From the NCBI GenBank assembly GCA_947453825.1, contig CANGHN010000006.1, positions 22,648 through 86,647 on the forward strand: DNA of 64,000 bases, written 5' to 3'. The notes beneath the pieces are model-generated. The model had not been told where the DNA came from. It saw only the letters and a list, made by a program, of their open reading frames with translations, and did no database searches. Shown piece by piece: positions 1 to 64,000 of this stretch. Made by a program: the position numbers and the translations under genes. The number at the start of each line of letters is the position of its first letter. The first letter of the stretch is position 1. The stretch is from Betaproteobacteria bacterium (lineage in GTDB: Bacteria > Pseudomonadota > Gammaproteobacteria > Burkholderiales > Burkholderiaceae).

Positions 1-834
1 AACACCCTTTGGAGACACCATGTAGTAGTTATTTAAAGAGGGTGCTCTGATCGATAGTGGTTCTATTAAATTGCCTTTGATGAGGTCTTCCTCTACTACA
101 GTAGATCGTCCCAGGGCAACGCCTAAGCCTGCGATTGCAGCATGAAGTGATGTCACAAGGTAATCACAATTAATCGCTGATTGAAATTCAATCGGATCTT
201 CTTGAGCAAAACTCAACCAGTTTGCCCATTCATCATTCACTACTGGTGATATCGTTCTAATTACAGTGAATTTGGATAAATCTGAAGGGTGCTTTAGGGT
301 AGAGTTTCCAGAAAGAAGCTCTGGACTACAAACAGGAAATACCTCTTCTTTGCCTAGTGACTCTGCATCTAGCCCAATCCAGTTACCATTACCGTGCCAT
401 ATCGCAACATCAAAGTTATGCATTAGGCTTGATTGCAGAACCTGCATGGTTTTGATGCGTAGCTTGATTTCGGGGTGCTTTTTTTGGAATTCATGCAAAC
501 GAGGAAGTAATTGCTTAATCGCAAACATGCCCAGACACTCAATAGTTAAGACATCTTTGTTATTTTGTTCTGTGAGACGCTCAGTTGCTGTAGATAAATT
601 GAGGATCGCATCTCGTGCAATGGTTAGATACTCTTCACCAGCCTTAGTTAAGGCCAGGTTGTTGGCCTTACGCGTAAATAATTTGTGGTTAAGCAATGAC
701 TCAAGGTTTTTGATCTGATGGCTAATGGCAGTTTGCGTGAGATGCAGCTCAATAGCTGCTTTGGTGAAGCTGAGTGTACGAGCAGCGGCTTCAAAAGACA
801 AAAGGCTAGTCATTGAAGGTAATCTTGTTCTCAT
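1..834 (-). CDS. LysR-family transcriptional regulator (GcvA-like), 3' end truncated by window edge
   Basis: Reverse-strand reading from ATG at 834: MRTRLPSMTSLLSFEAAARTLSFTKAAIELHLTQTAISHQIKNLESLLNHKLF..., a typical LysR HTH; frame remains open to base 1 (…SLNNYYMVSPKGV). Absent from the ORF track because it runs off the edge. Confidence 0.9.
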   Translation of the reverse strand, partial: MRTRLPSMTSLLSFEAAARTLSFTKAAIELHLTQTAISHQIKNLESLLNHKLFTRKANNLALTKAGEEYLTIARDAILNLSTATERLTEQNNKDVLTIECLGMFAIKQLLPRLHEFQKKHPEIKLRIKTMQVLQSSLMHNFDVAIWHGNGNWIGLDAESLGKEEVFPVCSPELLSGNSTLKHPSDLSKFTVIRTISPVVNDEWANWLSFAQEDPIEFQSAINCDYLVTSLHAAIAGLGVALGRSTVVEEDLIKGNLIEPLSIRAPSLNNYYMVSPKGV

Positions 835-986
835 CGGCTAGGATTTCCTGGGCTCTCTAATGAACTTATTTCATTAAGTGATTCAATTAATTCATACTTA
901 AATTAGATCATTTGGGTCGATTACATGCTTTAATTCCACATGTGTAGATATGATATTGATCTAGATCAAATCAACCTGGAGACATT

Positions 987-2015
987 ATGACCCAAGCTGC
1001 AAAAAAGTGTGATTTTATCGTTGCCACATTTACGAAAACCTTTTTTTGCCTTATGGCCATGGCGGCATCTTTTGCTGCAGTTGCACAAGATGCCGGAAGC
1101 TATCCCAATCAGCCTGTCAAAATCATTGCGCCATTTGCCCCGGGGGGGCCGACAGATGGCATCGCCAGAAAACTTGCGAATGGTTTGACCCTGGTGACTG
1201 GCAAGCCATTTATTGTTGAAAATAAACCAGGAGCGCAGGCTATTTTGGGAACCGTATTTGTTAAAGATTCTAAGCCTGATGGTTACACACTGTTGTTGAA
1301 TGAAACAACTGGCGTGTTTGCAATTAACCCAGCAATTACTAATCCTCCACCATTTGATTCGAATAAAGATTTCACTCCAATTAGTTTGGTTGCATCCGGG
1401 CCAATATTTTTGCTGGTGAGTAATGATTTACCGGTCAACAATCTTAAAGAATTAATTGAGCTGTCTAAAAAGACTCCAGGCGGACTTTCTTATGGTTCTG
1501 CCGGGGGTATGGGGCAGTTTCCAACTCACGTTAGCCCTGAATTATTTAAGATTAAGTATGGCTTAGTTGCGAAAAATATTCCCTATCGTGGCGCAGGCTT
1601 GGCTTTAATAGATCTTGCTGCAGGAAGGGTAGACTTTGCTATGTCAACAGGACTAGTGGCTGCTCAACCGTTTTTAGATTCCGGTAAGGTAAGGGCTATT
1701 GCTGTTACGGGTAAGCAACGTCTTGCTAATATGCCAAGCGTTCCAACCTTCCTGGAGCTTGGCTATCCTCTGCCCGAGTTGGATGAGGGTGTAATGTTTG
1801 CACTCTTTGGGCCTGCCAATCTACCTCCTGATGTGGTCAACTATCTCGCAACTGCAACCATGAAAGCATTTCATACTAAAGAAATGTCTGACGGGCTAAA
1901 GGCCCTGGGTTTATCTACTGCGAAAAATCCAGGACCCAAGGCTCATGGTCAAATGATGAGAGCTGAAGCGGCTACATGGACGCCAATTGCTAAAAAAATG
2001 AATCTTACTGAATAA
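987..2015 (+). CDS. Bug/TctC family tripartite tricarboxylate transporter substrate-binding protein
   Basis: Signal peptide then YPNQPVKIIAPFAPGGPTDGIARKLANGL, classic Bug family N-terminus. Confidence 0.93.
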   Translation: MTQAAKKCDFIVATFTKTFFCLMAMAASFAAVAQDAGSYPNQPVKIIAPFAPGGPTDGIARKLANGLTLVTGKPFIVENKPGAQAILGTVFVKDSKPDGYTLLLNETTGVFAINPAITNPPPFDSNKDFTPISLVASGPIFLLVSNDLPVNNLKELIELSKKTPGGLSYGSAGGMGQFPTHVSPELFKIKYGLVAKNIPYRGAGLALIDLAAGRVDFAMSTGLVAAQPFLDSGKVRAIAVTGKQRLANMPSVPTFLELGYPLPELDEGVMFALFGPANLPPDVVNYLATATMKAFHTKEMSDGLKALGLSTAKNPGPKAHGQMMRAEAATWTPIAKKMNLTE

Positions 2016-2049
2016 ACTGAGATTTCACATTTAGATTTTTTGGGAAGGT

Positions 2050-2796
2050 TTGATGAAAAGAGAAGCATGTACAGAGCTTGAGTGGACTACCAGGGTTGAG
2101 TTAGCTGCCTGCTATCGATTGATGGCGCACTTTGGTGTCAGTGATCTTACCTATAACCATTTATCCGCAAGAGTGCCTGATGCTCCAGATACATTTTTGG
2201 TAAAGCCCACCAATTTTATGTTTGATGAGGTGACTGCTTCATCCTTATTGAAATTTGATTTTGAAGGAAAACCGTATCAAGATGGTCCGCCTAATAGGGG
2301 TGGGGCACACGTGATCCATGCAGGAGTGTTGCAAGCTAGACCAGATTTGAATGCGGTTTTTCATACTCACACTACTGCGAATGTCGGTGTGTCAGCGCAA
2401 AAACATGGATTGCTCATGCTTAGTCAGCACGCCATGGGATTTTACAAACGAATTGCTTATCATGATTTTGGTGGATTTGAGTTTAATCTCGACCAGAGAG
2501 AGCCTTTGTTGCAAAGCCTTGGGGATATGAACTACGCAATCTTAAGAAATCATGGCGTATTGGTATGCGGTAAAAATCTCCCCCAAACATTTGTTGATCA
2601 TCATTATCTTGAAATGGCGTGTCGTGCCCAGATTGCAGCCCTATCCGGTGGCGTAGAAGTAAGCTTAATTGACGAAAAAGTCTGTGAGCGTGCAGCAGTT
2701 CAATATCAAACAATTGATCCAAAGCAGGCTGGTGGTAAGGACTGGTCGTCCTGCCTGCGTTTACTTAGACGCCTGTACCCTTCATTTGAAGAATAG
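2050..2796 (+). CDS. class II aldolase/adducin family protein
   Basis: DLTYNHLSARVP, HAGVLQARPDLNAVFHTHTTANVGVSA, NHGVLVCG motifs. Confidence 0.92.
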   Translation: MMKREACTELEWTTRVELAACYRLMAHFGVSDLTYNHLSARVPDAPDTFLVKPTNFMFDEVTASSLLKFDFEGKPYQDGPPNRGGAHVIHAGVLQARPDLNAVFHTHTTANVGVSAQKHGLLMLSQHAMGFYKRIAYHDFGGFEFNLDQREPLLQSLGDMNYAILRNHGVLVCGKNLPQTFVDHHYLEMACRAQIAALSGGVEVSLIDEKVCERAAVQYQTIDPKQAGGKDWSSCLRLLRRLYPSFEE

Positions 2797-2817
2797 ATTG
2801 AGCTGAGTCATACGCTG

Positions 2818-3561
2818 ATGAATATGGACATTGGTCAAAACATCATCGAGAAATTTATCAGTACTGGCAATTTAAGGGCTTCGATTAATCTGGGTAATCC
2901 AATTTTGGCAAATCGAGATCCTCAATCGGGTTTACCTTGCGGTGTTTCGGTTGATCTTGCTCATGAGTTTGCAAGGTACCTAGGTGTAAGCGTTGAGCTA
3001 GTGGTGTTTGACTCCGCTGGCAAGTCTGTCGAAGCGGTGGTTCAGGGTAATGCAGACATAGGATTCTTTGCTATAGATCCTTTGCGTGGTCAAGATATTT
3101 CCTTTACTGCGCCTTACGTGCTGATTGAGGGCGCATATCTTGTCAAAGTCGACTCAACCATTACACAAAATGATCAAGTGGACGCACCCAATCATCGCGT
3201 CGTTGTAGGTAAGGGTAGCGCTTATGATCTTTATTTAACCAGGGAGATGACTCAGGCGCAGATAGTAAGAGCACCTACATCACCTACGGTAGTGGATTTA
3301 TTCATTCGTGATGGCTTAGACGTTGCTGCTGGTGTTCGTCAGCAGCTTGAGGCTGATATGGGGCGATTTTCGGGTTTACGAGTTCTACCAGGGCGATTCA
3401 TGGTCATTCAACAGGCTATGGGACTTCCCAAGTCATATGGGCCGCAGGCTTCAGAGGTGTTGAAGATGTTTATTGAATCAATGAAGGCCAGTGGGTTTGT
3501 TGGCGATGCACTCAGAAAGCATGGCATTAAAGGAGCCTCGGTCGCTCCTTCAGCCAATTAG
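2818..3561 (+). CDS. ABC-type amino-acid-like substrate-binding protein (SBP_bac_3), apparently without signal peptide
   Basis: LRASINLGNPILA...GVSVDLAHEFARYLGVSVELVVFDSAGKSVEAVVQGNADIGFFAIDPLR...FTAPYVLIEGAYLV. Confidence 0.85.
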   Translation: MNMDIGQNIIEKFISTGNLRASINLGNPILANRDPQSGLPCGVSVDLAHEFARYLGVSVELVVFDSAGKSVEAVVQGNADIGFFAIDPLRGQDISFTAPYVLIEGAYLVKVDSTITQNDQVDAPNHRVVVGKGSAYDLYLTREMTQAQIVRAPTSPTVVDLFIRDGLDVAAGVRQQLEADMGRFSGLRVLPGRFMVIQQAMGLPKSYGPQASEVLKMFIESMKASGFVGDALRKHGIKGASVAPSAN

Positions 3562-3575
3562 CTTCTCATAGCTGC

Positions 3576-4115
3576 TTAGTAGCTAGTCCCATCAACCGCC
3601 TTTAAATAGCCTTGGATATATTGGGCTGGTACAAACAGATCCGTCTTAGCCCCCGCTTTAGAGGAGATGCTGATTTGAAAGCCCTTTTTAGTTCGATCCT
3701 TCAAAAATTCATCGCTGAGCCTGATGGAGAGTAGCTCCTTAAACATGCAGCCTCTGTCTTCACAAGCGCCAGACTCTTTTGAGACTACTTTGAAAGTAGT
3801 GGAGGGCATATTTTCTAAGCTTGCAGAATCATAGTTTCGCAACGCTGAGAAGTAGGTCAGCATGACCATGAGCTCATAGGATTTCACACCATCTTTTGAT
3901 TGCTCGCTTCTAAGGCTAAACATTTCATAGGTATTGGCAGCATCCATCGTATTGATAGCAGGGCCCTGGAAGGTCTTTGCTCCGCTTGTGGAGTTTGGGG
4001 TAACCATGGTTGAGCGATAGACGTCATTGACCTCCCAAGCGCTGACAACGCTGTCATTACTTCTACAGGCAAGCAATCCAATGCTTAGCGCCACTACTAA
4101 AACGATTCTGTACAT
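3576..4115 (-). CDS. hypothetical lipoprotein
   Basis: Start adjusted to MYRIVLVVALSIGLLAC (lipobox LLAC); ORF otherwise extends to 4139. Confidence 0.65.
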   Translation of the reverse strand: MYRIVLVVALSIGLLACRSNDSVVSAWEVNDVYRSTMVTPNSTSGAKTFQGPAINTMDAANTYEMFSLRSEQSKDGVKSYELMVMLTYFSALRNYDSASLENMPSTTFKVVSKESGACEDRGCMFKELLSIRLSDEFLKDRTKKGFQISISSKAGAKTDLFVPAQYIQGYLKAVDGTSY

Positions 4116-4261
4116 GACCGGCTCCTTTTGACCCTTCAAATCATACTATTGCAAGCCCTAAACGCCCGGTTTCCCTGTTATTTCAACCCTCTAGCGTCTT
4201 TTCTCACTCTTAACAGCCCTATTTGCTGATTAGGGTAAATCACTACGAATTAATTACACTT

Positions 4262-4288
4262 CACAACTTCACAACTTGTGACGTTGTG
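4262..4288. promoter_or_regulatory. candidate operator: three CACAAC/GTTGTG half-sites overlapping a promoter
   Basis: CACAAC at 4262-4267 and 4270-4275; GTTGTG at 4283-4288; CACAA-C-TTGTG palindrome at 4270-4280; TATAGT -10-like hexamer directly downstream; first gene starts at 4315. Confidence 0.45.
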
Positions 4289-4314
4289 TTATAGTACCAT
4301 TACTGGGAGACGAA

Positions 4315-4494
4315 ATGAAACGACGAATACCGAAAACACATCAAGCCTTGGAGTGGATAGGGAAGGGTATGAGCGCAGCTCAAGCAGCCCGAAAAATGGA
4401 AATTTCAGAGTCCAGTGTGTATGCCGCCCTTAGAAAAGTAAGAGCTAAAGATTTAGGCTGTTGCCCAACCTGTGGTCACAAAATAAGGAACTAG
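4315..4494 (+). CDS. 59-aa HTH protein with C-terminal CPTCG zinc-ribbon-like motif
   Basis: ATG..TAG ORF: MKRRIPKTHQALEWIGKGMSAAQAARKMEISESSVYAALRKVRAKDLGCCPTCGHKIRN; below the ORF-track size cut-off. Confidence 0.75.
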   Translation: MKRRIPKTHQALEWIGKGMSAAQAARKMEISESSVYAALRKVRAKDLGCCPTCGHKIRN

Positions 4495-4495
4495 A

Positions 4496-4795
4496 ATGAA
4501 AAAGACTTTATTGGTAGCAGTATCAATTTCTGTTGCTGCATTTGCATATGCAAATACTGGGCCGTCAGATTCATCGGCGCTAGTCAATCAGCAGTGCAAA
4601 ATTTCTGCAGAGGCTGTAGCTACCTTAAAAGGATTGCGCTACGGTAATACATCCATCAGAAAGGATGTTGCTAGTCTAATTAATGGCCATCTCAAGACAC
4701 AAGAGAACCGTGACCTTGCGCAGAAGGTCTTAAACCTGATGGTTGACGACAAATCCAGCGATGCTAATCAGCTAGAGGGTAAATACTGCTCATAA
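4496..4795 (+). CDS. small exported hypothetical protein (two Cys after signal peptide)
   Basis: MKKTLLVAVSISVAAFAYA signal peptide; starts 1 nt after the stop of the preceding gene. Confidence 0.75.
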   Translation: MKKTLLVAVSISVAAFAYANTGPSDSSALVNQQCKISAEAVATLKGLRYGNTSIRKDVASLINGHLKTQENRDLAQKVLNLMVDDKSSDANQLEGKYCS

Positions 4796-4810
4796 GTTCA
4801 TGAGCAGTAT
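4783..4810. terminator. bidirectional hairpin terminator between convergent genes
   Basis: ATACTGCTCAT-AAGTTC-ATGAGCAGTAT, 11-bp perfect stem followed by T-rich sequence; contains the TAA stop. Confidence 0.7.
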
Positions 4811-4818
4811 TCATTTAT

Positions 4819-6087
4819 TTAGTAGCCAAAAGGGGCAACAAAAGGTCGACCAAAGGGTCTGCCGGCTCTGATGGTTTGAACAGGTACCAGGCTATAGTTG
4901 CCAGGCCGCTTATTGCCGCGGGTATCTAACCACTGCACTGGTTTTTCTACTAAGTCCAGGATGGATATATCAGCAGATGCTCCTTTTTTAAGAGTACCAA
5001 GTAAAGGATCGCGATTGATGATTGCGGCGGGCCTGTTGGTGGACATAGCTACCACTTGGTTTAGGCTAAATCCTAATGTGAGGAACTTACTCATGACGTT
5101 AGGTAAGTAGGGGATGCTAGGAGAGTTACCGCTAAATGCGTGTAAGTCACTAGAAATCGTATCTGGTACTAGACCTTGTTGGATTGCAGGTTCTGCAACA
5201 GTGAAATCAAAGCTACCACCGCCGTGACCAACATCAATAATGACACCACGTTTTTTAGCCTCTAATGCCGCAGCAATGAGTTTGCCATTTTGTACGGTGT
5301 TATTACCAGCGCCACTATATGCATGGGTCAATATATCTCCTGGGCGTAGGAGATCCAGAAGATTACTCAGATCACCCGGGGCATTGCCAATATGGCACAT
5401 CACACGTGCACCCTTAACCCCAGAGCGTTCTGCAGCTTCTCTAGCGCGACGCAAAGGCTCAATACCATTCTCACCAACGACATCCAGGGTTTCTCTAACT
5501 TTGATACCTAGAACGATATCGGGATTCTCATTGACTACACGTGCTGCCAAATCAATATTGGCATAGTCAATATTGCGCATTTCACCAACGGGATAGCCAG
5601 CTAGTCCGATTGAAGAAATATGCACGAATGCAAACATCCGACTTCTAGCCTGTGCTTGTATGTAATGTTTAAAGGCAGAGAAGTTATTACCACCAGCATC
5701 ACCAGCGCTGACATAGGTTGTAGTGGCTGTAAATGGTACTAGTTCATCAGCAGGAAGGCCGATAGCAGAAGCTTGTGGGTAGGTGTGAGCATGCAGATCA
5801 ACCAATCCTGGCGTAATGATTTTGCCGCTAGCATTGATTTGCTGTGAGGCTTTATCTTTGGGAAGATCAGCGCGAATATCGACTACACGACCATTGCGGA
5901 TACCAATATCGACGATTGCGTCTAGGTTTTGTGATGGGTCAATCACGCGCGCGCCAGTGACTAGGAGGTCATAGCCGCCAGGTGCTGATAGTCCTTGCTG
6001 CGCAAAACTCATGTCAATACTGCCAATCACGGGCAGAGCGGCTGCGCCTAATGAATACTGCAGTAACTTTCTTCTCTGATGATCCAT
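4819..6087 (-). CDS. amidohydrolase/deacetylase family metallohydrolase with Tat-type signal
   Basis: MDHQRRKLLQYSLGAAALPVIGS; metal motif GLVDLHAHTY; SSDLHAFSGN. Confidence 0.88.
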   Translation of the reverse strand: MDHQRRKLLQYSLGAAALPVIGSIDMSFAQQGLSAPGGYDLLVTGARVIDPSQNLDAIVDIGIRNGRVVDIRADLPKDKASQQINASGKIITPGLVDLHAHTYPQASAIGLPADELVPFTATTTYVSAGDAGGNNFSAFKHYIQAQARSRMFAFVHISSIGLAGYPVGEMRNIDYANIDLAARVVNENPDIVLGIKVRETLDVVGENGIEPLRRAREAAERSGVKGARVMCHIGNAPGDLSNLLDLLRPGDILTHAYSGAGNNTVQNGKLIAAALEAKKRGVIIDVGHGGGSFDFTVAEPAIQQGLVPDTISSDLHAFSGNSPSIPYLPNVMSKFLTLGFSLNQVVAMSTNRPAAIINRDPLLGTLKKGASADISILDLVEKPVQWLDTRGNKRPGNYSLVPVQTIRAGRPFGRPFVAPFGY

Positions 6088-6110
6088 TTACATCCCCTCA
6101 TAGTTTTTTA

Positions 6111-7202
6111 TTATTTAATGGTGCTTAAGAACTTCGCAATTTCTTTATTCTGTACTTCATTCTCATCTTTAGTTGCGCCCGCTCCTGATAGATGACCCAT
6201 TGGGAGTTTATCGTTGATAGCGATATATTTCGCGCCTGGTATGGCCTTTGCAGTATCTTTAGCATCAGATTCAGGGTTGAGTAAATCGCCTGTACCTGCA
6301 AGAATGAGCGTTTTTGCTTTGATCGATTTGAGTGCGGCTGTAGTGTCATTATTAAAGCCCTTTGTCTGGCCAACATCATGGCGATCATAAGCGCGTGATT
6401 GCCAGATCCAATCGTTTGCATCCATTCGTTTCCAGCCACTATCTTGAACTTTTTTGAGGTATTCAATTTCAGCAGCAGGCGTTGGGTATAACTGATTTTG
6501 ATAAGCCGGTGTTCGCACAATGACGCCGCTTAACCATCCTGACCAGAGGCGCATGCCTTGTTCTATAGGCTGGGTATATTTGCCGCCATCATACTTGGGG
6601 TCTGTCATGATGCTTTGACGGAGCATTTCTAGGACGCCAGTAGTCCAGGCAGGCGTTTTAGCAAGTGGAATAATCGGAATAATCGCCTGCATAGCATAGG
6701 GATAAGAGACTCCCCATTGCAAGGCTTGCATACCGCCCATTGATGCACCAATGACGGCAACCAGTTTTTTAATACCAAAGTGATCAACGATCAACTTGTG
6801 TTGAGTATTTACCATATCGCGGATATTAAATTCTGGGAAGCTAATATTAGGCTGTAATTTGCTATTCGAAGGCGAGGTGCTAAGACCATTGCCGATAGCA
6901 TCGGTACAGATTACAAAGTACTTAGTTGTATCGATTGCTTTACCTGGACCAATTAAGTAATCAATGCGGTGATGGTTGCCGCCAATGGCTGTCACCATCA
7001 AAATAGCATTACTTTTATCTGCATTCAGAGTACCTTGGGTTGTATAGGATTGATTGAAGTCTTGAATGACCGAGCCATTTTCTAAAACGACATCTCCCTC
7101 TGGATAAATCTGATGTTGGGGCTCATCGGCTTTATGGGCAAAAGCACAGAATGAGAGGCAAGCTAGACTGAGTGTTAGTCCTTTAACAATGGTGCGATGC
7201 AT
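6111..7202 (-). CDS. exported alpha/beta hydrolase, homoserine O-acetyltransferase (MetX)-like
   Basis: Signal peptide SLACLSFCAFAH; VAVIGASMGGMQALQWGVSYP nucleophile elbow; AGTGDLLNPESD. Confidence 0.87.
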   Translation of the reverse strand: MHRTIVKGLTLSLACLSFCAFAHKADEPQHQIYPEGDVVLENGSVIQDFNQSYTTQGTLNADKSNAILMVTAIGGNHHRIDYLIGPGKAIDTTKYFVICTDAIGNGLSTSPSNSKLQPNISFPEFNIRDMVNTQHKLIVDHFGIKKLVAVIGASMGGMQALQWGVSYPYAMQAIIPIIPLAKTPAWTTGVLEMLRQSIMTDPKYDGGKYTQPIEQGMRLWSGWLSGVIVRTPAYQNQLYPTPAAEIEYLKKVQDSGWKRMDANDWIWQSRAYDRHDVGQTKGFNNDTTAALKSIKAKTLILAGTGDLLNPESDAKDTAKAIPGAKYIAINDKLPMGHLSGAGATKDENEVQNKEIAKFLSTIK

Positions 7203-7331
7203 TAATAGCTCCTTTTATTTTTTCTTATGGATATTTATAACAGGATTTTGTTCAAGTCCTCAATCCTATGGACTAGTCTCAAGGCCTATAAATGCTTAGA
7301 ATAGAGCGATATCAATATTGAAAGCATTTTC

Positions 7332-7673
7332 ATGACAGCAAAGCATATAGACCATGGAACTTCCCATGAATCCTCCTCTTCTGGCGCCGATCAATTAATC
7401 GGAGAGTTCAAGGCTTTAATGGCTGATGCTGAGGCATTGATTAAGGCTACCGAAGATCATCCAGACGGTGCAATTGCATCGATACGTACTAAAGCGCTGG
7501 AAACAATTGCAGGCGCCAAAGAAAGTCTTTCTGGAATTGAAGGCAGACTGGAAGACAAGGCCAAAGAACTTGCCACTGGTGCTGATGACTTTGTTCACCG
7601 TAATCCATGGGAAGCTGTTGGTGTTGCGGCTGGTCTTGGGCTGCTGATTGGCCTTTTTATTCGTCGGCGCTAG
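7332..7673 (+). CDS. DUF883 family (ElaB/YqjD-like) membrane-anchored protein
   Basis: FVHRNPWEAVGVAAGLGLLIGLFIRRR C-terminus. Confidence 0.9.
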   Translation: MTAKHIDHGTSHESSSSGADQLIGEFKALMADAEALIKATEDHPDGAIASIRTKALETIAGAKESLSGIEGRLEDKAKELATGADDFVHRNPWEAVGVAAGLGLLIGLFIRRR

Positions 7674-7679
7674 AAAAAA

Positions 7680-8048
7680 ATGTCTCAAGAAAATTTACTT
7701 TCCTTGATTAAGAATCTTGCCTCTACTGGTGCATCGATTGCACAAACACGTCTTGAGCTACTTTCCGTTGACGCACAGATCGCTAGAAGCAAATTTATCA
7801 GCCTTCTAGTGATGATTATTAGCGCCTTATTCTTTTTATTCTTTGGGCTTATCATGCTGGCGCTCTTGATCGTGATCTACAGCTGGGAGACTGACCGGAT
7901 GATGGCTTTGGGTTTACTTACCAGTGCTTTTTTAGTAATTGGCTTGATCCTAGCGTTGTTGATCATGCAGTCCTTGCGTAGTATGCCGAAGTTATTTGAG
8001 GCTTCTATTGCGGAGTTGGCAAAAGATCGTGAAGAGCTGTCCAGATGA
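7680..8048 (+). CDS. phage holin family/YqjE-like membrane protein
   Basis: LARTRLEL-like N-terminus (IAQTRLELLSVDAQIARSKF) and two TM segments, downstream of DUF883. Confidence 0.85.
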   Translation: MSQENLLSLIKNLASTGASIAQTRLELLSVDAQIARSKFISLLVMIISALFFLFFGLIMLALLIVIYSWETDRMMALGLLTSAFLVIGLILALLIMQSLRSMPKLFEASIAELAKDREELSR

Positions 8049-8326
8049 GTATTAAATTAAGCGCTCTAGAGCATCGTAGGCAGTTACTGCAAGCGCAGGC
8101 ACAGTCAGAGCGCAAAGCCTTCAGTGCCCATTTTGAGTCCTGGGAAAAGCCTTTATCTTGGGCTGATAAGGGCGTTGACACTTACCATTTCTTAAAAAGT
8201 AATCCTCTTCTTTGGACTAGCGCATTTGCTGCTCTTGCGCACTACAAGCCAAAGTTGGCTAGTAAGGTACTTGCAGTAGGCTGGGGGCTTATGAAGCTAG
8301 TCAAAAGCGCAAAAAGATTGCTCTAA
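8045..8326 (+). CDS. YqjK-like hypothetical protein
   Basis: ATGA overlap with preceding gene; basic C-terminus; third gene of the DUF883/YqjE locus. Confidence 0.65.
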   Translation: MSIKLSALEHRRQLLQAQAQSERKAFSAHFESWEKPLSWADKGVDTYHFLKSNPLLWTSAFAALAHYKPKLASKVLAVGWGLMKLVKSAKRLL

Positions 8327-8333
8327 AACTGAT

Positions 8334-8852
8334 CTAAGTAAGCAAGACAGATTTATTGGCAATGTCATTTTGAGCCAGCGCATGACTACCCTTGAGCGAT
8401 CTAATCTCCAATAAAGTTATCGCACCACAAACCTGAAAGCCTGCTTTGTGTAGCAATGTATTTGCTGCGATGAGAGTGCCACCAGTTGCTAAAACATCAT
8501 CAAGCAATAAGACCTTGGCCTCCTTGGGTAGGGTTGATTGCTGAATCTCCAGGCCGTCTGAGCCGTATTCCAGGCCATAGTTCTCTCGATGAGAGGCAAG
8601 GGGTAGTTTGTTCGGCTTGCGGGCTAATGCTAGACCCTTATGGGCATGATGTGCCAGTGCTGAACCAAAGATAAAACCCCTAGACTCAATACCGAGAATA
8701 TGGGTGTAATCAAATTGCTTTGCTAAAACATCTAATTGCAAAATAGCCTCTTTAAAGGCGGCTGGATTTGCTAGCAAAGGCGAGATATCTCTAAACAAAA
8801 TTCCTGGTTTTGGAAAGTCTGGCACACCAGGGAGATAATCAAGTAAATTCAT
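8334..8852 (-). CDS. apt: adenine phosphoribosyltransferase
   Basis: VPDFPKPGILFRDISPLL...GIESRGFIFG...VLLLDDVLATGGTL. Confidence 0.95.
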   Translation of the reverse strand: MNLLDYLPGVPDFPKPGILFRDISPLLANPAAFKEAILQLDVLAKQFDYTHILGIESRGFIFGSALAHHAHKGLALARKPNKLPLASHRENYGLEYGSDGLEIQQSTLPKEAKVLLLDDVLATGGTLIAANTLLHKAGFQVCGAITLLEIRSLKGSHALAQNDIANKSVLLT

Positions 8853-8863
8853 GGAATATTCAT

Positions 8864-9418
8864 ATGAAAACAGATCTCCTCATTATCACTGCATTAGAGT
8901 CAGAGCTCAAGCGTGAGTCTTTGCCTGCTGGCGTTAACCTAGTCTACTCAGGTATTGGCAAAATTAATGCTGCAGTGACTGCCTTGCAGGCAATTGAACA
9001 ATTTAAGCCAAGTCGTATTATTAATTTCGGTACAGCTGGAAAAATCAAGCCTCAGTTAGATGGTCTTTTAGAGATTGGTAGGGTAGTGCAACGAGATATG
9101 ATGGCAGAGCCTCTTGCGCCTCGTGGAAGCACCCCATTCTGTCCAAAGCCTTCCGAATATCTTTCCTCAGGAAAGTTTGTTTGTGGAACTGGAGATAGCT
9201 TCGTTACAACTGCAGATCCTTGGTTACATCAGCAGGGAATTGATCTGGTTGATATGGAGTTGTTTGCCATAGCCAGCGTAGCTCACCAATACCATATTCC
9301 TTGGCATTCATTTAAATACATTACTGATGATGCTAATGAGAGCTCAGGGGATGATTGGGTAGAAAGGGTGCATCATGGTCAGGAGTTATTTCTCAAGACT
9401 CTCAAGATATTGTTGTAA
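8864..9418 (+). CDS. 5'-methylthioadenosine/S-adenosylhomocysteine nucleosidase-like (PNP_UDP family)
   Basis: Start adjusted to MKTDLLIITALESEL (ORF opens at 8810); YSGIGKINAAVTA, VDMELFAIA, TDDANES. Confidence 0.82.
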   Translation: MKTDLLIITALESELKRESLPAGVNLVYSGIGKINAAVTALQAIEQFKPSRIINFGTAGKIKPQLDGLLEIGRVVQRDMMAEPLAPRGSTPFCPKPSEYLSSGKFVCGTGDSFVTTADPWLHQQGIDLVDMELFAIASVAHQYHIPWHSFKYITDDANESSGDDWVERVHHGQELFLKTLKILL

Positions 9419-9432
9419 TGATCAGGGGTTCA

Positions 9433-9891
9433 CTATTGCTCAGCTTTGTACCAAACCTGAGTTCGGCCCAGAAGTGAGAAGCCGATATAGCCCCGGACAT
9501 CCATTTTCTTACCATCTTCTGTTGCAATCTTGACCTTATAAATCTCACCCTCTTTAGGATCTAGAATTTTTCCTCCCGACCAGAACCCAGTTTGATCTTG
9601 TTTTAGGTCAGTCATTATTTTCATGCCAACAATCGGCTTATCTTTACGCTCATCTTTACATAAATTGCAGTAGACGAGAGTGGTTTCACCAGGCCTGGGA
9701 AACGTTTTGATAATAGTGCCTTCCAAAACACCATTTACTTGCTCAATTTTAATTAATGAAGCTGGTTGATTGGTTTTATCGTCAATCGTTTTCCAAACAC
9801 CAATTGCAGGATCGACTACCTGTGCATGAGAAAAACTACTCATCAAACCCATTAAACATGTAGAAAAGAGTAAGGCTTGCTTAATTATCAT
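9433..9891 (-). CDS. DUF2147 domain-containing exported protein
   Basis: Start adjusted to MIIKQALLFSTCLMGLMSSFSHA; VGVWKTIDDKTNQPASLIKIEQ..LEGTI pattern. Confidence 0.85.
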   Translation of the reverse strand: MIIKQALLFSTCLMGLMSSFSHAQVVDPAIGVWKTIDDKTNQPASLIKIEQVNGVLEGTIIKTFPRPGETTLVYCNLCKDERKDKPIVGMKIMTDLKQDQTGFWSGGKILDPKEGEIYKVKIATEDGKKMDVRGYIGFSLLGRTQVWYKAEQ

Positions 9892-9907
9892 AGAACTCCT
9901 TAAAAAC

Positions 9908-11104
9908 TTAACAACGTTCAAATATTCCGGCAGCACCCATACCAGTGCCAACACACATAGTGACCATTGCATGCTTTAATTGACGTCTTTGTAGCGCATG
10001 AATTGCAGTAGCAGCACGAATTGCCCCAGTTGCACCTAAAGGATGACCAAGAGCAATAGCACTTCCTAGTGGATTGACTTTGGAAGGGTCTAATTGCAAA
10101 TCACGCATCACTGCTAGAGACTGGGCTGCAAAGGCTTCATTGAGCTCTATCCAGTCAAGATCTTGCAGGTTTAGTCCGGCATATTGGAGGGCAGCAGGAA
10201 TTGCTTCTTTTGGCCCAATTCCCATGATCTCTGGCGGCACTCCTTTGACAGCAAAGCTGACAAAGCGAGCCAAGGGAGTTAGACCAAAAGTCTTAATGGC
10301 TTTTTCACTAGCTAGAATAAGTGCGCCAGCACCGTCAGAGGTTTGTGAGCTATTGCCGGCAGTCACACTACCTTTGACAGCAAAAGGAGATTTTAGTTTA
10401 GCCAAACCCTCGAGTGAAGTGTCTACGCGTGGCCCCTCATCTCGAGTAAATTCTCGCCAACGAATATCCACTTGACCTTGCTCAAGGTTCATCGCACGAT
10501 CGGCAACCTTGACAGGAAAAATTTCTGCGTCAAATTCACCTGCCGCTTGAGCAGCAAGTGCTTTTTGATGAGAGGCTAAGGCAAACGCATCTTGGTCTTC
10601 TCGGCTAATCTTCCATTGTTGTGCAACCTTTTCGGCCGTTAAGCCCATGCCATAGGCAATACCAATATTTTCATCGCCAATAAAAATCTCAGGGGATAAG
10701 GAGGGCGTATTACCTCCCATCGGCACCATACTCATTGACTCAACACCACCAGCAATCATTACATCTGCCTCGCCAACCCGAATACGATCTGCAGCCATGG
10801 CAATGGCATTTAAACCGGATGAGCAAAAACGATTCACCGTGATACCGCCAACGCTATTGGGAAGGCCGCCTAATAACAAGCCAATACGGGCAATATTGAG
10901 TCCTTGCTGAGCTTCTGGCATAGCGCAGCCGATGATGGCGTCTTCTATTGCCTTAGGATCAAGCGAAGGTACCTGCGCCAAAGCCTGTTGAATAGCCTTA
11001 CCCAACAAGTCATCAGGACGTGTATTCCTTAAAGATCCTCGACCAGATTTACCAACTGGACTTCTGGTGGCCGCTACGATGTATGCATCTTGAATATTTT
11101 TCAT
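9908..11104 (-). CDS. acetyl-CoA C-acyltransferase (thiolase)
   Basis: AYIVAATRSPVGK, NRFCSSGLNAI, NEAFAAQ, ALGHPLGATGA, CVGTGMGAA. Confidence 0.95.
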   Translation of the reverse strand: MKNIQDAYIVAATRSPVGKSGRGSLRNTRPDDLLGKAIQQALAQVPSLDPKAIEDAIIGCAMPEAQQGLNIARIGLLLGGLPNSVGGITVNRFCSSGLNAIAMAADRIRVGEADVMIAGGVESMSMVPMGGNTPSLSPEIFIGDENIGIAYGMGLTAEKVAQQWKISREDQDAFALASHQKALAAQAAGEFDAEIFPVKVADRAMNLEQGQVDIRWREFTRDEGPRVDTSLEGLAKLKSPFAVKGSVTAGNSSQTSDGAGALILASEKAIKTFGLTPLARFVSFAVKGVPPEIMGIGPKEAIPAALQYAGLNLQDLDWIELNEAFAAQSLAVMRDLQLDPSKVNPLGSAIALGHPLGATGAIRAATAIHALQRRQLKHAMVTMCVGTGMGAAGIFERC

Positions 11105-11125
11105 GATTAGTCTTTTCTAAATCAA

Positions 11126-13567
11126 TTAATTTCTGACAGGCTTACCATTCTGGAGAAGACCCATAATGCGTTCCATCGTCTTAGGGTGTCCAATCAATTC
11201 GACAAAAGCTTGACGTTCAAGTTTTAACAACCACTCTTCGGTAACAAGTGTGCCTGCATCAACATCGCCACCAGTAATGATTGAAATGATTTTTTGTGCA
11301 ATATGAGCGTCGTGCTCTGAAATAAAGCCACCATCACGAAGATTTACTACTTGACCCATCACTGTAGAGGCCACAGAGCGGCCGCCAACAGAAATGAGCG
11401 CTGGAATAGGGGGTTTATATCCAGCGTAGTGCATGGCGTTCACTTGGCTTTGTGCAAGCGCTAGTAGCTCATAAACATTAGGCACAATGATGTCGCCTTT
11501 TTGCAGATAGGACATCTTCATGGCTTCTTGAGCAGAAGAGGACACCTTAGCCATCGCAGCATTCTCAAAGGATGCTTTTGTGAAATCGAGGTAATTTGTA
11601 TTGCCGGCTAAATTAATACCCGCTGCAGCACGAATAGCCGCCTCTTTAAGTCCGCCACCAGCCGGCAGAAGACCGACACCAACTTCTACTAAGCCGATAT
11701 AGCTCTCAATTGCAGCCACTCTTCGTGCTGCTTGCATCACTAATTCACAACCACCACCTAGCGCAACACCAGAGACTGCGCAAACCACAGGAACTTGTGA
11801 GTATTTCACTCTCATCATGGTGTCTTGAAACAGCTGAACGAAGGGCTCTACGCCTGCAGGACCTCCTTTCATCACCATAGGAAGTGCTGCCTCTAAGTTA
11901 GCGCCGGCAGAGAACGGACCACCAGGGGTCCCCAGTTTCAAAGAAGAGGGCTGCCATACGACTAGTCCCGCATAGTTTGCTTCCGCTAGTTCAATTGCTT
12001 TTTGAATGCCATTTAAAACGTCTGGACTGAAGGTATTCATCTTTGAACGGAATGAGGCAATTAAGACATTGGGCTCGCGCTTGTCGACCCAGACACGCAA
12101 ATCTGGATTTTCATAAATGGTACTGCCAGCAATTTTAGGGTCTGGAGATCCATCACCCAACAGAGGCGCTCTAAATACTTGTTTTTGATATACCGCTAGT
12201 GTTGAGCGAGGAATGTATTTCATGGTTGAAGCCGACCATGAGCCCTCTGGAGTATGAAATGCTTGTGTATTGGCTACGGGCCCATTAAATATCCAGTCTG
12301 GCAAAGCTTCTTTACTTAATGTTTTGCCAGCATCGATATCTTCCTTGATCCATTTAGCCACTTGAGATATGCCAGCCGCTTGCCAATCTTCGAAAGGACC
12401 TTTATCCCAACCATAACCCCAGCGCATTGCGAAATCAATTTCACGGGCCGAGTCAGCAATGTTGCCAAGCTGAATCGCACAGTAGTGAAAAATATCGCGA
12501 TAGATTGCCCATAAGAATTGCGCTTGTGGTTCATCGGTATCTCTCAGAAGTTCGAGGCGCTCAGCAATTGGCTTTTTTAGAATTCGCTCTACGAGTGGAT
12601 TAATAGTGGCAGTAGAGGGCTTGTATTCTCCGGTAGTAGGATCAAGTACTAAAACTGTCTTCCCATCTTTGCGATAAAAGCCTGCTTTAGTCTTTTGTCC
12701 CAAGGCGCCTTTGGCGATGAGTTGACTGACCACTTCTGGGGTTTTAAAGAGCGCAGAGAAGGGATCGGCCTGTAGGGATTTTTCCATTGTCTGAATCACG
12801 TGGGCCATAGTATCTAGACCAACTACATCACTCGTTCTAAAAGTCGCTGATTTTGCACGACCTAATTTACTGCCTGTAATGACATCTACTTCATCGAAGC
12901 CAAGACCCCATTTTGTAGCTTCTGCAAATACGGCCAAAATAGAAAAAACTCCCACTCGATTACCAATAAAGTTGGGCGTATCCTTAGCGCGTACAACCCC
13001 CTTACCCATAGTGGAGGTCATAAAAGTCTCAAGCGCATCTAGTACTGCAGGATCAGTATCCGCTGCTGGAATCAGTTCTAATAAATGCATATATCTTGGC
13101 GGATTGAAAAAGTGTACGCCGCAGAAACGTTTCTTCAGATCTCCAGAAAATCCTTTAGCTAGCTCACCAATTGGCAGCCCAGAGGTGTTTGTTGCAAAGA
13201 GAGTGTGTGCCGGAATATGCGGTGCTACTTTCTCATACAGAGCATGCTTCCAATCAAGACGCTCTGCAATGGCTTCAATGATTAAATCGCACTGTGCAAG
13301 TAAAGCCAAATCATCTTCATAATTAGCTGCCATGATGAGATTGGCATCACCAGGCAGACCTAAAGGAGCAGGCTTAAGCTTTTTAAGATTCTCAATTGCT
13401 TTAAGTGAAATCGCATTCTTATTTAACGGTTTTCCATCATCGGATTTAGCTGGAAGATCAAACAAAATAACGGGCAAACCTACGTTAATGCATTGCGCAG
13501 CAATTTGTGCACCCATAACACCGGCACCCAATATCGCAACTTTCTTAATGATTTTATTTTCAGTCAT
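11126..13567 (-). CDS. 3-hydroxyacyl-CoA dehydrogenase/enoyl-CoA hydratase fusion (FadB/FadN-like)
   Basis: KVAILGAGVMGAQIAAQ, HFFNPPRYMHLLELIP, C-terminal crotonase-like domain VSGVALGGGCELVM. Confidence 0.93.
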   Translation of the reverse strand: MTENKIIKKVAILGAGVMGAQIAAQCINVGLPVILFDLPAKSDDGKPLNKNAISLKAIENLKKLKPAPLGLPGDANLIMAANYEDDLALLAQCDLIIEAIAERLDWKHALYEKVAPHIPAHTLFATNTSGLPIGELAKGFSGDLKKRFCGVHFFNPPRYMHLLELIPAADTDPAVLDALETFMTSTMGKGVVRAKDTPNFIGNRVGVFSILAVFAEATKWGLGFDEVDVITGSKLGRAKSATFRTSDVVGLDTMAHVIQTMEKSLQADPFSALFKTPEVVSQLIAKGALGQKTKAGFYRKDGKTVLVLDPTTGEYKPSTATINPLVERILKKPIAERLELLRDTDEPQAQFLWAIYRDIFHYCAIQLGNIADSAREIDFAMRWGYGWDKGPFEDWQAAGISQVAKWIKEDIDAGKTLSKEALPDWIFNGPVANTQAFHTPEGSWSASTMKYIPRSTLAVYQKQVFRAPLLGDGSPDPKIAGSTIYENPDLRVWVDKREPNVLIASFRSKMNTFSPDVLNGIQKAIELAEANYAGLVVWQPSSLKLGTPGGPFSAGANLEAALPMVMKGGPAGVEPFVQLFQDTMMRVKYSQVPVVCAVSGVALGGGCELVMQAARRVAAIESYIGLVEVGVGLLPAGGGLKEAAIRAAAGINLAGNTNYLDFTKASFENAAMAKVSSSAQEAMKMSYLQKGDIIVPNVYELLALAQSQVNAMHYAGYKPPIPALISVGGRSVASTVMGQVVNLRDGGFISEHDAHIAQKIISIITGGDVDAGTLVTEEWLLKLERQAFVELIGHPKTMERIMGLLQNGKPVRN

Positions 13568-13577
13568 TGAGTATCTT

Positions 13578-15365
13578 TCAGAAAAATTCAGCAGGCATAG
13601 CCATTAGCGATTTAGATCCGGCGCGCGCCTGACGAATGAGCATGGCTGTCTCGGGTAGTAATTTATCGAAATAGAAGCGAGCAGTGTTGAGTTTTGCCTT
13701 ATAAAAAGGATCATCACTCGATTTATTGGCTAGTGCAATTTTGGCCATCCGGGCAAAAAGATAGGCATAGATAAGGTGTCCGACAGTGCGAAGGTAGGGT
13801 ACAGCTGCAGCACCCACTTCTTCATGATTCATCATGGCTTTCATACCAATTTCTTTAGTGAGCTTTTCGACTTTGCTGGCAATATCAGCTAGAGGATCAA
13901 TAAACTCCTGCATTTCTTTGCGAACACCTTCTTCTTCGATAAAGGTTTCAATAATCTTCCCAAACTTCGTTAATTTTTTGCCCATATCTCCAAGGACCTT
14001 GCGTCCCAAAAGATCCAGGGATTGAATGGTATTGGTACCTTCATAAATCATGTTGATACGAGCATCGCGCACATACTGCTCCATACCCCATTCGACGATA
14101 TAACCATGCCCACCAAAGACTTGAAGCCCTTCATTAGTTGCAGTAAATGCGTTATCGGTTAAGAAAGCCTTAATGATTGGCGTGAGCAGGGCAACCATCT
14201 CTCCAGTCTCTTTACGAATAGATTCATCGGGATGATTGAGCTCGGTATCAATCATGAGTGCTATCCAATAAGTAAATGCTCGCCCGCCTTCTGCATAGGC
14301 TCTTTGGGTCAGTAGCATTCTGCGCACATCAGGATGCACGATGATGGGGTCAGCTGCCTTTTCAGGTTCCTTTGCACCGGTAAGGCTGCGCATTTGTAGG
14401 CGCTCTTTGGCATAAGCTGCAGAGTTTTGATAAGCCACTTCCGTTAAACCGAGGCTTTGCATGCCTACACCTAAGCGAGCGGCGTTCATCATGACAAACA
14501 TTGCATTGAGTCCCTTATGAGGCTCGCCTACTAGCGTCCCAATGGCGCCATCGAAATTCATGACGCAAGTGGCATTACCGTGGATACCCATTTTGTGTTC
14601 GAGAGAACCGCAAGTAACAGGATTGCGAGTACCTAGTGAGCCATCAGCATTGACTATGAATTTAGGTACTGCAAATAAAGAAATACCTTTACTACCTTTA
14701 GGTGAGTCTGGTAAGCGCGCTAGTACAAGATGTACGATATTTTCTGCAAGATCATGCTCTCCACTAGAGATAAATATCTTAGTGCCTGTAATAGAGTAGT
14801 TGCCATCTGCGAGAGGCTCAGCTTTGGTTTTGAGTAAACCTAAGTCAGTACCGCAATGGGGCTCAGTAAGACACATCGTTCCAGTCCAGTGACCTGAAAC
14901 CAGTTTTTCTAAGTACATCTTTTTCTGCTCAGGTGTGCCATGTGCATGCAAGCACTCATAGGCACCATGCGATAAGCCTGGATACATTGTCCAAGCCTGA
15001 TTCGCTGAATTGAGCATCTCATAAAGAACGGAGTTGACTAACTGCGGTAAACCTTGGCCACCAAACTGGGGGTCGCAAGAGAGAGAAGGCCAGCCACCCT
15101 CAATATATTGTTTGTAAGCTTCTTTAAAACCAGTTGGCGTCTTGACAGACCCATCATCAGCACGTGTACAACCTTCATGATCCCCAATCTGATTTAAAGG
15201 AAAGGCAATTTCGCTAGCAAACTTACCAGCCTCTTCAAAGATTTGATTCATGGTTTCTTGATCAATCTCTTGGTAGCTTGGCAGCCCTTTAAAAGTTGAC
15301 TGGGCATCAAAAAGCTCATGAATGACAAACTGCATATCGCGAAGGGGTGGGGTGTATTCAGGCAT
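13578..15365 (-). CDS. acyl-CoA dehydrogenase with C-terminal extension domain
   Basis: MCLTEPHCGTDLGLLKTKA, QVFGGHGYIVEWGMEQYVRDARINMIYEGTNTIQ. Confidence 0.95.
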   Translation of the reverse strand: MPEYTPPLRDMQFVIHELFDAQSTFKGLPSYQEIDQETMNQIFEEAGKFASEIAFPLNQIGDHEGCTRADDGSVKTPTGFKEAYKQYIEGGWPSLSCDPQFGGQGLPQLVNSVLYEMLNSANQAWTMYPGLSHGAYECLHAHGTPEQKKMYLEKLVSGHWTGTMCLTEPHCGTDLGLLKTKAEPLADGNYSITGTKIFISSGEHDLAENIVHLVLARLPDSPKGSKGISLFAVPKFIVNADGSLGTRNPVTCGSLEHKMGIHGNATCVMNFDGAIGTLVGEPHKGLNAMFVMMNAARLGVGMQSLGLTEVAYQNSAAYAKERLQMRSLTGAKEPEKAADPIIVHPDVRRMLLTQRAYAEGGRAFTYWIALMIDTELNHPDESIRKETGEMVALLTPIIKAFLTDNAFTATNEGLQVFGGHGYIVEWGMEQYVRDARINMIYEGTNTIQSLDLLGRKVLGDMGKKLTKFGKIIETFIEEEGVRKEMQEFIDPLADIASKVEKLTKEIGMKAMMNHEEVGAAAVPYLRTVGHLIYAYLFARMAKIALANKSSDDPFYKAKLNTARFYFDKLLPETAMLIRQARAGSKSLMAMPAEFF

Positions 15366-15399
15366 ATTATTTCCAGGGTGTTAATGAGATATTGCTGAT

Positions 15400-16041
15400 T
15401 CAATTACTTTTTAAGTTTTGATTACTACTAATGACGTTTTTAATAAGCTTGTTTGCTAGAGCAAGACTCTCGGGATTTTGCAAAAAGCGGGAATCATGGT
15501 GGGCACCCAAAACTACGCTATAGAGTTGAAATAGCAAAGCTCTTGCATCAGTGCTTTTCTTAAAGTGACCCAAAGCAATGGATTCTTTAATAGCGCGAAG
15601 GAGTGCTGCACGCCAGTCTTCAACGCTTTTAACTAATTCATCGCGTACTATTCCGGGGCGATCATCAAACTCAGCAGCTCCAGCGATAAAGAAGCAGCTG
15701 GAGGTGTTATCGCCAACGCTAATCTTGAGCCAAGAATCAATCATGTGACGAAGGCGTGGAAGCCCCTTAGATTTTAAGAGGGCAGGAACGAACACCACCT
15801 GTGAAAAATGTTCGTAATACTTTCGAATAACTTCAATCTGCAATTCCTCGCGAGAGCCAAAGTGAGCAAAAACGCCGCTTTTACTCATATTCACCGTTTC
15901 AGCAAGGTTGCCAATAGTGATGCCTTCAAGACCAGATTTGCTGGCAATGTCCAAGGCCGCCCCCAGAATGACTGCTTTGGTAGTTAAACCCTTTTTGGGC
16001 TCATTAGCTTCGTGAGCAGATCTTGTGTGCATCATTTTCAA
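15400..16041 (-). CDS. TetR/AcrR family transcriptional regulator
   Basis: ILGAALDIASKSGLEGITIGNLAETVNMSKSGVFAHFGSREELQIEVI HTH. Confidence 0.93.
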   Translation of the reverse strand: MKMMHTRSAHEANEPKKGLTTKAVILGAALDIASKSGLEGITIGNLAETVNMSKSGVFAHFGSREELQIEVIRKYYEHFSQVVFVPALLKSKGLPRLRHMIDSWLKISVGDNTSSCFFIAGAAEFDDRPGIVRDELVKSVEDWRAALLRAIKESIALGHFKKSTDARALLFQLYSVVLGAHHDSRFLQNPESLALANKLIKNVISSNQNLKSN

Positions 16042-16069
16042 GAAGTATCCAGAATGTTGTAAAAATAAT

Positions 16070-16081
16070 ACGATCGTTCGT
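16070..16081. promoter_or_regulatory. candidate TetR-family operator ACGATCGTTCGT upstream of the TetR gene
   Basis: ACGA-N4-TCGT dyad 29 bp upstream of the TetR ORF start. Confidence 0.35.
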
Positions 16082-16278
16082 TTATATTACACTAGGATTT
16101 TTACAGTTTCCACAACTAAACACACACCAGAAGCTCTATAGATGGTCCTAAGGGCTAATGAATTGATGCACTGCAAAATATAGCAAGGGAAAACCCGAGC
16201 TATAAAACACAACAAAAATCTTTACAGTCAATGAAGTAGTAATGAACTCATTTAATAAAAATTGATACAGGAAGAGAC

Positions 16279-17010
16279 ATGAAAAAAATCAAAATCGCAG
16301 CCCTTACATTGGCATTAACTAGTCTTGCAGCTGGTTCAGCAATGGCGCAGTCAAAAACTAATGCTTGGGAAGGTTTTTATGCTCAAGTAGGCGTTGGCTA
16401 TGGCATGTTTAGTCCAACGATTGCAAATGGCACAGCGAATGTTCCTGCAGGTGTTGTGGGTGGAACCGCATTTACTACAAGCACCACTGCAACCAATGTA
16501 AATAACATAGGTACAGGTTTAGCCAATCTGGCTGGTGGTTATAATTTTGCCATCAATAAAGATTATGTACTTGGTATTGGAGCCTCTTACTATCCAGGCG
16601 CAAGTTCTGGTGCAACTGGAACTTTGAATATCATTAATCCTTTAACAGGCGCTCCTTTAACTTCCAGCGTTGCAACTTATAATGTTAAAAATCTCTACAG
16701 CATTACATTAAATCCTGGATATGTAATTGATAAAGATCGTCTTGCATATGCCAAGGTTGGCTATACAGGTGCGACAATTGGCTTATCTAGCTCATCAATT
16801 CCTTACAGCACAACTAGCTTAACTGGTTATACATTGGGTCTTGGCTATAAACAGATGGTCACATCATCTTTTTACGCATTTGGCGAAGTTAACTATGCAC
16901 AGTACGGCAGTAAAACGGCTAATGTGACTGCCTACGGTGTCGTTCCTATATCAGCATCTGTTAAAGGTACTGGAACTGATTTCCTGGTGGGTGCAGGCTA
17001 TCGCTTCTAA
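16279..17010 (+). CDS. outer-membrane beta-barrel protein
   Basis: Signal peptide AAGSAMAQS; alternating beta-strand pattern, C-terminal FLVGAGYRF. Confidence 0.85.
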   Translation: MKKIKIAALTLALTSLAAGSAMAQSKTNAWEGFYAQVGVGYGMFSPTIANGTANVPAGVVGGTAFTTSTTATNVNNIGTGLANLAGGYNFAINKDYVLGIGASYYPGASSGATGTLNIINPLTGAPLTSSVATYNVKNLYSITLNPGYVIDKDRLAYAKVGYTGATIGLSSSSIPYSTTSLTGYTLGLGYKQMVTSSFYAFGEVNYAQYGSKTANVTAYGVVPISASVKGTGTDFLVGAGYRF

Positions 17011-17030
17011 CTTAGTATTTGCTTGATGAA

Positions 17031-17058
17031 AAGCCCTCTTTAATGAGGGCTTTTTCTT
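17031..17058 (+). terminator. rho-independent terminator after OMP gene
   Basis: AAGCCCTC-tttaat-GAGGGCTT then TTTCTTTC. Confidence 0.85.
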
Positions 17059-17163
17059 TCTGAGGCCTTTATTTGTTTTGCTAGATGAGTCTGTATAGAA
17101 TCAGTAATGCAAGATTTACTTTAAGTAGTTATATAAAAAATATATTGAGACAAGGTGGTATCG

Positions 17164-18843
17164 ATGATCAATCCTTCTAAGCCCTGGTTGAAGAACTATC
17201 CTGAAGGCGTTCCTCACGAAGTCGATATTTCTGCATATTCCTCGCTTCTGGAAATGTTTGATGAAGCATTTGAGCGTTACCCTAATCGCCGTGCCTGTGA
17301 GTACCTGGGTAAATTCATGACTTATCGAGAGTTGGAACACCACTCTCGAAATTTTGCAGCTTATTTACAGTGTTTGGGACTGGAGTCTGGTGCTCGTGTC
17401 GCCATTATGTTGCCCAATGTCTTGCAGTATCAAGTGGCCATGTTGGGGATATTGCGTGCTGGCTTTGTAGTGGTCAACGTTAATCCTTTATACACACCTA
17501 GAGAGCTTGAATATCAATTAAAAGATAGTGGTGCATCAGCACTCATTATTCTGGAAAACTTTGCGCATGTTTACCAACAAATTGCAGCAAATGCACCGCT
17601 CAAAAAAACCATTGTCACATCTCTAGGTGAAATGATTGGTCTTAAAGGTGCTTTAGTCAATTTTGTGGTGCGCAAGATCAAAAAAGGAGTACCAGCCTGG
17701 AATTTACCTGGCCATATTGGCTTTACAGAGGTTTTGCAAGAGGGCGCAAAAAATCATTGGACCAAACCTAAAACCGCTTTAGATGACATTGCCTTCTTGC
17801 AATACACGGGTGGTACCACTGGCTTATCTAAAGGAGCCATTCTCTTACACAGAAATATCCTGTCAAATGTATTGCAAACAGATTTATGGCTAGAGCCTGC
17901 ATTAAAGCGTAAAGCGGTTGACAGTCAATTAGTCTTTTTATGTGCTTTACCGCTGTACCATATTTTTGCGCTTACGGCTTGTGCGCTGATGGGTATGCGT
18001 AAGGGTGGCATGCTGATATTAGTTCCTAACCCAAGAGATATAGATGGCTTTATCAAGCTGCTGATAAAACATCCGGATATCAATATCTTCCCTGGCGTTA
18101 ACACTCTCTTTAATGCCTTGATACATAAACCCGAGTTTGAAAAAGTAAAGCTGCCTCATTTGTTAGCAACAATTGGTGGTGGTATGGCGATGCAAAAGGT
18201 GGTGGCTGATCAATGGCAAAAAATGACCGGAACGCCGATTGCTGAAGGTTACGGTTTATCTGAAACAGCGCCCGTGGCTTGTGTAAATACCCCCATCATT
18301 GAACGCTTTACTAGCACTATTGGTTTGCCAGTGCCTAGCACTGAAGTGGTGATCTTGGGTGACGATGGCATTGAGGTTCCATTTGGTACACCTGGAGAAA
18401 TTTGTATTCGGGGTCCACAGGTGATGGCTGGTTATTGGAATAAGCCAGATGAGACTCAGAATGTCATGACTGCCGATGGATACTTTAAATCGGGTGATAT
18501 TGGCGTGATGGATGCGGGTGGTTACGTCAAAATTGTTGATCGTAAGAAAGACATGATTTTGGTATCTGGATTTAATGTCTATCCCAATGAAGTTGAAGAG
18601 GTCCTATCTTTAATGCCAGAGATTTTAGAGTGTGCTGTGATTGGCGTGCCTGATACTGATAGTGGAGAAGCTGTAAAAGCCTTTATTGTTAAAGCTCAAG
18701 AGACGTTAACTGAGGAGCAGATACTAGCCTTTTGTAAGGATCAATTAACCAATTACAAGCGACCTAAATACATTACCTTCCGAAATGAGTTACCTAAAAC
18801 CAATGTTGGAAAAATCTTGCGCCGTGAATTAAGGAATCTATGA
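17164..18843 (+). CDS. fadD: long-chain fatty acid--CoA ligase
   Basis: YTGGTTGLSKGAIL, GYGLSETAPV, KSGDIGVMD, DRKKDMILVSGFNVYPNEVEEV; likely ATG at 17164, ORF opens with GTG at 17155. Confidence 0.92.
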   Translation: MINPSKPWLKNYPEGVPHEVDISAYSSLLEMFDEAFERYPNRRACEYLGKFMTYRELEHHSRNFAAYLQCLGLESGARVAIMLPNVLQYQVAMLGILRAGFVVVNVNPLYTPRELEYQLKDSGASALIILENFAHVYQQIAANAPLKKTIVTSLGEMIGLKGALVNFVVRKIKKGVPAWNLPGHIGFTEVLQEGAKNHWTKPKTALDDIAFLQYTGGTTGLSKGAILLHRNILSNVLQTDLWLEPALKRKAVDSQLVFLCALPLYHIFALTACALMGMRKGGMLILVPNPRDIDGFIKLLIKHPDINIFPGVNTLFNALIHKPEFEKVKLPHLLATIGGGMAMQKVVADQWQKMTGTPIAEGYGLSETAPVACVNTPIIERFTSTIGLPVPSTEVVILGDDGIEVPFGTPGEICIRGPQVMAGYWNKPDETQNVMTADGYFKSGDIGVMDAGGYVKIVDRKKDMILVSGFNVYPNEVEEVLSLMPEILECAVIGVPDTDSGEAVKAFIVKAQETLTEEQILAFCKDQLTNYKRPKYITFRNELPKTNVGKILRRELRNL

Positions 18844-19820
18844 GCAGCACTCTCATACCAAAGGCTCTCCAGGACCTTCGTTTACCGATTATTGCTGCAC
18901 CGATGTTTACCGTAAGTTACCCAGAGTTAGTAAAAGCGCAATGCATGGCTGGTATCGTTGGTTCTTTTCCGGCATTAAACGCCAGGCCGCCAGAGTTGCT
19001 GGATGATTGGTTGAGCCAAATGCAGTCTGAGCTGGATGATTTTCAGAAAAAACACCCAGATCGTAAGGTGGGGCCTGTAGCAGTCAATCAAATTGTGCAC
19101 ATTTCCAATACACGCTTAGAGCAAGATATGCGTATATGTGTCAAGCACAGAGTACCTATCTACATTACCAGTCTGAGAGCGCCCATTAAAGAAATTATTG
19201 ATGCAGTTCATAGTTATGGCGGCATTATTTTGCATGATGTGATTAATCTGAGACATGCAGAAAAAGCTCTAGAAGCTGGCGTAGATGGCTTGATCTTAGT
19301 CGCAGCTGGTGCTGGTGGTCATGCGGGCGCATTGTCTCCATTCGCATTGGTTGGCGAGGTTAGAAAGATCTATCAAGGGCCCATTGTTTTATCTGGAGCG
19401 ATTTCTACAGGAAGCGCTGTTCTTGCTGCGCAAGCTATGGGTGCTGATTTTGCCTATATGGGGACTCGTTTCATTGCTAGCCAAGAAGCGCATGCGAGTG
19501 AGTCTTACAAAGAAGCTGTTGTAAATGCAAATGCTGCTGACATAGTCTATACAGATCATTTCACGGGCATTCATGGAAATTACATTAAGCAAAGTATTGT
19601 CAATGCCGGTCTAGACCCAGACCACTTGCCGCCTGGGGATCCTATGGCCTTTGCAAAGTTATCTCAAGCATCTAAGGATGGTACTAGCGCTAAGGCATGG
19701 AAGGATATTTGGGGGGCTGGCCAGGGTGTGGGTCTGATTGACGGCTCTCCTAGTGTGGCTAAAATTGTTGATCGTATTGAGATTGAATATCAAGAGGCCA
19801 AAAGAAGCTTGCTAAACTAA
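18840..19820 (+). CDS. nitronate monooxygenase family protein
   Basis: LPIIAAPMFTVSYPELVKAQC, AAGAGGHAG, SGAISTGSAVLAAQAMGADFAYMGTRF; ATGA overlap with fadD. Confidence 0.9.
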   Translation: MSSTLIPKALQDLRLPIIAAPMFTVSYPELVKAQCMAGIVGSFPALNARPPELLDDWLSQMQSELDDFQKKHPDRKVGPVAVNQIVHISNTRLEQDMRICVKHRVPIYITSLRAPIKEIIDAVHSYGGIILHDVINLRHAEKALEAGVDGLILVAAGAGGHAGALSPFALVGEVRKIYQGPIVLSGAISTGSAVLAAQAMGADFAYMGTRFIASQEAHASESYKEAVVNANAADIVYTDHFTGIHGNYIKQSIVNAGLDPDHLPPGDPMAFAKLSQASKDGTSAKAWKDIWGAGQGVGLIDGSPSVAKIVDRIEIEYQEAKRSLLN

Positions 19821-19845
19821 CACAGTAAATTTTGGGATATTTATT

Positions 19846-20586
19846 GTGATTATTTGGTTTCGTTCGCTGCTGTTTTACTTGTTTGGCTTTACGTCAGTCA
19901 CTATTTTTGCAAGTGCAATCATTCTGGCAATTCCATTTACTAGTATTCGTACACGCTACAACATAGGCGTAGCTTGGTGTCGCTTAATTCAGAAGGTTTT
20001 ATTTCTTCTGTGTGGAATCGATTCTGATATTCAGGGAATGGAAAATATTCCTCGGGATCCTAATAAGTCGTTAATTGTTTTGGGCAAACATCAGTCTGCT
20101 TGGGAAACCTTTGTATACCCAGCTATTTTTCCAAAGGAACTTTGCTTTGTATTTAAGAGAGAGCTCTTATATGTGCCTTTTTTTGGATGGGCTTTGGCCT
20201 CGTTACGAATGATCCATATCAATCGTGGCGATAGAGAAAAGGCCAGAGAGGCTGTTTCTACCCAGGGTAAAGTAGTTTTAAAGGAGGGTAGATGGATCGC
20301 GATTTTTCCAGAGGGTACTCGTACTCCTCGAGGCTCTTTTAAGCCTTATCGTAAAGGCGGTGTTCGTCTAGCCATGAGCACTCAAACCGATATCCTGCCT
20401 GTGGCACAAAACTCGGGAGCTATTTGGCCAAGAAAGACATTTCTTAAGCATCCTGGCACGATCACTTTATCTATTGGACCAGTCATTTCCGTCCAAGGAA
20501 AGACAGAAGAACAATTGCAATCAGAAGTAGAGGCCTGGATTGAGGGCGAGATGCGTAGGCTTGATGCCCCTGCTTATGCCCTCTGA
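19846..20586 (+). CDS. plsC: 1-acyl-sn-glycerol-3-phosphate acyltransferase
   Basis: GKHQSAWET (NHxxxxD-like variant), FPEGTRTPRG motif; GTG start. Confidence 0.9.
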   Translation: MIIWFRSLLFYLFGFTSVTIFASAIILAIPFTSIRTRYNIGVAWCRLIQKVLFLLCGIDSDIQGMENIPRDPNKSLIVLGKHQSAWETFVYPAIFPKELCFVFKRELLYVPFFGWALASLRMIHINRGDREKAREAVSTQGKVVLKEGRWIAIFPEGTRTPRGSFKPYRKGGVRLAMSTQTDILPVAQNSGAIWPRKTFLKHPGTITLSIGPVISVQGKTEEQLQSEVEAWIEGEMRRLDAPAYAL

Positions 20587-20655
20587 ATCCCTAACTCATT
20601 AACTCATGAATTCATCAAAAACTGAAGTAGAGGCAGCTGACGATCTTTAGCTTTT

Positions 20656-21111
20656 CTAGGTTTTCTTGCGGATATACAAAGTCTTCGTAATGCGAGCGAC
20701 CACATCCTCTTGTTGGTCTTTCACATCTGCCACAAACTCTTTTAAGACCTTATTGCTGGACTCAGCAGTGCGGATGATGTCATCAATTTGTTCTTGAGTA
20801 AGTTCAAACGAAGCATGAACAGGACCTTTGCCAGGCTTGAGGAATTCAATCTTAGCCGCTTGATCCCACACAATATAGCCTTTGCCTATATTGTGTGACA
20901 CCATCATCATAAAGAAGGGGTCGGTCATTGCAAACAGGCTACCACCAAAATGTACGCCAACAATATTACGATTCAGTAGACCGTGCTTTAGGCGAACCTT
21001 GGCATGACGAAAATCTTTAGAAATTTTCTCAACAGTAATGCCAGCCCCTAAGAATGGGGGCCACAGATTCATTCCTCTTCTTAGAAGATTGGCATTCATT
21101 ACTGAATACAA
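20656..21111 (-). CDS. DUF4442/hotdog-fold thioesterase-like protein
   Basis: LWPPFLGAGITVEKISKDFRHAKVRLKHGLLNRNIVGVHFGGSLFAMTDPFFM. Confidence 0.85.
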   Translation of the reverse strand: MYSVMNANLLRRGMNLWPPFLGAGITVEKISKDFRHAKVRLKHGLLNRNIVGVHFGGSLFAMTDPFFMMMVSHNIGKGYIVWDQAAKIEFLKPGKGPVHASFELTQEQIDDIIRTAESSNKVLKEFVADVKDQQEDVVARITKTLYIRKKT

Positions 21112-21114
21112 CTT

Positions 21115-22878
21115 CTATTTAGATTGCGGTGTTTTGCCAACCATCTTGGCAGCTCGTAAGAAATCGAAGTCTACTCCTTGGTCTGCTTGAGTGACGGTAT
21201 CTAAGAACAGCTTCTTATAGCCGCGTTCTGCAGTTGGGGCGGTAATGGGATTGTCTTTGATGCGTTGTGCCAACTCAGCATCTGAAATTAACAAGCTGAT
21301 TTCACGATTCTTCACACTAAGACGAATGCGATCACCATTACGAACGTGCGCCAAGGGGCCACCAATCGCTGACTCTGGGGTAACGTGCAAGACAATCGTG
21401 CCAAAAGCGGTGCCACTCATCCGCCCATCAGAAATGCGGACAATATCCTTAACGCCTGCGCGAGCTAACTTCATTGGAATAGGAATGTAACCAGCCTCTG
21501 GCATTCCTGGTGCGCCTTTTGGACCAATATTCTTGAGCACGATGATGTCATCTGCTGTGACATCTAAATCTGGACTATCAATTCTATTGGCTAAGTCTTC
21601 TGAGTTTTCAAAGACTACAGCTCGACCTTCATGCTCCATTAATTTTTCATCGGCAGCTGACTGCTTGATGATTGCGCCACCTGGGGCAAGATTGCCATGA
21701 AGAACTGCAATGCTGCCACGAGGGTAAATGGGATTATCAATTTTGCGAACGACATCTTGCTTAAAGCTTGGTGGTCCTGCATCGATTTCTTCACCTAGGG
21801 TTCTGCCGGTCACCGTCATGGTGCCTAGCTTTAACAGTGGCTTGAGTTCTCTTAAAAGGGTTGTCATGCCGCCAGCATCATGGAAGTTTTCCATGTAATG
21901 GTCACCGGATGGTTTTAGATCAACCAGAACGGGGGTTTCATTGCCCATTTTGTCTAAGGCATCTAAGTCAATTTCAAGACCCATACGGCCCGCAATTGCA
22001 GCGAGGTGGACAATGCCATTAGTTGAGCCGCCAATGGCAAGCAAGACACGAATTGCGTTCTCAAAAGCATCTGCAGTCAGAATCTGATCAATCGTTAAGC
22101 CACTCTTAGCCATTTGTACTGCACAGGCACCCGTTTCTTCAGCAACACGAATGCGATCGGCTGTCACAGCGGGTGGGGTAGCGCCACCAGGTACTGTCAT
22201 ACCAAGGGCTTCAGAGATACAGGCCATAGTACTGGCGGTGCCCATGACAGAACACGTGCCTACGCTGGCTACCAGTTGATCATTGACTTCATCTTTTTCA
22301 AGCTCATCAATTTCCCCGGCTCTAAACTTTCCCCAATAGCGTCGGCAATCAGTACAAGCGCCAACTCGCTCACTACGGTGTGAGCCTGTCAACATGGAGC
22401 CAGTAATTAATTGAATCGCCGGCAGACCAGCAGATGCAGCTCCCATCATTTGAGCGGGCACAGTTTTATCGCAGCCACCAATCATGACAACCGCATCCAT
22501 TGGTTGTGCGCGTAGCATTTCTTCGGTATCCATCGACATCAGATTGCGCAAGTACATACTAGTAGGCGCAGCAAAGCTTTCATGAATCGAGATAGTCGGA
22601 AATTCCATGGGCAGCCCACCAGAGAGCATGACACCACGCTTCACTGCCTCGATTAATTGCGGCATATTGCCATGACAGGGGTTATAAGCACTGCCAGTAT
22701 TGATAATGCCAATGACTGGTCGATCAAGTGCACTATTGGTATAGCCAGCGCCTTTAATAAAAGCCTTGCGTAAGAACAAAGAGAAGCCCTTATCGCCGTA
22801 ACTCGTTAAGCCTTTACGCAAACCTGTTTCACTGGGTTTCTCAGAATTAGGATTGCTGCTAGTTGGCTTAGAACTCAT
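21115..22878 (-). CDS. IlvD/Edd family dehydratase (sugar-acid or dihydroxy-acid dehydratase)
   Basis: GGCDKTVPAQMMG, ACTDCRRYWGKFRAGEI, VGTCSVMGTASTM, GRMSGTAFG. Confidence 0.9.
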   Translation of the reverse strand: MSSKPTSSNPNSEKPSETGLRKGLTSYGDKGFSLFLRKAFIKGAGYTNSALDRPVIGIINTGSAYNPCHGNMPQLIEAVKRGVMLSGGLPMEFPTISIHESFAAPTSMYLRNLMSMDTEEMLRAQPMDAVVMIGGCDKTVPAQMMGAASAGLPAIQLITGSMLTGSHRSERVGACTDCRRYWGKFRAGEIDELEKDEVNDQLVASVGTCSVMGTASTMACISEALGMTVPGGATPPAVTADRIRVAEETGACAVQMAKSGLTIDQILTADAFENAIRVLLAIGGSTNGIVHLAAIAGRMGLEIDLDALDKMGNETPVLVDLKPSGDHYMENFHDAGGMTTLLRELKPLLKLGTMTVTGRTLGEEIDAGPPSFKQDVVRKIDNPIYPRGSIAVLHGNLAPGGAIIKQSAADEKLMEHEGRAVVFENSEDLANRIDSPDLDVTADDIIVLKNIGPKGAPGMPEAGYIPIPMKLARAGVKDIVRISDGRMSGTAFGTIVLHVTPESAIGGPLAHVRNGDRIRLSVKNREISLLISDAELAQRIKDNPITAPTAERGYKKLFLDTVTQADQGVDFDFLRAAKMVGKTPQSK

Positions 22879-22950
22879 GCTTGTCTCGATAGTAGTGTTT
22901 TATTTATTGTAGCTAGTCTATGTTTTTGATCGGTATGTGCCGCCGAACTG

Positions 22951-23478
22951 CTAATTTTTTTTACCAAAAAAAATGGTCAGAGTTGTTTGAGTGCCTAAAA
23001 TCATTTTGATGCCCATCAATATTAAATAAGGCCATACGATGAGCCAGTAAATAATTGACATGGCGACGACATGAAGCGGATTGGATTGACCGAAGGCAGT
23101 CATTGAGTCAATAAAGTTTTTACCGTGAATCAGCCCATGTAGGCCAGCCTCTAAATAGTTCAGAGCAACTACGATGGCAAGATAAATCAAGGATTCAACA
23201 AAGAGTGATTTAACAATTCCGTGGCTTGGCTCAACTTTAATAGGAAAGCTAGCCTGACCAATCAACAGAAATTTTGCACATAAGGCCGCCTTAATTAAGG
23301 CGAATCCAAAAATGGCGAGAGGAATAGGTCTTTCATCAAGGGTAGTTGCAGCCAAGAAGGCTAAAGCGCAGAACCAGATTCCGAAATAAATTGATAAAGC
23401 AAAAGCCTTTTTCGCTTCATCTTCTAATTTTTCTTTAAAGCCTTGAGGCTTTACATCGGCACCAGGAGTTTGAATCAT
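22951..23478 (-). CDS. hypothetical membrane protein
   Basis: Multiple hydrophobic segments; intact 175-aa ORF. Confidence 0.65.
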   Translation of the reverse strand: MIQTPGADVKPQGFKEKLEDEAKKAFALSIYFGIWFCALAFLAATTLDERPIPLAIFGFALIKAALCAKFLLIGQASFPIKVEPSHGIVKSLFVESLIYLAIVVALNYLEAGLHGLIHGKNFIDSMTAFGQSNPLHVVAMSIIYWLIVWPYLILMGIKMILGTQTTLTIFFGKKN

Positions 23479-23486
23479 TGCAATGA

Positions 23487-24788
23487 TTAGCAGTTAGAGC
23501 AAGCGCTAGCAAGCTCAATTGGGGCTGGCTCTTGGGTATAGCGTGCAATAAAGGCATGTTTACCTTTAAGAGGTAGCTTAAGCCATACAAAGTGACCCGA
23601 TCCTGGGGCTGTATCAATAGACTCGCCACGCATATTCCACATTTGCTCCAGGACGATATCCTGATTACCTTGCGGTTCAATAATTTCCAATCTATCACCG
23701 ACTGCAAAGCGGTTTTTGACATCTACCTTCACGAGGCCTTTTTCTAAATCGATCTCTAAAGTCTCGCCAACATATAAGCTTCTTCCTGAAAGGGAATAAC
23801 CTCTCATATAGAGTTGATATTCTTTATCGTGGTGACGCTCATAAAAGCCATCGGTATAACCACGATTAGCGAGGCCCTCTAGATTACCAAGCAGGGCAGT
23901 ATTAAAGGGTCTACCTGCTACAGCATCATCAATAGCGCTGCGGTAGGACTGACATGTACGAGAAACATAATAGGGGGACTTGGTACGACCTTCGATCTTG
24001 AAAGAGTCGACCCCCATCTTTGTTAATCTCTCGATGTGCTCTACAGCGCGCAAGTCTTTAGAGTTCATGATGTAGGTACCGTGCTCGTCTTCTTCCATCG
24101 GCATTAAATCATCAGGTCTCTTGGCTTCTTGCAGCAGAACTACGTCACCACTTTGGTTTTGTTGTCCGGGCTTTACCTTGTAGTCCCAGCGGCAGGCATT
24201 AGTACAAGCGCCTTGGTTGGGATCGCGATGCGACATATAGCCAGATAAAAGACAGCGGCCAGAATAAGCAATACACAATGCACCATGGACGAAGACCTCT
24301 AACTCCATTTCGGGGCAGTCTTGACGCACTTCTTCGATTTCATCAAAGGAGAGCTCTCGAGACAAAATCACTCTGCTAATGCCAACAGAGCGCCAGAATT
24401 TTGCTGAGGCACCATTAACGGTATTTGCTTGGACCGATAAATGAATCGGCATATCAGGCCACGCTTCTCTTGCCATCATGATTAGGCCAGGATCAGACAT
24501 GATCAAGGCATCGGGTTTAAGCGCTACAACTGGAGACATGTCCTTAATGTAGGTTCTGGTCTTGCCACCATGAGGGAGTAAGTTAGATACTAAGTAGAAC
24601 TGCTTTCCTAATTCATGGGCAGTATCAATACCTTCCTTGAGTACTTCAATCTTGCCAAAGTCATTATTGCGGACGCGTAACGAGTAGCGTGGTTGTCCGG
24701 CATAAATCGCATCGGCACCGAATTCAAATGCGGTGCGAAGCATATCAAGGCTGCCTGCTGGGGCTAGAAGTTCTGGAGTCTTAGTCAT
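23487..24788 (-). CDS. peptidase U32 family protein (YegQ/TrhP-like)
   Basis: PELLAPAGSLDMLRTAFEFGADAIYAG, FVHGALCIAYSGRCLLSGYMSHRDPNQGACTNACRWDY. Confidence 0.95.
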   Translation of the reverse strand: MTKTPELLAPAGSLDMLRTAFEFGADAIYAGQPRYSLRVRNNDFGKIEVLKEGIDTAHELGKQFYLVSNLLPHGGKTRTYIKDMSPVVALKPDALIMSDPGLIMMAREAWPDMPIHLSVQANTVNGASAKFWRSVGISRVILSRELSFDEIEEVRQDCPEMELEVFVHGALCIAYSGRCLLSGYMSHRDPNQGACTNACRWDYKVKPGQQNQSGDVVLLQEAKRPDDLMPMEEDEHGTYIMNSKDLRAVEHIERLTKMGVDSFKIEGRTKSPYYVSRTCQSYRSAIDDAVAGRPFNTALLGNLEGLANRGYTDGFYERHHDKEYQLYMRGYSLSGRSLYVGETLEIDLEKGLVKVDVKNRFAVGDRLEIIEPQGNQDIVLEQMWNMRGESIDTAPGSGHFVWLKLPLKGKHAFIARYTQEPAPIELASACSNC

Positions 24789-24852
24789 GGGGTCTATTTT
24801 AGTGTGGCTAAGTGATTTATTGCATAGATTGCAAATACAGGATCAAACAATG

Positions 24853-24877
24853 AAAAAACCACCTAAAAAGGTGGTTT
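24853..24877 (-). terminator. terminator downstream of tRNA-Asn
   Basis: Reverse strand AAACCACC-tttttA-GGTGGTTT followed by T-run. Confidence 0.8.
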
Positions 24878-24885
24878 CTAATATT

Positions 24886-24961
24886 TGGCTCCTCGACCTG
24901 GGCTCGAACCAGGGACCTACGGATTAACAGTCCGGCGCTCTACCGACTGAGCTATCGAGGA
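24886..24961 (-). tRNA. tRNA-Asn(GTT), CCA encoded
   Basis: TCCTCGATAGCTCAGTCGGTAGAGCGCCGGACTGTTAATCCGTAGGTCCCTGGTTCGAGCCCAGGTCGAGGAGCCA; cloverleaf with GTT anticodon. Confidence 0.97.
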
Positions 24962-24982
24962 ATAAGCCGATATTATAGCAAG

Positions 24983-25867
24983 ATGAAATCAACTCTTCCG
25001 ACTTCCATACAGATCCCTAAGGTACTGACCATTGCTGGCTCAGACAGCGGTGGTGGGGCTGGCCTTCAGGCTGATCTCAAGGTGGTTACCGCTTTAGGTG
25101 GCTATGGGATGTCTGTGATTACTGCCATCACAGCTCAAAACACCCTTGGCGTTACACGTATTCAAGATGTTGATTTAGATGTGGTCGAAGCCCAAATTGA
25201 TGCTGTCTTGCTTGATATTGGCGTTGATATTGTCAAGATTGGCATGCTAGCTAGTCCAGAAATTGTGCATACAGTTGCAAAAGCATTACGTCGTCATGGG
25301 GTAAAGCGGATTGTTTTGGATCCAGTATTACGCGCTACATCCGGCGCGAGCTTGGGGGGAGATGACACTGCGCAAGCGATCATATCGGAGCTTTTTCCAA
25401 TAGCAACATTAATTACCCCGAATATGGATGAAGCATCTTTGCTCTTGGGTAAAGAGATTGGTGGCGCAACTGATTTCAAATGGGCCGCAGAAGAGTTGTT
25501 GGCCATGGGTCCTCAGGCAGTATTGATCAAGGGTGGGCATCTAGATACAAGGCATACCCAGATTACTGACTATTTACTGTGGCGCACTATGGAAGATGGC
25601 CTTGAGGTTGTGCAGTCAAAAGAATTTAAGCACTATCGTGTCAATACTTCGAATACTCATGGCACTGGTTGCTCATTAGCATCGGCAATTGCCACGTATT
25701 TAGCTGATGGCCATGACCTAAGTCATGCGGTAGCCAAAGCCATTGCTTATGTAGAGGCTGGCTTAGAGGCTGGACGATTCTTGAGTATTGGCGAAGGCCC
25801 TGGGCCTTTGTGGCATATGCATGATTTTTATCCGACCGCCTTATTGGATGAAAAAGACAAATACTAG
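24983..25867 (+). CDS. thiD: hydroxymethylpyrimidine/phosphomethylpyrimidine kinase
   Basis: VLTIAGSDSGGGAGLQADLK, NTHGTGCSLASAIA. Confidence 0.94.
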   Translation: MKSTLPTSIQIPKVLTIAGSDSGGGAGLQADLKVVTALGGYGMSVITAITAQNTLGVTRIQDVDLDVVEAQIDAVLLDIGVDIVKIGMLASPEIVHTVAKALRRHGVKRIVLDPVLRATSGASLGGDDTAQAIISELFPIATLITPNMDEASLLLGKEIGGATDFKWAAEELLAMGPQAVLIKGGHLDTRHTQITDYLLWRTMEDGLEVVQSKEFKHYRVNTSNTHGTGCSLASAIATYLADGHDLSHAVAKAIAYVEAGLEAGRFLSIGEGPGPLWHMHDFYPTALLDEKDKY

Positions 25868-25888
25868 TATGTTGGCGAAATTTAAGAC

Positions 25889-26815
25889 TTAAGCTTGCAT
25901 CAATTTTTGTAAATGTTTTACTGCTGCCTTGGGGTCTTTGGCCTGTATGATTGCGCGCACAACGGCTACTGATCCAACACCACTTTTTGCAACTGCACGA
26001 ATACTATCTTGGTCAATGCCGCCAATAGCCACTAGGGGATAGTGACTCATGAGCTTAGTGTATTGATACAGTCTACCCAACCCTTGGGGAGCAGTCTGCA
26101 TCTTCTTAAGATTGGTTGGAAAGACGGCCCCCATAGCAATATAGCTTGGACAAAAGCGATCTGCATAAACCATTTCAGCATAGCCATGCGTGCTTAAACC
26201 AAGACGTAGGCCAGCATCTCGAATAGCGTCTAAATCTGCCGTTTCTACATCTTCTTGACCTAAATGCACGCCATAGGCACCAGCATCAATTGCCTCATCC
26301 CAATAGTCATTGATAAAGAGTAGTGTCTTACTGTCTTTAGTTGCCGCCACCGATTCTTTGATTTGCTTTCTGATTTTGCTCACGTCATCTGATTTAAAGC
26401 GTAGCTGTACTGTAGGTAGCTCAGCATCAACCATGCGTTTTACCCAGTCGGCATCAGGCATCACCCCATAGAGTCCTAAGCGCTTAGGACATTCTGGAAA
26501 GGCGTTTGGATTCATATTACGAGTCCAAGGAAGTAGATCAAAGTACTCTGGTCTATTGGGCCACTTTTGGACATTAAATCCACCATCGCGCACAGCCATT
26601 CGTGACCAAGCTTTTCCTAGCACCTTGGCATCAGATTCAATAAATCCCATATTGATAGCAGCCAGAGCCCCAGCAAGCTCGTAATGGTCTGCTGCTGCTT
26701 CATTATCGATTCTTGGAGGCGGATGTTGAGCGCTAAATTGTGGAAGGAGAATGTCAAGATCTTCGTTGCGATGGGCGGCAACTATTTGATCAGCAAGATC
26801 GCGTATCAGACTCAT
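25889..26815 (-). CDS. thiE: thiamine phosphate synthase with an N-terminal extension
   Basis: C-terminal half INDYWDEAIDAGAYGVHLGQEDV, GLSTHGYAEM, AMGAVFPTNLKK, AIGGIDQDSI; start adjusted to MSLIRDLADQ (ORF opens at 26866). Confidence 0.9.
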   Translation of the reverse strand: MSLIRDLADQIVAAHRNEDLDILLPQFSAQHPPPRIDNEAAADHYELAGALAAINMGFIESDAKVLGKAWSRMAVRDGGFNVQKWPNRPEYFDLLPWTRNMNPNAFPECPKRLGLYGVMPDADWVKRMVDAELPTVQLRFKSDDVSKIRKQIKESVAATKDSKTLLFINDYWDEAIDAGAYGVHLGQEDVETADLDAIRDAGLRLGLSTHGYAEMVYADRFCPSYIAMGAVFPTNLKKMQTAPQGLGRLYQYTKLMSHYPLVAIGGIDQDSIRAVAKSGVGSVAVVRAIIQAKDPKAAVKHLQKLMQA

Positions 26816-26834
26816 GGTTTCTGTCTGCCGAACA

Positions 26835-27656
26835 CTATGAAGTTTGATGCCAAAAAGGGGTGCCAACCAAAGGCGTACTCGCTTGAGCAGATTCTTGAGG
26901 TTTCATGGCGCCAGAAAGATAGGCGGCTCGACCAGCATCAACAGCCATTGCAAAGGCCTTAGCCATGACCACTGGATCTTCAGCAAGGGCAACCGCGGTA
27001 TTAAGCAATACACCATCAAATCCCCACTCCATCACGCTACACGCATGAGATGGTAGGCCAAGGCCTGCATCTACTAGCAAGGGCACCTTTAAGCGATCTC
27101 GCAGTAGCTTCATGGCATAGGGATTGAGTGGACCTTGTCCAGTGCCAATAGGGGCTGCCCAGGGCATGACCGCTTGGCAGCCAACATCAACGAGTCGTTG
27201 GCACAAAATCAGATCTTCAGTGCAGTACGGTAGAACCTTAAAGCCATCTTTAATCAATGTTTCGGTAGTTTGCACTAAACGTAAAGTATCTGGTTGTAAG
27301 GTGTAATCGTCACCAATCAGCTCTAACTTGATCCAATCCGTTTCAAATACTTCGCGGGCCATTTGAGCGGTAGTGATGACTTCTTGTGGACTATGGCAAC
27401 CCGCAGTATTGGGTAGCACTGGAACTGCCATTTTTTTTAAAAGATCCCAAAAGCCGCTATGTGCCTCAGTTGTCGAGGTGCCTTGGCGCCGCAAACTTAC
27501 AGTGATCATCGCTGGATGAGAGGCCTGCACTGCATTTTCTAAAACTTGGGGTGATGGATAACGTGATGTCCCTAGTAATAGTCGACTAGAAAAGCTCTCA
27601 CCATAAAGTACAAGCGCATCAGCGCTATTGAGATGGTTTGGTAGTGGTGCTGTCAT
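26835..27656 (-). CDS. thiG: thiazole synthase
   Basis: [56 protein letters not shown]. Confidence 0.95.
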
Positions 27657-27669
27657 GATGTGTCGCGTC

Positions 27670-27867
27670 TTAACCGCCTGTTACAGGAGCAATGACTTCT
27701 ACTTGGTCATTCTCGTTCAGTAGATATTCCGCATGTTTTGTTTTCGGAACAAAGCTTAAATTCACCGCAACTGCATAAGGGGGCTTGGCAGCAATTAAAG
27801 CCAGCGCATCAGAGACCATGCTCTGATTGGGAAGGTCGTATTCCACTTGATTGACGATTACACGCAT
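27670..27867 (-). CDS. thiS: sulfur carrier protein ThiS
   Basis: 65 aa ending ...[12 protein letters not shown] (GG terminus). Confidence 0.95.
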
Positions 27868-29009
27868 GCTGTAGCCTCTACATTCCCAGTCTCATTGGTG
27901 ATATTGAAGCCCAGTTCCAAGGCGGTATTACTGACGCCTTCGCCCAAAATTTCCAGAGCACAATCTAATACTGCTGGAGCAATCATAAAACCATGACGAT
28001 ATAAACCATTGATCATCATCAAATCGGCCAGACCATGATCTTTACGAGTTCTAATTTCCGGAAGATTATTTTTCAGTGTGGGGCGACATTGAGTCGACAT
28101 CTCCAGAATACGAGCCTCAGCAAAACCACTATGAACTGTATAAACTGCACTGAGTAATTCCATTGCAGAGCGTACACTCATTTCAGACAGATCATCCGAT
28201 TCAATTTCTGTCGCACCAACTACATAGACATCATTTTCTTTTGGAGCAATGTAGATTGGGTACCTAGGGTGAATCAGGCGGGTAGGGCGGCGTAGCTTAA
28301 CCTCTGGGGCATATAGCCGCACAACTTCACCACGAACCCCTCGCAGGGTATTTTGTTTGGTATTCATCGACCAGGCTGCTTTGGCCCCAGTGCCGCGACA
28401 ATCAATGACGCGCTGATAGCCAACATCCTTGCGAAGATTATCGAGATTAACGACAGCATTCCAATGACAATTAACTTGCGTACTTTTTAACTCTATTAAC
28501 AATGCATCTAGTAGCTGGCGATTATCTAATTGCCCTTCATTTGGTAAAAACAGGCCTTGAGTGAAGCGGTCTGCAACAGCAGGCTCAATTTCTTGTAGAG
28601 CATCGTGGCCAAGGGTTTTTGGCGCAGTGAGGAGTGCATTATTGCGACAGTTTCTTTCTAAATGTGCATGAAAACGCTCGGCCTCACTAGCATCTTGTCG
28701 ATGCCACAAAATCAAGGTACCGTCTTGCTGAAAAAAAACCGGTGCAGAAAGTTCGGCAAGCAATTGCTTCCAGCGTGGCAAGCTATGAAGACCCATGCGC
28801 ACGACAGAATCTTCTGTAATTGCGGATTCAGCTAAAGGGGCTAGCATGGCTGCGGCAATGCGAGCAGCAGAGCTACTAGCATCAGAGTTGCCTTGATCAA
28901 ATAAATCAACCTGAGCACCTCGCTTTGCAAGTGCTACCGCCAGGAGTCGACCCATGAGGCCGGCACCGACGATAGCGTACTTATTTTGCGATGGAGAATG
29001 CACGGTCAC
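27858..29009 (-). CDS. thiO: FAD-dependent oxidoreductase, glycine oxidase ThiO-like
   Basis: YAIVGAGLMGRLLAVALAKRGAQVDLFDQG; position between thiS and thiC. Confidence 0.88.
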   Translation of the reverse strand: MTVHSPSQNKYAIVGAGLMGRLLAVALAKRGAQVDLFDQGNSDASSSAARIAAAMLAPLAESAITEDSVVRMGLHSLPRWKQLLAELSAPVFFQQDGTLILWHRQDASEAERFHAHLERNCRNNALLTAPKTLGHDALQEIEPAVADRFTQGLFLPNEGQLDNRQLLDALLIELKSTQVNCHWNAVVNLDNLRKDVGYQRVIDCRGTGAKAAWSMNTKQNTLRGVRGEVVRLYAPEVKLRRPTRLIHPRYPIYIAPKENDVYVVGATEIESDDLSEMSVRSAMELLSAVYTVHSGFAEARILEMSTQCRPTLKNNLPEIRTRKDHGLADLMMINGLYRHGFMIAPAVLDCALEILGEGVSNTALELGFNITNETGNVEATACV

Positions 29010-29023
29010 TTGAGATAACTCGC

Positions 29024-30992
<1,969 letters not shown>

Positions 30993-31009
30993 GAAACCGG
31001 GTGTCGGTC

Positions 31010-31103
31010 TGATGTAACTTCCCACGCCAGCATTACCTGGATCGGGTTCTAGGGTCTTTCTCAGCGCCTCATTGCTTTATCCGCTTTAGAGGGCACCCCT
31101 GTT
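31010..31103 (-). ncRNA. TPP (THI-element) riboswitch upstream of thiC
   Basis: Reverse strand: AGGGGTGCCC...CGCTGAGAAAGACCCTAGAACCCGATCCAGGTAATGCTGGCGTGGGAAGT matches conserved THI core (CTGAGA, ACCC, GAUC-GGUAAUGC-AGCGUGGGAA). Confidence 0.95.
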
Positions 31104-31182
31104 TCATCCTTAATTGAATTTAACCATGAAACCCATACTTGCTGCATGACCCCAGTCAATTCAGGGCAAGGCGGGTAGCCCT

Positions 31183-32016
31183 CTATTTATTGCGGCGCAA
31201 TATAAAGTCAGCTGTGACAAAAGCAGCATCGCTGGTAAATTCATCGGCCAAGATTCTGGCGGCGGCTTCAGCGAGGGTAATTTCAATAAAACTACTGACT
31301 TCGCCATCATGGTTTGTGGGTACAAAATGGTCTGCCAATTCAAGGTCGTAGATGAAGAGCAGCTCATCATGAAAGCCTCTACTAGGTATTGGTCGACGCA
31401 TATGAATGCGACCAACAGGTTCAATTTCTTCAGCGAGTTGACCCGGAACGCCCGCTTCCTCCCAAAGTTCGCGACGTGCACAAACCCATGGAGTTTCATC
31501 GGTAGTAATTCCGCCAGCAGCAATATTGTCTAGTTTGCCTGGGTCGGTCGATTTAGTATCACTACGCCTACCGAGCCAGAGCATTCCTGATGGTGTATAG
31601 CCGTTGATGTGGGTCGCCATGCTCCGCAAGCCAAAGGTTCTAAACGCGGCTCGCTCCAAGTGAAAGTATTGATGGCCATAATGATCTAGCCATGCAAAGT
31701 CCTCATTGCGCCAGCCCGAAATATAACCGCCAAGACGCATCCTGTTAGCCAGTATGGCAAGGCGCAGGGATAAGTCTCTTGGCTTACTAATCAAGACACC
31801 AAGTTGGTCGTCGCTGATTGAAATATTCGGTATAGGATCTTTTTCTAAAGATTCTTTAAGGTAAGGAATAAATTCGGGATTAAGATGACCAATAGTTTGA
31901 TTCTCAGTACGGCCTGCCAGTAGGCGAATAGGTAAAAAATCTGGTGGGGCCGATCTGGAAGTGTTTTGCAACATCTCTTCCAGGGCGGCTAAAGTACTGG
32001 TGGAAAGCGTATTCAT
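31183..32016 (-). CDS. DUF4743/NUDIX hydrolase, Tnr3/YJR142W-like (thiamine-damage type)
   Basis: GWRNEDFAWLDHYGHQYFHLERAAFRTFGLRSMATHINGYTPSGMLWLGRRS..DPGKLDNIAAGGITTDETPWVCARRELWEEAGVP; start adjusted to MNTLSTSTLAALEEM. Confidence 0.85.
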   Translation of the reverse strand: MNTLSTSTLAALEEMLQNTSRSAPPDFLPIRLLAGRTENQTIGHLNPEFIPYLKESLEKDPIPNISISDDQLGVLISKPRDLSLRLAILANRMRLGGYISGWRNEDFAWLDHYGHQYFHLERAAFRTFGLRSMATHINGYTPSGMLWLGRRSDTKSTDPGKLDNIAAGGITTDETPWVCARRELWEEAGVPGQLAEEIEPVGRIHMRRPIPSRGFHDELLFIYDLELADHFVPTNHDGEVSSFIEITLAEAAARILADEFTSDAAFVTADFILRRNK

Positions 32017-32038
32017 GAGGAAAGTGTAAGAGAAAACA

Positions 32039-33694
32039 ATGGAGACATCCAAAAAAATTATGCATGGCGGACAAATATTGGCCAATGCACTTGTTAGGCA
32101 GGGCGTAGATACTGCCTTTGGCGTGCCGGGTGAGAGCTTTCTGCCACTACTAGATGGTTTGGTAGATCATGAACAGTTTCGCTTTATTACTTGCCGCCAA
32201 GAGGGTGGCGCAGCTTATATGGCAGAGGCCTATGCAAAGTTAACGGGTAAGCCTGGCGTAGTGATGGTGACCCGCGGACCTGGTGCCTCGAATGCCATGG
32301 TAGGCATTCATACCGCCTATCAAGACTCTACCCCTATGGTCTTGCTGGTTGGCCAAGTTGGTACTGATATGGTGGAGCGTGAAGCCTTTCAAGAAATTGA
32401 CTATCGACGCATGTATTCAGAATGTGCAAAGTGGGTTGGAAGTATTGATCGGGTTGACCGCATTGATGAGTTTGTTTCCCATGCCTTTCATGTTGCTCAA
32501 TCTGGCCGCAAGGGGCCGGTTGTGCTGGCATTACCAGAAGATGTTTTATATCTGACTGATGAGGAAAAGCCTACAGCCGCTGCCCATATTGTTCAGCCAG
32601 GTCTTGATCGAGATGTATTTGCTAAAGCGATGCAGCAATTTACGACTGCAAAAAATCCCATAGTCTTGGCTGGTGGCGGCAATTGGAATAGTGTAGCTTG
32701 TGACCATTTACGAACTTGGGCCAATCGTGAAGGCGTACCGGTAGCAACGAGTTTTCGCTCACAAGATTTAATTGATAACCAAGACCTCTGTTATGCAGGT
32801 GATTTAGGTATCGGCGCCAATCCTGCGCTCGTCAAGCGCATTCAAGATGCTGATGTTTTGTTAGTGATTGGTGAGCGCTTGGGAGAGATGACGACAGCTG
32901 GGTACAGCATATTAAAACCCCCAGCATCCAAGCATGTCTTGATTCATGTGCTTTCAGGACCAGAGGAACTCGGCCGTGTTTATCGACCTGATTTTGCAAT
33001 TAACTGTAGCCCAGAAAATTTTTGCAAAGCATTAGTCGATATCAAGATGGATTCGCGCCACCAGTCTTCTCAGAAAGAAGCGCATGCTCAATACTTAGCA
33101 TTTTCTGCGCCAATTTCGGTTCAGGGTAATTTGCAATTGGCTGAAATTATGGCCTCTTTGCCAAATTCCATACCCCGTAATGCTATTTTGACCAATGGTG
33201 CTGGAAATTTTGCAACTTGGCTACATCGTTTTTATCCCTATGGTGGATTTAAGAGTCAGCTTGCACCGGCGAATGGATCGATGGGCTACGGTTTACCTGC
33301 TGCTATTGCAGCGAAGATAGCCGATCCGGATAGGGTGGCGATTGCGGTATGCGGTGATGGCGACTTTATGATGAATTGCCAAGAGTTAGCTACAGCTGTT
33401 CGATACGAGGCTTACCCTATTGTTTTTGTCATCAACAATGGCATGCTTGGAACAATACGCATGCATCAAGAACGTGAATTTACCAAACGGGTAATGGGTA
33501 CAGGCCTAACAAATCCTGATTTTGTGAAGTTTGCAGATAGCTTTGGCATGCCAGGATTTAGAGTTAACAGCACTGCAGAATTCACTCCAGCCTTTACTAA
33601 AGCCTTGGCAAGCAAACGTGGTGGCTTGATTGAATTAATTCTGGACCCAGAAGTTATTTCACCAACCAAGGTGCTCTCTAAGCTCGGCAAGTAG
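32039..33694 (+). CDS. thiamine pyrophosphate-binding protein, acetolactate synthase large-subunit-like
   Basis: GVPGESFLPLLDGL, RQEGGAAYMAEAYAKLTGKPGVVMVTRGPGASNA, CGDGDFMMNCQELATAVRYEAYPIVFVINNGMLG. Confidence 0.9.
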   Translation: METSKKIMHGGQILANALVRQGVDTAFGVPGESFLPLLDGLVDHEQFRFITCRQEGGAAYMAEAYAKLTGKPGVVMVTRGPGASNAMVGIHTAYQDSTPMVLLVGQVGTDMVEREAFQEIDYRRMYSECAKWVGSIDRVDRIDEFVSHAFHVAQSGRKGPVVLALPEDVLYLTDEEKPTAAAHIVQPGLDRDVFAKAMQQFTTAKNPIVLAGGGNWNSVACDHLRTWANREGVPVATSFRSQDLIDNQDLCYAGDLGIGANPALVKRIQDADVLLVIGERLGEMTTAGYSILKPPASKHVLIHVLSGPEELGRVYRPDFAINCSPENFCKALVDIKMDSRHQSSQKEAHAQYLAFSAPISVQGNLQLAEIMASLPNSIPRNAILTNGAGNFATWLHRFYPYGGFKSQLAPANGSMGYGLPAAIAAKIADPDRVAIAVCGDGDFMMNCQELATAVRYEAYPIVFVINNGMLGTIRMHQEREFTKRVMGTGLTNPDFVKFADSFGMPGFRVNSTAEFTPAFTKALASKRGGLIELILDPEVISPTKVLSKLGK

Positions 33695-33703
33695 ACAAGA
33701 AGG

Positions 33704-33731
33704 ATTAGGGGGAGTCTTAGCTCCCCCTAAT
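33704..33731. terminator. bidirectional terminator hairpin
   Basis: ATTAGGGGGAG-TCTTAG-CTCCCCCTAAT, perfect 11-bp stem between convergent genes. Confidence 0.75.
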
Positions 33732-33751
33732 GTGTTTAACTAGATTGTGAG

Positions 33752-34774
33752 TTAGTCAACCTTGGCGCCAGAATCTTTGACGACCTTAGTCCACTTTGCA
33801 ATTTCACCTTTAATAAAGGCAGAAAATTGGGCTGGCGTATTGCCAACCGGCTGCGCGCCCATCGCCAAGTATTTCTCTTTGACTGCTGGGCTATTAATTG
33901 CAGCCATCAATTCAGCGCTATCTTTGTTGAGCACATCTGCAGGCATATTTGCTGGCCCCACAATTCCAAACCAAGAAGTTGCTTCATAACCAGGCAAATT
34001 AGCTGCCTCAGCAATCGTTGGTAAATCTGGAAATGCGGGTGAGCGTTTTGCACTAGTAACGGCAAGCGCCTTTAAGCGACCTGCACGAATATAGTTGATT
34101 GATGATGGTAGGTTATCAAACATGATATCCACGTTGCCAGCCATCAAATCCGTTACAGCAGGTGGACTTCCCTTATATGGTAGGTGCACCATATAGGTTT
34201 TAGTCATCGATTTAAATAGTTCCCCAGCCATATGGATCGATGTTCCATTACCGCTAGAAGCCATATTGACCTTGCCAGGATACTTTTTTGCATAGGCAAT
34301 TAAGTCATTGACACTATTAATATTATTCTTGGCTGCAAATTCAGGATTGAGGACCAAGACGTTGGGCAACTCAGCTGCAAGAGTGATTGGCGTGAAGTCT
34401 TTGATAGGGTCATAAGGTAATTTTCCGCCACCTTGTGTGTACAAGGGCAGGTTGATTCCATGAGTTCCAACTGAAGCCATCAACCAGGTGTAACCATCGG
34501 GCGCAGATTTTGCAACAACTTCGGCACCAATGTTGCCACCTGCACCTGGTTTGTTATCAATCACCACATTCCATTTGCTTGTATTTGAAAGCTCGCTCTG
34601 AATGGGGCGAGCAATGTTATCCGTAGCTCCGCCTGCCGGAAAAGGAACCACCAAACGAATTGGCTTGTTCGGATAAGTAGTTTGTGCAACAGCCATTCTT
34701 GAAGGAGTGCCGAGCGCACAAGCAGCAATGAATGATCCAAGGCAAAGGGTCAGATAGCGACGTTCTAGTTTCAT
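33752..34774 (-). CDS. Bug/TctC family substrate-binding protein
   Basis: Start adjusted to [48 protein letters not shown]. Confidence 0.93.
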
Positions 34775-34939
34775 GGGGTCTCCAGTGACATCTTCTAGCA
34801 CAAATTCAGGTGCCAGAGATACTTTTTTTGTATTCAACACAATGTAAACCATTTTGAAGCACTTTGTCATAAATGCTTAACAATTAAGCATTCCAGCTCG
34901 CTCTTTATAAATCTATGACTTACGAAATATTTTGTCGAT

Positions 34940-34962
34940 TTATCCACAAGGCCTGTGGATAA
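34940..34962. promoter_or_regulatory. inverted pair of consensus DnaA boxes
   Basis: TTATCCACA-AGGCC-TGTGGATAA, both arms identical to the DnaA box consensus. Confidence 0.5.
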
Positions 34963-34976
34963 GTTTGATATCTTTG

Positions 34977-35051
34977 TGGTCCCGCCGACAGGAATCGAAC
35001 CTGTATCCCACGCTTAGGAGGCATGTGCACTATCCATTGTGCTACGGCGAG
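34977..35051 (-). tRNA. tRNA-Arg(CCT), CCA encoded
   Basis: CTCGCCGTAGCACAATGGATAGTGCACATGCCTCCTAAGCGTGGGATACAGGTTCGATTCCTGTCGGCGGGACCA. Confidence 0.95.
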
Positions 35052-35104
35052 AGTGAGTTTGATTTAGAACTGCGCTAAACAAATAATCATTCTAAAGTTT
35101 GTTA

Positions 35105-35278
35105 TTACCAGCCACATAAAGCCCAAACTTGATTCGTCAAAGCCACCATCATGTCAGGCGCATAGTATGCTGAAAATACCAACAATAGAGTAACGCTTAT
35201 TGCAAGATATAAGAGCCATTGGCTAATAGACGAACGGGAAATTCGTTTTGGGCATTTGACGGTTGGGGACTTTTGCAT
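35105..35278 (-). CDS. 57-aa predicted single-pass membrane protein
   Basis: MQKSPTVKCPKRISRSSISQWLLYLAISVTLLLVFSAYYAPDMMVALTNQVWALCGW; ATG 10 bp after the MFS gene stop, AG-rich RBS-like sequence; missed by the ORF-track cut-off. Confidence 0.6.
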   Translation of the reverse strand: MQKSPTVKCPKRISRSSISQWLLYLAISVTLLLVFSAYYAPDMMVALTNQVWALCGW

Positions 35279-35288
35279 GACTTCTCAC

Positions 35289-36518
35289 TTAGGCATTGAC
35301 TGCTCTAGAAATCGCCCGCTCTTTAACGGGGAGATTAATCAAGCAAGCAAAAACACCTAATGCAATCGCAATTTGCCAAACAATGAGATAGGAGCCTGTT
35401 CGATCGAATAAATATCCGCCAAGGAAGGCACCACAGAAACTACCAAGTTGGTGTGAGAAAAATACTAATCCTGAAAGCATCGTGAGGTATTTCACGCCGA
35501 ATATTTGTGCAACGATGCCATTGGTTAATGGAATAGTGGACAGCCACAAGAATCCCATAATGGCTGCAAACACATAGGTACTCATTGGCGTTGGGGGCAT
35601 TAATAAGAAAATGATGATAGCTATCGAGCGTCCCAGATAAATCGCTGAGAGTAGGTAGCGCTTCGGAAAGCGTTGCCCCAATATGCCCGAGCCATAAGTT
35701 CCAAAGATATTAAATAAGCCGATTAATGCTAGTGCTGTAGTTGCAACCGCAGGTGCGCCGACTGCAGGGTAGGTCGATGAGAGATCCTTTAGGTAAGGAG
35801 CTAAATGCACGGCAATAAATACAACCTGAAATCCACAGACAAAATATCCCAGTGTTAAGAGACGAAAACTCGGATTAGTGATTGCTTCCTGAAGGGCCTG
35901 CTTAATGGTTTGATCGCCCAGATTATGTTGATGGACAAAATCTTTTTCACGCAACATGAAGGCCGTTGGAATCATGAGGCTAGCCATGAGCGCTAGAAGT
36001 AAGAGGGCATCTTGCGCTCCAAACGCACTCAGTAATCCTTGCTCGGCCGGAATCATTAAAAACTGACCAAAGGAGCCTGCCGCTGCAGCAATGCCCATTG
36101 CCCAAACCCGTTTTTCAGCAATGACGTTGCGCCCCAAAATACCGTAGACCACGCTGTAAGTGGTTGCAGTCTGGGCTAAACCAATCAGTAATCCACCTGC
36201 TAGGGTGAAATTCAATACTTCGGTAGATAGCGCCATGCCTGCTAAACCCAGCGCGTAGAGAATCCCGCCAGCGACCATGATCTTGAATGCCCCATAGCGA
36301 TCTGCTAGAGCACCGGTAACAGGTTGCACTGCACCCCAGATCAGATTTTGTAATGCAATCGTGAGCGCAAAGGTTTCGCGTCCCCAGCCATTGGCAGAGG
36401 TGATAGGTAAATTAAATAATCCAAAGCCATGGCGTATGCCCATCGAGAGCGTCACCATTAAGCCCCCAAAAATGAGCAGTTGTTGTATTGATAAGGGGGT
36501 TTTAGTGTTGTCGGCCAT
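35289..36518 (-). CDS. MFS transporter (OFA/OxlT-like)
   Basis: 12-TM pattern; NLIWGAVQPVTGALADRYGAFKIM; GFLWLSTIPLTNGIVAQIFG. Confidence 0.9.
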   Translation of the reverse strand: MADNTKTPLSIQQLLIFGGLMVTLSMGIRHGFGLFNLPITSANGWGRETFALTIALQNLIWGAVQPVTGALADRYGAFKIMVAGGILYALGLAGMALSTEVLNFTLAGGLLIGLAQTATTYSVVYGILGRNVIAEKRVWAMGIAAAAGSFGQFLMIPAEQGLLSAFGAQDALLLLALMASLMIPTAFMLREKDFVHQHNLGDQTIKQALQEAITNPSFRLLTLGYFVCGFQVVFIAVHLAPYLKDLSSTYPAVGAPAVATTALALIGLFNIFGTYGSGILGQRFPKRYLLSAIYLGRSIAIIIFLLMPPTPMSTYVFAAIMGFLWLSTIPLTNGIVAQIFGVKYLTMLSGLVFFSHQLGSFCGAFLGGYLFDRTGSYLIVWQIAIALGVFACLINLPVKERAISRAVNA

Positions 36519-36523
36519 GATCG

Positions 36524-37744
36524 TTAGATTGCCCCTTTTTGCCGCAGTTCCTCTATTGCAGCATCGTCCAATTGAAGACGCTCATGCAAAATCTGATTCG
36601 TATGCTGGCCTAAGGTAGGTGGTGCCATACGCACTTCAGTCGGTGTTTTTGAAAGCTTCATTGGGCTAGCAACTAATTTCATGCTGCCAGCAGTAGGGTG
36701 AGGTACGTTAATTTGTACTTCTCTAGCGATGACTTGCTCGTTCTCAAAAACCTCTTTGATGTTATTGATCGGGCCGCAGGGAACATTCGCTTTTTCTAAT
36801 AAAGAAATCCATTCCCCCTTTGTTTTCTTGCGAGTCATCTGCTCTAGCAATGGAACAAGTTTCTTGCGATGTTCAACACGCAGTGGATTGGTTTTGAAAA
36901 GAGGATTGTCAGCTAAGTGAGCTTCACCGCCCACCGTAACAAAGTGTCTGTATTGCCCATCATTACCAGCACCTACAATCATCCAGCCGTCGGATGTAGG
37001 GAAGGTTTGATAGGGCACGATGATGGGGGACGCGTTACCCCAGCGCCGTGGCACCTCCCCGGAGGTTAGATAGGCGCTGGATACATTAGCCATGACTGCG
37101 ATTTGTGTATCTAAGAGCGACATGTCAATGTACTGGCCCTCACCGGTGTGATCACGGTGCACAATTGCGGCAAGAATTGCGCTGCTCGCATACATGCCAG
37201 TAAAGATATCTGCAATTGCAACACCGGATTTTTGTGGGCTGGCGCCTTCAAATTCATCGGCTTCACCAGTCACACTCATAAATCCGCCCAGGCCTTGGAT
37301 GATGAAATCATAGCCAGGGCGATGAGCATAAGGACCAGTCTGGCCAAAGCCGGTAATCGAGCAATAAATTAAGTTGGGCTTGATCTTTTTAAGGCTCTCA
37401 TAATTCAGGCCATATTTAGCAAGATCTCCAACCTTGTAGTTTTCAATCACTACATCAGAGTCAGCTGCGAGTTGACGGATAATTTCTTGACCTTCTGGTT
37501 TGCTGATATCAACGGTAATAGAGCGCTTATTTCGATTGATGCATATAAAGTAGGCAGATTCCTCGGTGTCATGGCCAGCAAGGTCTTTTGCAAAAGGAGG
37601 TCCCCAATGGCGCGTATCGTCTCCGCTGCCGGGCCGCTCAACCTTAATGACGTCAGCCCCAAGGTCGGCAAGGTTTTGGGCGCACCAAGGGCCAGCCAGT
37701 ACACGGCTAAGGTCTAAAACACGGATATGACTTAATGCTCCCAT
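36524..37744 (-). CDS. CaiB/BaiF family CoA transferase (family III)
   Basis: IRVLDLSRVLAGPWCAQNLADLGADVIKVERPGSGDDTR, NRNKRSITVDI, PGYDFIIQG. Confidence 0.95.
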   Translation of the reverse strand: MGALSHIRVLDLSRVLAGPWCAQNLADLGADVIKVERPGSGDDTRHWGPPFAKDLAGHDTEESAYFICINRNKRSITVDISKPEGQEIIRQLAADSDVVIENYKVGDLAKYGLNYESLKKIKPNLIYCSITGFGQTGPYAHRPGYDFIIQGLGGFMSVTGEADEFEGASPQKSGVAIADIFTGMYASSAILAAIVHRDHTGEGQYIDMSLLDTQIAVMANVSSAYLTSGEVPRRWGNASPIIVPYQTFPTSDGWMIVGAGNDGQYRHFVTVGGEAHLADNPLFKTNPLRVEHRKKLVPLLEQMTRKKTKGEWISLLEKANVPCGPINNIKEVFENEQVIAREVQINVPHPTAGSMKLVASPMKLSKTPTEVRMAPPTLGQHTNQILHERLQLDDAAIEELRQKGAI

Positions 37745-37823
37745 GCCTCAATTTTGGCATGGATGACAGGGGAATTCCCGAAAAGTTTAGCCTTGGCCTC
37801 AGACATGACTACAATTTGCGCGC

Positions 37824-39812
37824 ATGGCTACTCGTAAAACTTCCGAATACAGCGAATCATCGATTCAGGTCCTTAAAGGGCTGGAACCAGTCCGTCAGCG
37901 GCCTGGTATGTACACCCGAACTGATAATCCTTTACACATCATTCAAGAGGTGCTGGATAACGCATCTGATGAGGCCTTGGGTGGTTTTGGCAAGCAAATT
38001 ATGGTCACGATGCATACCGATGGTAGCGTAAGCGTAGAAGACGATGGCCGAGGTATTCCGGTTGGCATGCATCCGACAGAAAAATTACCGGTTGTTGAGA
38101 TTGTCTTTACGCAATTACACGCAGGCGGTAAGTTTGAGAAAGGCACAGGTAGTGCTTACGCTTTCTCTGGCGGCTTGCATGGTGTTGGTGTATCAGTAAC
38201 CAATGCGCTCTCCAAACGACTAGAAGTTACAGTTTGGCGTGATGGTCAAGTTTCTACTTTGACTTTTGCCGATGGCAAAGTCATTGAAAAGCTCAAAACT
38301 AAATCTTCATCCAAGGAAGATAAGTCCCACGGTACGAGAGTGCGCGCATGGCCAGACGGTAAGTATTTTGATAGCTCAGCAATACCCATGGCTGATCTCA
38401 TTCGCTTACTGCGTTCTAAGGCAGTTTTATTGCCGGGCGTCAAGGTAACACTGATTCAAGAAAAATCCGGTGAGAGCCAGACATGGCAGTATGCGCAAGG
38501 TTTACGTGGCTATCTTAATGAAGCAATCGCACAAGCGGGACATGGCCCAGAGGTCATCCCCCCTTTTGAAGGTGAGCAATACGCGACAGGAACCGGAGAG
38601 GATGATTCCTTTGCTGAGGGTGAGGGTGCCGCATGGGTAGTTTGCTGGACTGAAGATGGTGCACCGGTGCGGGAAAGTTATGTCAATCTCATTCCAACGC
38701 CTGCAGGTGGTACGCATGAAAGTGGCTTGAGAGAAGGCCTATTTAATGCTGTTAAAGGCTTTATTGAAATGCACGCTTTGCAGCCTAAAGGTGTGAAGTT
38801 AATGCCTGAGGATGTCTTTGCACGCGCCTCATTTATTTTGTCTGCCAAAGTATTAGACCCCCAATTTCAAGGACAAATTAAAGAGCGTCTTAATTCACGG
38901 GATGCAGTGCGCCTAGTTTCTGGATACGCTAAATCAGCACTAGAGCTTTGGCTTAATCAGCATGTAGACTACGGTCGCAAACTGGCAGATTTGGTCATCA
39001 AACAAGCGCAAGCTCGTACTAGAGCTGGACAAAAAGTAGAGAAGAAGAAATCCTCTGGTGTAGCTGTTCTTCCAGGAAAACTCACCGATTGTGAAAGCCA
39101 AGATATTTCCTTAAATGAGATCTTCCTGGTAGAGGGTGATTCTGCAGGTGGATCAGCCAAAATGGGTCGCAATAAGGAGTACCAAGCCATTTTGCCCCTG
39201 CGTGGCAAAGTCTTAAATACCTGGGAAGCAGAACGCGATCGTTTGTTTGCCAATAATGAGGTGCATGACATTGCCGTTGCGATTGGAGTTGATCCTCATG
39301 GTCTAAACGATAGTCCTGACTTGTCTAATTTACGCTATGGCAAGGTTTGTATTCTTTCAGATGCTGATGTCGATGGAGCCCATATTCAAGTTCTGTTATT
39401 AACCCTGTTCTATAAGCATTTTCCTAAATTAATTGATTTAGGTCATGTGTATATTTCTCGGCCACCGCTTTTTAGAGTTGATGCACCAGCACGCGGTAAA
39501 AAACCTGCGCAAAAAATTTATGCACTAGATGCTAATGAGCTTCAAGCGATTGAGGATAAGTTGCGTAAAGATGGTGTTAAAGAGTCTGCTTGGCAAATCT
39601 CCCGCTTTAAAGGTCTGGGAGAAATGAGTGCTGAACAATTGTGGGATACGACTTTAAACCCTGATACCCGACGATTATTGCCAGTCACTTTGGGTTCCTG
39701 GACGGAAGACGAAACCTTCAAAACAATGGATATGTTGATGGGTAAATCTGAATCAGGCGCAAGGCGAGATTGGCTGGAAGAGCGCGGTAATGAAGTTGAG
39801 GCGGATATCTAA
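37824..39812 (+). CDS. parE: DNA topoisomerase IV subunit B
   Basis: GHKL motifs [39 protein letters not shown]; 662 aa. Confidence 0.94.
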
Positions 39813-42265
39813 TGGCAAGCAAGAAAACTCCTGGTAAAAAACCTGCGGCAGAGCAAGCCGATTTATTTTCTAATTCTGTTGAGATGGATGTAGTGGAAGT
39901 TGCCCAAACTCCAACACCTAATGTGAAGACTACCTCTAAAGGCCCTAATGATCCTCACGATCCTAAAACAATGGATTTGAATGAGGACAACAAAGATAGC
40001 TTGACCCTGGCTGTTTATGCAGAACGTGCGTACCTAGATTACGCGATTAGCGTTGTAAAAGGTCGCGCACTACCAGAGGTGGCTGATGGTCAGAAGCCTG
40101 TGCAGCGCCGGATTCTATTTTCCATGAGTGAAATGGGCTTACGTGCGGATGCTAAGCCTGTGAAAAGTGCCCGTGTTGTGGGAGATGTGCTTGGTAAATT
40201 CCACCCGCATGGTGACCAGTCAGCCTATGATGCTTTGGTACGCCTGGCCCAGAGCTTCTCATTACGTTACCCCCTCATTGATGGCCAAGGTAACTTTGGT
40301 TCGCGGGATGGTGACGGTGCGGCTGCCATGCGCTATACCGAAGCACGTTTAACTAAGATTGCAGGCTTATTACTCAGTGAAATCGACGAAGGAACGGTTG
40401 ATTTTTCGTCCAATTATGATGGTTCATTCCAAGAGCCTAAGTTGCTGCCAGCCCGTCTTCCGTTTGTATTGCTAAATGGCGCATCGGGCATTGCAGTTGG
40501 TATGGCAACTGAAATTCCATCCCATAATTTGCGTGAAGTTGCTGCTGCTGCTATTGCGGTAATGAAGTCGCCTAAGCTTTCCATGGCAGAACTTCTCAAA
40601 ATCATGCCGGGCCCTGACTATCCAGGTGGTGGCCAAATTATTTCCTCTGATGCAGAAATTGCCCAGATTTATGAGACGGGTAGAGGCAGTATTAAGGTAC
40701 GTGCTCGCTGGTCTGTTGAAGAGTTGGCTCGCGGTCAATGGCAAATCGTAGTCAATGAATTGCCGCCCGCTACTTCATCACAACGGGTTCTGCAAGAGAT
40801 TGAAGAAATTACTAATCCCAAAGTGAAGGTTGGCAAAAAGACCTTAACTCCCGAACAAAATAATCTCAAGTCTACCATTTTGAATATGTTGGATGGTGTA
40901 CGTGACGAGTCTAGCAAGGACGCTGCGGTTCGTTTAGTGTTTGAGCCTAAGAGTAAAAATATTGATGTTAATGAGTTTGTTAATTTGTTATTGGCACATA
41001 CTTCATTGGAGTCAAATGCGCCAATGAATTTGGTGATGATTGGCAATGATGGTCGTCCACGCCAAAAAGGTTTAAAAGAAATCTTGAGCGAGTGGGTTGA
41101 GTTCAGAGTTGCTACGGTTACGCGCCGAACACAGTTTCGTTTGGGCAAGGTCAAGGACCGTATGCACATATTGGAAGGGCGTTTAACTGTTCTTCTTAAT
41201 ATTGATAAGGTCATTAAGATCATTCGCAATAGCGATGAGCCTAAGGTGGATTTAATCAAAGAATTTAAGTTGTCGGATCGACAGGCCGAAGATATTTTAG
41301 ATATTCGTCTGCGTCAGTTAGCACGCCTTGAAGGAATCAAGATTGAGCAGGAGCTTAAAGAGCTCAAGTCTGAACGCGATGATCTTGAAGGTCTATTGCA
41401 AAGTGATGCGGTATTGCGTAAACGCATTATCAAGGAAATTGAATCCGATATGAAGGACTATGGCGATGACCGTCGAACCTTGATTCAGGAAGATAAGCGC
41501 GCTATTGCTGAGACCAAGGTCATTGATGAGCCAGTTACTGTGATTGTTTCCCAAAAAGGTTGGGTACGCGTTCGTCAAGGTCATGAACATGACGCGACGC
41601 AATTTGGCTTTAAGGCTGGAGATGCGATGTATGCAACCTTTGAGGTTCGTACGGTTGATCTGATGCAAGGATTTGGTAGTGATGGACGTGTTTATACCGT
41701 TCCTGTGAGTGAATTACCTGGCGCTCGTGGCGATGGTTCCCCATTAACGAGTTTTATTAATCTAGCTCCTGGCTCGCAGATGGTTGCTTACTACGCTGGT
41801 CAAGCAGACGACTTAGTTTTGCTGTCTACGAAAGCGGGTTATGGCTTCTTAGCCAATGTCGCCGATATGACAACGCGCAATAAAGCAGGAAAATCCTTTA
41901 TGAGCATTGATGCCAAGATTCCTGGTGATGCGCCTTTAGGTGCAGCAAAGGTTGAAGTTGGCATGAAGCAGGTTGCCTGTTTGTCTGAAGCTTCTAAACT
42001 GTTGGTCTTCCCTCTAGATGAGTTAAAGCGTTTGCCAACGGGTGGTAAGGGCGTTATTTTGATGGGCTTAGATGGTAAAGAAGCTTTGGCTTCAGCGATC
42101 GCTGTGGGACCTGCAGGCGCATCTTATTCTGGTGCGGGTCGCGGTGGTAAACCTACTGAACTCAACTTGGACGCGAAAACTTTGAAATCCTTTGCAGGTA
42201 ATCGAGCGCGCAAGGGGCATTTCGTTGAGCCGCGTTTAAAAGACGGCAAACTCAAAGCAAATTAA
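39812..42265 (+). CDS. parC: DNA topoisomerase IV subunit A
   Basis: [50 protein letters not shown]; directly after parE. Confidence 0.94.
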
Positions 42266-43221
42266 TTCTTTTTCGGAATGCTGATGCCGTATTTAACGGC
42301 AATGACCTCTGCCAGAATAGAAACGGCAATTTCTGGCGGGGTAAGCGCACCAATATAAAGGCCAACTGGCCCATGCAGTCTTTCAACCTGCTCTTTGCTC
42401 AGATCAAATTCTAAGAGTCGATCTTTGCGTTTTTGAGTATTGTTGCGACTACCTAAGGCGCCAACATAAAAAGCGGAGGATTTCAATGCTTCCATGAGAG
42501 CCATGTCATCTAATTTGGGATCATGGGTGAGCGCCACCACTGCTGTATGGGGATCTACGCCAATTTCTAGTAGAACATCATCAGGCATCCCTTGAATAAA
42601 GCGGATATCTTGACGGTGTAAACCTTCAGCGTATTCTTCGCGCGGGTCAATCACAATGACTTCAAAATCAGAGGCTAGAGCAAAGTCGGCAGTGTAGAGG
42701 GAAAGTTGACCTGCACCGATGATGATCATGCGCCAACGTGGACCATAGGTCGTCTGCATTTCATGTTCAGTGAATAAAAATTCATCATTACGGCCACCAG
42801 ATGCTAAGGATGAATATCCTGTCGATAAGTTGACAGTTCGACGTGTAATTTGATGACTAGAGATTTCATGGAGCAGCTTTTCTAAGATTGCTAACTCTGG
42901 TTTAGGCTCTACTAGAAGTCTGAGTGTGCCGCCGCAGGGAAGACCAAAGCGAGCTGCTTCTTGTTGGCTCACACCATAGACAACCATTTCAGGGGTAGAG
43001 CGAGTCAGAATTTCTGATTGAGCTCGACGGATTAAGTCATCTTCAACACAACCGCCAGAGACCGAGCCTGCCACCTGGCCATCTTGACGAATAGCCAGCC
43101 ATGAACCAACAGGGCGAGGTGCAGATCCCCACGTTTGGACAACGGTAGCTATTGCTACAGGGTGTCCTGCTTTAAGCCAGGTCACGGCAGATTCGAGGAC
43201 GCTTAAATCAGTGCTATTCAT
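42262..43221 (-). CDS. XdhC/CoxI family molybdo-hydroxylase accessory protein
   Basis: [54 protein letters not shown]. Confidence 0.93.
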
Positions 43222-43275
43222 GCTGTTTGTAGTCTTTATTGTTTAATTTTTATTTTCCTATTTATTATCACCCTA

Positions 43276-43926
43276 ATGACATCAACAAGTAAGACACCTC
43301 AAAATACCTCTTTGCGACTAGCCATTCTTTTGTTGGCTGCAGGCGAGGGTAGTCGTGCCGGTTCGATTCCGAAGGCATTATTAAAAAAAGATGGACAAAG
43401 CTTATTAAGACGCTTTTGCCAGGTAGCGCGCGGATTTTCTCCTACGGAACTCCTTGTAGTAACCGGCTTTCATGCTCATGTGATCAATGCCGAGTTGGCA
43501 TTGATAGGGCGGGATGTGGACCTGCCTATCACCATAGTACTCAATCCTCACCCAGAATTAGGTCAGCCAAGCTCTGTGCGTTTAGGTCTAGAGAGTCTGA
43601 AGACTCAATACGATATTTTATTGGTGGCTCTGTCCGATCAACCAAAGGTTGGTGCCCAAGAAATTGCCGACCTGATTACGCTATTTGAAAAACGAGATTT
43701 GCATTGCGAAATGATTTTGCCTATGGTCGGCCAAAAACGCGGTAATCCCGTGTTGTTCTCTCAAAAAGCAATTCATGAAATCTTGGCAACACCAGGAATG
43801 GTATGCAGGGAATATATGGATCAAAACCCAGAGCTAGTTCAAATCTTTTCCACTGAAAACATGGCTTATGTAGTAGATGTTGATACCCAAGCGGATATTC
43901 AAAAGCTAGGTTTGGATCAGATTTAA
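43276..43926 (+). CDS. MobA/MocA-like nucleotidyltransferase
   Basis: ILLLAAGEGSRAGSIPKALLKKDGQSLLRR, VALSDQPKV, RGNPVLF, DVDTQADI. Confidence 0.92.
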   Translation: MTSTSKTPQNTSLRLAILLLAAGEGSRAGSIPKALLKKDGQSLLRRFCQVARGFSPTELLVVTGFHAHVINAELALIGRDVDLPITIVLNPHPELGQPSSVRLGLESLKTQYDILLVALSDQPKVGAQEIADLITLFEKRDLHCEMILPMVGQKRGNPVLFSQKAIHEILATPGMVCREYMDQNPELVQIFSTENMAYVVDVDTQADIQKLGLDQI

Positions 43927-44381
43927 ATCTCGGCAATCAACTCGATTTCAACGCAAGCACCCAGGGGAATTTGAGCAACACCAAAAGCACTGCGGGCATG
44001 TTTTCCTGAATCACCAAATACTTCGAATAACAATTCTGAGCAGCCATTCACCACAAGATGTTGCTCGGTATATTCAGCAGTAGAGTTGACAAGCCCCATT
44101 ACTTTGACAATGCGCTTGACTTTATCGAGCGTGCCCAAGTGACTGTGCAAGCTCGATAGAAGATCAATGGCAATTGATCTAGCAGCTGCCTTGCCTGTTT
44201 CGGTGTCCATGTCCTTGCCTAATTTACCAACCCAAGGCTTGCCATCTTTTTTGGCGATGTGACCAGAGAGAAAAACGGTATTGCCAGAAGTAGCTGCCAT
44301 GACGTAGGCTGCCGCAGGCGGTCCGGGTGGTGGCAAATCAATGCCTAAGGCTTGTAAACGCGCGCTAATTTTTGTGCTCAT
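43923..44381 (-). CDS. RidA/YjgF family protein
   Basis: VFLSGHIAKKDGKPWVGKLGKD, VMGLVNSTAEYTEQHLVVNGCSELLFEVFGDSGKHARSAFGVAQIPLGACVEIE. Confidence 0.92.
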   Translation of the reverse strand: MSTKISARLQALGIDLPPPGPPAAAYVMAATSGNTVFLSGHIAKKDGKPWVGKLGKDMDTETGKAAARSIAIDLLSSLHSHLGTLDKVKRIVKVMGLVNSTAEYTEQHLVVNGCSELLFEVFGDSGKHARSAFGVAQIPLGACVEIELIAEI

Positions 44382-44428
44382 GGTTAATTTTTGAAAGCTA
44401 AAAAGGTAAATAAATGGATCGTTGTATC

Positions 44429-45604
44429 TTACTTGGAAAGTTGACGCATGGCACTTTCTAGGCCATTGAGAGTCACTGGATACATCCTGTCTTTGAGAAG
44501 ATTTTTCATAATGTCGATCGATTGGCGGTATTGCCAGATAGGCTCTGGCTCAGGGTTAAGCCAGGCAAAATGGGGGAAATGCTCAAGTAAGCGATTCATC
44601 CAAACCGCCCCAGCCTCGCGATTGTTGTATTCCACAGATCCATTAGGACTCAAAATTTCATAGGGCGACATGGTGGCATCACCAACAAAGATAAGCTTAT
44701 AGTCAGACCCATATTTATTGATGATCTCTTGCGTTGAAGTCACCTGATCACGCCGCCGGCGATTACTTCGCCAGAGATTTTCATATACACAGTTATGAAA
44801 ATAGTAGTGCTCTAAATGTTTAAATTCCGCTTTAGCGGCAGAAAATAATTCACCAATACGAATAATGTGATCATCCATTGAGCCCCCAACATCCATCAGC
44901 AATAAGACTTTAACTTGGTTATGGCGCTCAGGTCGCATTTGGATATCAAGCATGCCAGCATTGGCCGCTGTAGAGTGAATGGTTTTATCCAAATCAAGCT
45001 CGAGTACTGAGCCTTCACGAGCAAAACGTCGAAGACGACGCAGGGCGACTTTAATATTTCTAGTGCCAAGGGCAAGATCGCTGTCATAGTCTTTGAACTC
45101 ACGCGCCTCCCAGACTTTGATGGCAGTTCGGTTGCCAGCACTATCCCCGCCAATCCGAATACCTTCTGGGTGATAACCGCTGTGTCCAAATGGCGAGGAG
45201 CCACCAGCACCAATCCATTTATTGCCACCCCCGTGCCATTCTTTTTGTTCTTTAAGTAGCTCCTCAAGACGTTTTTTTAGCGCCTCGGGTCCGCCTAGTT
45301 TTTTTAATGCCGCTTTCTCTTCATCGGTGAGAACGCGTTGCAATTTTTTTTCCAACCAGTCAAGAGGAATGTCGGGTGATAACGCAATGATTTGCTCTAT
45401 ACCGTTGAAATAAGCACCAAAAACCTGATCAAAGCGATCGAAGTGCTGCTCATCTTTAACAAGGGTCATGCGAGACAGCTGATAGAACTCATCGATCGAT
45501 GGGTTGATGACTCCAGATTTCAGGGCCTCTAAAAGAGTTAAAAACTCCCGGACTGATACAGGAACTTTAGCCTCCTTTAAATTCAGGAAGAATTGAATCA
45601 ACAT
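44429..45604 (-). CDS. VWA domain-containing (CoxE-like) protein
   Basis: VLLLMDVGGSMDDHI MIDAS-like motif; RALRRLRRFAREG-type region; adjacent MoxR ATPase. Confidence 0.9.
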   Translation of the reverse strand: MLIQFFLNLKEAKVPVSVREFLTLLEALKSGVINPSIDEFYQLSRMTLVKDEQHFDRFDQVFGAYFNGIEQIIALSPDIPLDWLEKKLQRVLTDEEKAALKKLGGPEALKKRLEELLKEQKEWHGGGNKWIGAGGSSPFGHSGYHPEGIRIGGDSAGNRTAIKVWEAREFKDYDSDLALGTRNIKVALRRLRRFAREGSVLELDLDKTIHSTAANAGMLDIQMRPERHNQVKVLLLMDVGGSMDDHIIRIGELFSAAKAEFKHLEHYYFHNCVYENLWRSNRRRRDQVTSTQEIINKYGSDYKLIFVGDATMSPYEILSPNGSVEYNNREAGAVWMNRLLEHFPHFAWLNPEPEPIWQYRQSIDIMKNLLKDRMYPVTLNGLESAMRQLSK

Positions 45605-45622
45605 GACTTTATGAGCAATTTA

Positions 45623-46492
45623 TTAGCGATGATTCCGATTCATCATGACTAAGCGTTCAAATAGATGTATGTCTTGTTCATTTTTGAGTAGTGCCCCATG
45701 CAAAGGTGGAACCACAATCTTGTCATCATTGCTTTGCAGGGCCTCTGGGGGGATATCCTCGGCAAGAAGTAGTTTTAACCAATCAATTAATTCAGAGGTA
45801 GAGGGCTTCTTTTTTAAGCCTGGCAAAGAGCGTATTTGATAAAAAGCCTTTAAGGCAGCATCCAAAAGGTCTTGCTTGATCTTGGGGTGGTGCACATCCA
45901 CAATGCGCTGCATAGTGCTGGCATCTGGAAAGGCAATGTAATGGAAAAAGCAGCGGCGTAAGAATGCATCAGGCAATTCTTTTTCATTATTTGAGGTAAT
46001 GATGACCAGAGGGCGATGTTTAGCTTTGACTAACTCTCGTGTCTCATAAACATAAAACTCCATACGATCAATTTCACGTAATAAATCATTCGGAAATTCA
46101 ATATCCGCTTTATCAATCTCATCAATGAGCAACACTGTGGGTTCGTCCGCTTCAAATGCCTGCCATAAAACACCCTTCACGATGTAATTGCGAATGTCTT
46201 TAACTTTTTCATCGCCCAGTTGAGAGTCCCGCAAGCGACTTACCGCATCGTATTCATATAAACCTTGTTGTGCTTTGGTTGTCGACTTGATATGCCATTG
46301 CAAAAGGGGCATCTTCAAAGCGGCCCCTACCTCTTCCGCCAGCATTGTCTTGCCGGTGCCAGGCTCGCCCTTGATTAAAAGGGGTCGCTGTAAGGCCAGC
46401 GCTGCATTCACTGCTAACTTGAGGTCATCGGTGGCAACGTAACTCTCGCTGCCATCAAAACGGTCTTGGGGTTTTGGTTTGGATTGGCTCAT
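45623..46492 (-). CDS. MoxR-family AAA+ ATPase
   Basis: Walker A GEPGTGKTMLAEEV; Walker B VLLIDEIDKAD. Confidence 0.95.
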   Translation of the reverse strand: MSQSKPKPQDRFDGSESYVATDDLKLAVNAALALQRPLLIKGEPGTGKTMLAEEVGAALKMPLLQWHIKSTTKAQQGLYEYDAVSRLRDSQLGDEKVKDIRNYIVKGVLWQAFEADEPTVLLIDEIDKADIEFPNDLLREIDRMEFYVYETRELVKAKHRPLVIITSNNEKELPDAFLRRCFFHYIAFPDASTMQRIVDVHHPKIKQDLLDAALKAFYQIRSLPGLKKKPSTSELIDWLKLLLAEDIPPEALQSNDDKIVVPPLHGALLKNEQDIHLFERLVMMNRNHR

Positions 46493-46632
46493 CGTATTTC
46501 AGTTGGGGTCTTGGTAATTGAGCGTTTAAGTATAGGTAAATAGCGCCAATATTTCAGATTTTTTGCCAATTCTGGAGCTTTAAATGGCCAAATAATCAAG
46601 AGGAGGGCGTCTGTCCGCTATACTCTCCAAAA

Positions 46633-46646
46633 TTGATTTAAATCAG
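46633..46646. promoter_or_regulatory. FNR/ANR-like box upstream of cytochrome c
   Basis: TTGAT-TTAA-ATCAG, one mismatch from TTGAT-N4-ATCAA; lies just downstream of a TATACT -10-like hexamer (46619-46624). Confidence 0.4.
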
Positions 46647-46666
46647 AACCACAAATACCGATTTCT

Positions 46667-47029
46667 ATGAAAAAACTCTCATTTCTTCCTCAGTTGGCCG
46701 TTGTCGCTGGTTTGGCTTTTGCCGGACCTGCTCATGCAGACGAAGTCAAGGGTAGCGCAGCTGCAGGTAACGGCAAAGTATGGCTTTGTACTGGTTGTCA
46801 CTCTATCCCTGAGTACCGCGCAGACTATCCTTTGGTTTATAAAGTACCAATGATCGGTGGCCAAAATGCGGCTTACATTGCTGCTGCTTTGACTGCTTAT
46901 AAGAAGGGTGAAAGAAAACATCCAACTATGCGCTCTATTGCTTCCAGCCTTTCTGATCAGGATATGGCCGATATTGGCGAATACTATGCTGCGCAAACAG
47001 CCAGCTCACCTATCAACCCATTGAAGTGA
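46667..47029 (+). CDS. class I c-type cytochrome
   Basis: Signal peptide; CTGCH haem site. Confidence 0.92.
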   Translation: MKKLSFLPQLAVVAGLAFAGPAHADEVKGSAAAGNGKVWLCTGCHSIPEYRADYPLVYKVPMIGGQNAAYIAAALTAYKKGERKHPTMRSIASSLSDQDMADIGEYYAAQTASSPINPLK

Positions 47030-47046
47030 TATTTAGAGGCATTTTT

Positions 47047-47400
47047 ATGAAAGTCGCACTAGTTACTGCTGTATTGCTGTCCAGTCTTAGTCTTGCTCAT
47101 GTTGCCAATGCTGCCAGCGTAGATAAAGGTCAAACCCTTGTTGAGAAAGCCAATTGCGCTTCTTGTCACGGCGCTGGATTAAATGCCCCAATATTGCCGG
47201 TTTATCCTAAGTTGGCTGGTCAGTATGCTGATTACATTTATTACGCATTGAAGGCCTACAAGGTAGGTAACGGCAATGCTCAATATGGTCGCAATAACGC
47301 GATCATGGGTTCTCAGGTGCAAAATTTTTCTGATGCGGATATGCAAGATATTGGTGCTTATATAGCTTCACTACCAGGAAACTTTGTCGTTAAGAAATAA
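47047..47400 (+). CDS. class I c-type cytochrome
   Basis: Start adjusted to MKVALVTAVLLSSLSLAHVANA; CASCH haem site. Confidence 0.92.
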   Translation: MKVALVTAVLLSSLSLAHVANAASVDKGQTLVEKANCASCHGAGLNAPILPVYPKLAGQYADYIYYALKAYKVGNGNAQYGRNNAIMGSQVQNFSDADMQDIGAYIASLPGNFVVKK

Positions 47401-47425
47401 ATCTAGCTTTCCTGTTGCTTCAATA

Positions 47426-47466
47426 AAAGGCTTAGAACAATCTTCTAAGCCTTTGTTTTTTATATT
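47426..47466 (+). terminator. rho-independent terminator after cytochromes
   Basis: AAAGGCTTAGAA-caatc-TTCTAAGCCTTT then GTTTTTTA. Confidence 0.85.
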
Positions 47467-47473
47467 TAAATTT

Positions 47474-48112
47474 CTATTGAACCGCCTCCAAACCTCTTGC
47501 TAAGTGTTTGCGCATGGCATTTTCAGCAGCCACAGGATCCCTTTTGAGTATGGCTTGAAGGATCTCTCTGTGTTCTAAAAGGGAGTTTTGAAGACGCCCA
47601 GTGTTAGTTAAGGAGTCCCTGCGGTGCAATTTAAGTACTTTACGAAGATCATCAACCACACCATTCATCCAACGATTACCTGCAATTTCCTGTATCAATT
47701 CATGAAATTTCACATTGATTTCAAAAAATTGCTCTAAATCTCTATCTGCAGCAGCTTTCTCTAGCCGATGATGCATATCGTCTAAGCGGGTGAGCTCTAT
47801 TTCAGTTGCCTTAGTCGCTGTTTCTTTAGCTGCTTGACCCTCTAAGAGGGATAGGATAGTGAAGATTTGCTCCAAATCACCGCGATTTACCTCTGTTACA
47901 TAGGCGCCGCGCCTCATTTTGATAGTAACGAGGCCTTCAGAGGCTAAAACCTTAATTGCTTCACGCATTGGAGTCCGGCTGATTCCAAACCGAAGCGCTA
48001 AGCTCTGCTCGTCGAGCCAGCTACCAGGCTCCAGTTGCTTGGAGAATATTTGTTCCCGTAGACGATCGGCGACATCTACATATAAAGCCCTGTTGATTAG
48101 TTTTGTATTCAT
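47474..48112 (-). CDS. GntR family regulator (FCD/FadR subfamily)
   Basis: Start adjusted to MNTKLINRALYVDVADRLREQI; LALRFGISRTPMREAIKVLASEGLV. Confidence 0.92.
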   Translation of the reverse strand: MNTKLINRALYVDVADRLREQIFSKQLEPGSWLDEQSLALRFGISRTPMREAIKVLASEGLVTIKMRRGAYVTEVNRGDLEQIFTILSLLEGQAAKETATKATEIELTRLDDMHHRLEKAAADRDLEQFFEINVKFHELIQEIAGNRWMNGVVDDLRKVLKLHRRDSLTNTGRLQNSLLEHREILQAILKRDPVAAENAMRKHLARGLEAVQ

Positions 48113-48113
48113 A

Positions 48114-48129
48114 ATTATGTATACATAAT
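48114..48129. promoter_or_regulatory. candidate GntR operator, perfect 16-bp palindrome
   Basis: ATTATGTATACATAAT immediately upstream of the GntR start codon, in the divergent intergenic region. Confidence 0.7.
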
Positions 48130-48207
48130 AGCTAGACAAATTCACAAATGTCAAGCAGAATTGATAGATCTTATATGCAATGCAACAATATTGATTAGGG
48201 GTGCCGC

Positions 48208-50394
48208 GTGAGTTCAGAAAAGAAAAATTCAGCAAAGCTAAGTTGGCCATCTGTACCAGAAAGCAATTTAGAGGCGTGGAAAAAGTCAGCGCAAAAATCT
48301 GCCCCCAGTGGAGATGTGGAGCAGCTTGGTTGGAATACGCCGGATGGCATAAAACTCAAGGCGCTGTATACGGCTGCGGACACCACAGGATTGAACTATA
48401 CAAATACCTTGCCTGGCTTTGAGCCATTTGTACGTGGACCTCAAGCAACGATGTATTCAGTTCGTCCTTGGACGATTCGTCAATATGCTGGATTTTCAAC
48501 AGCCGAAGAATCAAATGCGTTTTATCGCAAAGCATTAGACGCAGGTGGTCAAGGCGTATCCGTTGCTTTCGATTTGGCAACGCACCGAGGTTACGATTCG
48601 GATCATCCGCGCGTTACTGGTGATGTAGGCAAGGCTGGTGTTGCAATTGACTCTGTTGAGGATATGAAAATCTTATTTGATGGCATTCCATTGGATAAGG
48701 TGTCAGTTTCTATGACGATGAATGGAGCGGTACTGCCTGTCTTGGCAGGTTATATCGTGGCTGGCGAGGAGCAAGGCGTTAAGCAAGAGTTGCTTTCTGG
48801 AACCATTCAGAACGATATTCTCAAAGAATTCATGGTTCGTAATACGTACATCTATCCGCCAGAACCTTCGATGCGCATTATTGGTGACATCATTGAGTAC
48901 ACCGCAAAGCATATGCCTAAATTTAACTCGATTTCTATTTCGGGTTATCACATGCAAGAGGCAGGCGCTAACCAAGTTTTAGAATTGGCTTTTACTTTAG
49001 CCGATGGTAAAGAGTACGTTAAAACCGCTCTTGCTAAAGGTTTGGATGTCGATGGTTTTGCAGGTCGCCTCTCATTCTTCTTTGCGATTGGTATGAACTT
49101 TTACCTAGAGGTAGCGAAGTTACGCGCCGCAAGATTGTTATGGTGGCGCATCATGAAGTCATTTGAGCCGAAGAATCCAAAATCATTAATGCTTCGTACC
49201 CATTGCCAAACCTCAGGCTGGTCTCTAACGGAGCAAGATCCTTATAACAATGTGGTTAGAACTACGGTTGAAGCAATGGCTGCCGTATTTGGCGGCACTC
49301 AGTCGCTCCACACTAATTCGCTAGATGAGGCAATTGCCTTGCCTTCAGAGTTCTCAAGCCGGATTGCCCGTAATACCCAGTTGATATTGCAAGAAGAGAC
49401 CCACATTACGAGCGTGATTGACCCTTGGGCAGGTTCTTACATGATGGAAAGCTTAACGCAAGAGATGGCTGATAAAGCCTGGGAAATTATCCAGGAAGTT
49501 GATGCGATGGGTGGCATGACCAAAGCAGTTGAGAGTGGTTGGGCGAAGCTAAAGATTGAAGCTGCTGCTGCTGAAAAACAAGCCAAGATTGATTCAGGCT
49601 CAGATGTCATTGTTGGCGTAAATAAATACAAACTGGGCAAGGAAGATCTTGTTGATGTTCTGATGATTGATAACGATAAGGTTCGTGAAGGTCAAGTTGC
49701 TCGTTTGGGGGCAATCAGAGCAAAACGAGATAGTAAGAAGGTTGAAGCCGCATTAGAAGCATTAACAATAGCCGCTGAAGAAAATACTGGCAACTTGTTA
49801 GAGTTGTCGGTAAACGCAATTCGATTACGCGCTACAGTTGGTGAAGTGTCTGATGCATTAGAAAAAGTTTACGGGCGCCATCGCGCCGATACTCAAAAGG
49901 TGACCGGTGTGTATGCAGCTGCCTATGACTCAGCCGAGGGCTGGGAAAAACTCAAAGTTGAAATCGCGGATTTTGCGAAAGATTTTGGTCGACGACCACG
50001 GGTCATGATTGCTAAGCTCGGTCAAGATGGCCATGACCGCGGCGCTAAGGTAGTTGCTACTGCCTATGCTGATTTAGGTTTTGACGTTGATATTGGACCT
50101 TTATTTCAGACGCCTGAAGAGTGCGCAAGACAGGCTATTGAAAATGACGTTCATGCTTTAGGCGTTTCTACATTGGCAGCGGGACATAAAACTTTAGTTC
50201 CAGCCATCATTGCCGAATTGAAGAAGCAGGGATCTGATGACATTATTGTCTTCGTTGGTGGCGTTATTCCAAGACAAGACTATGAGTTTCTATACGAGGC
50301 TGGAGTAAAAGGTATTTATGGTCCAGGCACGCCTATCCCAGCTTCGGCAAAGGATGTGCTTGAGCAAATTCGTAAATCTATTAAACCCGCTTAA
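48208..50394 (+). CDS. scpA: methylmalonyl-CoA mutase (fused, with B12-binding domain)
   Basis: [43 protein letters not shown]12 site [21 protein letters not shown]. Confidence 0.96.
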
Positions 50395-50409
50395 GACGGA
50401 TCAAAGAGT

Positions 50410-51435
50410 ATGCTCGAAGCTGCTGATCAGACTCTAGTAAACGATCTCACTGGTGCGCCATCGCTTTCGCAAAGGCGTGCACTAGCTAAGATTATTACTT
50501 TGCTCGAATCTACGCGCTTAGATCATCGTAAGCGTGCAGACGAGGTACTCAATACCCTCTTACCTAAGACGGGAAAATCATTTCGCTTAGGGATTTCGGG
50601 TGTTCCGGGCGTGGGCAAATCGACGCTCATCGAGAGTCTAGGTCTTTTTCTGATCGAAAAAGGCCATCGCGTTGCCGTATTGGCGATTGATCCTTCATCT
50701 AGTTTGTCGGGCGGTTCGATTCTGGGCGATAAAACTCGCATGGAGCGCCTCTCTGTCCTAGAAGATGCTTTCATTAGACCTAGCCCCTCATCAGGAACTC
50801 TGGGTGGAGTAGCTGAAAAAACTCGCGAGGCTATGTTGGTTGCAGAGGCTGCTGGCTTTGACATCATCATTGTTGAAACGGTTGGCGTAGGTCAAAGTGA
50901 AATCGCAGTTGCTGGCATGACCGATATGTTTTTGTTGTTGCAACTGCCTAATGCCGGAGATGATTTGCAAGCCATTAAAAAAGGCGTCATGGAAATTGCT
51001 GACCTGATCGGTATTAATAAGGTAGATATTGATCCAGATGCTGCAATGCGTGCGCAGCTATTCATTACCAGTTCATTACGATTATTAGGTTTTCAGGGAA
51101 ATCCAGATCACGCCTCACATGACCAGGAGTATTGGCATCCAACGGTGATGACCTTAAGTGCCCTTGAGGGTAAAGGTATTTCGGAACTTTGGGACAAAGT
51201 GTCTCAATTTGAAAAAATTCAAAAAGCAAATGGCAAGTTTAATACCCGTCGCCAACAGCAATCTGGTGCCTGGATGTGGGATCGCATTGACGCAGGGCTC
51301 AAGAATGCATTTCGCAATAATGCAGCCGTTCAAGAGCTATTACCAATCCTCATTGCACAAGTAAACCAAGGAACCATGGCCGCTTCAGTTGCAGCAAGAA
51401 GGCTGCTGGAGTCCATGGGACATGAATTTTTCTAA
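50410..51435 (+). CDS. meaB: methylmalonyl-CoA mutase-associated GTPase MeaB
   Basis: GVPGVGKSTLIESLG, LAIDPSSSLSGGSILGDKTRM, ETVGVGQSEIAVA. Confidence 0.96.
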   Translation: MLEAADQTLVNDLTGAPSLSQRRALAKIITLLESTRLDHRKRADEVLNTLLPKTGKSFRLGISGVPGVGKSTLIESLGLFLIEKGHRVAVLAIDPSSSLSGGSILGDKTRMERLSVLEDAFIRPSPSSGTLGGVAEKTREAMLVAEAAGFDIIIVETVGVGQSEIAVAGMTDMFLLLQLPNAGDDLQAIKKGVMEIADLIGINKVDIDPDAAMRAQLFITSSLRLLGFQGNPDHASHDQEYWHPTVMTLSALEGKGISELWDKVSQFEKIQKANGKFNTRRQQQSGAWMWDRIDAGLKNAFRNNAAVQELLPILIAQVNQGTMAASVAARRLLESMGHEFF

Positions 51436-51445
51436 GGAGTAGGAA

Positions 51446-52978
51446 ATGAAGGAAATCATTCAACAACTGGAAGCAAAGCGTGAGCTTGCCCGATTAGGTG
51501 GTGGGCAAAAGCGTATTCAGGCTCAGCATGCTAAAGGTAAATTAACTGCTCGCGAGCGTATTGAGTTGTTGCTTGATGCCGGCACTTTTGAAGAATGGGA
51601 TATGTTTGTTGAGCATCGCTGTCATGACTTTGGAATGGGCGATCAAACCGTGCCAGGCGATGGCGTTGTTACTGGCTATGGAATGATCAATGGTCGCTTG
51701 GTATTTGTGTTTTCTCAAGACTTTACGGTTTTAGGTGGTTCATTATCGGAAGCTCATGCTGAAAAAATCTGCAAGATTATGGATCAAGCTCTCAAAGTTG
51801 GGGCACCAGTGATTGGTTTGAACGATTCTGGTGGCGCACGTATTCAAGAAGGTGTGGCCTCCTTAGGCGGCTATGCAGAAATTTTTCAACGCAACGTCAC
51901 TGCTTCAGGTGTAATCCCTCAAATATCACTCATCATGGGGCCTTCAGCTGGTGGCGCCGTCTATTCCCCAGCCTTAACCGACTTCATCTTTATGGTGAAA
52001 GACAGTTCTTACATGTTTGTAACGGGTCCTGAAGTTGTTAAGACTGTTACACATGAAGATGTGACCTCTGAAGAGTTAGGTGGTGCAATGACGCACTCAA
52101 CTGTTTCTGGTGTTTGTGATTTGGCCTTTGACAATGATGTTGATGCCATCATGATGTTGCGCCGTTTCTTCAATTATTTACCACTATCCAATCGTGAGAA
52201 GCCGCCTCTCATTAAAGGCGCTAATCGGACTGAAGAGCCCGATTTTTCCCTGGATACATTGGTGCCTTCGAATCCCAATCAACCCTATGATATGAAAGAG
52301 TTGATTGCAAAGATTGTTGATGACGGTGAGTTTTTTGAATTACAGCCTGATTACGCTAAAAATATTGTGATTAGCTTTGCTCGTATGGAAGGTCGCTCTA
52401 TTGGCATTGTTGCTAACCAGCCATTAGTACTGGCAGGGTGCTTGGATATAAAAGCCTCTATCAAGGCAGCACGATTCGTACGTTTTTGTGATGCCTTCAA
52501 TATTCCAGTGGTCACCTTAGTCGATGTACCTGGCTTTATGCCAGGCACTGCTCAAGAGTACGGCGGCATCATTAAGCATGGCGCTAAATTACTCTACGCT
52601 TATGCTGATTGCACTGTACCCAAGGTAACTTTGATTACCCGTAAAGCCTATGGTGGCGCATATGACGTGATGGCCTCTAAACATTTACGCGGTGATGTCA
52701 ACTTTGCGTGGCCATCAGCCGAGATTGCGGTGATGGGCCCTAAAGGTGCAGTAGAGATTATTTTCCGGGAGGAAAAAGCGGACCCAGTCAAGATCGCTGC
52801 ACGTGAAGCAGAATACAAATCGAAGTTTGCTAATCCCTTTGTGGCTGGGCGTCGTGGCTATATTGACGATGTCATCTTGCCTCACGAAACACGTAAACGT
52901 ATTGCACGCTCCTTGGCTATGTTGAAAGACAAAGACTTAAAGAACCCTGCGCGTAAACACGGCAACATTCCTCTGTAA
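51446..52978 (+). CDS. pccB: acyl-CoA (propionyl-CoA) carboxylase beta subunit
   Basis: [78 protein letters not shown]. Confidence 0.94.
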
Positions 52979-52990
52979 AGGCGCCGACAC

Positions 52991-55030
52991 ATGACGACCA
53001 CGAAAATGTTTAAGAAAATTTTGATTGCCAATCGCGGTGAGATTGCTTGCCGTGTCATGAAAACTGCCAAGAAGATGGGCATTAAGACCGTAGCTGTTTA
53101 TTCAGAGGCAGATAAGGAAGCACGCCACGTTCAAATTGCTGATGAAGCGGTTTGTATCGGACCTGCACCATCTCGAGAATCCTATCTTTTAATAGATCGC
53201 ATCATTCAGGCATGTAAAGATACTGGTGCCCAAGCAGTTCATCCTGGTTATGGCTTTCTTTCAGAGAATGAACAATTTGCAAAACGTTGTGAAGAAGAGG
53301 GTATTGTCTTTATTGGACCCAAACACCAATCTATTGCTGCAATGGGTGACAAAATTGCTTCTAAGAAGTTAGCTTTAGAAGCTAGGGTAAATACGATCCC
53401 TGGTCATAACGAAGCCATTAACACTACTGATGAGGCCGTTAAGATTGCGCAGGGTATCGGCTATCCCGTCATGATTAAGGCCTCTGCAGGTGGTGGTGGT
53501 AAGGGCTTGCGGGTTGCATTTAATGACAAAGAGGCTGCTGAAGGCTTTGCGGCTTGCAAAACCGAGGCTATGAATAGTTTCGGTGATGATCGAATTTTCA
53601 TTGAAAAGTTTGTTGAGGGGCCAAGACATATTGAGATTCAGGTTTTAGGGGATTCTCATGGCAATGTGGTTTATCTCAATGAGCGCGATTGCTCGATACA
53701 GCGCCGCCATCAAAAAGTCATAGAGGAAGCACCTTCACCTTTTATTGATCCAACTACACGTAAGGCAATGGGTGAGCAGGCAGTTGCGCTGGCGAAAGCT
53801 GTTAATTACCAGTCTGCTGGTACGGTGGAATTTGTGGTTGGCAAAGATAAGTCATTTTACTTTCTGGAGATGAATACTCGCTTGCAGGTTGAACATCCAG
53901 TAACAGAGAGCATTACGGGACTTGACTTGGTAGAGCAAATGATCCGAGTGGCTGCAGGTGAAAAACTCGCATTTAAACAAGAAGATGTGAAGTTAGACGG
54001 TTGGTCGATGGAGTGTCGAATTAATGCAGATGATCCCTTCCGTAATTTCCTGCCATCAACGGGTCGTTTAGTGAAGTACCGTCCACCCGAGTCCATTAAT
54101 GGCGTTCGCGTTGATACTGGTGTTTATGAGGGTGGCGAAATTCCGATGTACTACGATTCGATGATTGCTAAGCTCATTGTTCATGGCAAAGATCGTACTG
54201 AAGCTATTGAGAAGATGCGCTCCGCATTAAATGACTTTGTCATCCGCGGTATTCACTCCAACATTCCTTTTCAAGCCGCTTTATTGCAGCATCCTCGCTT
54301 TGTCTCAGGAGACTTTACTACGGGTTTTATTGCAGAAGAGTACCCAGAAGGCTTTAAAAAGGATTCTGTACAACCAGCAGATCCCAAGCGTTTGGCAGCC
54401 TTAGCAGCCTTTATGCGCTACCGTTATCTCGAACACATCAAGATGATCGACGGTCAATTGGCAGGCCATGAAATGGTCATTGCTAAAAAGTTTGTCGTCG
54501 TAACTGGTGCAGAAGTAGGTTCTATGGTTGATCCCCATGAAGAGCCAGTGCGTATTGAACTTAAAGATGGCATCTATTCTGTTTACATTGATGATGCTGA
54601 CGGTGTGAGTCGTTATGACATTGTGAGTAATTGGCGCCCGGGTCAAATTTGTCTGTATGCGACTATTAACCGCACAAGTAAAATTACGGCTCAAGTTGAA
54701 AGACGTGGTACACGATTACACCTAGTATTAGATGGTGCTCAATACGAGTGCATGGTGCTAAGCCCATTAGGTGCTGAGCTGCAACGTCGAATGCCAGTGA
54801 AGTTGCCGCCCGATACTTCTAAACTAGTCATGTCTCCAATGCCAGGTCTACTGACCAAGATTGCGGTCAAGTTAGGTGAAGCTGTAACGGCAGGTCAAAA
54901 ACTGGCTTCTATTGAAGCAATGAAGATGGAAAACACCATTTCAGCAATGCAAGATGGCGTGGTATCTGAAATCTGTGCCAAAGAGGGCGATAGCTTGGCA
55001 GTGGATCAGCTCATCATTCGTTTTGAGTAA
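52991..55030 (+). CDS. pccA: acyl-CoA (propionyl-CoA) carboxylase alpha subunit, biotin carboxylase plus BCCP
   Basis: KILIANRGEIACRVMKTAKKMGIKTVAVYSEAD; biotin site EAMKMEN; start could be the internal MFKK. Confidence 0.95.
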   Translation: MTTTKMFKKILIANRGEIACRVMKTAKKMGIKTVAVYSEADKEARHVQIADEAVCIGPAPSRESYLLIDRIIQACKDTGAQAVHPGYGFLSENEQFAKRCEEEGIVFIGPKHQSIAAMGDKIASKKLALEARVNTIPGHNEAINTTDEAVKIAQGIGYPVMIKASAGGGGKGLRVAFNDKEAAEGFAACKTEAMNSFGDDRIFIEKFVEGPRHIEIQVLGDSHGNVVYLNERDCSIQRRHQKVIEEAPSPFIDPTTRKAMGEQAVALAKAVNYQSAGTVEFVVGKDKSFYFLEMNTRLQVEHPVTESITGLDLVEQMIRVAAGEKLAFKQEDVKLDGWSMECRINADDPFRNFLPSTGRLVKYRPPESINGVRVDTGVYEGGEIPMYYDSMIAKLIVHGKDRTEAIEKMRSALNDFVIRGIHSNIPFQAALLQHPRFVSGDFTTGFIAEEYPEGFKKDSVQPADPKRLAALAAFMRYRYLEHIKMIDGQLAGHEMVIAKKFVVVTGAEVGSMVDPHEEPVRIELKDGIYSVYIDDADGVSRYDIVSNWRPGQICLYATINRTSKITAQVERRGTRLHLVLDGAQYECMVLSPLGAELQRRMPVKLPPDTSKLVMSPMPGLLTKIAVKLGEAVTAGQKLASIEAMKMENTISAMQDGVVSEICAKEGDSLAVDQLIIRFE

Positions 55031-55040
55031 AGGAAGAGCG

Positions 55041-55517
55041 ATGACAATCTTACAAAACAAGCCATTCAGGATTCTAGGAATTCAGCAAATTGCCATTGGC
55101 GGTGAAAATAAAGATCGCCTCAAGAAGCTTTGGATTGATATGCTTGGATTTGAATACAAAAGCACATTCGTTTCTGAGCGTGAAAATGTACATGAGGATA
55201 TTTGCGCTATTGGTAGGGGAGTTCACGAGGTTGAGGTTGATCTCATGATGCCATTTGATATTAAAAAAAAGCCTGCAGTTCATCAAACTCCTTTGAATCA
55301 TATTGGTTTGTGGGTGGATGATCTTCCTAAGGCAGTTGAGTGGCTCTCTGCTAATGGCCTACGCTTTGCCCCGGGCGGTATTCGTAAGGGGGCTGCTGGC
55401 TATGACATTACCTTTGTTCATCCCAAAGGAAATGAAGAATTTCCTATTAGCGGAGAAGGTGTCTTAATCGAGCTAGTGCAGGCACCACCTGAGGTTATTG
55501 CAGGATTAGGTTCATAA
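55041..55517 (+). CDS. VOC family protein, probable methylmalonyl-CoA epimerase
   Basis: Start adjusted to MTILQNKPFRILGIQQIAIGG; NHIGLWVDDLPKAVEWL; last gene of propionyl-CoA operon. Confidence 0.85.
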   Translation: MTILQNKPFRILGIQQIAIGGENKDRLKKLWIDMLGFEYKSTFVSERENVHEDICAIGRGVHEVEVDLMMPFDIKKKPAVHQTPLNHIGLWVDDLPKAVEWLSANGLRFAPGGIRKGAAGYDITFVHPKGNEEFPISGEGVLIELVQAPPEVIAGLGS

Positions 55518-55550
55518 TTTCGCTTTACAAGCCCATTTAACGAGTTCAAA

Positions 55551-56270
55551 TTGACGCGTATCTTAGCCATCGACACCTCAACAGCTTGGTGTTCGGTAGC
55601 TTTATCTTTAGGCGAAAAAGAGCCTGTTCTTCGACATGAATTGGTGTCGGCTGGCGCTAGCCAACTTGTTTTACCTTGGGTTCAATCACTATTGACACAG
55701 GCTCATCTGCCTCTTCAAGTACTCGATGCAATTGCAGTAGGTATCGGTCCAGGTGCATTTACTGGGGTACGTCTTGGGGTGGCCGTTGTACAAGGCTTAG
55801 CAATTTCATATGATTTGCCGATATTGCCTGTAGCGAGCGTCGATGCAATTGCCGCTCAATTGGTTCAAATGCCTACATTTCAACCGGCCCATGTAAAACA
55901 TTTTGTCGTAGCAATTGATGCTCGAATGGATGAGGTGTACTGGGCTAAGTATGAAGCGAATCCTATTCAATCTGCATTGCCTGTGCGCCTTGGTGAGATA
56001 AATGTATCAAAACCTGAAGGCGTTAATCTGCAAGGCATTCAATTGATCGCTGGTAGTGCTATTCCTATTCATGGCAAGCGATTGCTTGCTAGCGTTTCTT
56101 CGCCCATTGACATGGTTGAAGAAATCGAACTTTCAGCATTAGGTCTATTGCTTTGTGCCAAAGAAATGTATGCCAAGGGCATGCAATGTAAGGTGAATGA
56201 GTTAGAACCGCTCTATGTCCGCAACAAAGTGGCGCTGACTACCGTTGAACGTCAAGAGGCATTCAAGTAA
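55551..56270 (+). CDS. tsaB: tRNA threonylcarbamoyladenosine biosynthesis protein TsaB
   Basis: ILAIDTSTAWCSVAL, GIGPGAFTGVRLGVAVVQGLA; TTG start. Confidence 0.95.
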   Translation: MTRILAIDTSTAWCSVALSLGEKEPVLRHELVSAGASQLVLPWVQSLLTQAHLPLQVLDAIAVGIGPGAFTGVRLGVAVVQGLAISYDLPILPVASVDAIAAQLVQMPTFQPAHVKHFVVAIDARMDEVYWAKYEANPIQSALPVRLGEINVSKPEGVNLQGIQLIAGSAIPIHGKRLLASVSSPIDMVEEIELSALGLLLCAKEMYAKGMQCKVNELEPLYVRNKVALTTVERQEAFK

Positions 56271-56800
56271 TGGCCGAACCAATTCAGGCGAACTCAGTTG
56301 CTGAGCTCTCATTCTTGCCCATGCAAATAGCTGACTTGGACGCTGTCTTACAAATTGAATCTGAATCCCATATACATCCCTGGACTAGAGGTAATTTCAC
56401 AGATTCTTTGAGCGCAGGTCACTGGGCTTACTGTATTCGTCCACAAGTAGACCAAGCAATCGAAGGGTCGTATTTAGATCCCGCGATACTCTGGGCTTAT
56501 TGTATTTTGTATCCCGCCGTTGATGAGTTGCATCTATTGAATATTACGGTGGCAGCAAAATTACGTAAGCTAGGGCTAGGCTCTAGGATGATGTCGGTGA
56601 TTGAAGGTGTTGCAGCTGCGCAAAAAATGCCCAGAATTATTTTAGAGGTGAGACCCTCCAATTTAGCCGCTCTCTCCTTGTACCAAAATTTAGCCTATGA
56701 GCAGATTGGGGTTCGTAAAAACTACTATCCAGCCGATTCTCAATCCGGTATTCGGGAGGATGCTATTGTGATGGCCAAATCGATTAAGCTAGAGTCATGA
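56270..56800 (+). CDS. rimI: ribosomal-protein-alanine N-acetyltransferase
   Basis: LHLLNITVAAKLRKLGLGSRMM, LEVRPSNLAALSLYQNLAYEQIGVRKNYYP; TAATG overlap with tsaB. Confidence 0.94.
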   Translation: MAEPIQANSVAELSFLPMQIADLDAVLQIESESHIHPWTRGNFTDSLSAGHWAYCIRPQVDQAIEGSYLDPAILWAYCILYPAVDELHLLNITVAAKLRKLGLGSRMMSVIEGVAAAQKMPRIILEVRPSNLAALSLYQNLAYEQIGVRKNYYPADSQSGIREDAIVMAKSIKLES

Positions 56801-57330
56801 GTAATACACATTCACATTTTCTTAAAGAGATGGGCATCACTGAGTGGACCCATAAAGACGCCACACAAAAAATGCCCCCTGCACAGCTTGCTGATGCCAA
56901 ATTACCCGATGCATCGACTCAGGTCCCAATGCAAGATAAGGTCTCTTTGGGAAATTGGTGGTTTTTTGGGGTACCACCACAAGGTGACGCTCAAATATTG
57001 TTTCAAAACATGACTCGTGTCTTGGGCCTTGATTCACAAGAGTGGTCTTGGAAAAAACCAACAGATCCATTAAGCCAGCTAAGGGCCCCTGATAATGGAC
57101 TACCAGTAGTGGCGTTTGCTTTTGGTGGGTCAGTGGCGCAAAAAATTACGGGTGAAAAAGACCCGTTGCCGCAGTTACGTGAAACAATTTTGGCTTTGAA
57201 TGCTGGCAGTGATGAGGATATTCCGGTGGTTGCATCATTTGATTTAGCCCATATTCTCTCTAAACCTAAAGACAAGTCACTTCTTTGGCAAGATTTATTG
57301 TTGGCTAAATCAGTACTTCAAAGTATTTAA
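56797..57330 (+). CDS. hypothetical protein, degenerate uracil-DNA-glycosylase-fold-like
   Basis: GNWWFFGVPPQGDAQILFQNMTRVLGLDSQ ... PVVAFAFGGSVAQKITGEKDPLPQLR ... IPVVASFDLAHILSKPKDKSLLWQDLLLAKSVL resembles the UDG family 4/5 layout; ATGA coupling to rimI. Confidence 0.6.
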   Translation: MSNTHSHFLKEMGITEWTHKDATQKMPPAQLADAKLPDASTQVPMQDKVSLGNWWFFGVPPQGDAQILFQNMTRVLGLDSQEWSWKKPTDPLSQLRAPDNGLPVVAFAFGGSVAQKITGEKDPLPQLRETILALNAGSDEDIPVVASFDLAHILSKPKDKSLLWQDLLLAKSVLQSI

Positions 57331-57341
57331 GTAAACCGCAA

Positions 57342-58661
57342 TTAATGCTTGTGCTCTCCGATGAGATGCATGGAGTCATATTCTGCTTGGTTTCTGGCAT
57401 GACGTTTAATCACAAGCCACATGATTAAACTCACTACTAAACCAAAGCCAATGATGACAAACTGAACTGGAATGTCTAGCCAAATTAATAGGGAATAAAT
57501 CAAGAGCATCATCAAGACAGAAATATTTTCGTTAAAGTTTTGGACGGCAATGGAGTGGCCAGCTGACATCAAAACGTGTCCACGGTGCTGCAATAAGGCA
57601 TTCATGGGCACCACAAAATATCCGGCTAGCCATCCAACCAAAATCAGTAATGCATAGGCCGGCAGTAAATTGAGCGAGATCTCTAATTTACCTATAGTCA
57701 TTAAGGTTGTATTTGGCAGCATGTCTGAGTTATAGACTGCCATGACGCAGACTACTAGACCCATGGCGATGCCATAAGGAAGCACATTAAGGGATTTGCG
57801 CAGAGGCACACGCCACGCGGCCCAGACGGCTCCACCAGCAACGCCAACTGCTGATATGGCCTGCAAAATAGCTCCTTGTGAGAGGGTCATATGCAGCGCC
57901 ACTTGAGCCCACTTGATCACAATAAATTGTAAGGTGGCGCCAGCACCCCAAAAGAGAGTGGTCACTGCTAAGGAAATTTGACCTAAACGATCATTCCACA
58001 GAGTTTTAAAACAAACAGAAAAATCTTTAATCAATTCAATCGGATTCGTTTTTTGAGAGACATAACGTGCACCGGTATCGGGTATTTTGAGGTTAATGAG
58101 CGCCGCAACAACATAAATCATCATGATGATCAAAATGGCGGATTCGGCTGGAGTATCGATCCCTGTATCTAATGCAGGCATGTCTAAGGCAAGCAGACTA
58201 CTAGAAACAGTGCCACTAATTAATATGCCGCCCAATACAGTACCTAAAATGATGGAGCCCACTGTGAGACCTTCGATCCAACCATTTGCTGCTACCAACT
58301 TTTCAGGGGGTAGTAATTCGGTCAGAATGCCGTACTTAGCTGGGGAATAAGCAGCAGCTCCAAGACCGACTATTGCATACGAGACCAGAGGGTGACCACC
58401 AAGGAGCATGGCAATACAGCCAATGAATTTGATCGTATTTGTAATGAACATGACATTCCCTTTGGGTCGGGAATCAGCAAAGGCGCCGACAAAGGCGGCC
58501 AGTAGAACATAAGACAATACGAAGAATAATTTGAGTAAAGGAGTCATCCAGGCAGGAGCGCTAAGCTGGACCAGAAGGGCGATTGCTGCAATCAACAGGG
58601 CGTTATCAGCAAGCGACGAAAAAAATTGCGCCGCCATAATGATGTAAAAACTTCGGTTCAT
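57342..58661 (-). CDS. lplT: lysophospholipid transporter LplT-like MFS protein
   Basis: FYIIMAAQFFSSLADNALLIAAIALL, LLPPEKLVAANGWIEGLTVGSIILGTVLGG. Confidence 0.92.
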   Translation of the reverse strand: MNRSFYIIMAAQFFSSLADNALLIAAIALLVQLSAPAWMTPLLKLFFVLSYVLLAAFVGAFADSRPKGNVMFITNTIKFIGCIAMLLGGHPLVSYAIVGLGAAAYSPAKYGILTELLPPEKLVAANGWIEGLTVGSIILGTVLGGILISGTVSSSLLALDMPALDTGIDTPAESAILIIMMIYVVAALINLKIPDTGARYVSQKTNPIELIKDFSVCFKTLWNDRLGQISLAVTTLFWGAGATLQFIVIKWAQVALHMTLSQGAILQAISAVGVAGGAVWAAWRVPLRKSLNVLPYGIAMGLVVCVMAVYNSDMLPNTTLMTIGKLEISLNLLPAYALLILVGWLAGYFVVPMNALLQHRGHVLMSAGHSIAVQNFNENISVLMMLLIYSLLIWLDIPVQFVIIGFGLVVSLIMWLVIKRHARNQAEYDSMHLIGEHKH

Positions 58662-58710
58662 TCGTACAATCTAGTTATTCATTCAATTAAAACATGAAAG
58701 GAGGGGTGAA

Positions 58711-59835
58711 ATGACCGGTTCAGCTATTAACTTGGTTAATAGACCAATTTTGGCATCTATTCATACACAAGCCTTTCAGCATAATTTAAACCGAGTTCGT
58801 GAACTAGCCCCTGAATCCAAGATTTGGGCTGTTATCAAGGCTAGAGCCTACGGCCATTGCTTTGAGGCTGCATTACAGGGATTGGCATCTACAGATGGTT
58901 TTGCGCTATTGGATATCGAAGATGCTGCCTGGCTCAGGGAACGGGGCTGGAAGGGTCGTATTTTGCTCTTAGAGGGCCTTTTCCATGAAAATGAACTAAG
59001 CCGTGCAGACGATTTAGGCTGTGATTTAGTGGTTCATTGTGAAACGCAGCTGGCATGGCTAGAGAGCTTTAAGCCTAAAACCCATAACTCCTTTAATGTC
59101 TTTCTAAAAATGAATACTGGCATGAATCGACTGGGGTTTAAGCCAGATTCCTATAGGGTTGCTTTTCATCGTCTTCATGCGGCAGGATATCGCATGCACC
59201 ACATGACGCATTTTGCCAATGCTGATCAAATTGACCGTCAACCCACTGTAGATGGCCAACAAGAAATTTTCAATTCCACCATTAGCGGGCTAGATGGTCC
59301 CACTTCATTAGCAAATTCTGCTGCAATTCTTTGGCATCGAAATGCGCTTGGTGATTGGGTAAGACCCGGAATCATGCTTTATGGTGCATCGCCAACGGGC
59401 ATTCATGCGGATATAGAACATGCTCAACTTCAAGCGGTAATGCATTTGCATAGTGAAATTATTGATATTCAAGAACTAAAACAGGGTGATCGCATTGGTT
59501 ATGGCGGTCGCTACGAGGCTCCACAAGATATGAGAGTGGGAGTAGTTGCGTGTGGTTATGCGGATGGTTACCCTCGCCATGCTAAGGATGGCGCACCAGT
59601 CTGGGTGAATGGCGCTGATCAGAACGGTAAAGGCCTGATATGCCCTATCGTAGGCCGCGTCTCTATGGATATGCTAACAATTGATTTACGAAATGCACCG
59701 AATGCAAAAATTGGCAGTGTTGTAGAGCTTTGGGGAGATCGAGTGCCAGTGGATGTTGTGGCACAAAACAGCGACACGATTGGTTATGAATTGCTGTGTG
59801 CTGTTGCACCCCGCGTGCCGGTTGCAATCAAATAA
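58711..59835 (+). CDS. alr: alanine racemase
   Basis: RPILASIHTQAFQHNLNRVRELAP, AVIKARAYGH (PLP-Lys region), NTGMNRLGF, GRVSMDM. Confidence 0.93.
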   Translation: MTGSAINLVNRPILASIHTQAFQHNLNRVRELAPESKIWAVIKARAYGHCFEAALQGLASTDGFALLDIEDAAWLRERGWKGRILLLEGLFHENELSRADDLGCDLVVHCETQLAWLESFKPKTHNSFNVFLKMNTGMNRLGFKPDSYRVAFHRLHAAGYRMHHMTHFANADQIDRQPTVDGQQEIFNSTISGLDGPTSLANSAAILWHRNALGDWVRPGIMLYGASPTGIHADIEHAQLQAVMHLHSEIIDIQELKQGDRIGYGGRYEAPQDMRVGVVACGYADGYPRHAKDGAPVWVNGADQNGKGLICPIVGRVSMDMLTIDLRNAPNAKIGSVVELWGDRVPVDVVAQNSDTIGYELLCAVAPRVPVAIK

Positions 59836-59839
59836 GGTA

Positions 59840-60646
59840 TTACTTATTCCAGAACTGCCACCAGCTGCGCTCCTTCTGAACACGTTGACCTGTCAACATC
59901 ATTTGACTATCAGGAAAGTTCAATTTGAAAACGCGCGCAGCGTCGTTGCTAAGCTGAACCATACCTAATTTTTCATAGGATTTCATCAAGATATAGAGCG
60001 CTTCTTCAACAGCGGGGGCTCGGTCATAGTCACGGATCACAAGCTGAGCACGATTGGCTGAGGCCAAATAGGCGCCACGTTGATAGTAATAGCGAGCAAC
60101 CAGTACATCAGCTTCCGCCAAGGAGTTCACGATATAACGCATCCGGTCAAGAGAGTCAGGAGCGTACTTACTATTAGGAAAGCGCTCAGCAACCACCTTA
60201 AAGGATTCAAAGGCTTCTTTTGCAGCTTTTGGATCGCGCTCACTTAAATCTTGGCCAGTGAACTTACCAAGCCAACCCAAATCATCATTAAACGTAATCA
60301 GACCTTTGAGATAGTAAGCGTAATCGAGATTAGGGCTACCTTGATGCAGTTTGATGAAGCGATCAATCGCAACTAATGCTTGAGTTTGCTCTTGCGCTTT
60401 CCAGTAGCAATAGGCAGCATTAATCTGAGCTTGTTGAGAATAAGGACCGAATGGAAAGCGCGCTTCGAGCTTATCGAAATACTTGCCGCATCTTGCATAG
60501 TCGGTATCGTTTAATTTCTCAGTTGCCTCAGAGTACAGTTTTGCCTCTGACCAGATATCGGTGTCGTCTTTCTGTCCATCACTACCTGCGCACCCAGCAA
60601 GAAGTAATAGTGCAAGAATAGACGCTAAAAGAAGGTTGAAAGGCAT
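59840..60646 (-). CDS. bamD: outer membrane protein assembly factor BamD
   Basis: Start adjusted to MPFNLLLASILALLLLAGC lipobox; LYSEATEKLNDTDYARCGKYFDKLEARFPFGPYSQQAQINAAYCYWK. Confidence 0.93.
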   Translation of the reverse strand: MPFNLLLASILALLLLAGCAGSDGQKDDTDIWSEAKLYSEATEKLNDTDYARCGKYFDKLEARFPFGPYSQQAQINAAYCYWKAQEQTQALVAIDRFIKLHQGSPNLDYAYYLKGLITFNDDLGWLGKFTGQDLSERDPKAAKEAFESFKVVAERFPNSKYAPDSLDRMRYIVNSLAEADVLVARYYYQRGAYLASANRAQLVIRDYDRAPAVEEALYILMKSYEKLGMVQLSNDAARVFKLNFPDSQMMLTGQRVQKERSWWQFWNK

Positions 60647-60747
60647 TAAGCGCCACTGTGATACTCGATTTTGTGATGCAGATGCACCAGCAAGCCTTAA
60701 ACTGGCGTCTGATATTACGTCGGACATAACTGAAAGGCTTTTTAAGC

Positions 60748-61788
60748 GTGGCATTGCCGCAAACTCCTGATTCGAATCCCATTGATTATATCGATGAAGA
60801 GGATTTCATTGCCCTAGAAATCCCTTTGGAGGCATCTGGTGAGCGCCTAGACAAGGTGCTTGCTGGATCTTTGCCGGATTATTCTCGAAATAGACTCAAG
60901 GCCTGGGTTGAGGCTGGGGCCGTTATGGTCGATGGAAAAGTCACTAAAGCCCGCTATTTATTACGTGGAGGTGAAAGTGTGAAGGTATTTCCGCAAGAAA
61001 TGCCTGAGCAGTTTGCCTTTAGTCCTGAGGATATAGTGCTTGATATTGTGTACGAGGATGATTCGATCATTGTTATCAATAAGCCTCCGGGGCTAGTTGT
61101 TCATCCTGCTGCTGGCAATTGGACTGGCACATTACTAAATGGTCTGTTATTTCATTACCCCGAACTCAAGTCTCTACCTAGGGCAGGGATAGTGCATCGC
61201 TTGGATAAAGACACTTCTGGTTTGATGGTAGTGGCTCGCACTTCACATGCTCAAACTGCTTTAGTGCGACAACTGCAAGAGAGAACCGTTGGTCGTCGTT
61301 ATTTATCTTGGGTGTGGGGTGATACGCCAAGCCAAGGCAAAGTCTTGGCCTCAGTTGGCAGAGATCAACGTGATCGTTTACGAATGGCTGCTGGCAGCCC
61401 CCAAGGAAAGCCTGCAGCAACATTATTTCGCCGTTTAGCAAAAGGGTTTTTCGGGGAATCGGTAGTGAGCTTATTGGAATGTCGTTTAGAGACAGGACGT
61501 ACTCATCAGATTCGTGTGCACCTGGAGTCCCTAGGTTTTCCTATTTTGGGTGATCCGGTATATCGCAAGAAGACACCTGGCATTGCTAAGTCTTTGCCAT
61601 TTGAGCGCCAGGCACTACATGCATTTGCCCTGAGTTTGCAGCATCCACTCAGCAATGAGTTAATGACATGGTTTCGATTGCCGCCAAAAGACTTGATGGA
61701 GTTAATGCCCCTAATTAATATCGATGCAGATGCGCTTCCTAAAGAGGATGCTTTATTAGCCTCCATTCAGAATGAGCGACATCAATGA
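60748..61788 (+). CDS. rluD: 23S rRNA pseudouridine synthase RluD
   Basis: ERLDKVLAGSLPDYSRNRLKAWVEAGAVMVDG, GIVHRLDKDTSGLMVVART, ETGRTHQIRVHL; GTG start. Confidence 0.94.
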   Translation: MALPQTPDSNPIDYIDEEDFIALEIPLEASGERLDKVLAGSLPDYSRNRLKAWVEAGAVMVDGKVTKARYLLRGGESVKVFPQEMPEQFAFSPEDIVLDIVYEDDSIIVINKPPGLVVHPAAGNWTGTLLNGLLFHYPELKSLPRAGIVHRLDKDTSGLMVVARTSHAQTALVRQLQERTVGRRYLSWVWGDTPSQGKVLASVGRDQRDRLRMAAGSPQGKPAATLFRRLAKGFFGESVVSLLECRLETGRTHQIRVHLESLGFPILGDPVYRKKTPGIAKSLPFERQALHAFALSLQHPLSNELMTWFRLPPKDLMELMPLINIDADALPKEDALLASIQNERHQ

Positions 61789-62546
61789 AACTCATCAAGC
61801 CCGAATGGCCTGCTCCTAAGCAAGTTCAATCATTTGTCAGTACACGATCTGGCGGTATCAGTATTGCTCCATATGATTCGCTCAACTTGGGCGATCATGT
61901 GCATGATCAAATCAACGCTGTTACAACAAACAGATCCCTTCTTAGAAAATATTTACCAGCAGAGCCTTTGTGGTTAAAACAAACTCACGGCACCAATGTG
62001 AGTACGCCACAAAGTCGCCACACTTCTGAGTTATCCACCATAGTTGCTGATGCTGCAGTTTCTAATAAGTCAAATGAAGTATTGGCGATCTTGACTGCCG
62101 ATTGTTTACCAGTCTTATTCACTAGTAAAACAGGTTCTGTCGTTGGCGCTGCTCATGCAGGATGGAGAGGTCTCTCGGCTGGCATTCTTGAAAATACGGT
62201 CAGAGAGATGCTTAAGCTTCAACCGGAGATCGAGCCAGCAGATTTGCTCGCATGGTTTGGGCCGGCTATCGGCCCCCAATCCTTTGAGGTTGGAGAAGAT
62301 GTATTGCAGTCATTTTTGGATTCAGGCGGAGAGATGACGGCAAGCGCTTTTAAAGCAATTGCAACCAAACCAGGGAAATACTTGGCCGATTTATATCGGC
62401 TAGCAAGAAGCCGCTTGAAAGCTTTGGGATTAAAGTCCATTGATGGGGGTCAATTTTGCACAGTGCAGGACCAAGCGCAATTCTTTTCCTATCGTCGTGA
62501 TGGTGTAACAGGGCGTTTTGCCACCCTAATTTGGATTTCTGAATAA
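61785..62546 (+). CDS. pgeF: polyphenol oxidase family protein (PgeF/YfiH, multicopper-laccase domain)
   Basis: QVQSFVSTRSGGISIAPYDSLNLGDHV, LKQTHGTNV, LTADCLPVLF, GAAHAGWRGLSAGILENTV. Confidence 0.94.
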   Translation: MKLIKPEWPAPKQVQSFVSTRSGGISIAPYDSLNLGDHVHDQINAVTTNRSLLRKYLPAEPLWLKQTHGTNVSTPQSRHTSELSTIVADAAVSNKSNEVLAILTADCLPVLFTSKTGSVVGAAHAGWRGLSAGILENTVREMLKLQPEIEPADLLAWFGPAIGPQSFEVGEDVLQSFLDSGGEMTASAFKAIATKPGKYLADLYRLARSRLKALGLKSIDGGQFCTVQDQAQFFSYRRDGVTGRFATLIWISE

Positions 62547-62579
62547 CTCACTTTCGTCCATACTGCGGGTAATTACTAG

Positions 62580-62614
62580 CCTAGCCCTAAGGCTAGGGTT
62601 ATTGCGTATAACCC
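62580..62614 (+). other. two overlapping mutually exclusive hairpins in the pgeF-phaC intergenic region
   Basis: CCTAGCC-CTAA-GGCTAGG (62580-62597) and GGGTTAT-TGCGT-ATAACCC (62596-62614) share bases 62596-62597. Confidence 0.4.
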
Positions 62615-62663
62615 CAGAGGCTTTATGGATGGAGAATGTCTTTAATTAATAGAAGAGAACATT

Positions 62664-64000
62664 ATGTTTGCAGGCATGAACTCTGGTGCAACGCCAACTT
62701 TGGCACCGCACCATATGGCACTAATCCCCCCTGAACGCTTGGCAGAAATTCAACAAGAATATTTCACTGAGCTCTCCCATATTGCGACTAATCCCGAAGC
62801 TATTGAAGTGAAGGATCGACGCTTTTCAGGTAAGGCCTGGCATTCATCCTGGAGCAAGGTGATGGCTGCAACTTACTTGCTCAATTCAAAACACTTGATG
62901 GCTTTAGCAAAAGCTGTCGATACCGATGAGAAAACAAAACAAAAGATTTTGTTTACTACCGAGCAAATGATTGATGCATTATCTCCCTCCAATTTCATTG
63001 CTACTAATCCTGAAGTCCTAGAAAACATTATTAGCACTCAGGGGCAGTCCATTCAGAAGGGTATTGTCAACTTACTTGGTGATATGAAAAAGGGGAAGGT
63101 CTCTCAGACTGATGAGACGGCTTTTGAAGTTGGAAAAAATATTGCGACCACCGAAGGCCAGGTTGTTTTTAGAAATGAATTATTTGAATTGATTCAATAC
63201 ACGCCATTAACGGAAATGATTTATGAGCGTCCGTATTTGATGGTCCCGCCCTGTATTAATAAGTACTACATATTAGATCTACAGCCAGATAACTCAGTAG
63301 TACGTCATATGGTTGCGCAAGGACACACCGTTTTCTTGGTTTCATGGAAGAACCCTGATGCCTCTATGGCAGAAGTCAGTTGGGATGACTATGTAGGCAA
63401 GGGAGTCATTAAGGCAATTGATGTTGTAAAAGAAATTGGCGATATTGACCAAATCAATGTTCTCGGTTTTTGCGTTGGCGGCACTCTCACTACATCTGCT
63501 TTAGCAGTACTGGCAGCACGCAATGAGCATCCAGCAGCAAGTTTGACCTTATTTACTACTTTGTTAGATTTTACGAACACCGGCATTCTCGATGTCTTTA
63601 TTGACGAAGGCATGGTTGAGATGCGTGAGAACACCATCGGTGGCAAGGGTGGTAAATACGGCATGATGTCAGGCTTAGATCTAGGCAATACTTTTTCATT
63701 CTTGCGTCCAAATGATTTAGTTTGGAACTATGTAGTTGAAAACTATTTAAAAGGTAACTCGCCACCCCCGTTTGATTTGTTGTATTGGAATGGCGATTCA
63801 ACCAATTTGCCTGGCAATATGTACTGCTGGTACCTTCGTCACACCTATTTGCAAAATGATCTCGTCAAGCCGGGTAAGAGCAAGATTTGCGGAGAGAAGA
63901 TTGATTTAGGCAAAATTCGATGTCCAGCCTATTTGTACGCATCCCAAGAGGACCATATCGTTCCATGGCAATCTGCCTATCAGTCCACCCATATTCTGAA
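62664..64000 (+). CDS. phaC: class I polyhydroxyalkanoate synthase PhaC, truncated by window end
   Basis: Translation from ATG 62664: MFAGMNSGATPTLAPHHMALIPPERLAEIQQEYFTEL...; PPCINKYYILDLQPDNSVVRHMVAQGHTVFLVSWKNPD; lipase-like box GFCVGG; frame open at base 64000. Confidence 0.94.
   Translation, partial: MFAGMNSGATPTLAPHHMALIPPERLAEIQQEYFTELSHIATNPEAIEVKDRRFSGKAWHSSWSKVMAATYLLNSKHLMALAKAVDTDEKTKQKILFTTEQMIDALSPSNFIATNPEVLENIISTQGQSIQKGIVNLLGDMKKGKVSQTDETAFEVGKNIATTEGQVVFRNELFELIQYTPLTEMIYERPYLMVPPCINKYYILDLQPDNSVVRHMVAQGHTVFLVSWKNPDASMAEVSWDDYVGKGVIKAIDVVKEIGDIDQINVLGFCVGGTLTTSALAVLAARNEHPAASLTLFTTLLDFTNTGILDVFIDEGMVEMRENTIGGKGGKYGMMSGLDLGNTFSFLRPNDLVWNYVVENYLKGNSPPPFDLLYWNGDSTNLPGNMYCWYLRHTYLQNDLVKPGKSKICGEKIDLGKIRCPAYLYASQEDHIVPWQSAYQSTHIL

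Follow-up and report, generated by a model that had tools for sequence, protein, structure and literature searches.

A degenerate family 4 uracil-DNA glycosylase coupled to rimI as the candidate psi subunit of DNA polymerase III in Polynucleobacter

The psi subunit (HolD) of DNA polymerase III is said to resemble a mismatch-specific uracil-DNA glycosylase (UDG). In gammaproteobacteria, its gene occupies the middle position of the order leuA-X-rimI, and in Escherichia coli, holD overlaps rimI. E. coli psi binds domain III of the three tau subunits through its N-terminus (PMC3290774). According to a 2012 review of the replisome, chi (HolC) is found in alpha-, beta-, and gammaproteobacteria and psi only in gammaproteobacteria, and the review asks whether psi is truly absent elsewhere or has diverged past detection (PMC3290774). 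The psi of pseudomonads, characterised in PMC3197488, is cited as having needed biochemistry to be found (Jarvis et al. 2005, ref. 84 in PMC3290774).

The window analysed here, the whole stretch of 64,000 nucleotides, comes from an assembly of 1.87 Mb that is 88% complete and that we assign to Polynucleobacter by its locus, size, and homologues. It contains a gene for a 177-aa protein directly after rimI, with the following features (window positions):

55551-56270, plus strand: tsaB, the upstream gene of the conserved locus (TIGR03725, 156.8 bits)
56270-56800, plus strand: rimI, ribosomal protein S18-alanine N-acetyltransferase (TIGR01575, 88.4 bits, cut-off 86.4)
56797-56800, plus strand: ATGA, in which the rimI stop codon and the candidate holD start codon (ATG) overlap, translational coupling (from the sequence)
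56797-57330, plus strand: candidate holD, psi subunit of DNA polymerase III, a degenerate UDG family 4 (UDG4) protein of 177 aa (open reading frame, profile, synteny, fold)
56806-56859, plus strand: putative psi clamp-loader-binding peptide, residues about 4-21, core L9-K-E-M-G-I-T-E-W17 (PF03603 and PRK06100 matches, conservation)
56860-56949, plus strand: linker, residues 22-51, unconserved and predicted to be disordered (pLDDT about 50, lowest conservation)
56950-57327, plus strand: degenerate UDG4 core domain, residues 52-177 (core-only hhalign against UDG4, AlphaFold2, Foldseek)
56968-56982, plus strand: GVPPQ, residues 58-62, where UDG4 has the active-site motif GEAPG (alignment)
57241-57246, plus strand: D149-L150, in place of His-Pro in the UDG4 HPxYLL motif (alignment)
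57342-58661, minus strand: lplT-like MFS transporter, convergent and downstream (PF07690; neighbour kept in sister genera)

An earlier note on this DNA had described the reading frame and its ATGA overlap with rimI, and had pointed to the coupling of rimI and holD in E. coli; the sequence bears out the frame and its overlap. The start codon of tsaB appears to be TTG. Candidate holD was detected in 36 of the 37 genomes searched in the genus Polynucleobacter, the sole exception being 83% complete and in 480 contigs, and dN/dS was 0.10 for the one measurable close pair. This distribution and ratio indicate a gene under selection.

The key feature of the protein, absent from the earlier note, is an N-terminal psi peptide (FLKEMGITEW, residues 8-21). 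Residues 4-22 match PF03603 positions 3-21 (E=0.01), and the N-terminus matches PRK06100 positions 1-21 (E=0.027). Two sub-threshold matches from the curated library tile the protein, psi at the N-terminus and TIGR00758 (UDG family 4) at residues 103-174 (E=0.007). The protein falls under the curated cut-offs of both families, scoring 16.5 bits against PF03603, for which the cut-off is 22.2; that cut-off is a marker of annotation confidence and no biological trait. Among 29 congeneric sequences, L9, M12, G13, I14, and W17 are invariant or nearly so, and the mean share of the commonest residue is 0.84 in psi-motif columns compared to 0.28 in the linker. The PDB holds the psi peptide alone in two entries, whose psi chains (3gli_O and 9oyg_J) are 27 and 30 residues long.

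A class-wide PF03603 search at a loose threshold matched the N-termini of many ORFs of 220-300 aa. Reading these ORFs revealed intact-looking UDG4s adjoining rimI, which start with YLxxMGIxxW or LxEMGLxPxWRLR. A scan of named genomes yielded 80 UDG4 loci in beta- and gammaproteobacteria, among them Thiobacillus, Nitrosomonas, Gallionella, Burkholderia, Paraburkholderia, Cupriavidus, Ralstonia, Pandoraea, Bordetella, Achromobacter, Thauera, Woeseiaceae, and others, with rimI adjoining the UDG4 gene in 78 of the 80. The order tsaB-rimI-UDG4-lplT is kept in the sister genera Cupriavidus, Ralstonia, Burkholderia, and Pandoraea, and also in Bordetella. As the Polynucleobacter gene order is that of its sister genera, candidate holD sits exactly at the position of their UDG4. 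A GEAPG-type motif was present in all 80 named loci and HPxYL in 79. The UDG4 of locus L070 passes both Pfam gathering cut-offs, with 118.5 bits for UDG and, at the N-terminus, 23.4 bits for psi, such that intact UDG4 motifs and the psi peptide coexist in one protein. An ATGA overlap similar to that of candidate holD and rimI was seen at locus L033.

We used an HMM built solely from the N-termini of eight true HolD proteins to search 8346 ORFs of other loci. At E<0.01 it returned 41 matches: 39 fell on the best UDG/psi ORF of the locus concerned, and two on further short ORFs (at L079 and L088) whose sequences look like psi N-termini. Relaxing the threshold to a domain E<1 raised the total to 89, of which 85 were the best UDG/psi ORF of the locus; the four others, too, have sequences like psi or UDG4-psi N-termini. 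The HMM matched 0 of 11 UDGs from other loci. Because the beta members have one residue more (MGLxPxW vs MGIxxW), most of them escape this gamma-type HMM; those in the psi-peptide set were identified by motif and by reading the sequences. A strict psi motif was found in 49 of the 80 named UDG4 loci and 24 of 30 Burkholderiales loci, where shuffling predicts 0.05 and 0.07, and none of the 11 control UDGs at other sites has it. Most named loci without the strict motif are near-misses on reading; counting these in, a post hoc judgement, brings the total to nearly all 80. The motif is short, and a few rimI-linked members (L212, L099, L109) lack it or carry a changed form.

Alignment with intact UDG4-psi proteins revealed that the core of candidate HolD has lost the residues of the UDG4 active site. 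GVPPQ stands where UDG4 has GEAPG, the EDxQGxPFVGxAG stretch that follows GEAPG is deleted, all Fe-S cysteines are gone, and D149-L150 replaces His-Pro, as the earlier note had held when it described a missing active-site loop, Fe-S cysteines, and histidine motif. Its assignment of the scaffold to UDG family 4/5 stands as to the UDG likeness, but the family is 4 rather than 4/5: a profile of the Polynucleobacter family matches rimI-linked UDG4s with an hhalign probability of 99.5% (E 2.6e-23). When the core alone was compared to the UDG4 core, this profile reached 99.2% with a score of 120, while 30 column-shuffled controls scored at most 22. The Polynucleobacter profile also matches the HolD profile (98.3%), and its matches to PDB sequences were limited to weak ones to Type-4 UDGs (E 0.05). 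Candidate HolD descends from UDG4 but is not an active one, and is best classed with psi, in function as well as in descent. Two other matches were set aside: a FecR-named PDB entry, weak and the sole phmmer match, was put down to chance, and DUF7039 (E 0.009) was under its cut-off and unsupported by relatives.

The same relation was detected from the side of psi. With the peptide removed, a HolD profile matched the UDG4 core at 97.9% (score 81, shuffled controls at most 16), and short betaproteobacterial forms treated likewise matched it at 96.9%. Five conventional HolD cores combined as a profile reached 93.7% with a score of 48.8 (controls at most 14.0). The E. coli HolD core alone gave 1.3% against the UDG4 core, without significance; only multi-HolD profiles were significant. 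The congeneric protein L030 matches UDG4 (E 1.8e-8) as well as the psi core (E 4.6e-4), and L067, from a leuA-X-rimI locus, has a psi match over its length and a UDG match at its C-terminus. On their sequences, these two proteins appear to be intermediates that bridge UDG4 and psi.

To predict the fold, we supplied AlphaFold2 with an alignment of 48 UDG4-psi relatives and zero HolD sequences. The model had a pLDDT of 81.8 and a pTM of 0.67, with most of the core above 90 and a disordered linker. A single-sequence model (pLDDT 38.5) was discarded as useless. In the modelling and Foldseek search that the earlier note had proposed, the top 35 PDB matches were all UDG4 or UdgX, a result to which the UDG4-only alignment contributes by pulling the model toward the UDG fold. 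E. coli psi chains, 1em8_B and 3sxu_B among the matches, followed at ranks 36, 38, and 39; 1em8_B had an E-value of 4e-3, a probability of 1.00, and a TM-score of 0.60 by psi length. Since the alignment held no psi sequence, the match of the model to psi was not built in. Beyond UDG4/UdgX and E. coli psi, Foldseek found no PDB match of comparable probability for this model. Among viral folds (BFVD), the matches were to UDGs and DNA polymerases of phages, which agrees with a UDG fold, and none was closer. That several phage DNA polymerases match a UDG-fold model is another link between this fold and replication machines.

Variation among the rimI-linked proteins takes several forms. The third Fe-S cysteine is kept in 60 of the 80 named loci, and in a sizeable minority of betaproteobacterial UDG4-psi proteins (L033, L093, and others), KCRPP has become KSRPP, a change that may point to a modified cluster or to lower activity. 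Other members are partly degenerate (L098, L099, L114, L115) or short (L094, L097, L100, L103, L105, L106, L107), and these degenerate families would appear to represent separate stages of the same decay as candidate HolD. In three Burkholderiales genomes, tsaB and rimI form a single fused ORF, followed by a degenerate psi gene (L114, 482-2652; L100, 751-2007; L103, 1456-2847), and at L108 (2038-3204), a TnpB/transposase-like ORF sits between rimI and the UDG4-psi gene. The alphaproteobacterial UDG4 loci L217-L245 have a conserved N-terminal extension (FYLREIGVQTP..., LAYLEQCGVDALTGD...). Its likeness to the psi peptide is faint and lacks the Trp, with HMM scores that are not significant. We know of no psi in alphaproteobacteria, where chi is present.

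The chi subunit is encoded in the source genome and in 53 of 57 related genomes. The earlier note had held that a clear holD elsewhere would speak against psi; a PF03603 search of the source genome, at the 88% completeness of the assembly, detected no other. An intact Ung is also encoded there, and in 5/5 Polynucleobacter genomes tested. With phylogeny handled by family collapsing only, Ung was kept by 8 of the 12 degenerate-psi families compared to 5 of the 33 with intact UDG4-psi (Fisher p=0.0017). The pattern fits a situation in which intact UDG4-psi may be a main cellular uracil glycosylase and its catalysis dispensable where Ung exists.

We conclude that candidate holD is very probably the psi gene of Polynucleobacter, evolved from a rimI-linked UDG4 whose core has become a non-catalytic scaffold. 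The evidence consists of gene position, the peptide, homology and fold of the core, loss of catalytic residues, the presence of chi, and the lack of any other detectable holD; the protein is identified as psi because it is UDG4-derived and retains the psi clamp-loader peptide. The earlier note had offered psi and a UDG-derived non-catalytic protein as alternatives, and our results support both together. Binding to tau and chi is predicted. In the mechanism we propose, the psi peptide, at residues about 4-21, would bind the three DnaX (tau) subunits at their collar (domain III), and the flexible linker would connect it to the UDG-fold core. That core, without catalytic loop, Fe-S cluster, or His-Pro motif, would now serve as a scaffold holding chi (HolC). 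As chi would in turn bind SSB, a core that holds chi could tether SSB to the clamp loader.

Other accounts of the protein would have to explain the same observations. Its core is clearly derived from UDG4, as would be expected of a decayed UDG4 with a role outside the replisome, such as binding DNA or abasic sites, with a psi-like peptide that is coincidental or serves another partner. We consider this improbable: outside the core, conservation is highest in the peptide and the linker varies freely, the peptide is common to true HolD and absent from UDGs elsewhere, and independently degenerate members in several families keep it while catalysis is lost. Retention of the UDG fold could point to a working glycosylase, or another uracil-DNA enzyme, with an unusual active site. 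The GEAPG loop, the next 11-13 residues, all Fe-S cysteines, and His-Pro are missing, however, the genome has an intact Ung, and Ung is commoner with degenerate psi than with intact UDG4-psi, as described above, which together leave this the least credible of the alternatives.

The insignificant match of the E. coli HolD core on its own is what one would expect if E. coli-type psi were unrelated to UDG4, the rimI-linked UDG4s had borrowed the psi peptide, and candidate HolD were a UDG4-derived replacement of psi. Such convergence is highly unlikely, though marginally easier to entertain than a working enzyme, given the score of 48.8 for five conventional HolD cores against controls of at most 14.0, the dual psi and UDG matches of L067, and the locus and fold that psi and UDG4 have in common.

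Most betaproteobacteria and many gammaproteobacteria still encode an intact-looking UDG4 with a psi peptide, so the ancestor was probably a replisome-tethered glycosylase. On the best reading, such an ancestral UDG-psi lost catalysis several times independently, Polynucleobacter psi being one case, and E. coli HolD and the Polynucleobacter protein are its separate non-catalytic descendants. The broader model, which we hold with less assurance than the identity of candidate holD but still think likely, is that the ancestral form of psi, still common in beta- and many gammaproteobacteria, is an active UDG4 anchored on the replisome by its psi peptide, coupling uracil removal to lagging-strand synthesis, with E. 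coli HolD and candidate HolD as separate non-catalytic remnants. Less certainly, the presumably active glycosylase of intact relatives would scan the DNA of the fork from its tether on the clamp loader. The alphaproteobacterial UDG4s (YLREIGV...) may be psi there too, a suggestion without statistical support.

If correct, these findings most likely put a name to the long-missing psi of betaproteobacteria. They would also give psi an evolutionary origin in a DNA-repair glycosylase, predict a replisome-tethered uracil glycosylase in Burkholderia, Ralstonia, Nitrosomonas, and others, and change the annotation of many rimI-linked 'uracil-DNA glycosylase' genes. Our literature search, with subscription journals outside its scope, found no published link between UDG4 and psi, so priority for this link is not proven.

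Among known systems, HolD (PF03603; E. coli b4372, 1em8_B, 3sxu_B) resembles the Polynucleobacter protein in its N-terminal peptide, rimI linkage, fold (TM 0.60), size class, and the presence of chi in the genome. Unlike E. coli-type HolD, candidate HolD has a core that is recognisably derived from UDG4, scores under the PF03603 cut-off, and is encoded after rimI (tsaB-rimI-holD) rather than before it. The cryptic psi of pseudomonads, found only by biochemistry, has likewise diverged but retains conserved residues at the N-terminus and a chi-binding core; the Polynucleobacter family, by comparison, is betaproteobacterial, and PMC3290774 and PMC3197488 draw no UDG4 link for pseudomonad psi. With UDG4 itself (TIGR00758; Thermus thermophilus 1ui0, Sulfolobus tokodaii 4zby), candidate HolD has in common the core fold and the C-terminal motif region (PKDKSLLWQDLLLAK), but it lacks the Fe-S cysteines, GEAPG loop, and His-Pro and carries the psi peptide. 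Its likeness to the rimI-linked UDG4s of beta- and gammaproteobacteria (L033, L070, L136-L215) extends to orthologous position, psi peptide, linker, and UDG core, whereas those proteins keep an intact-looking active site.
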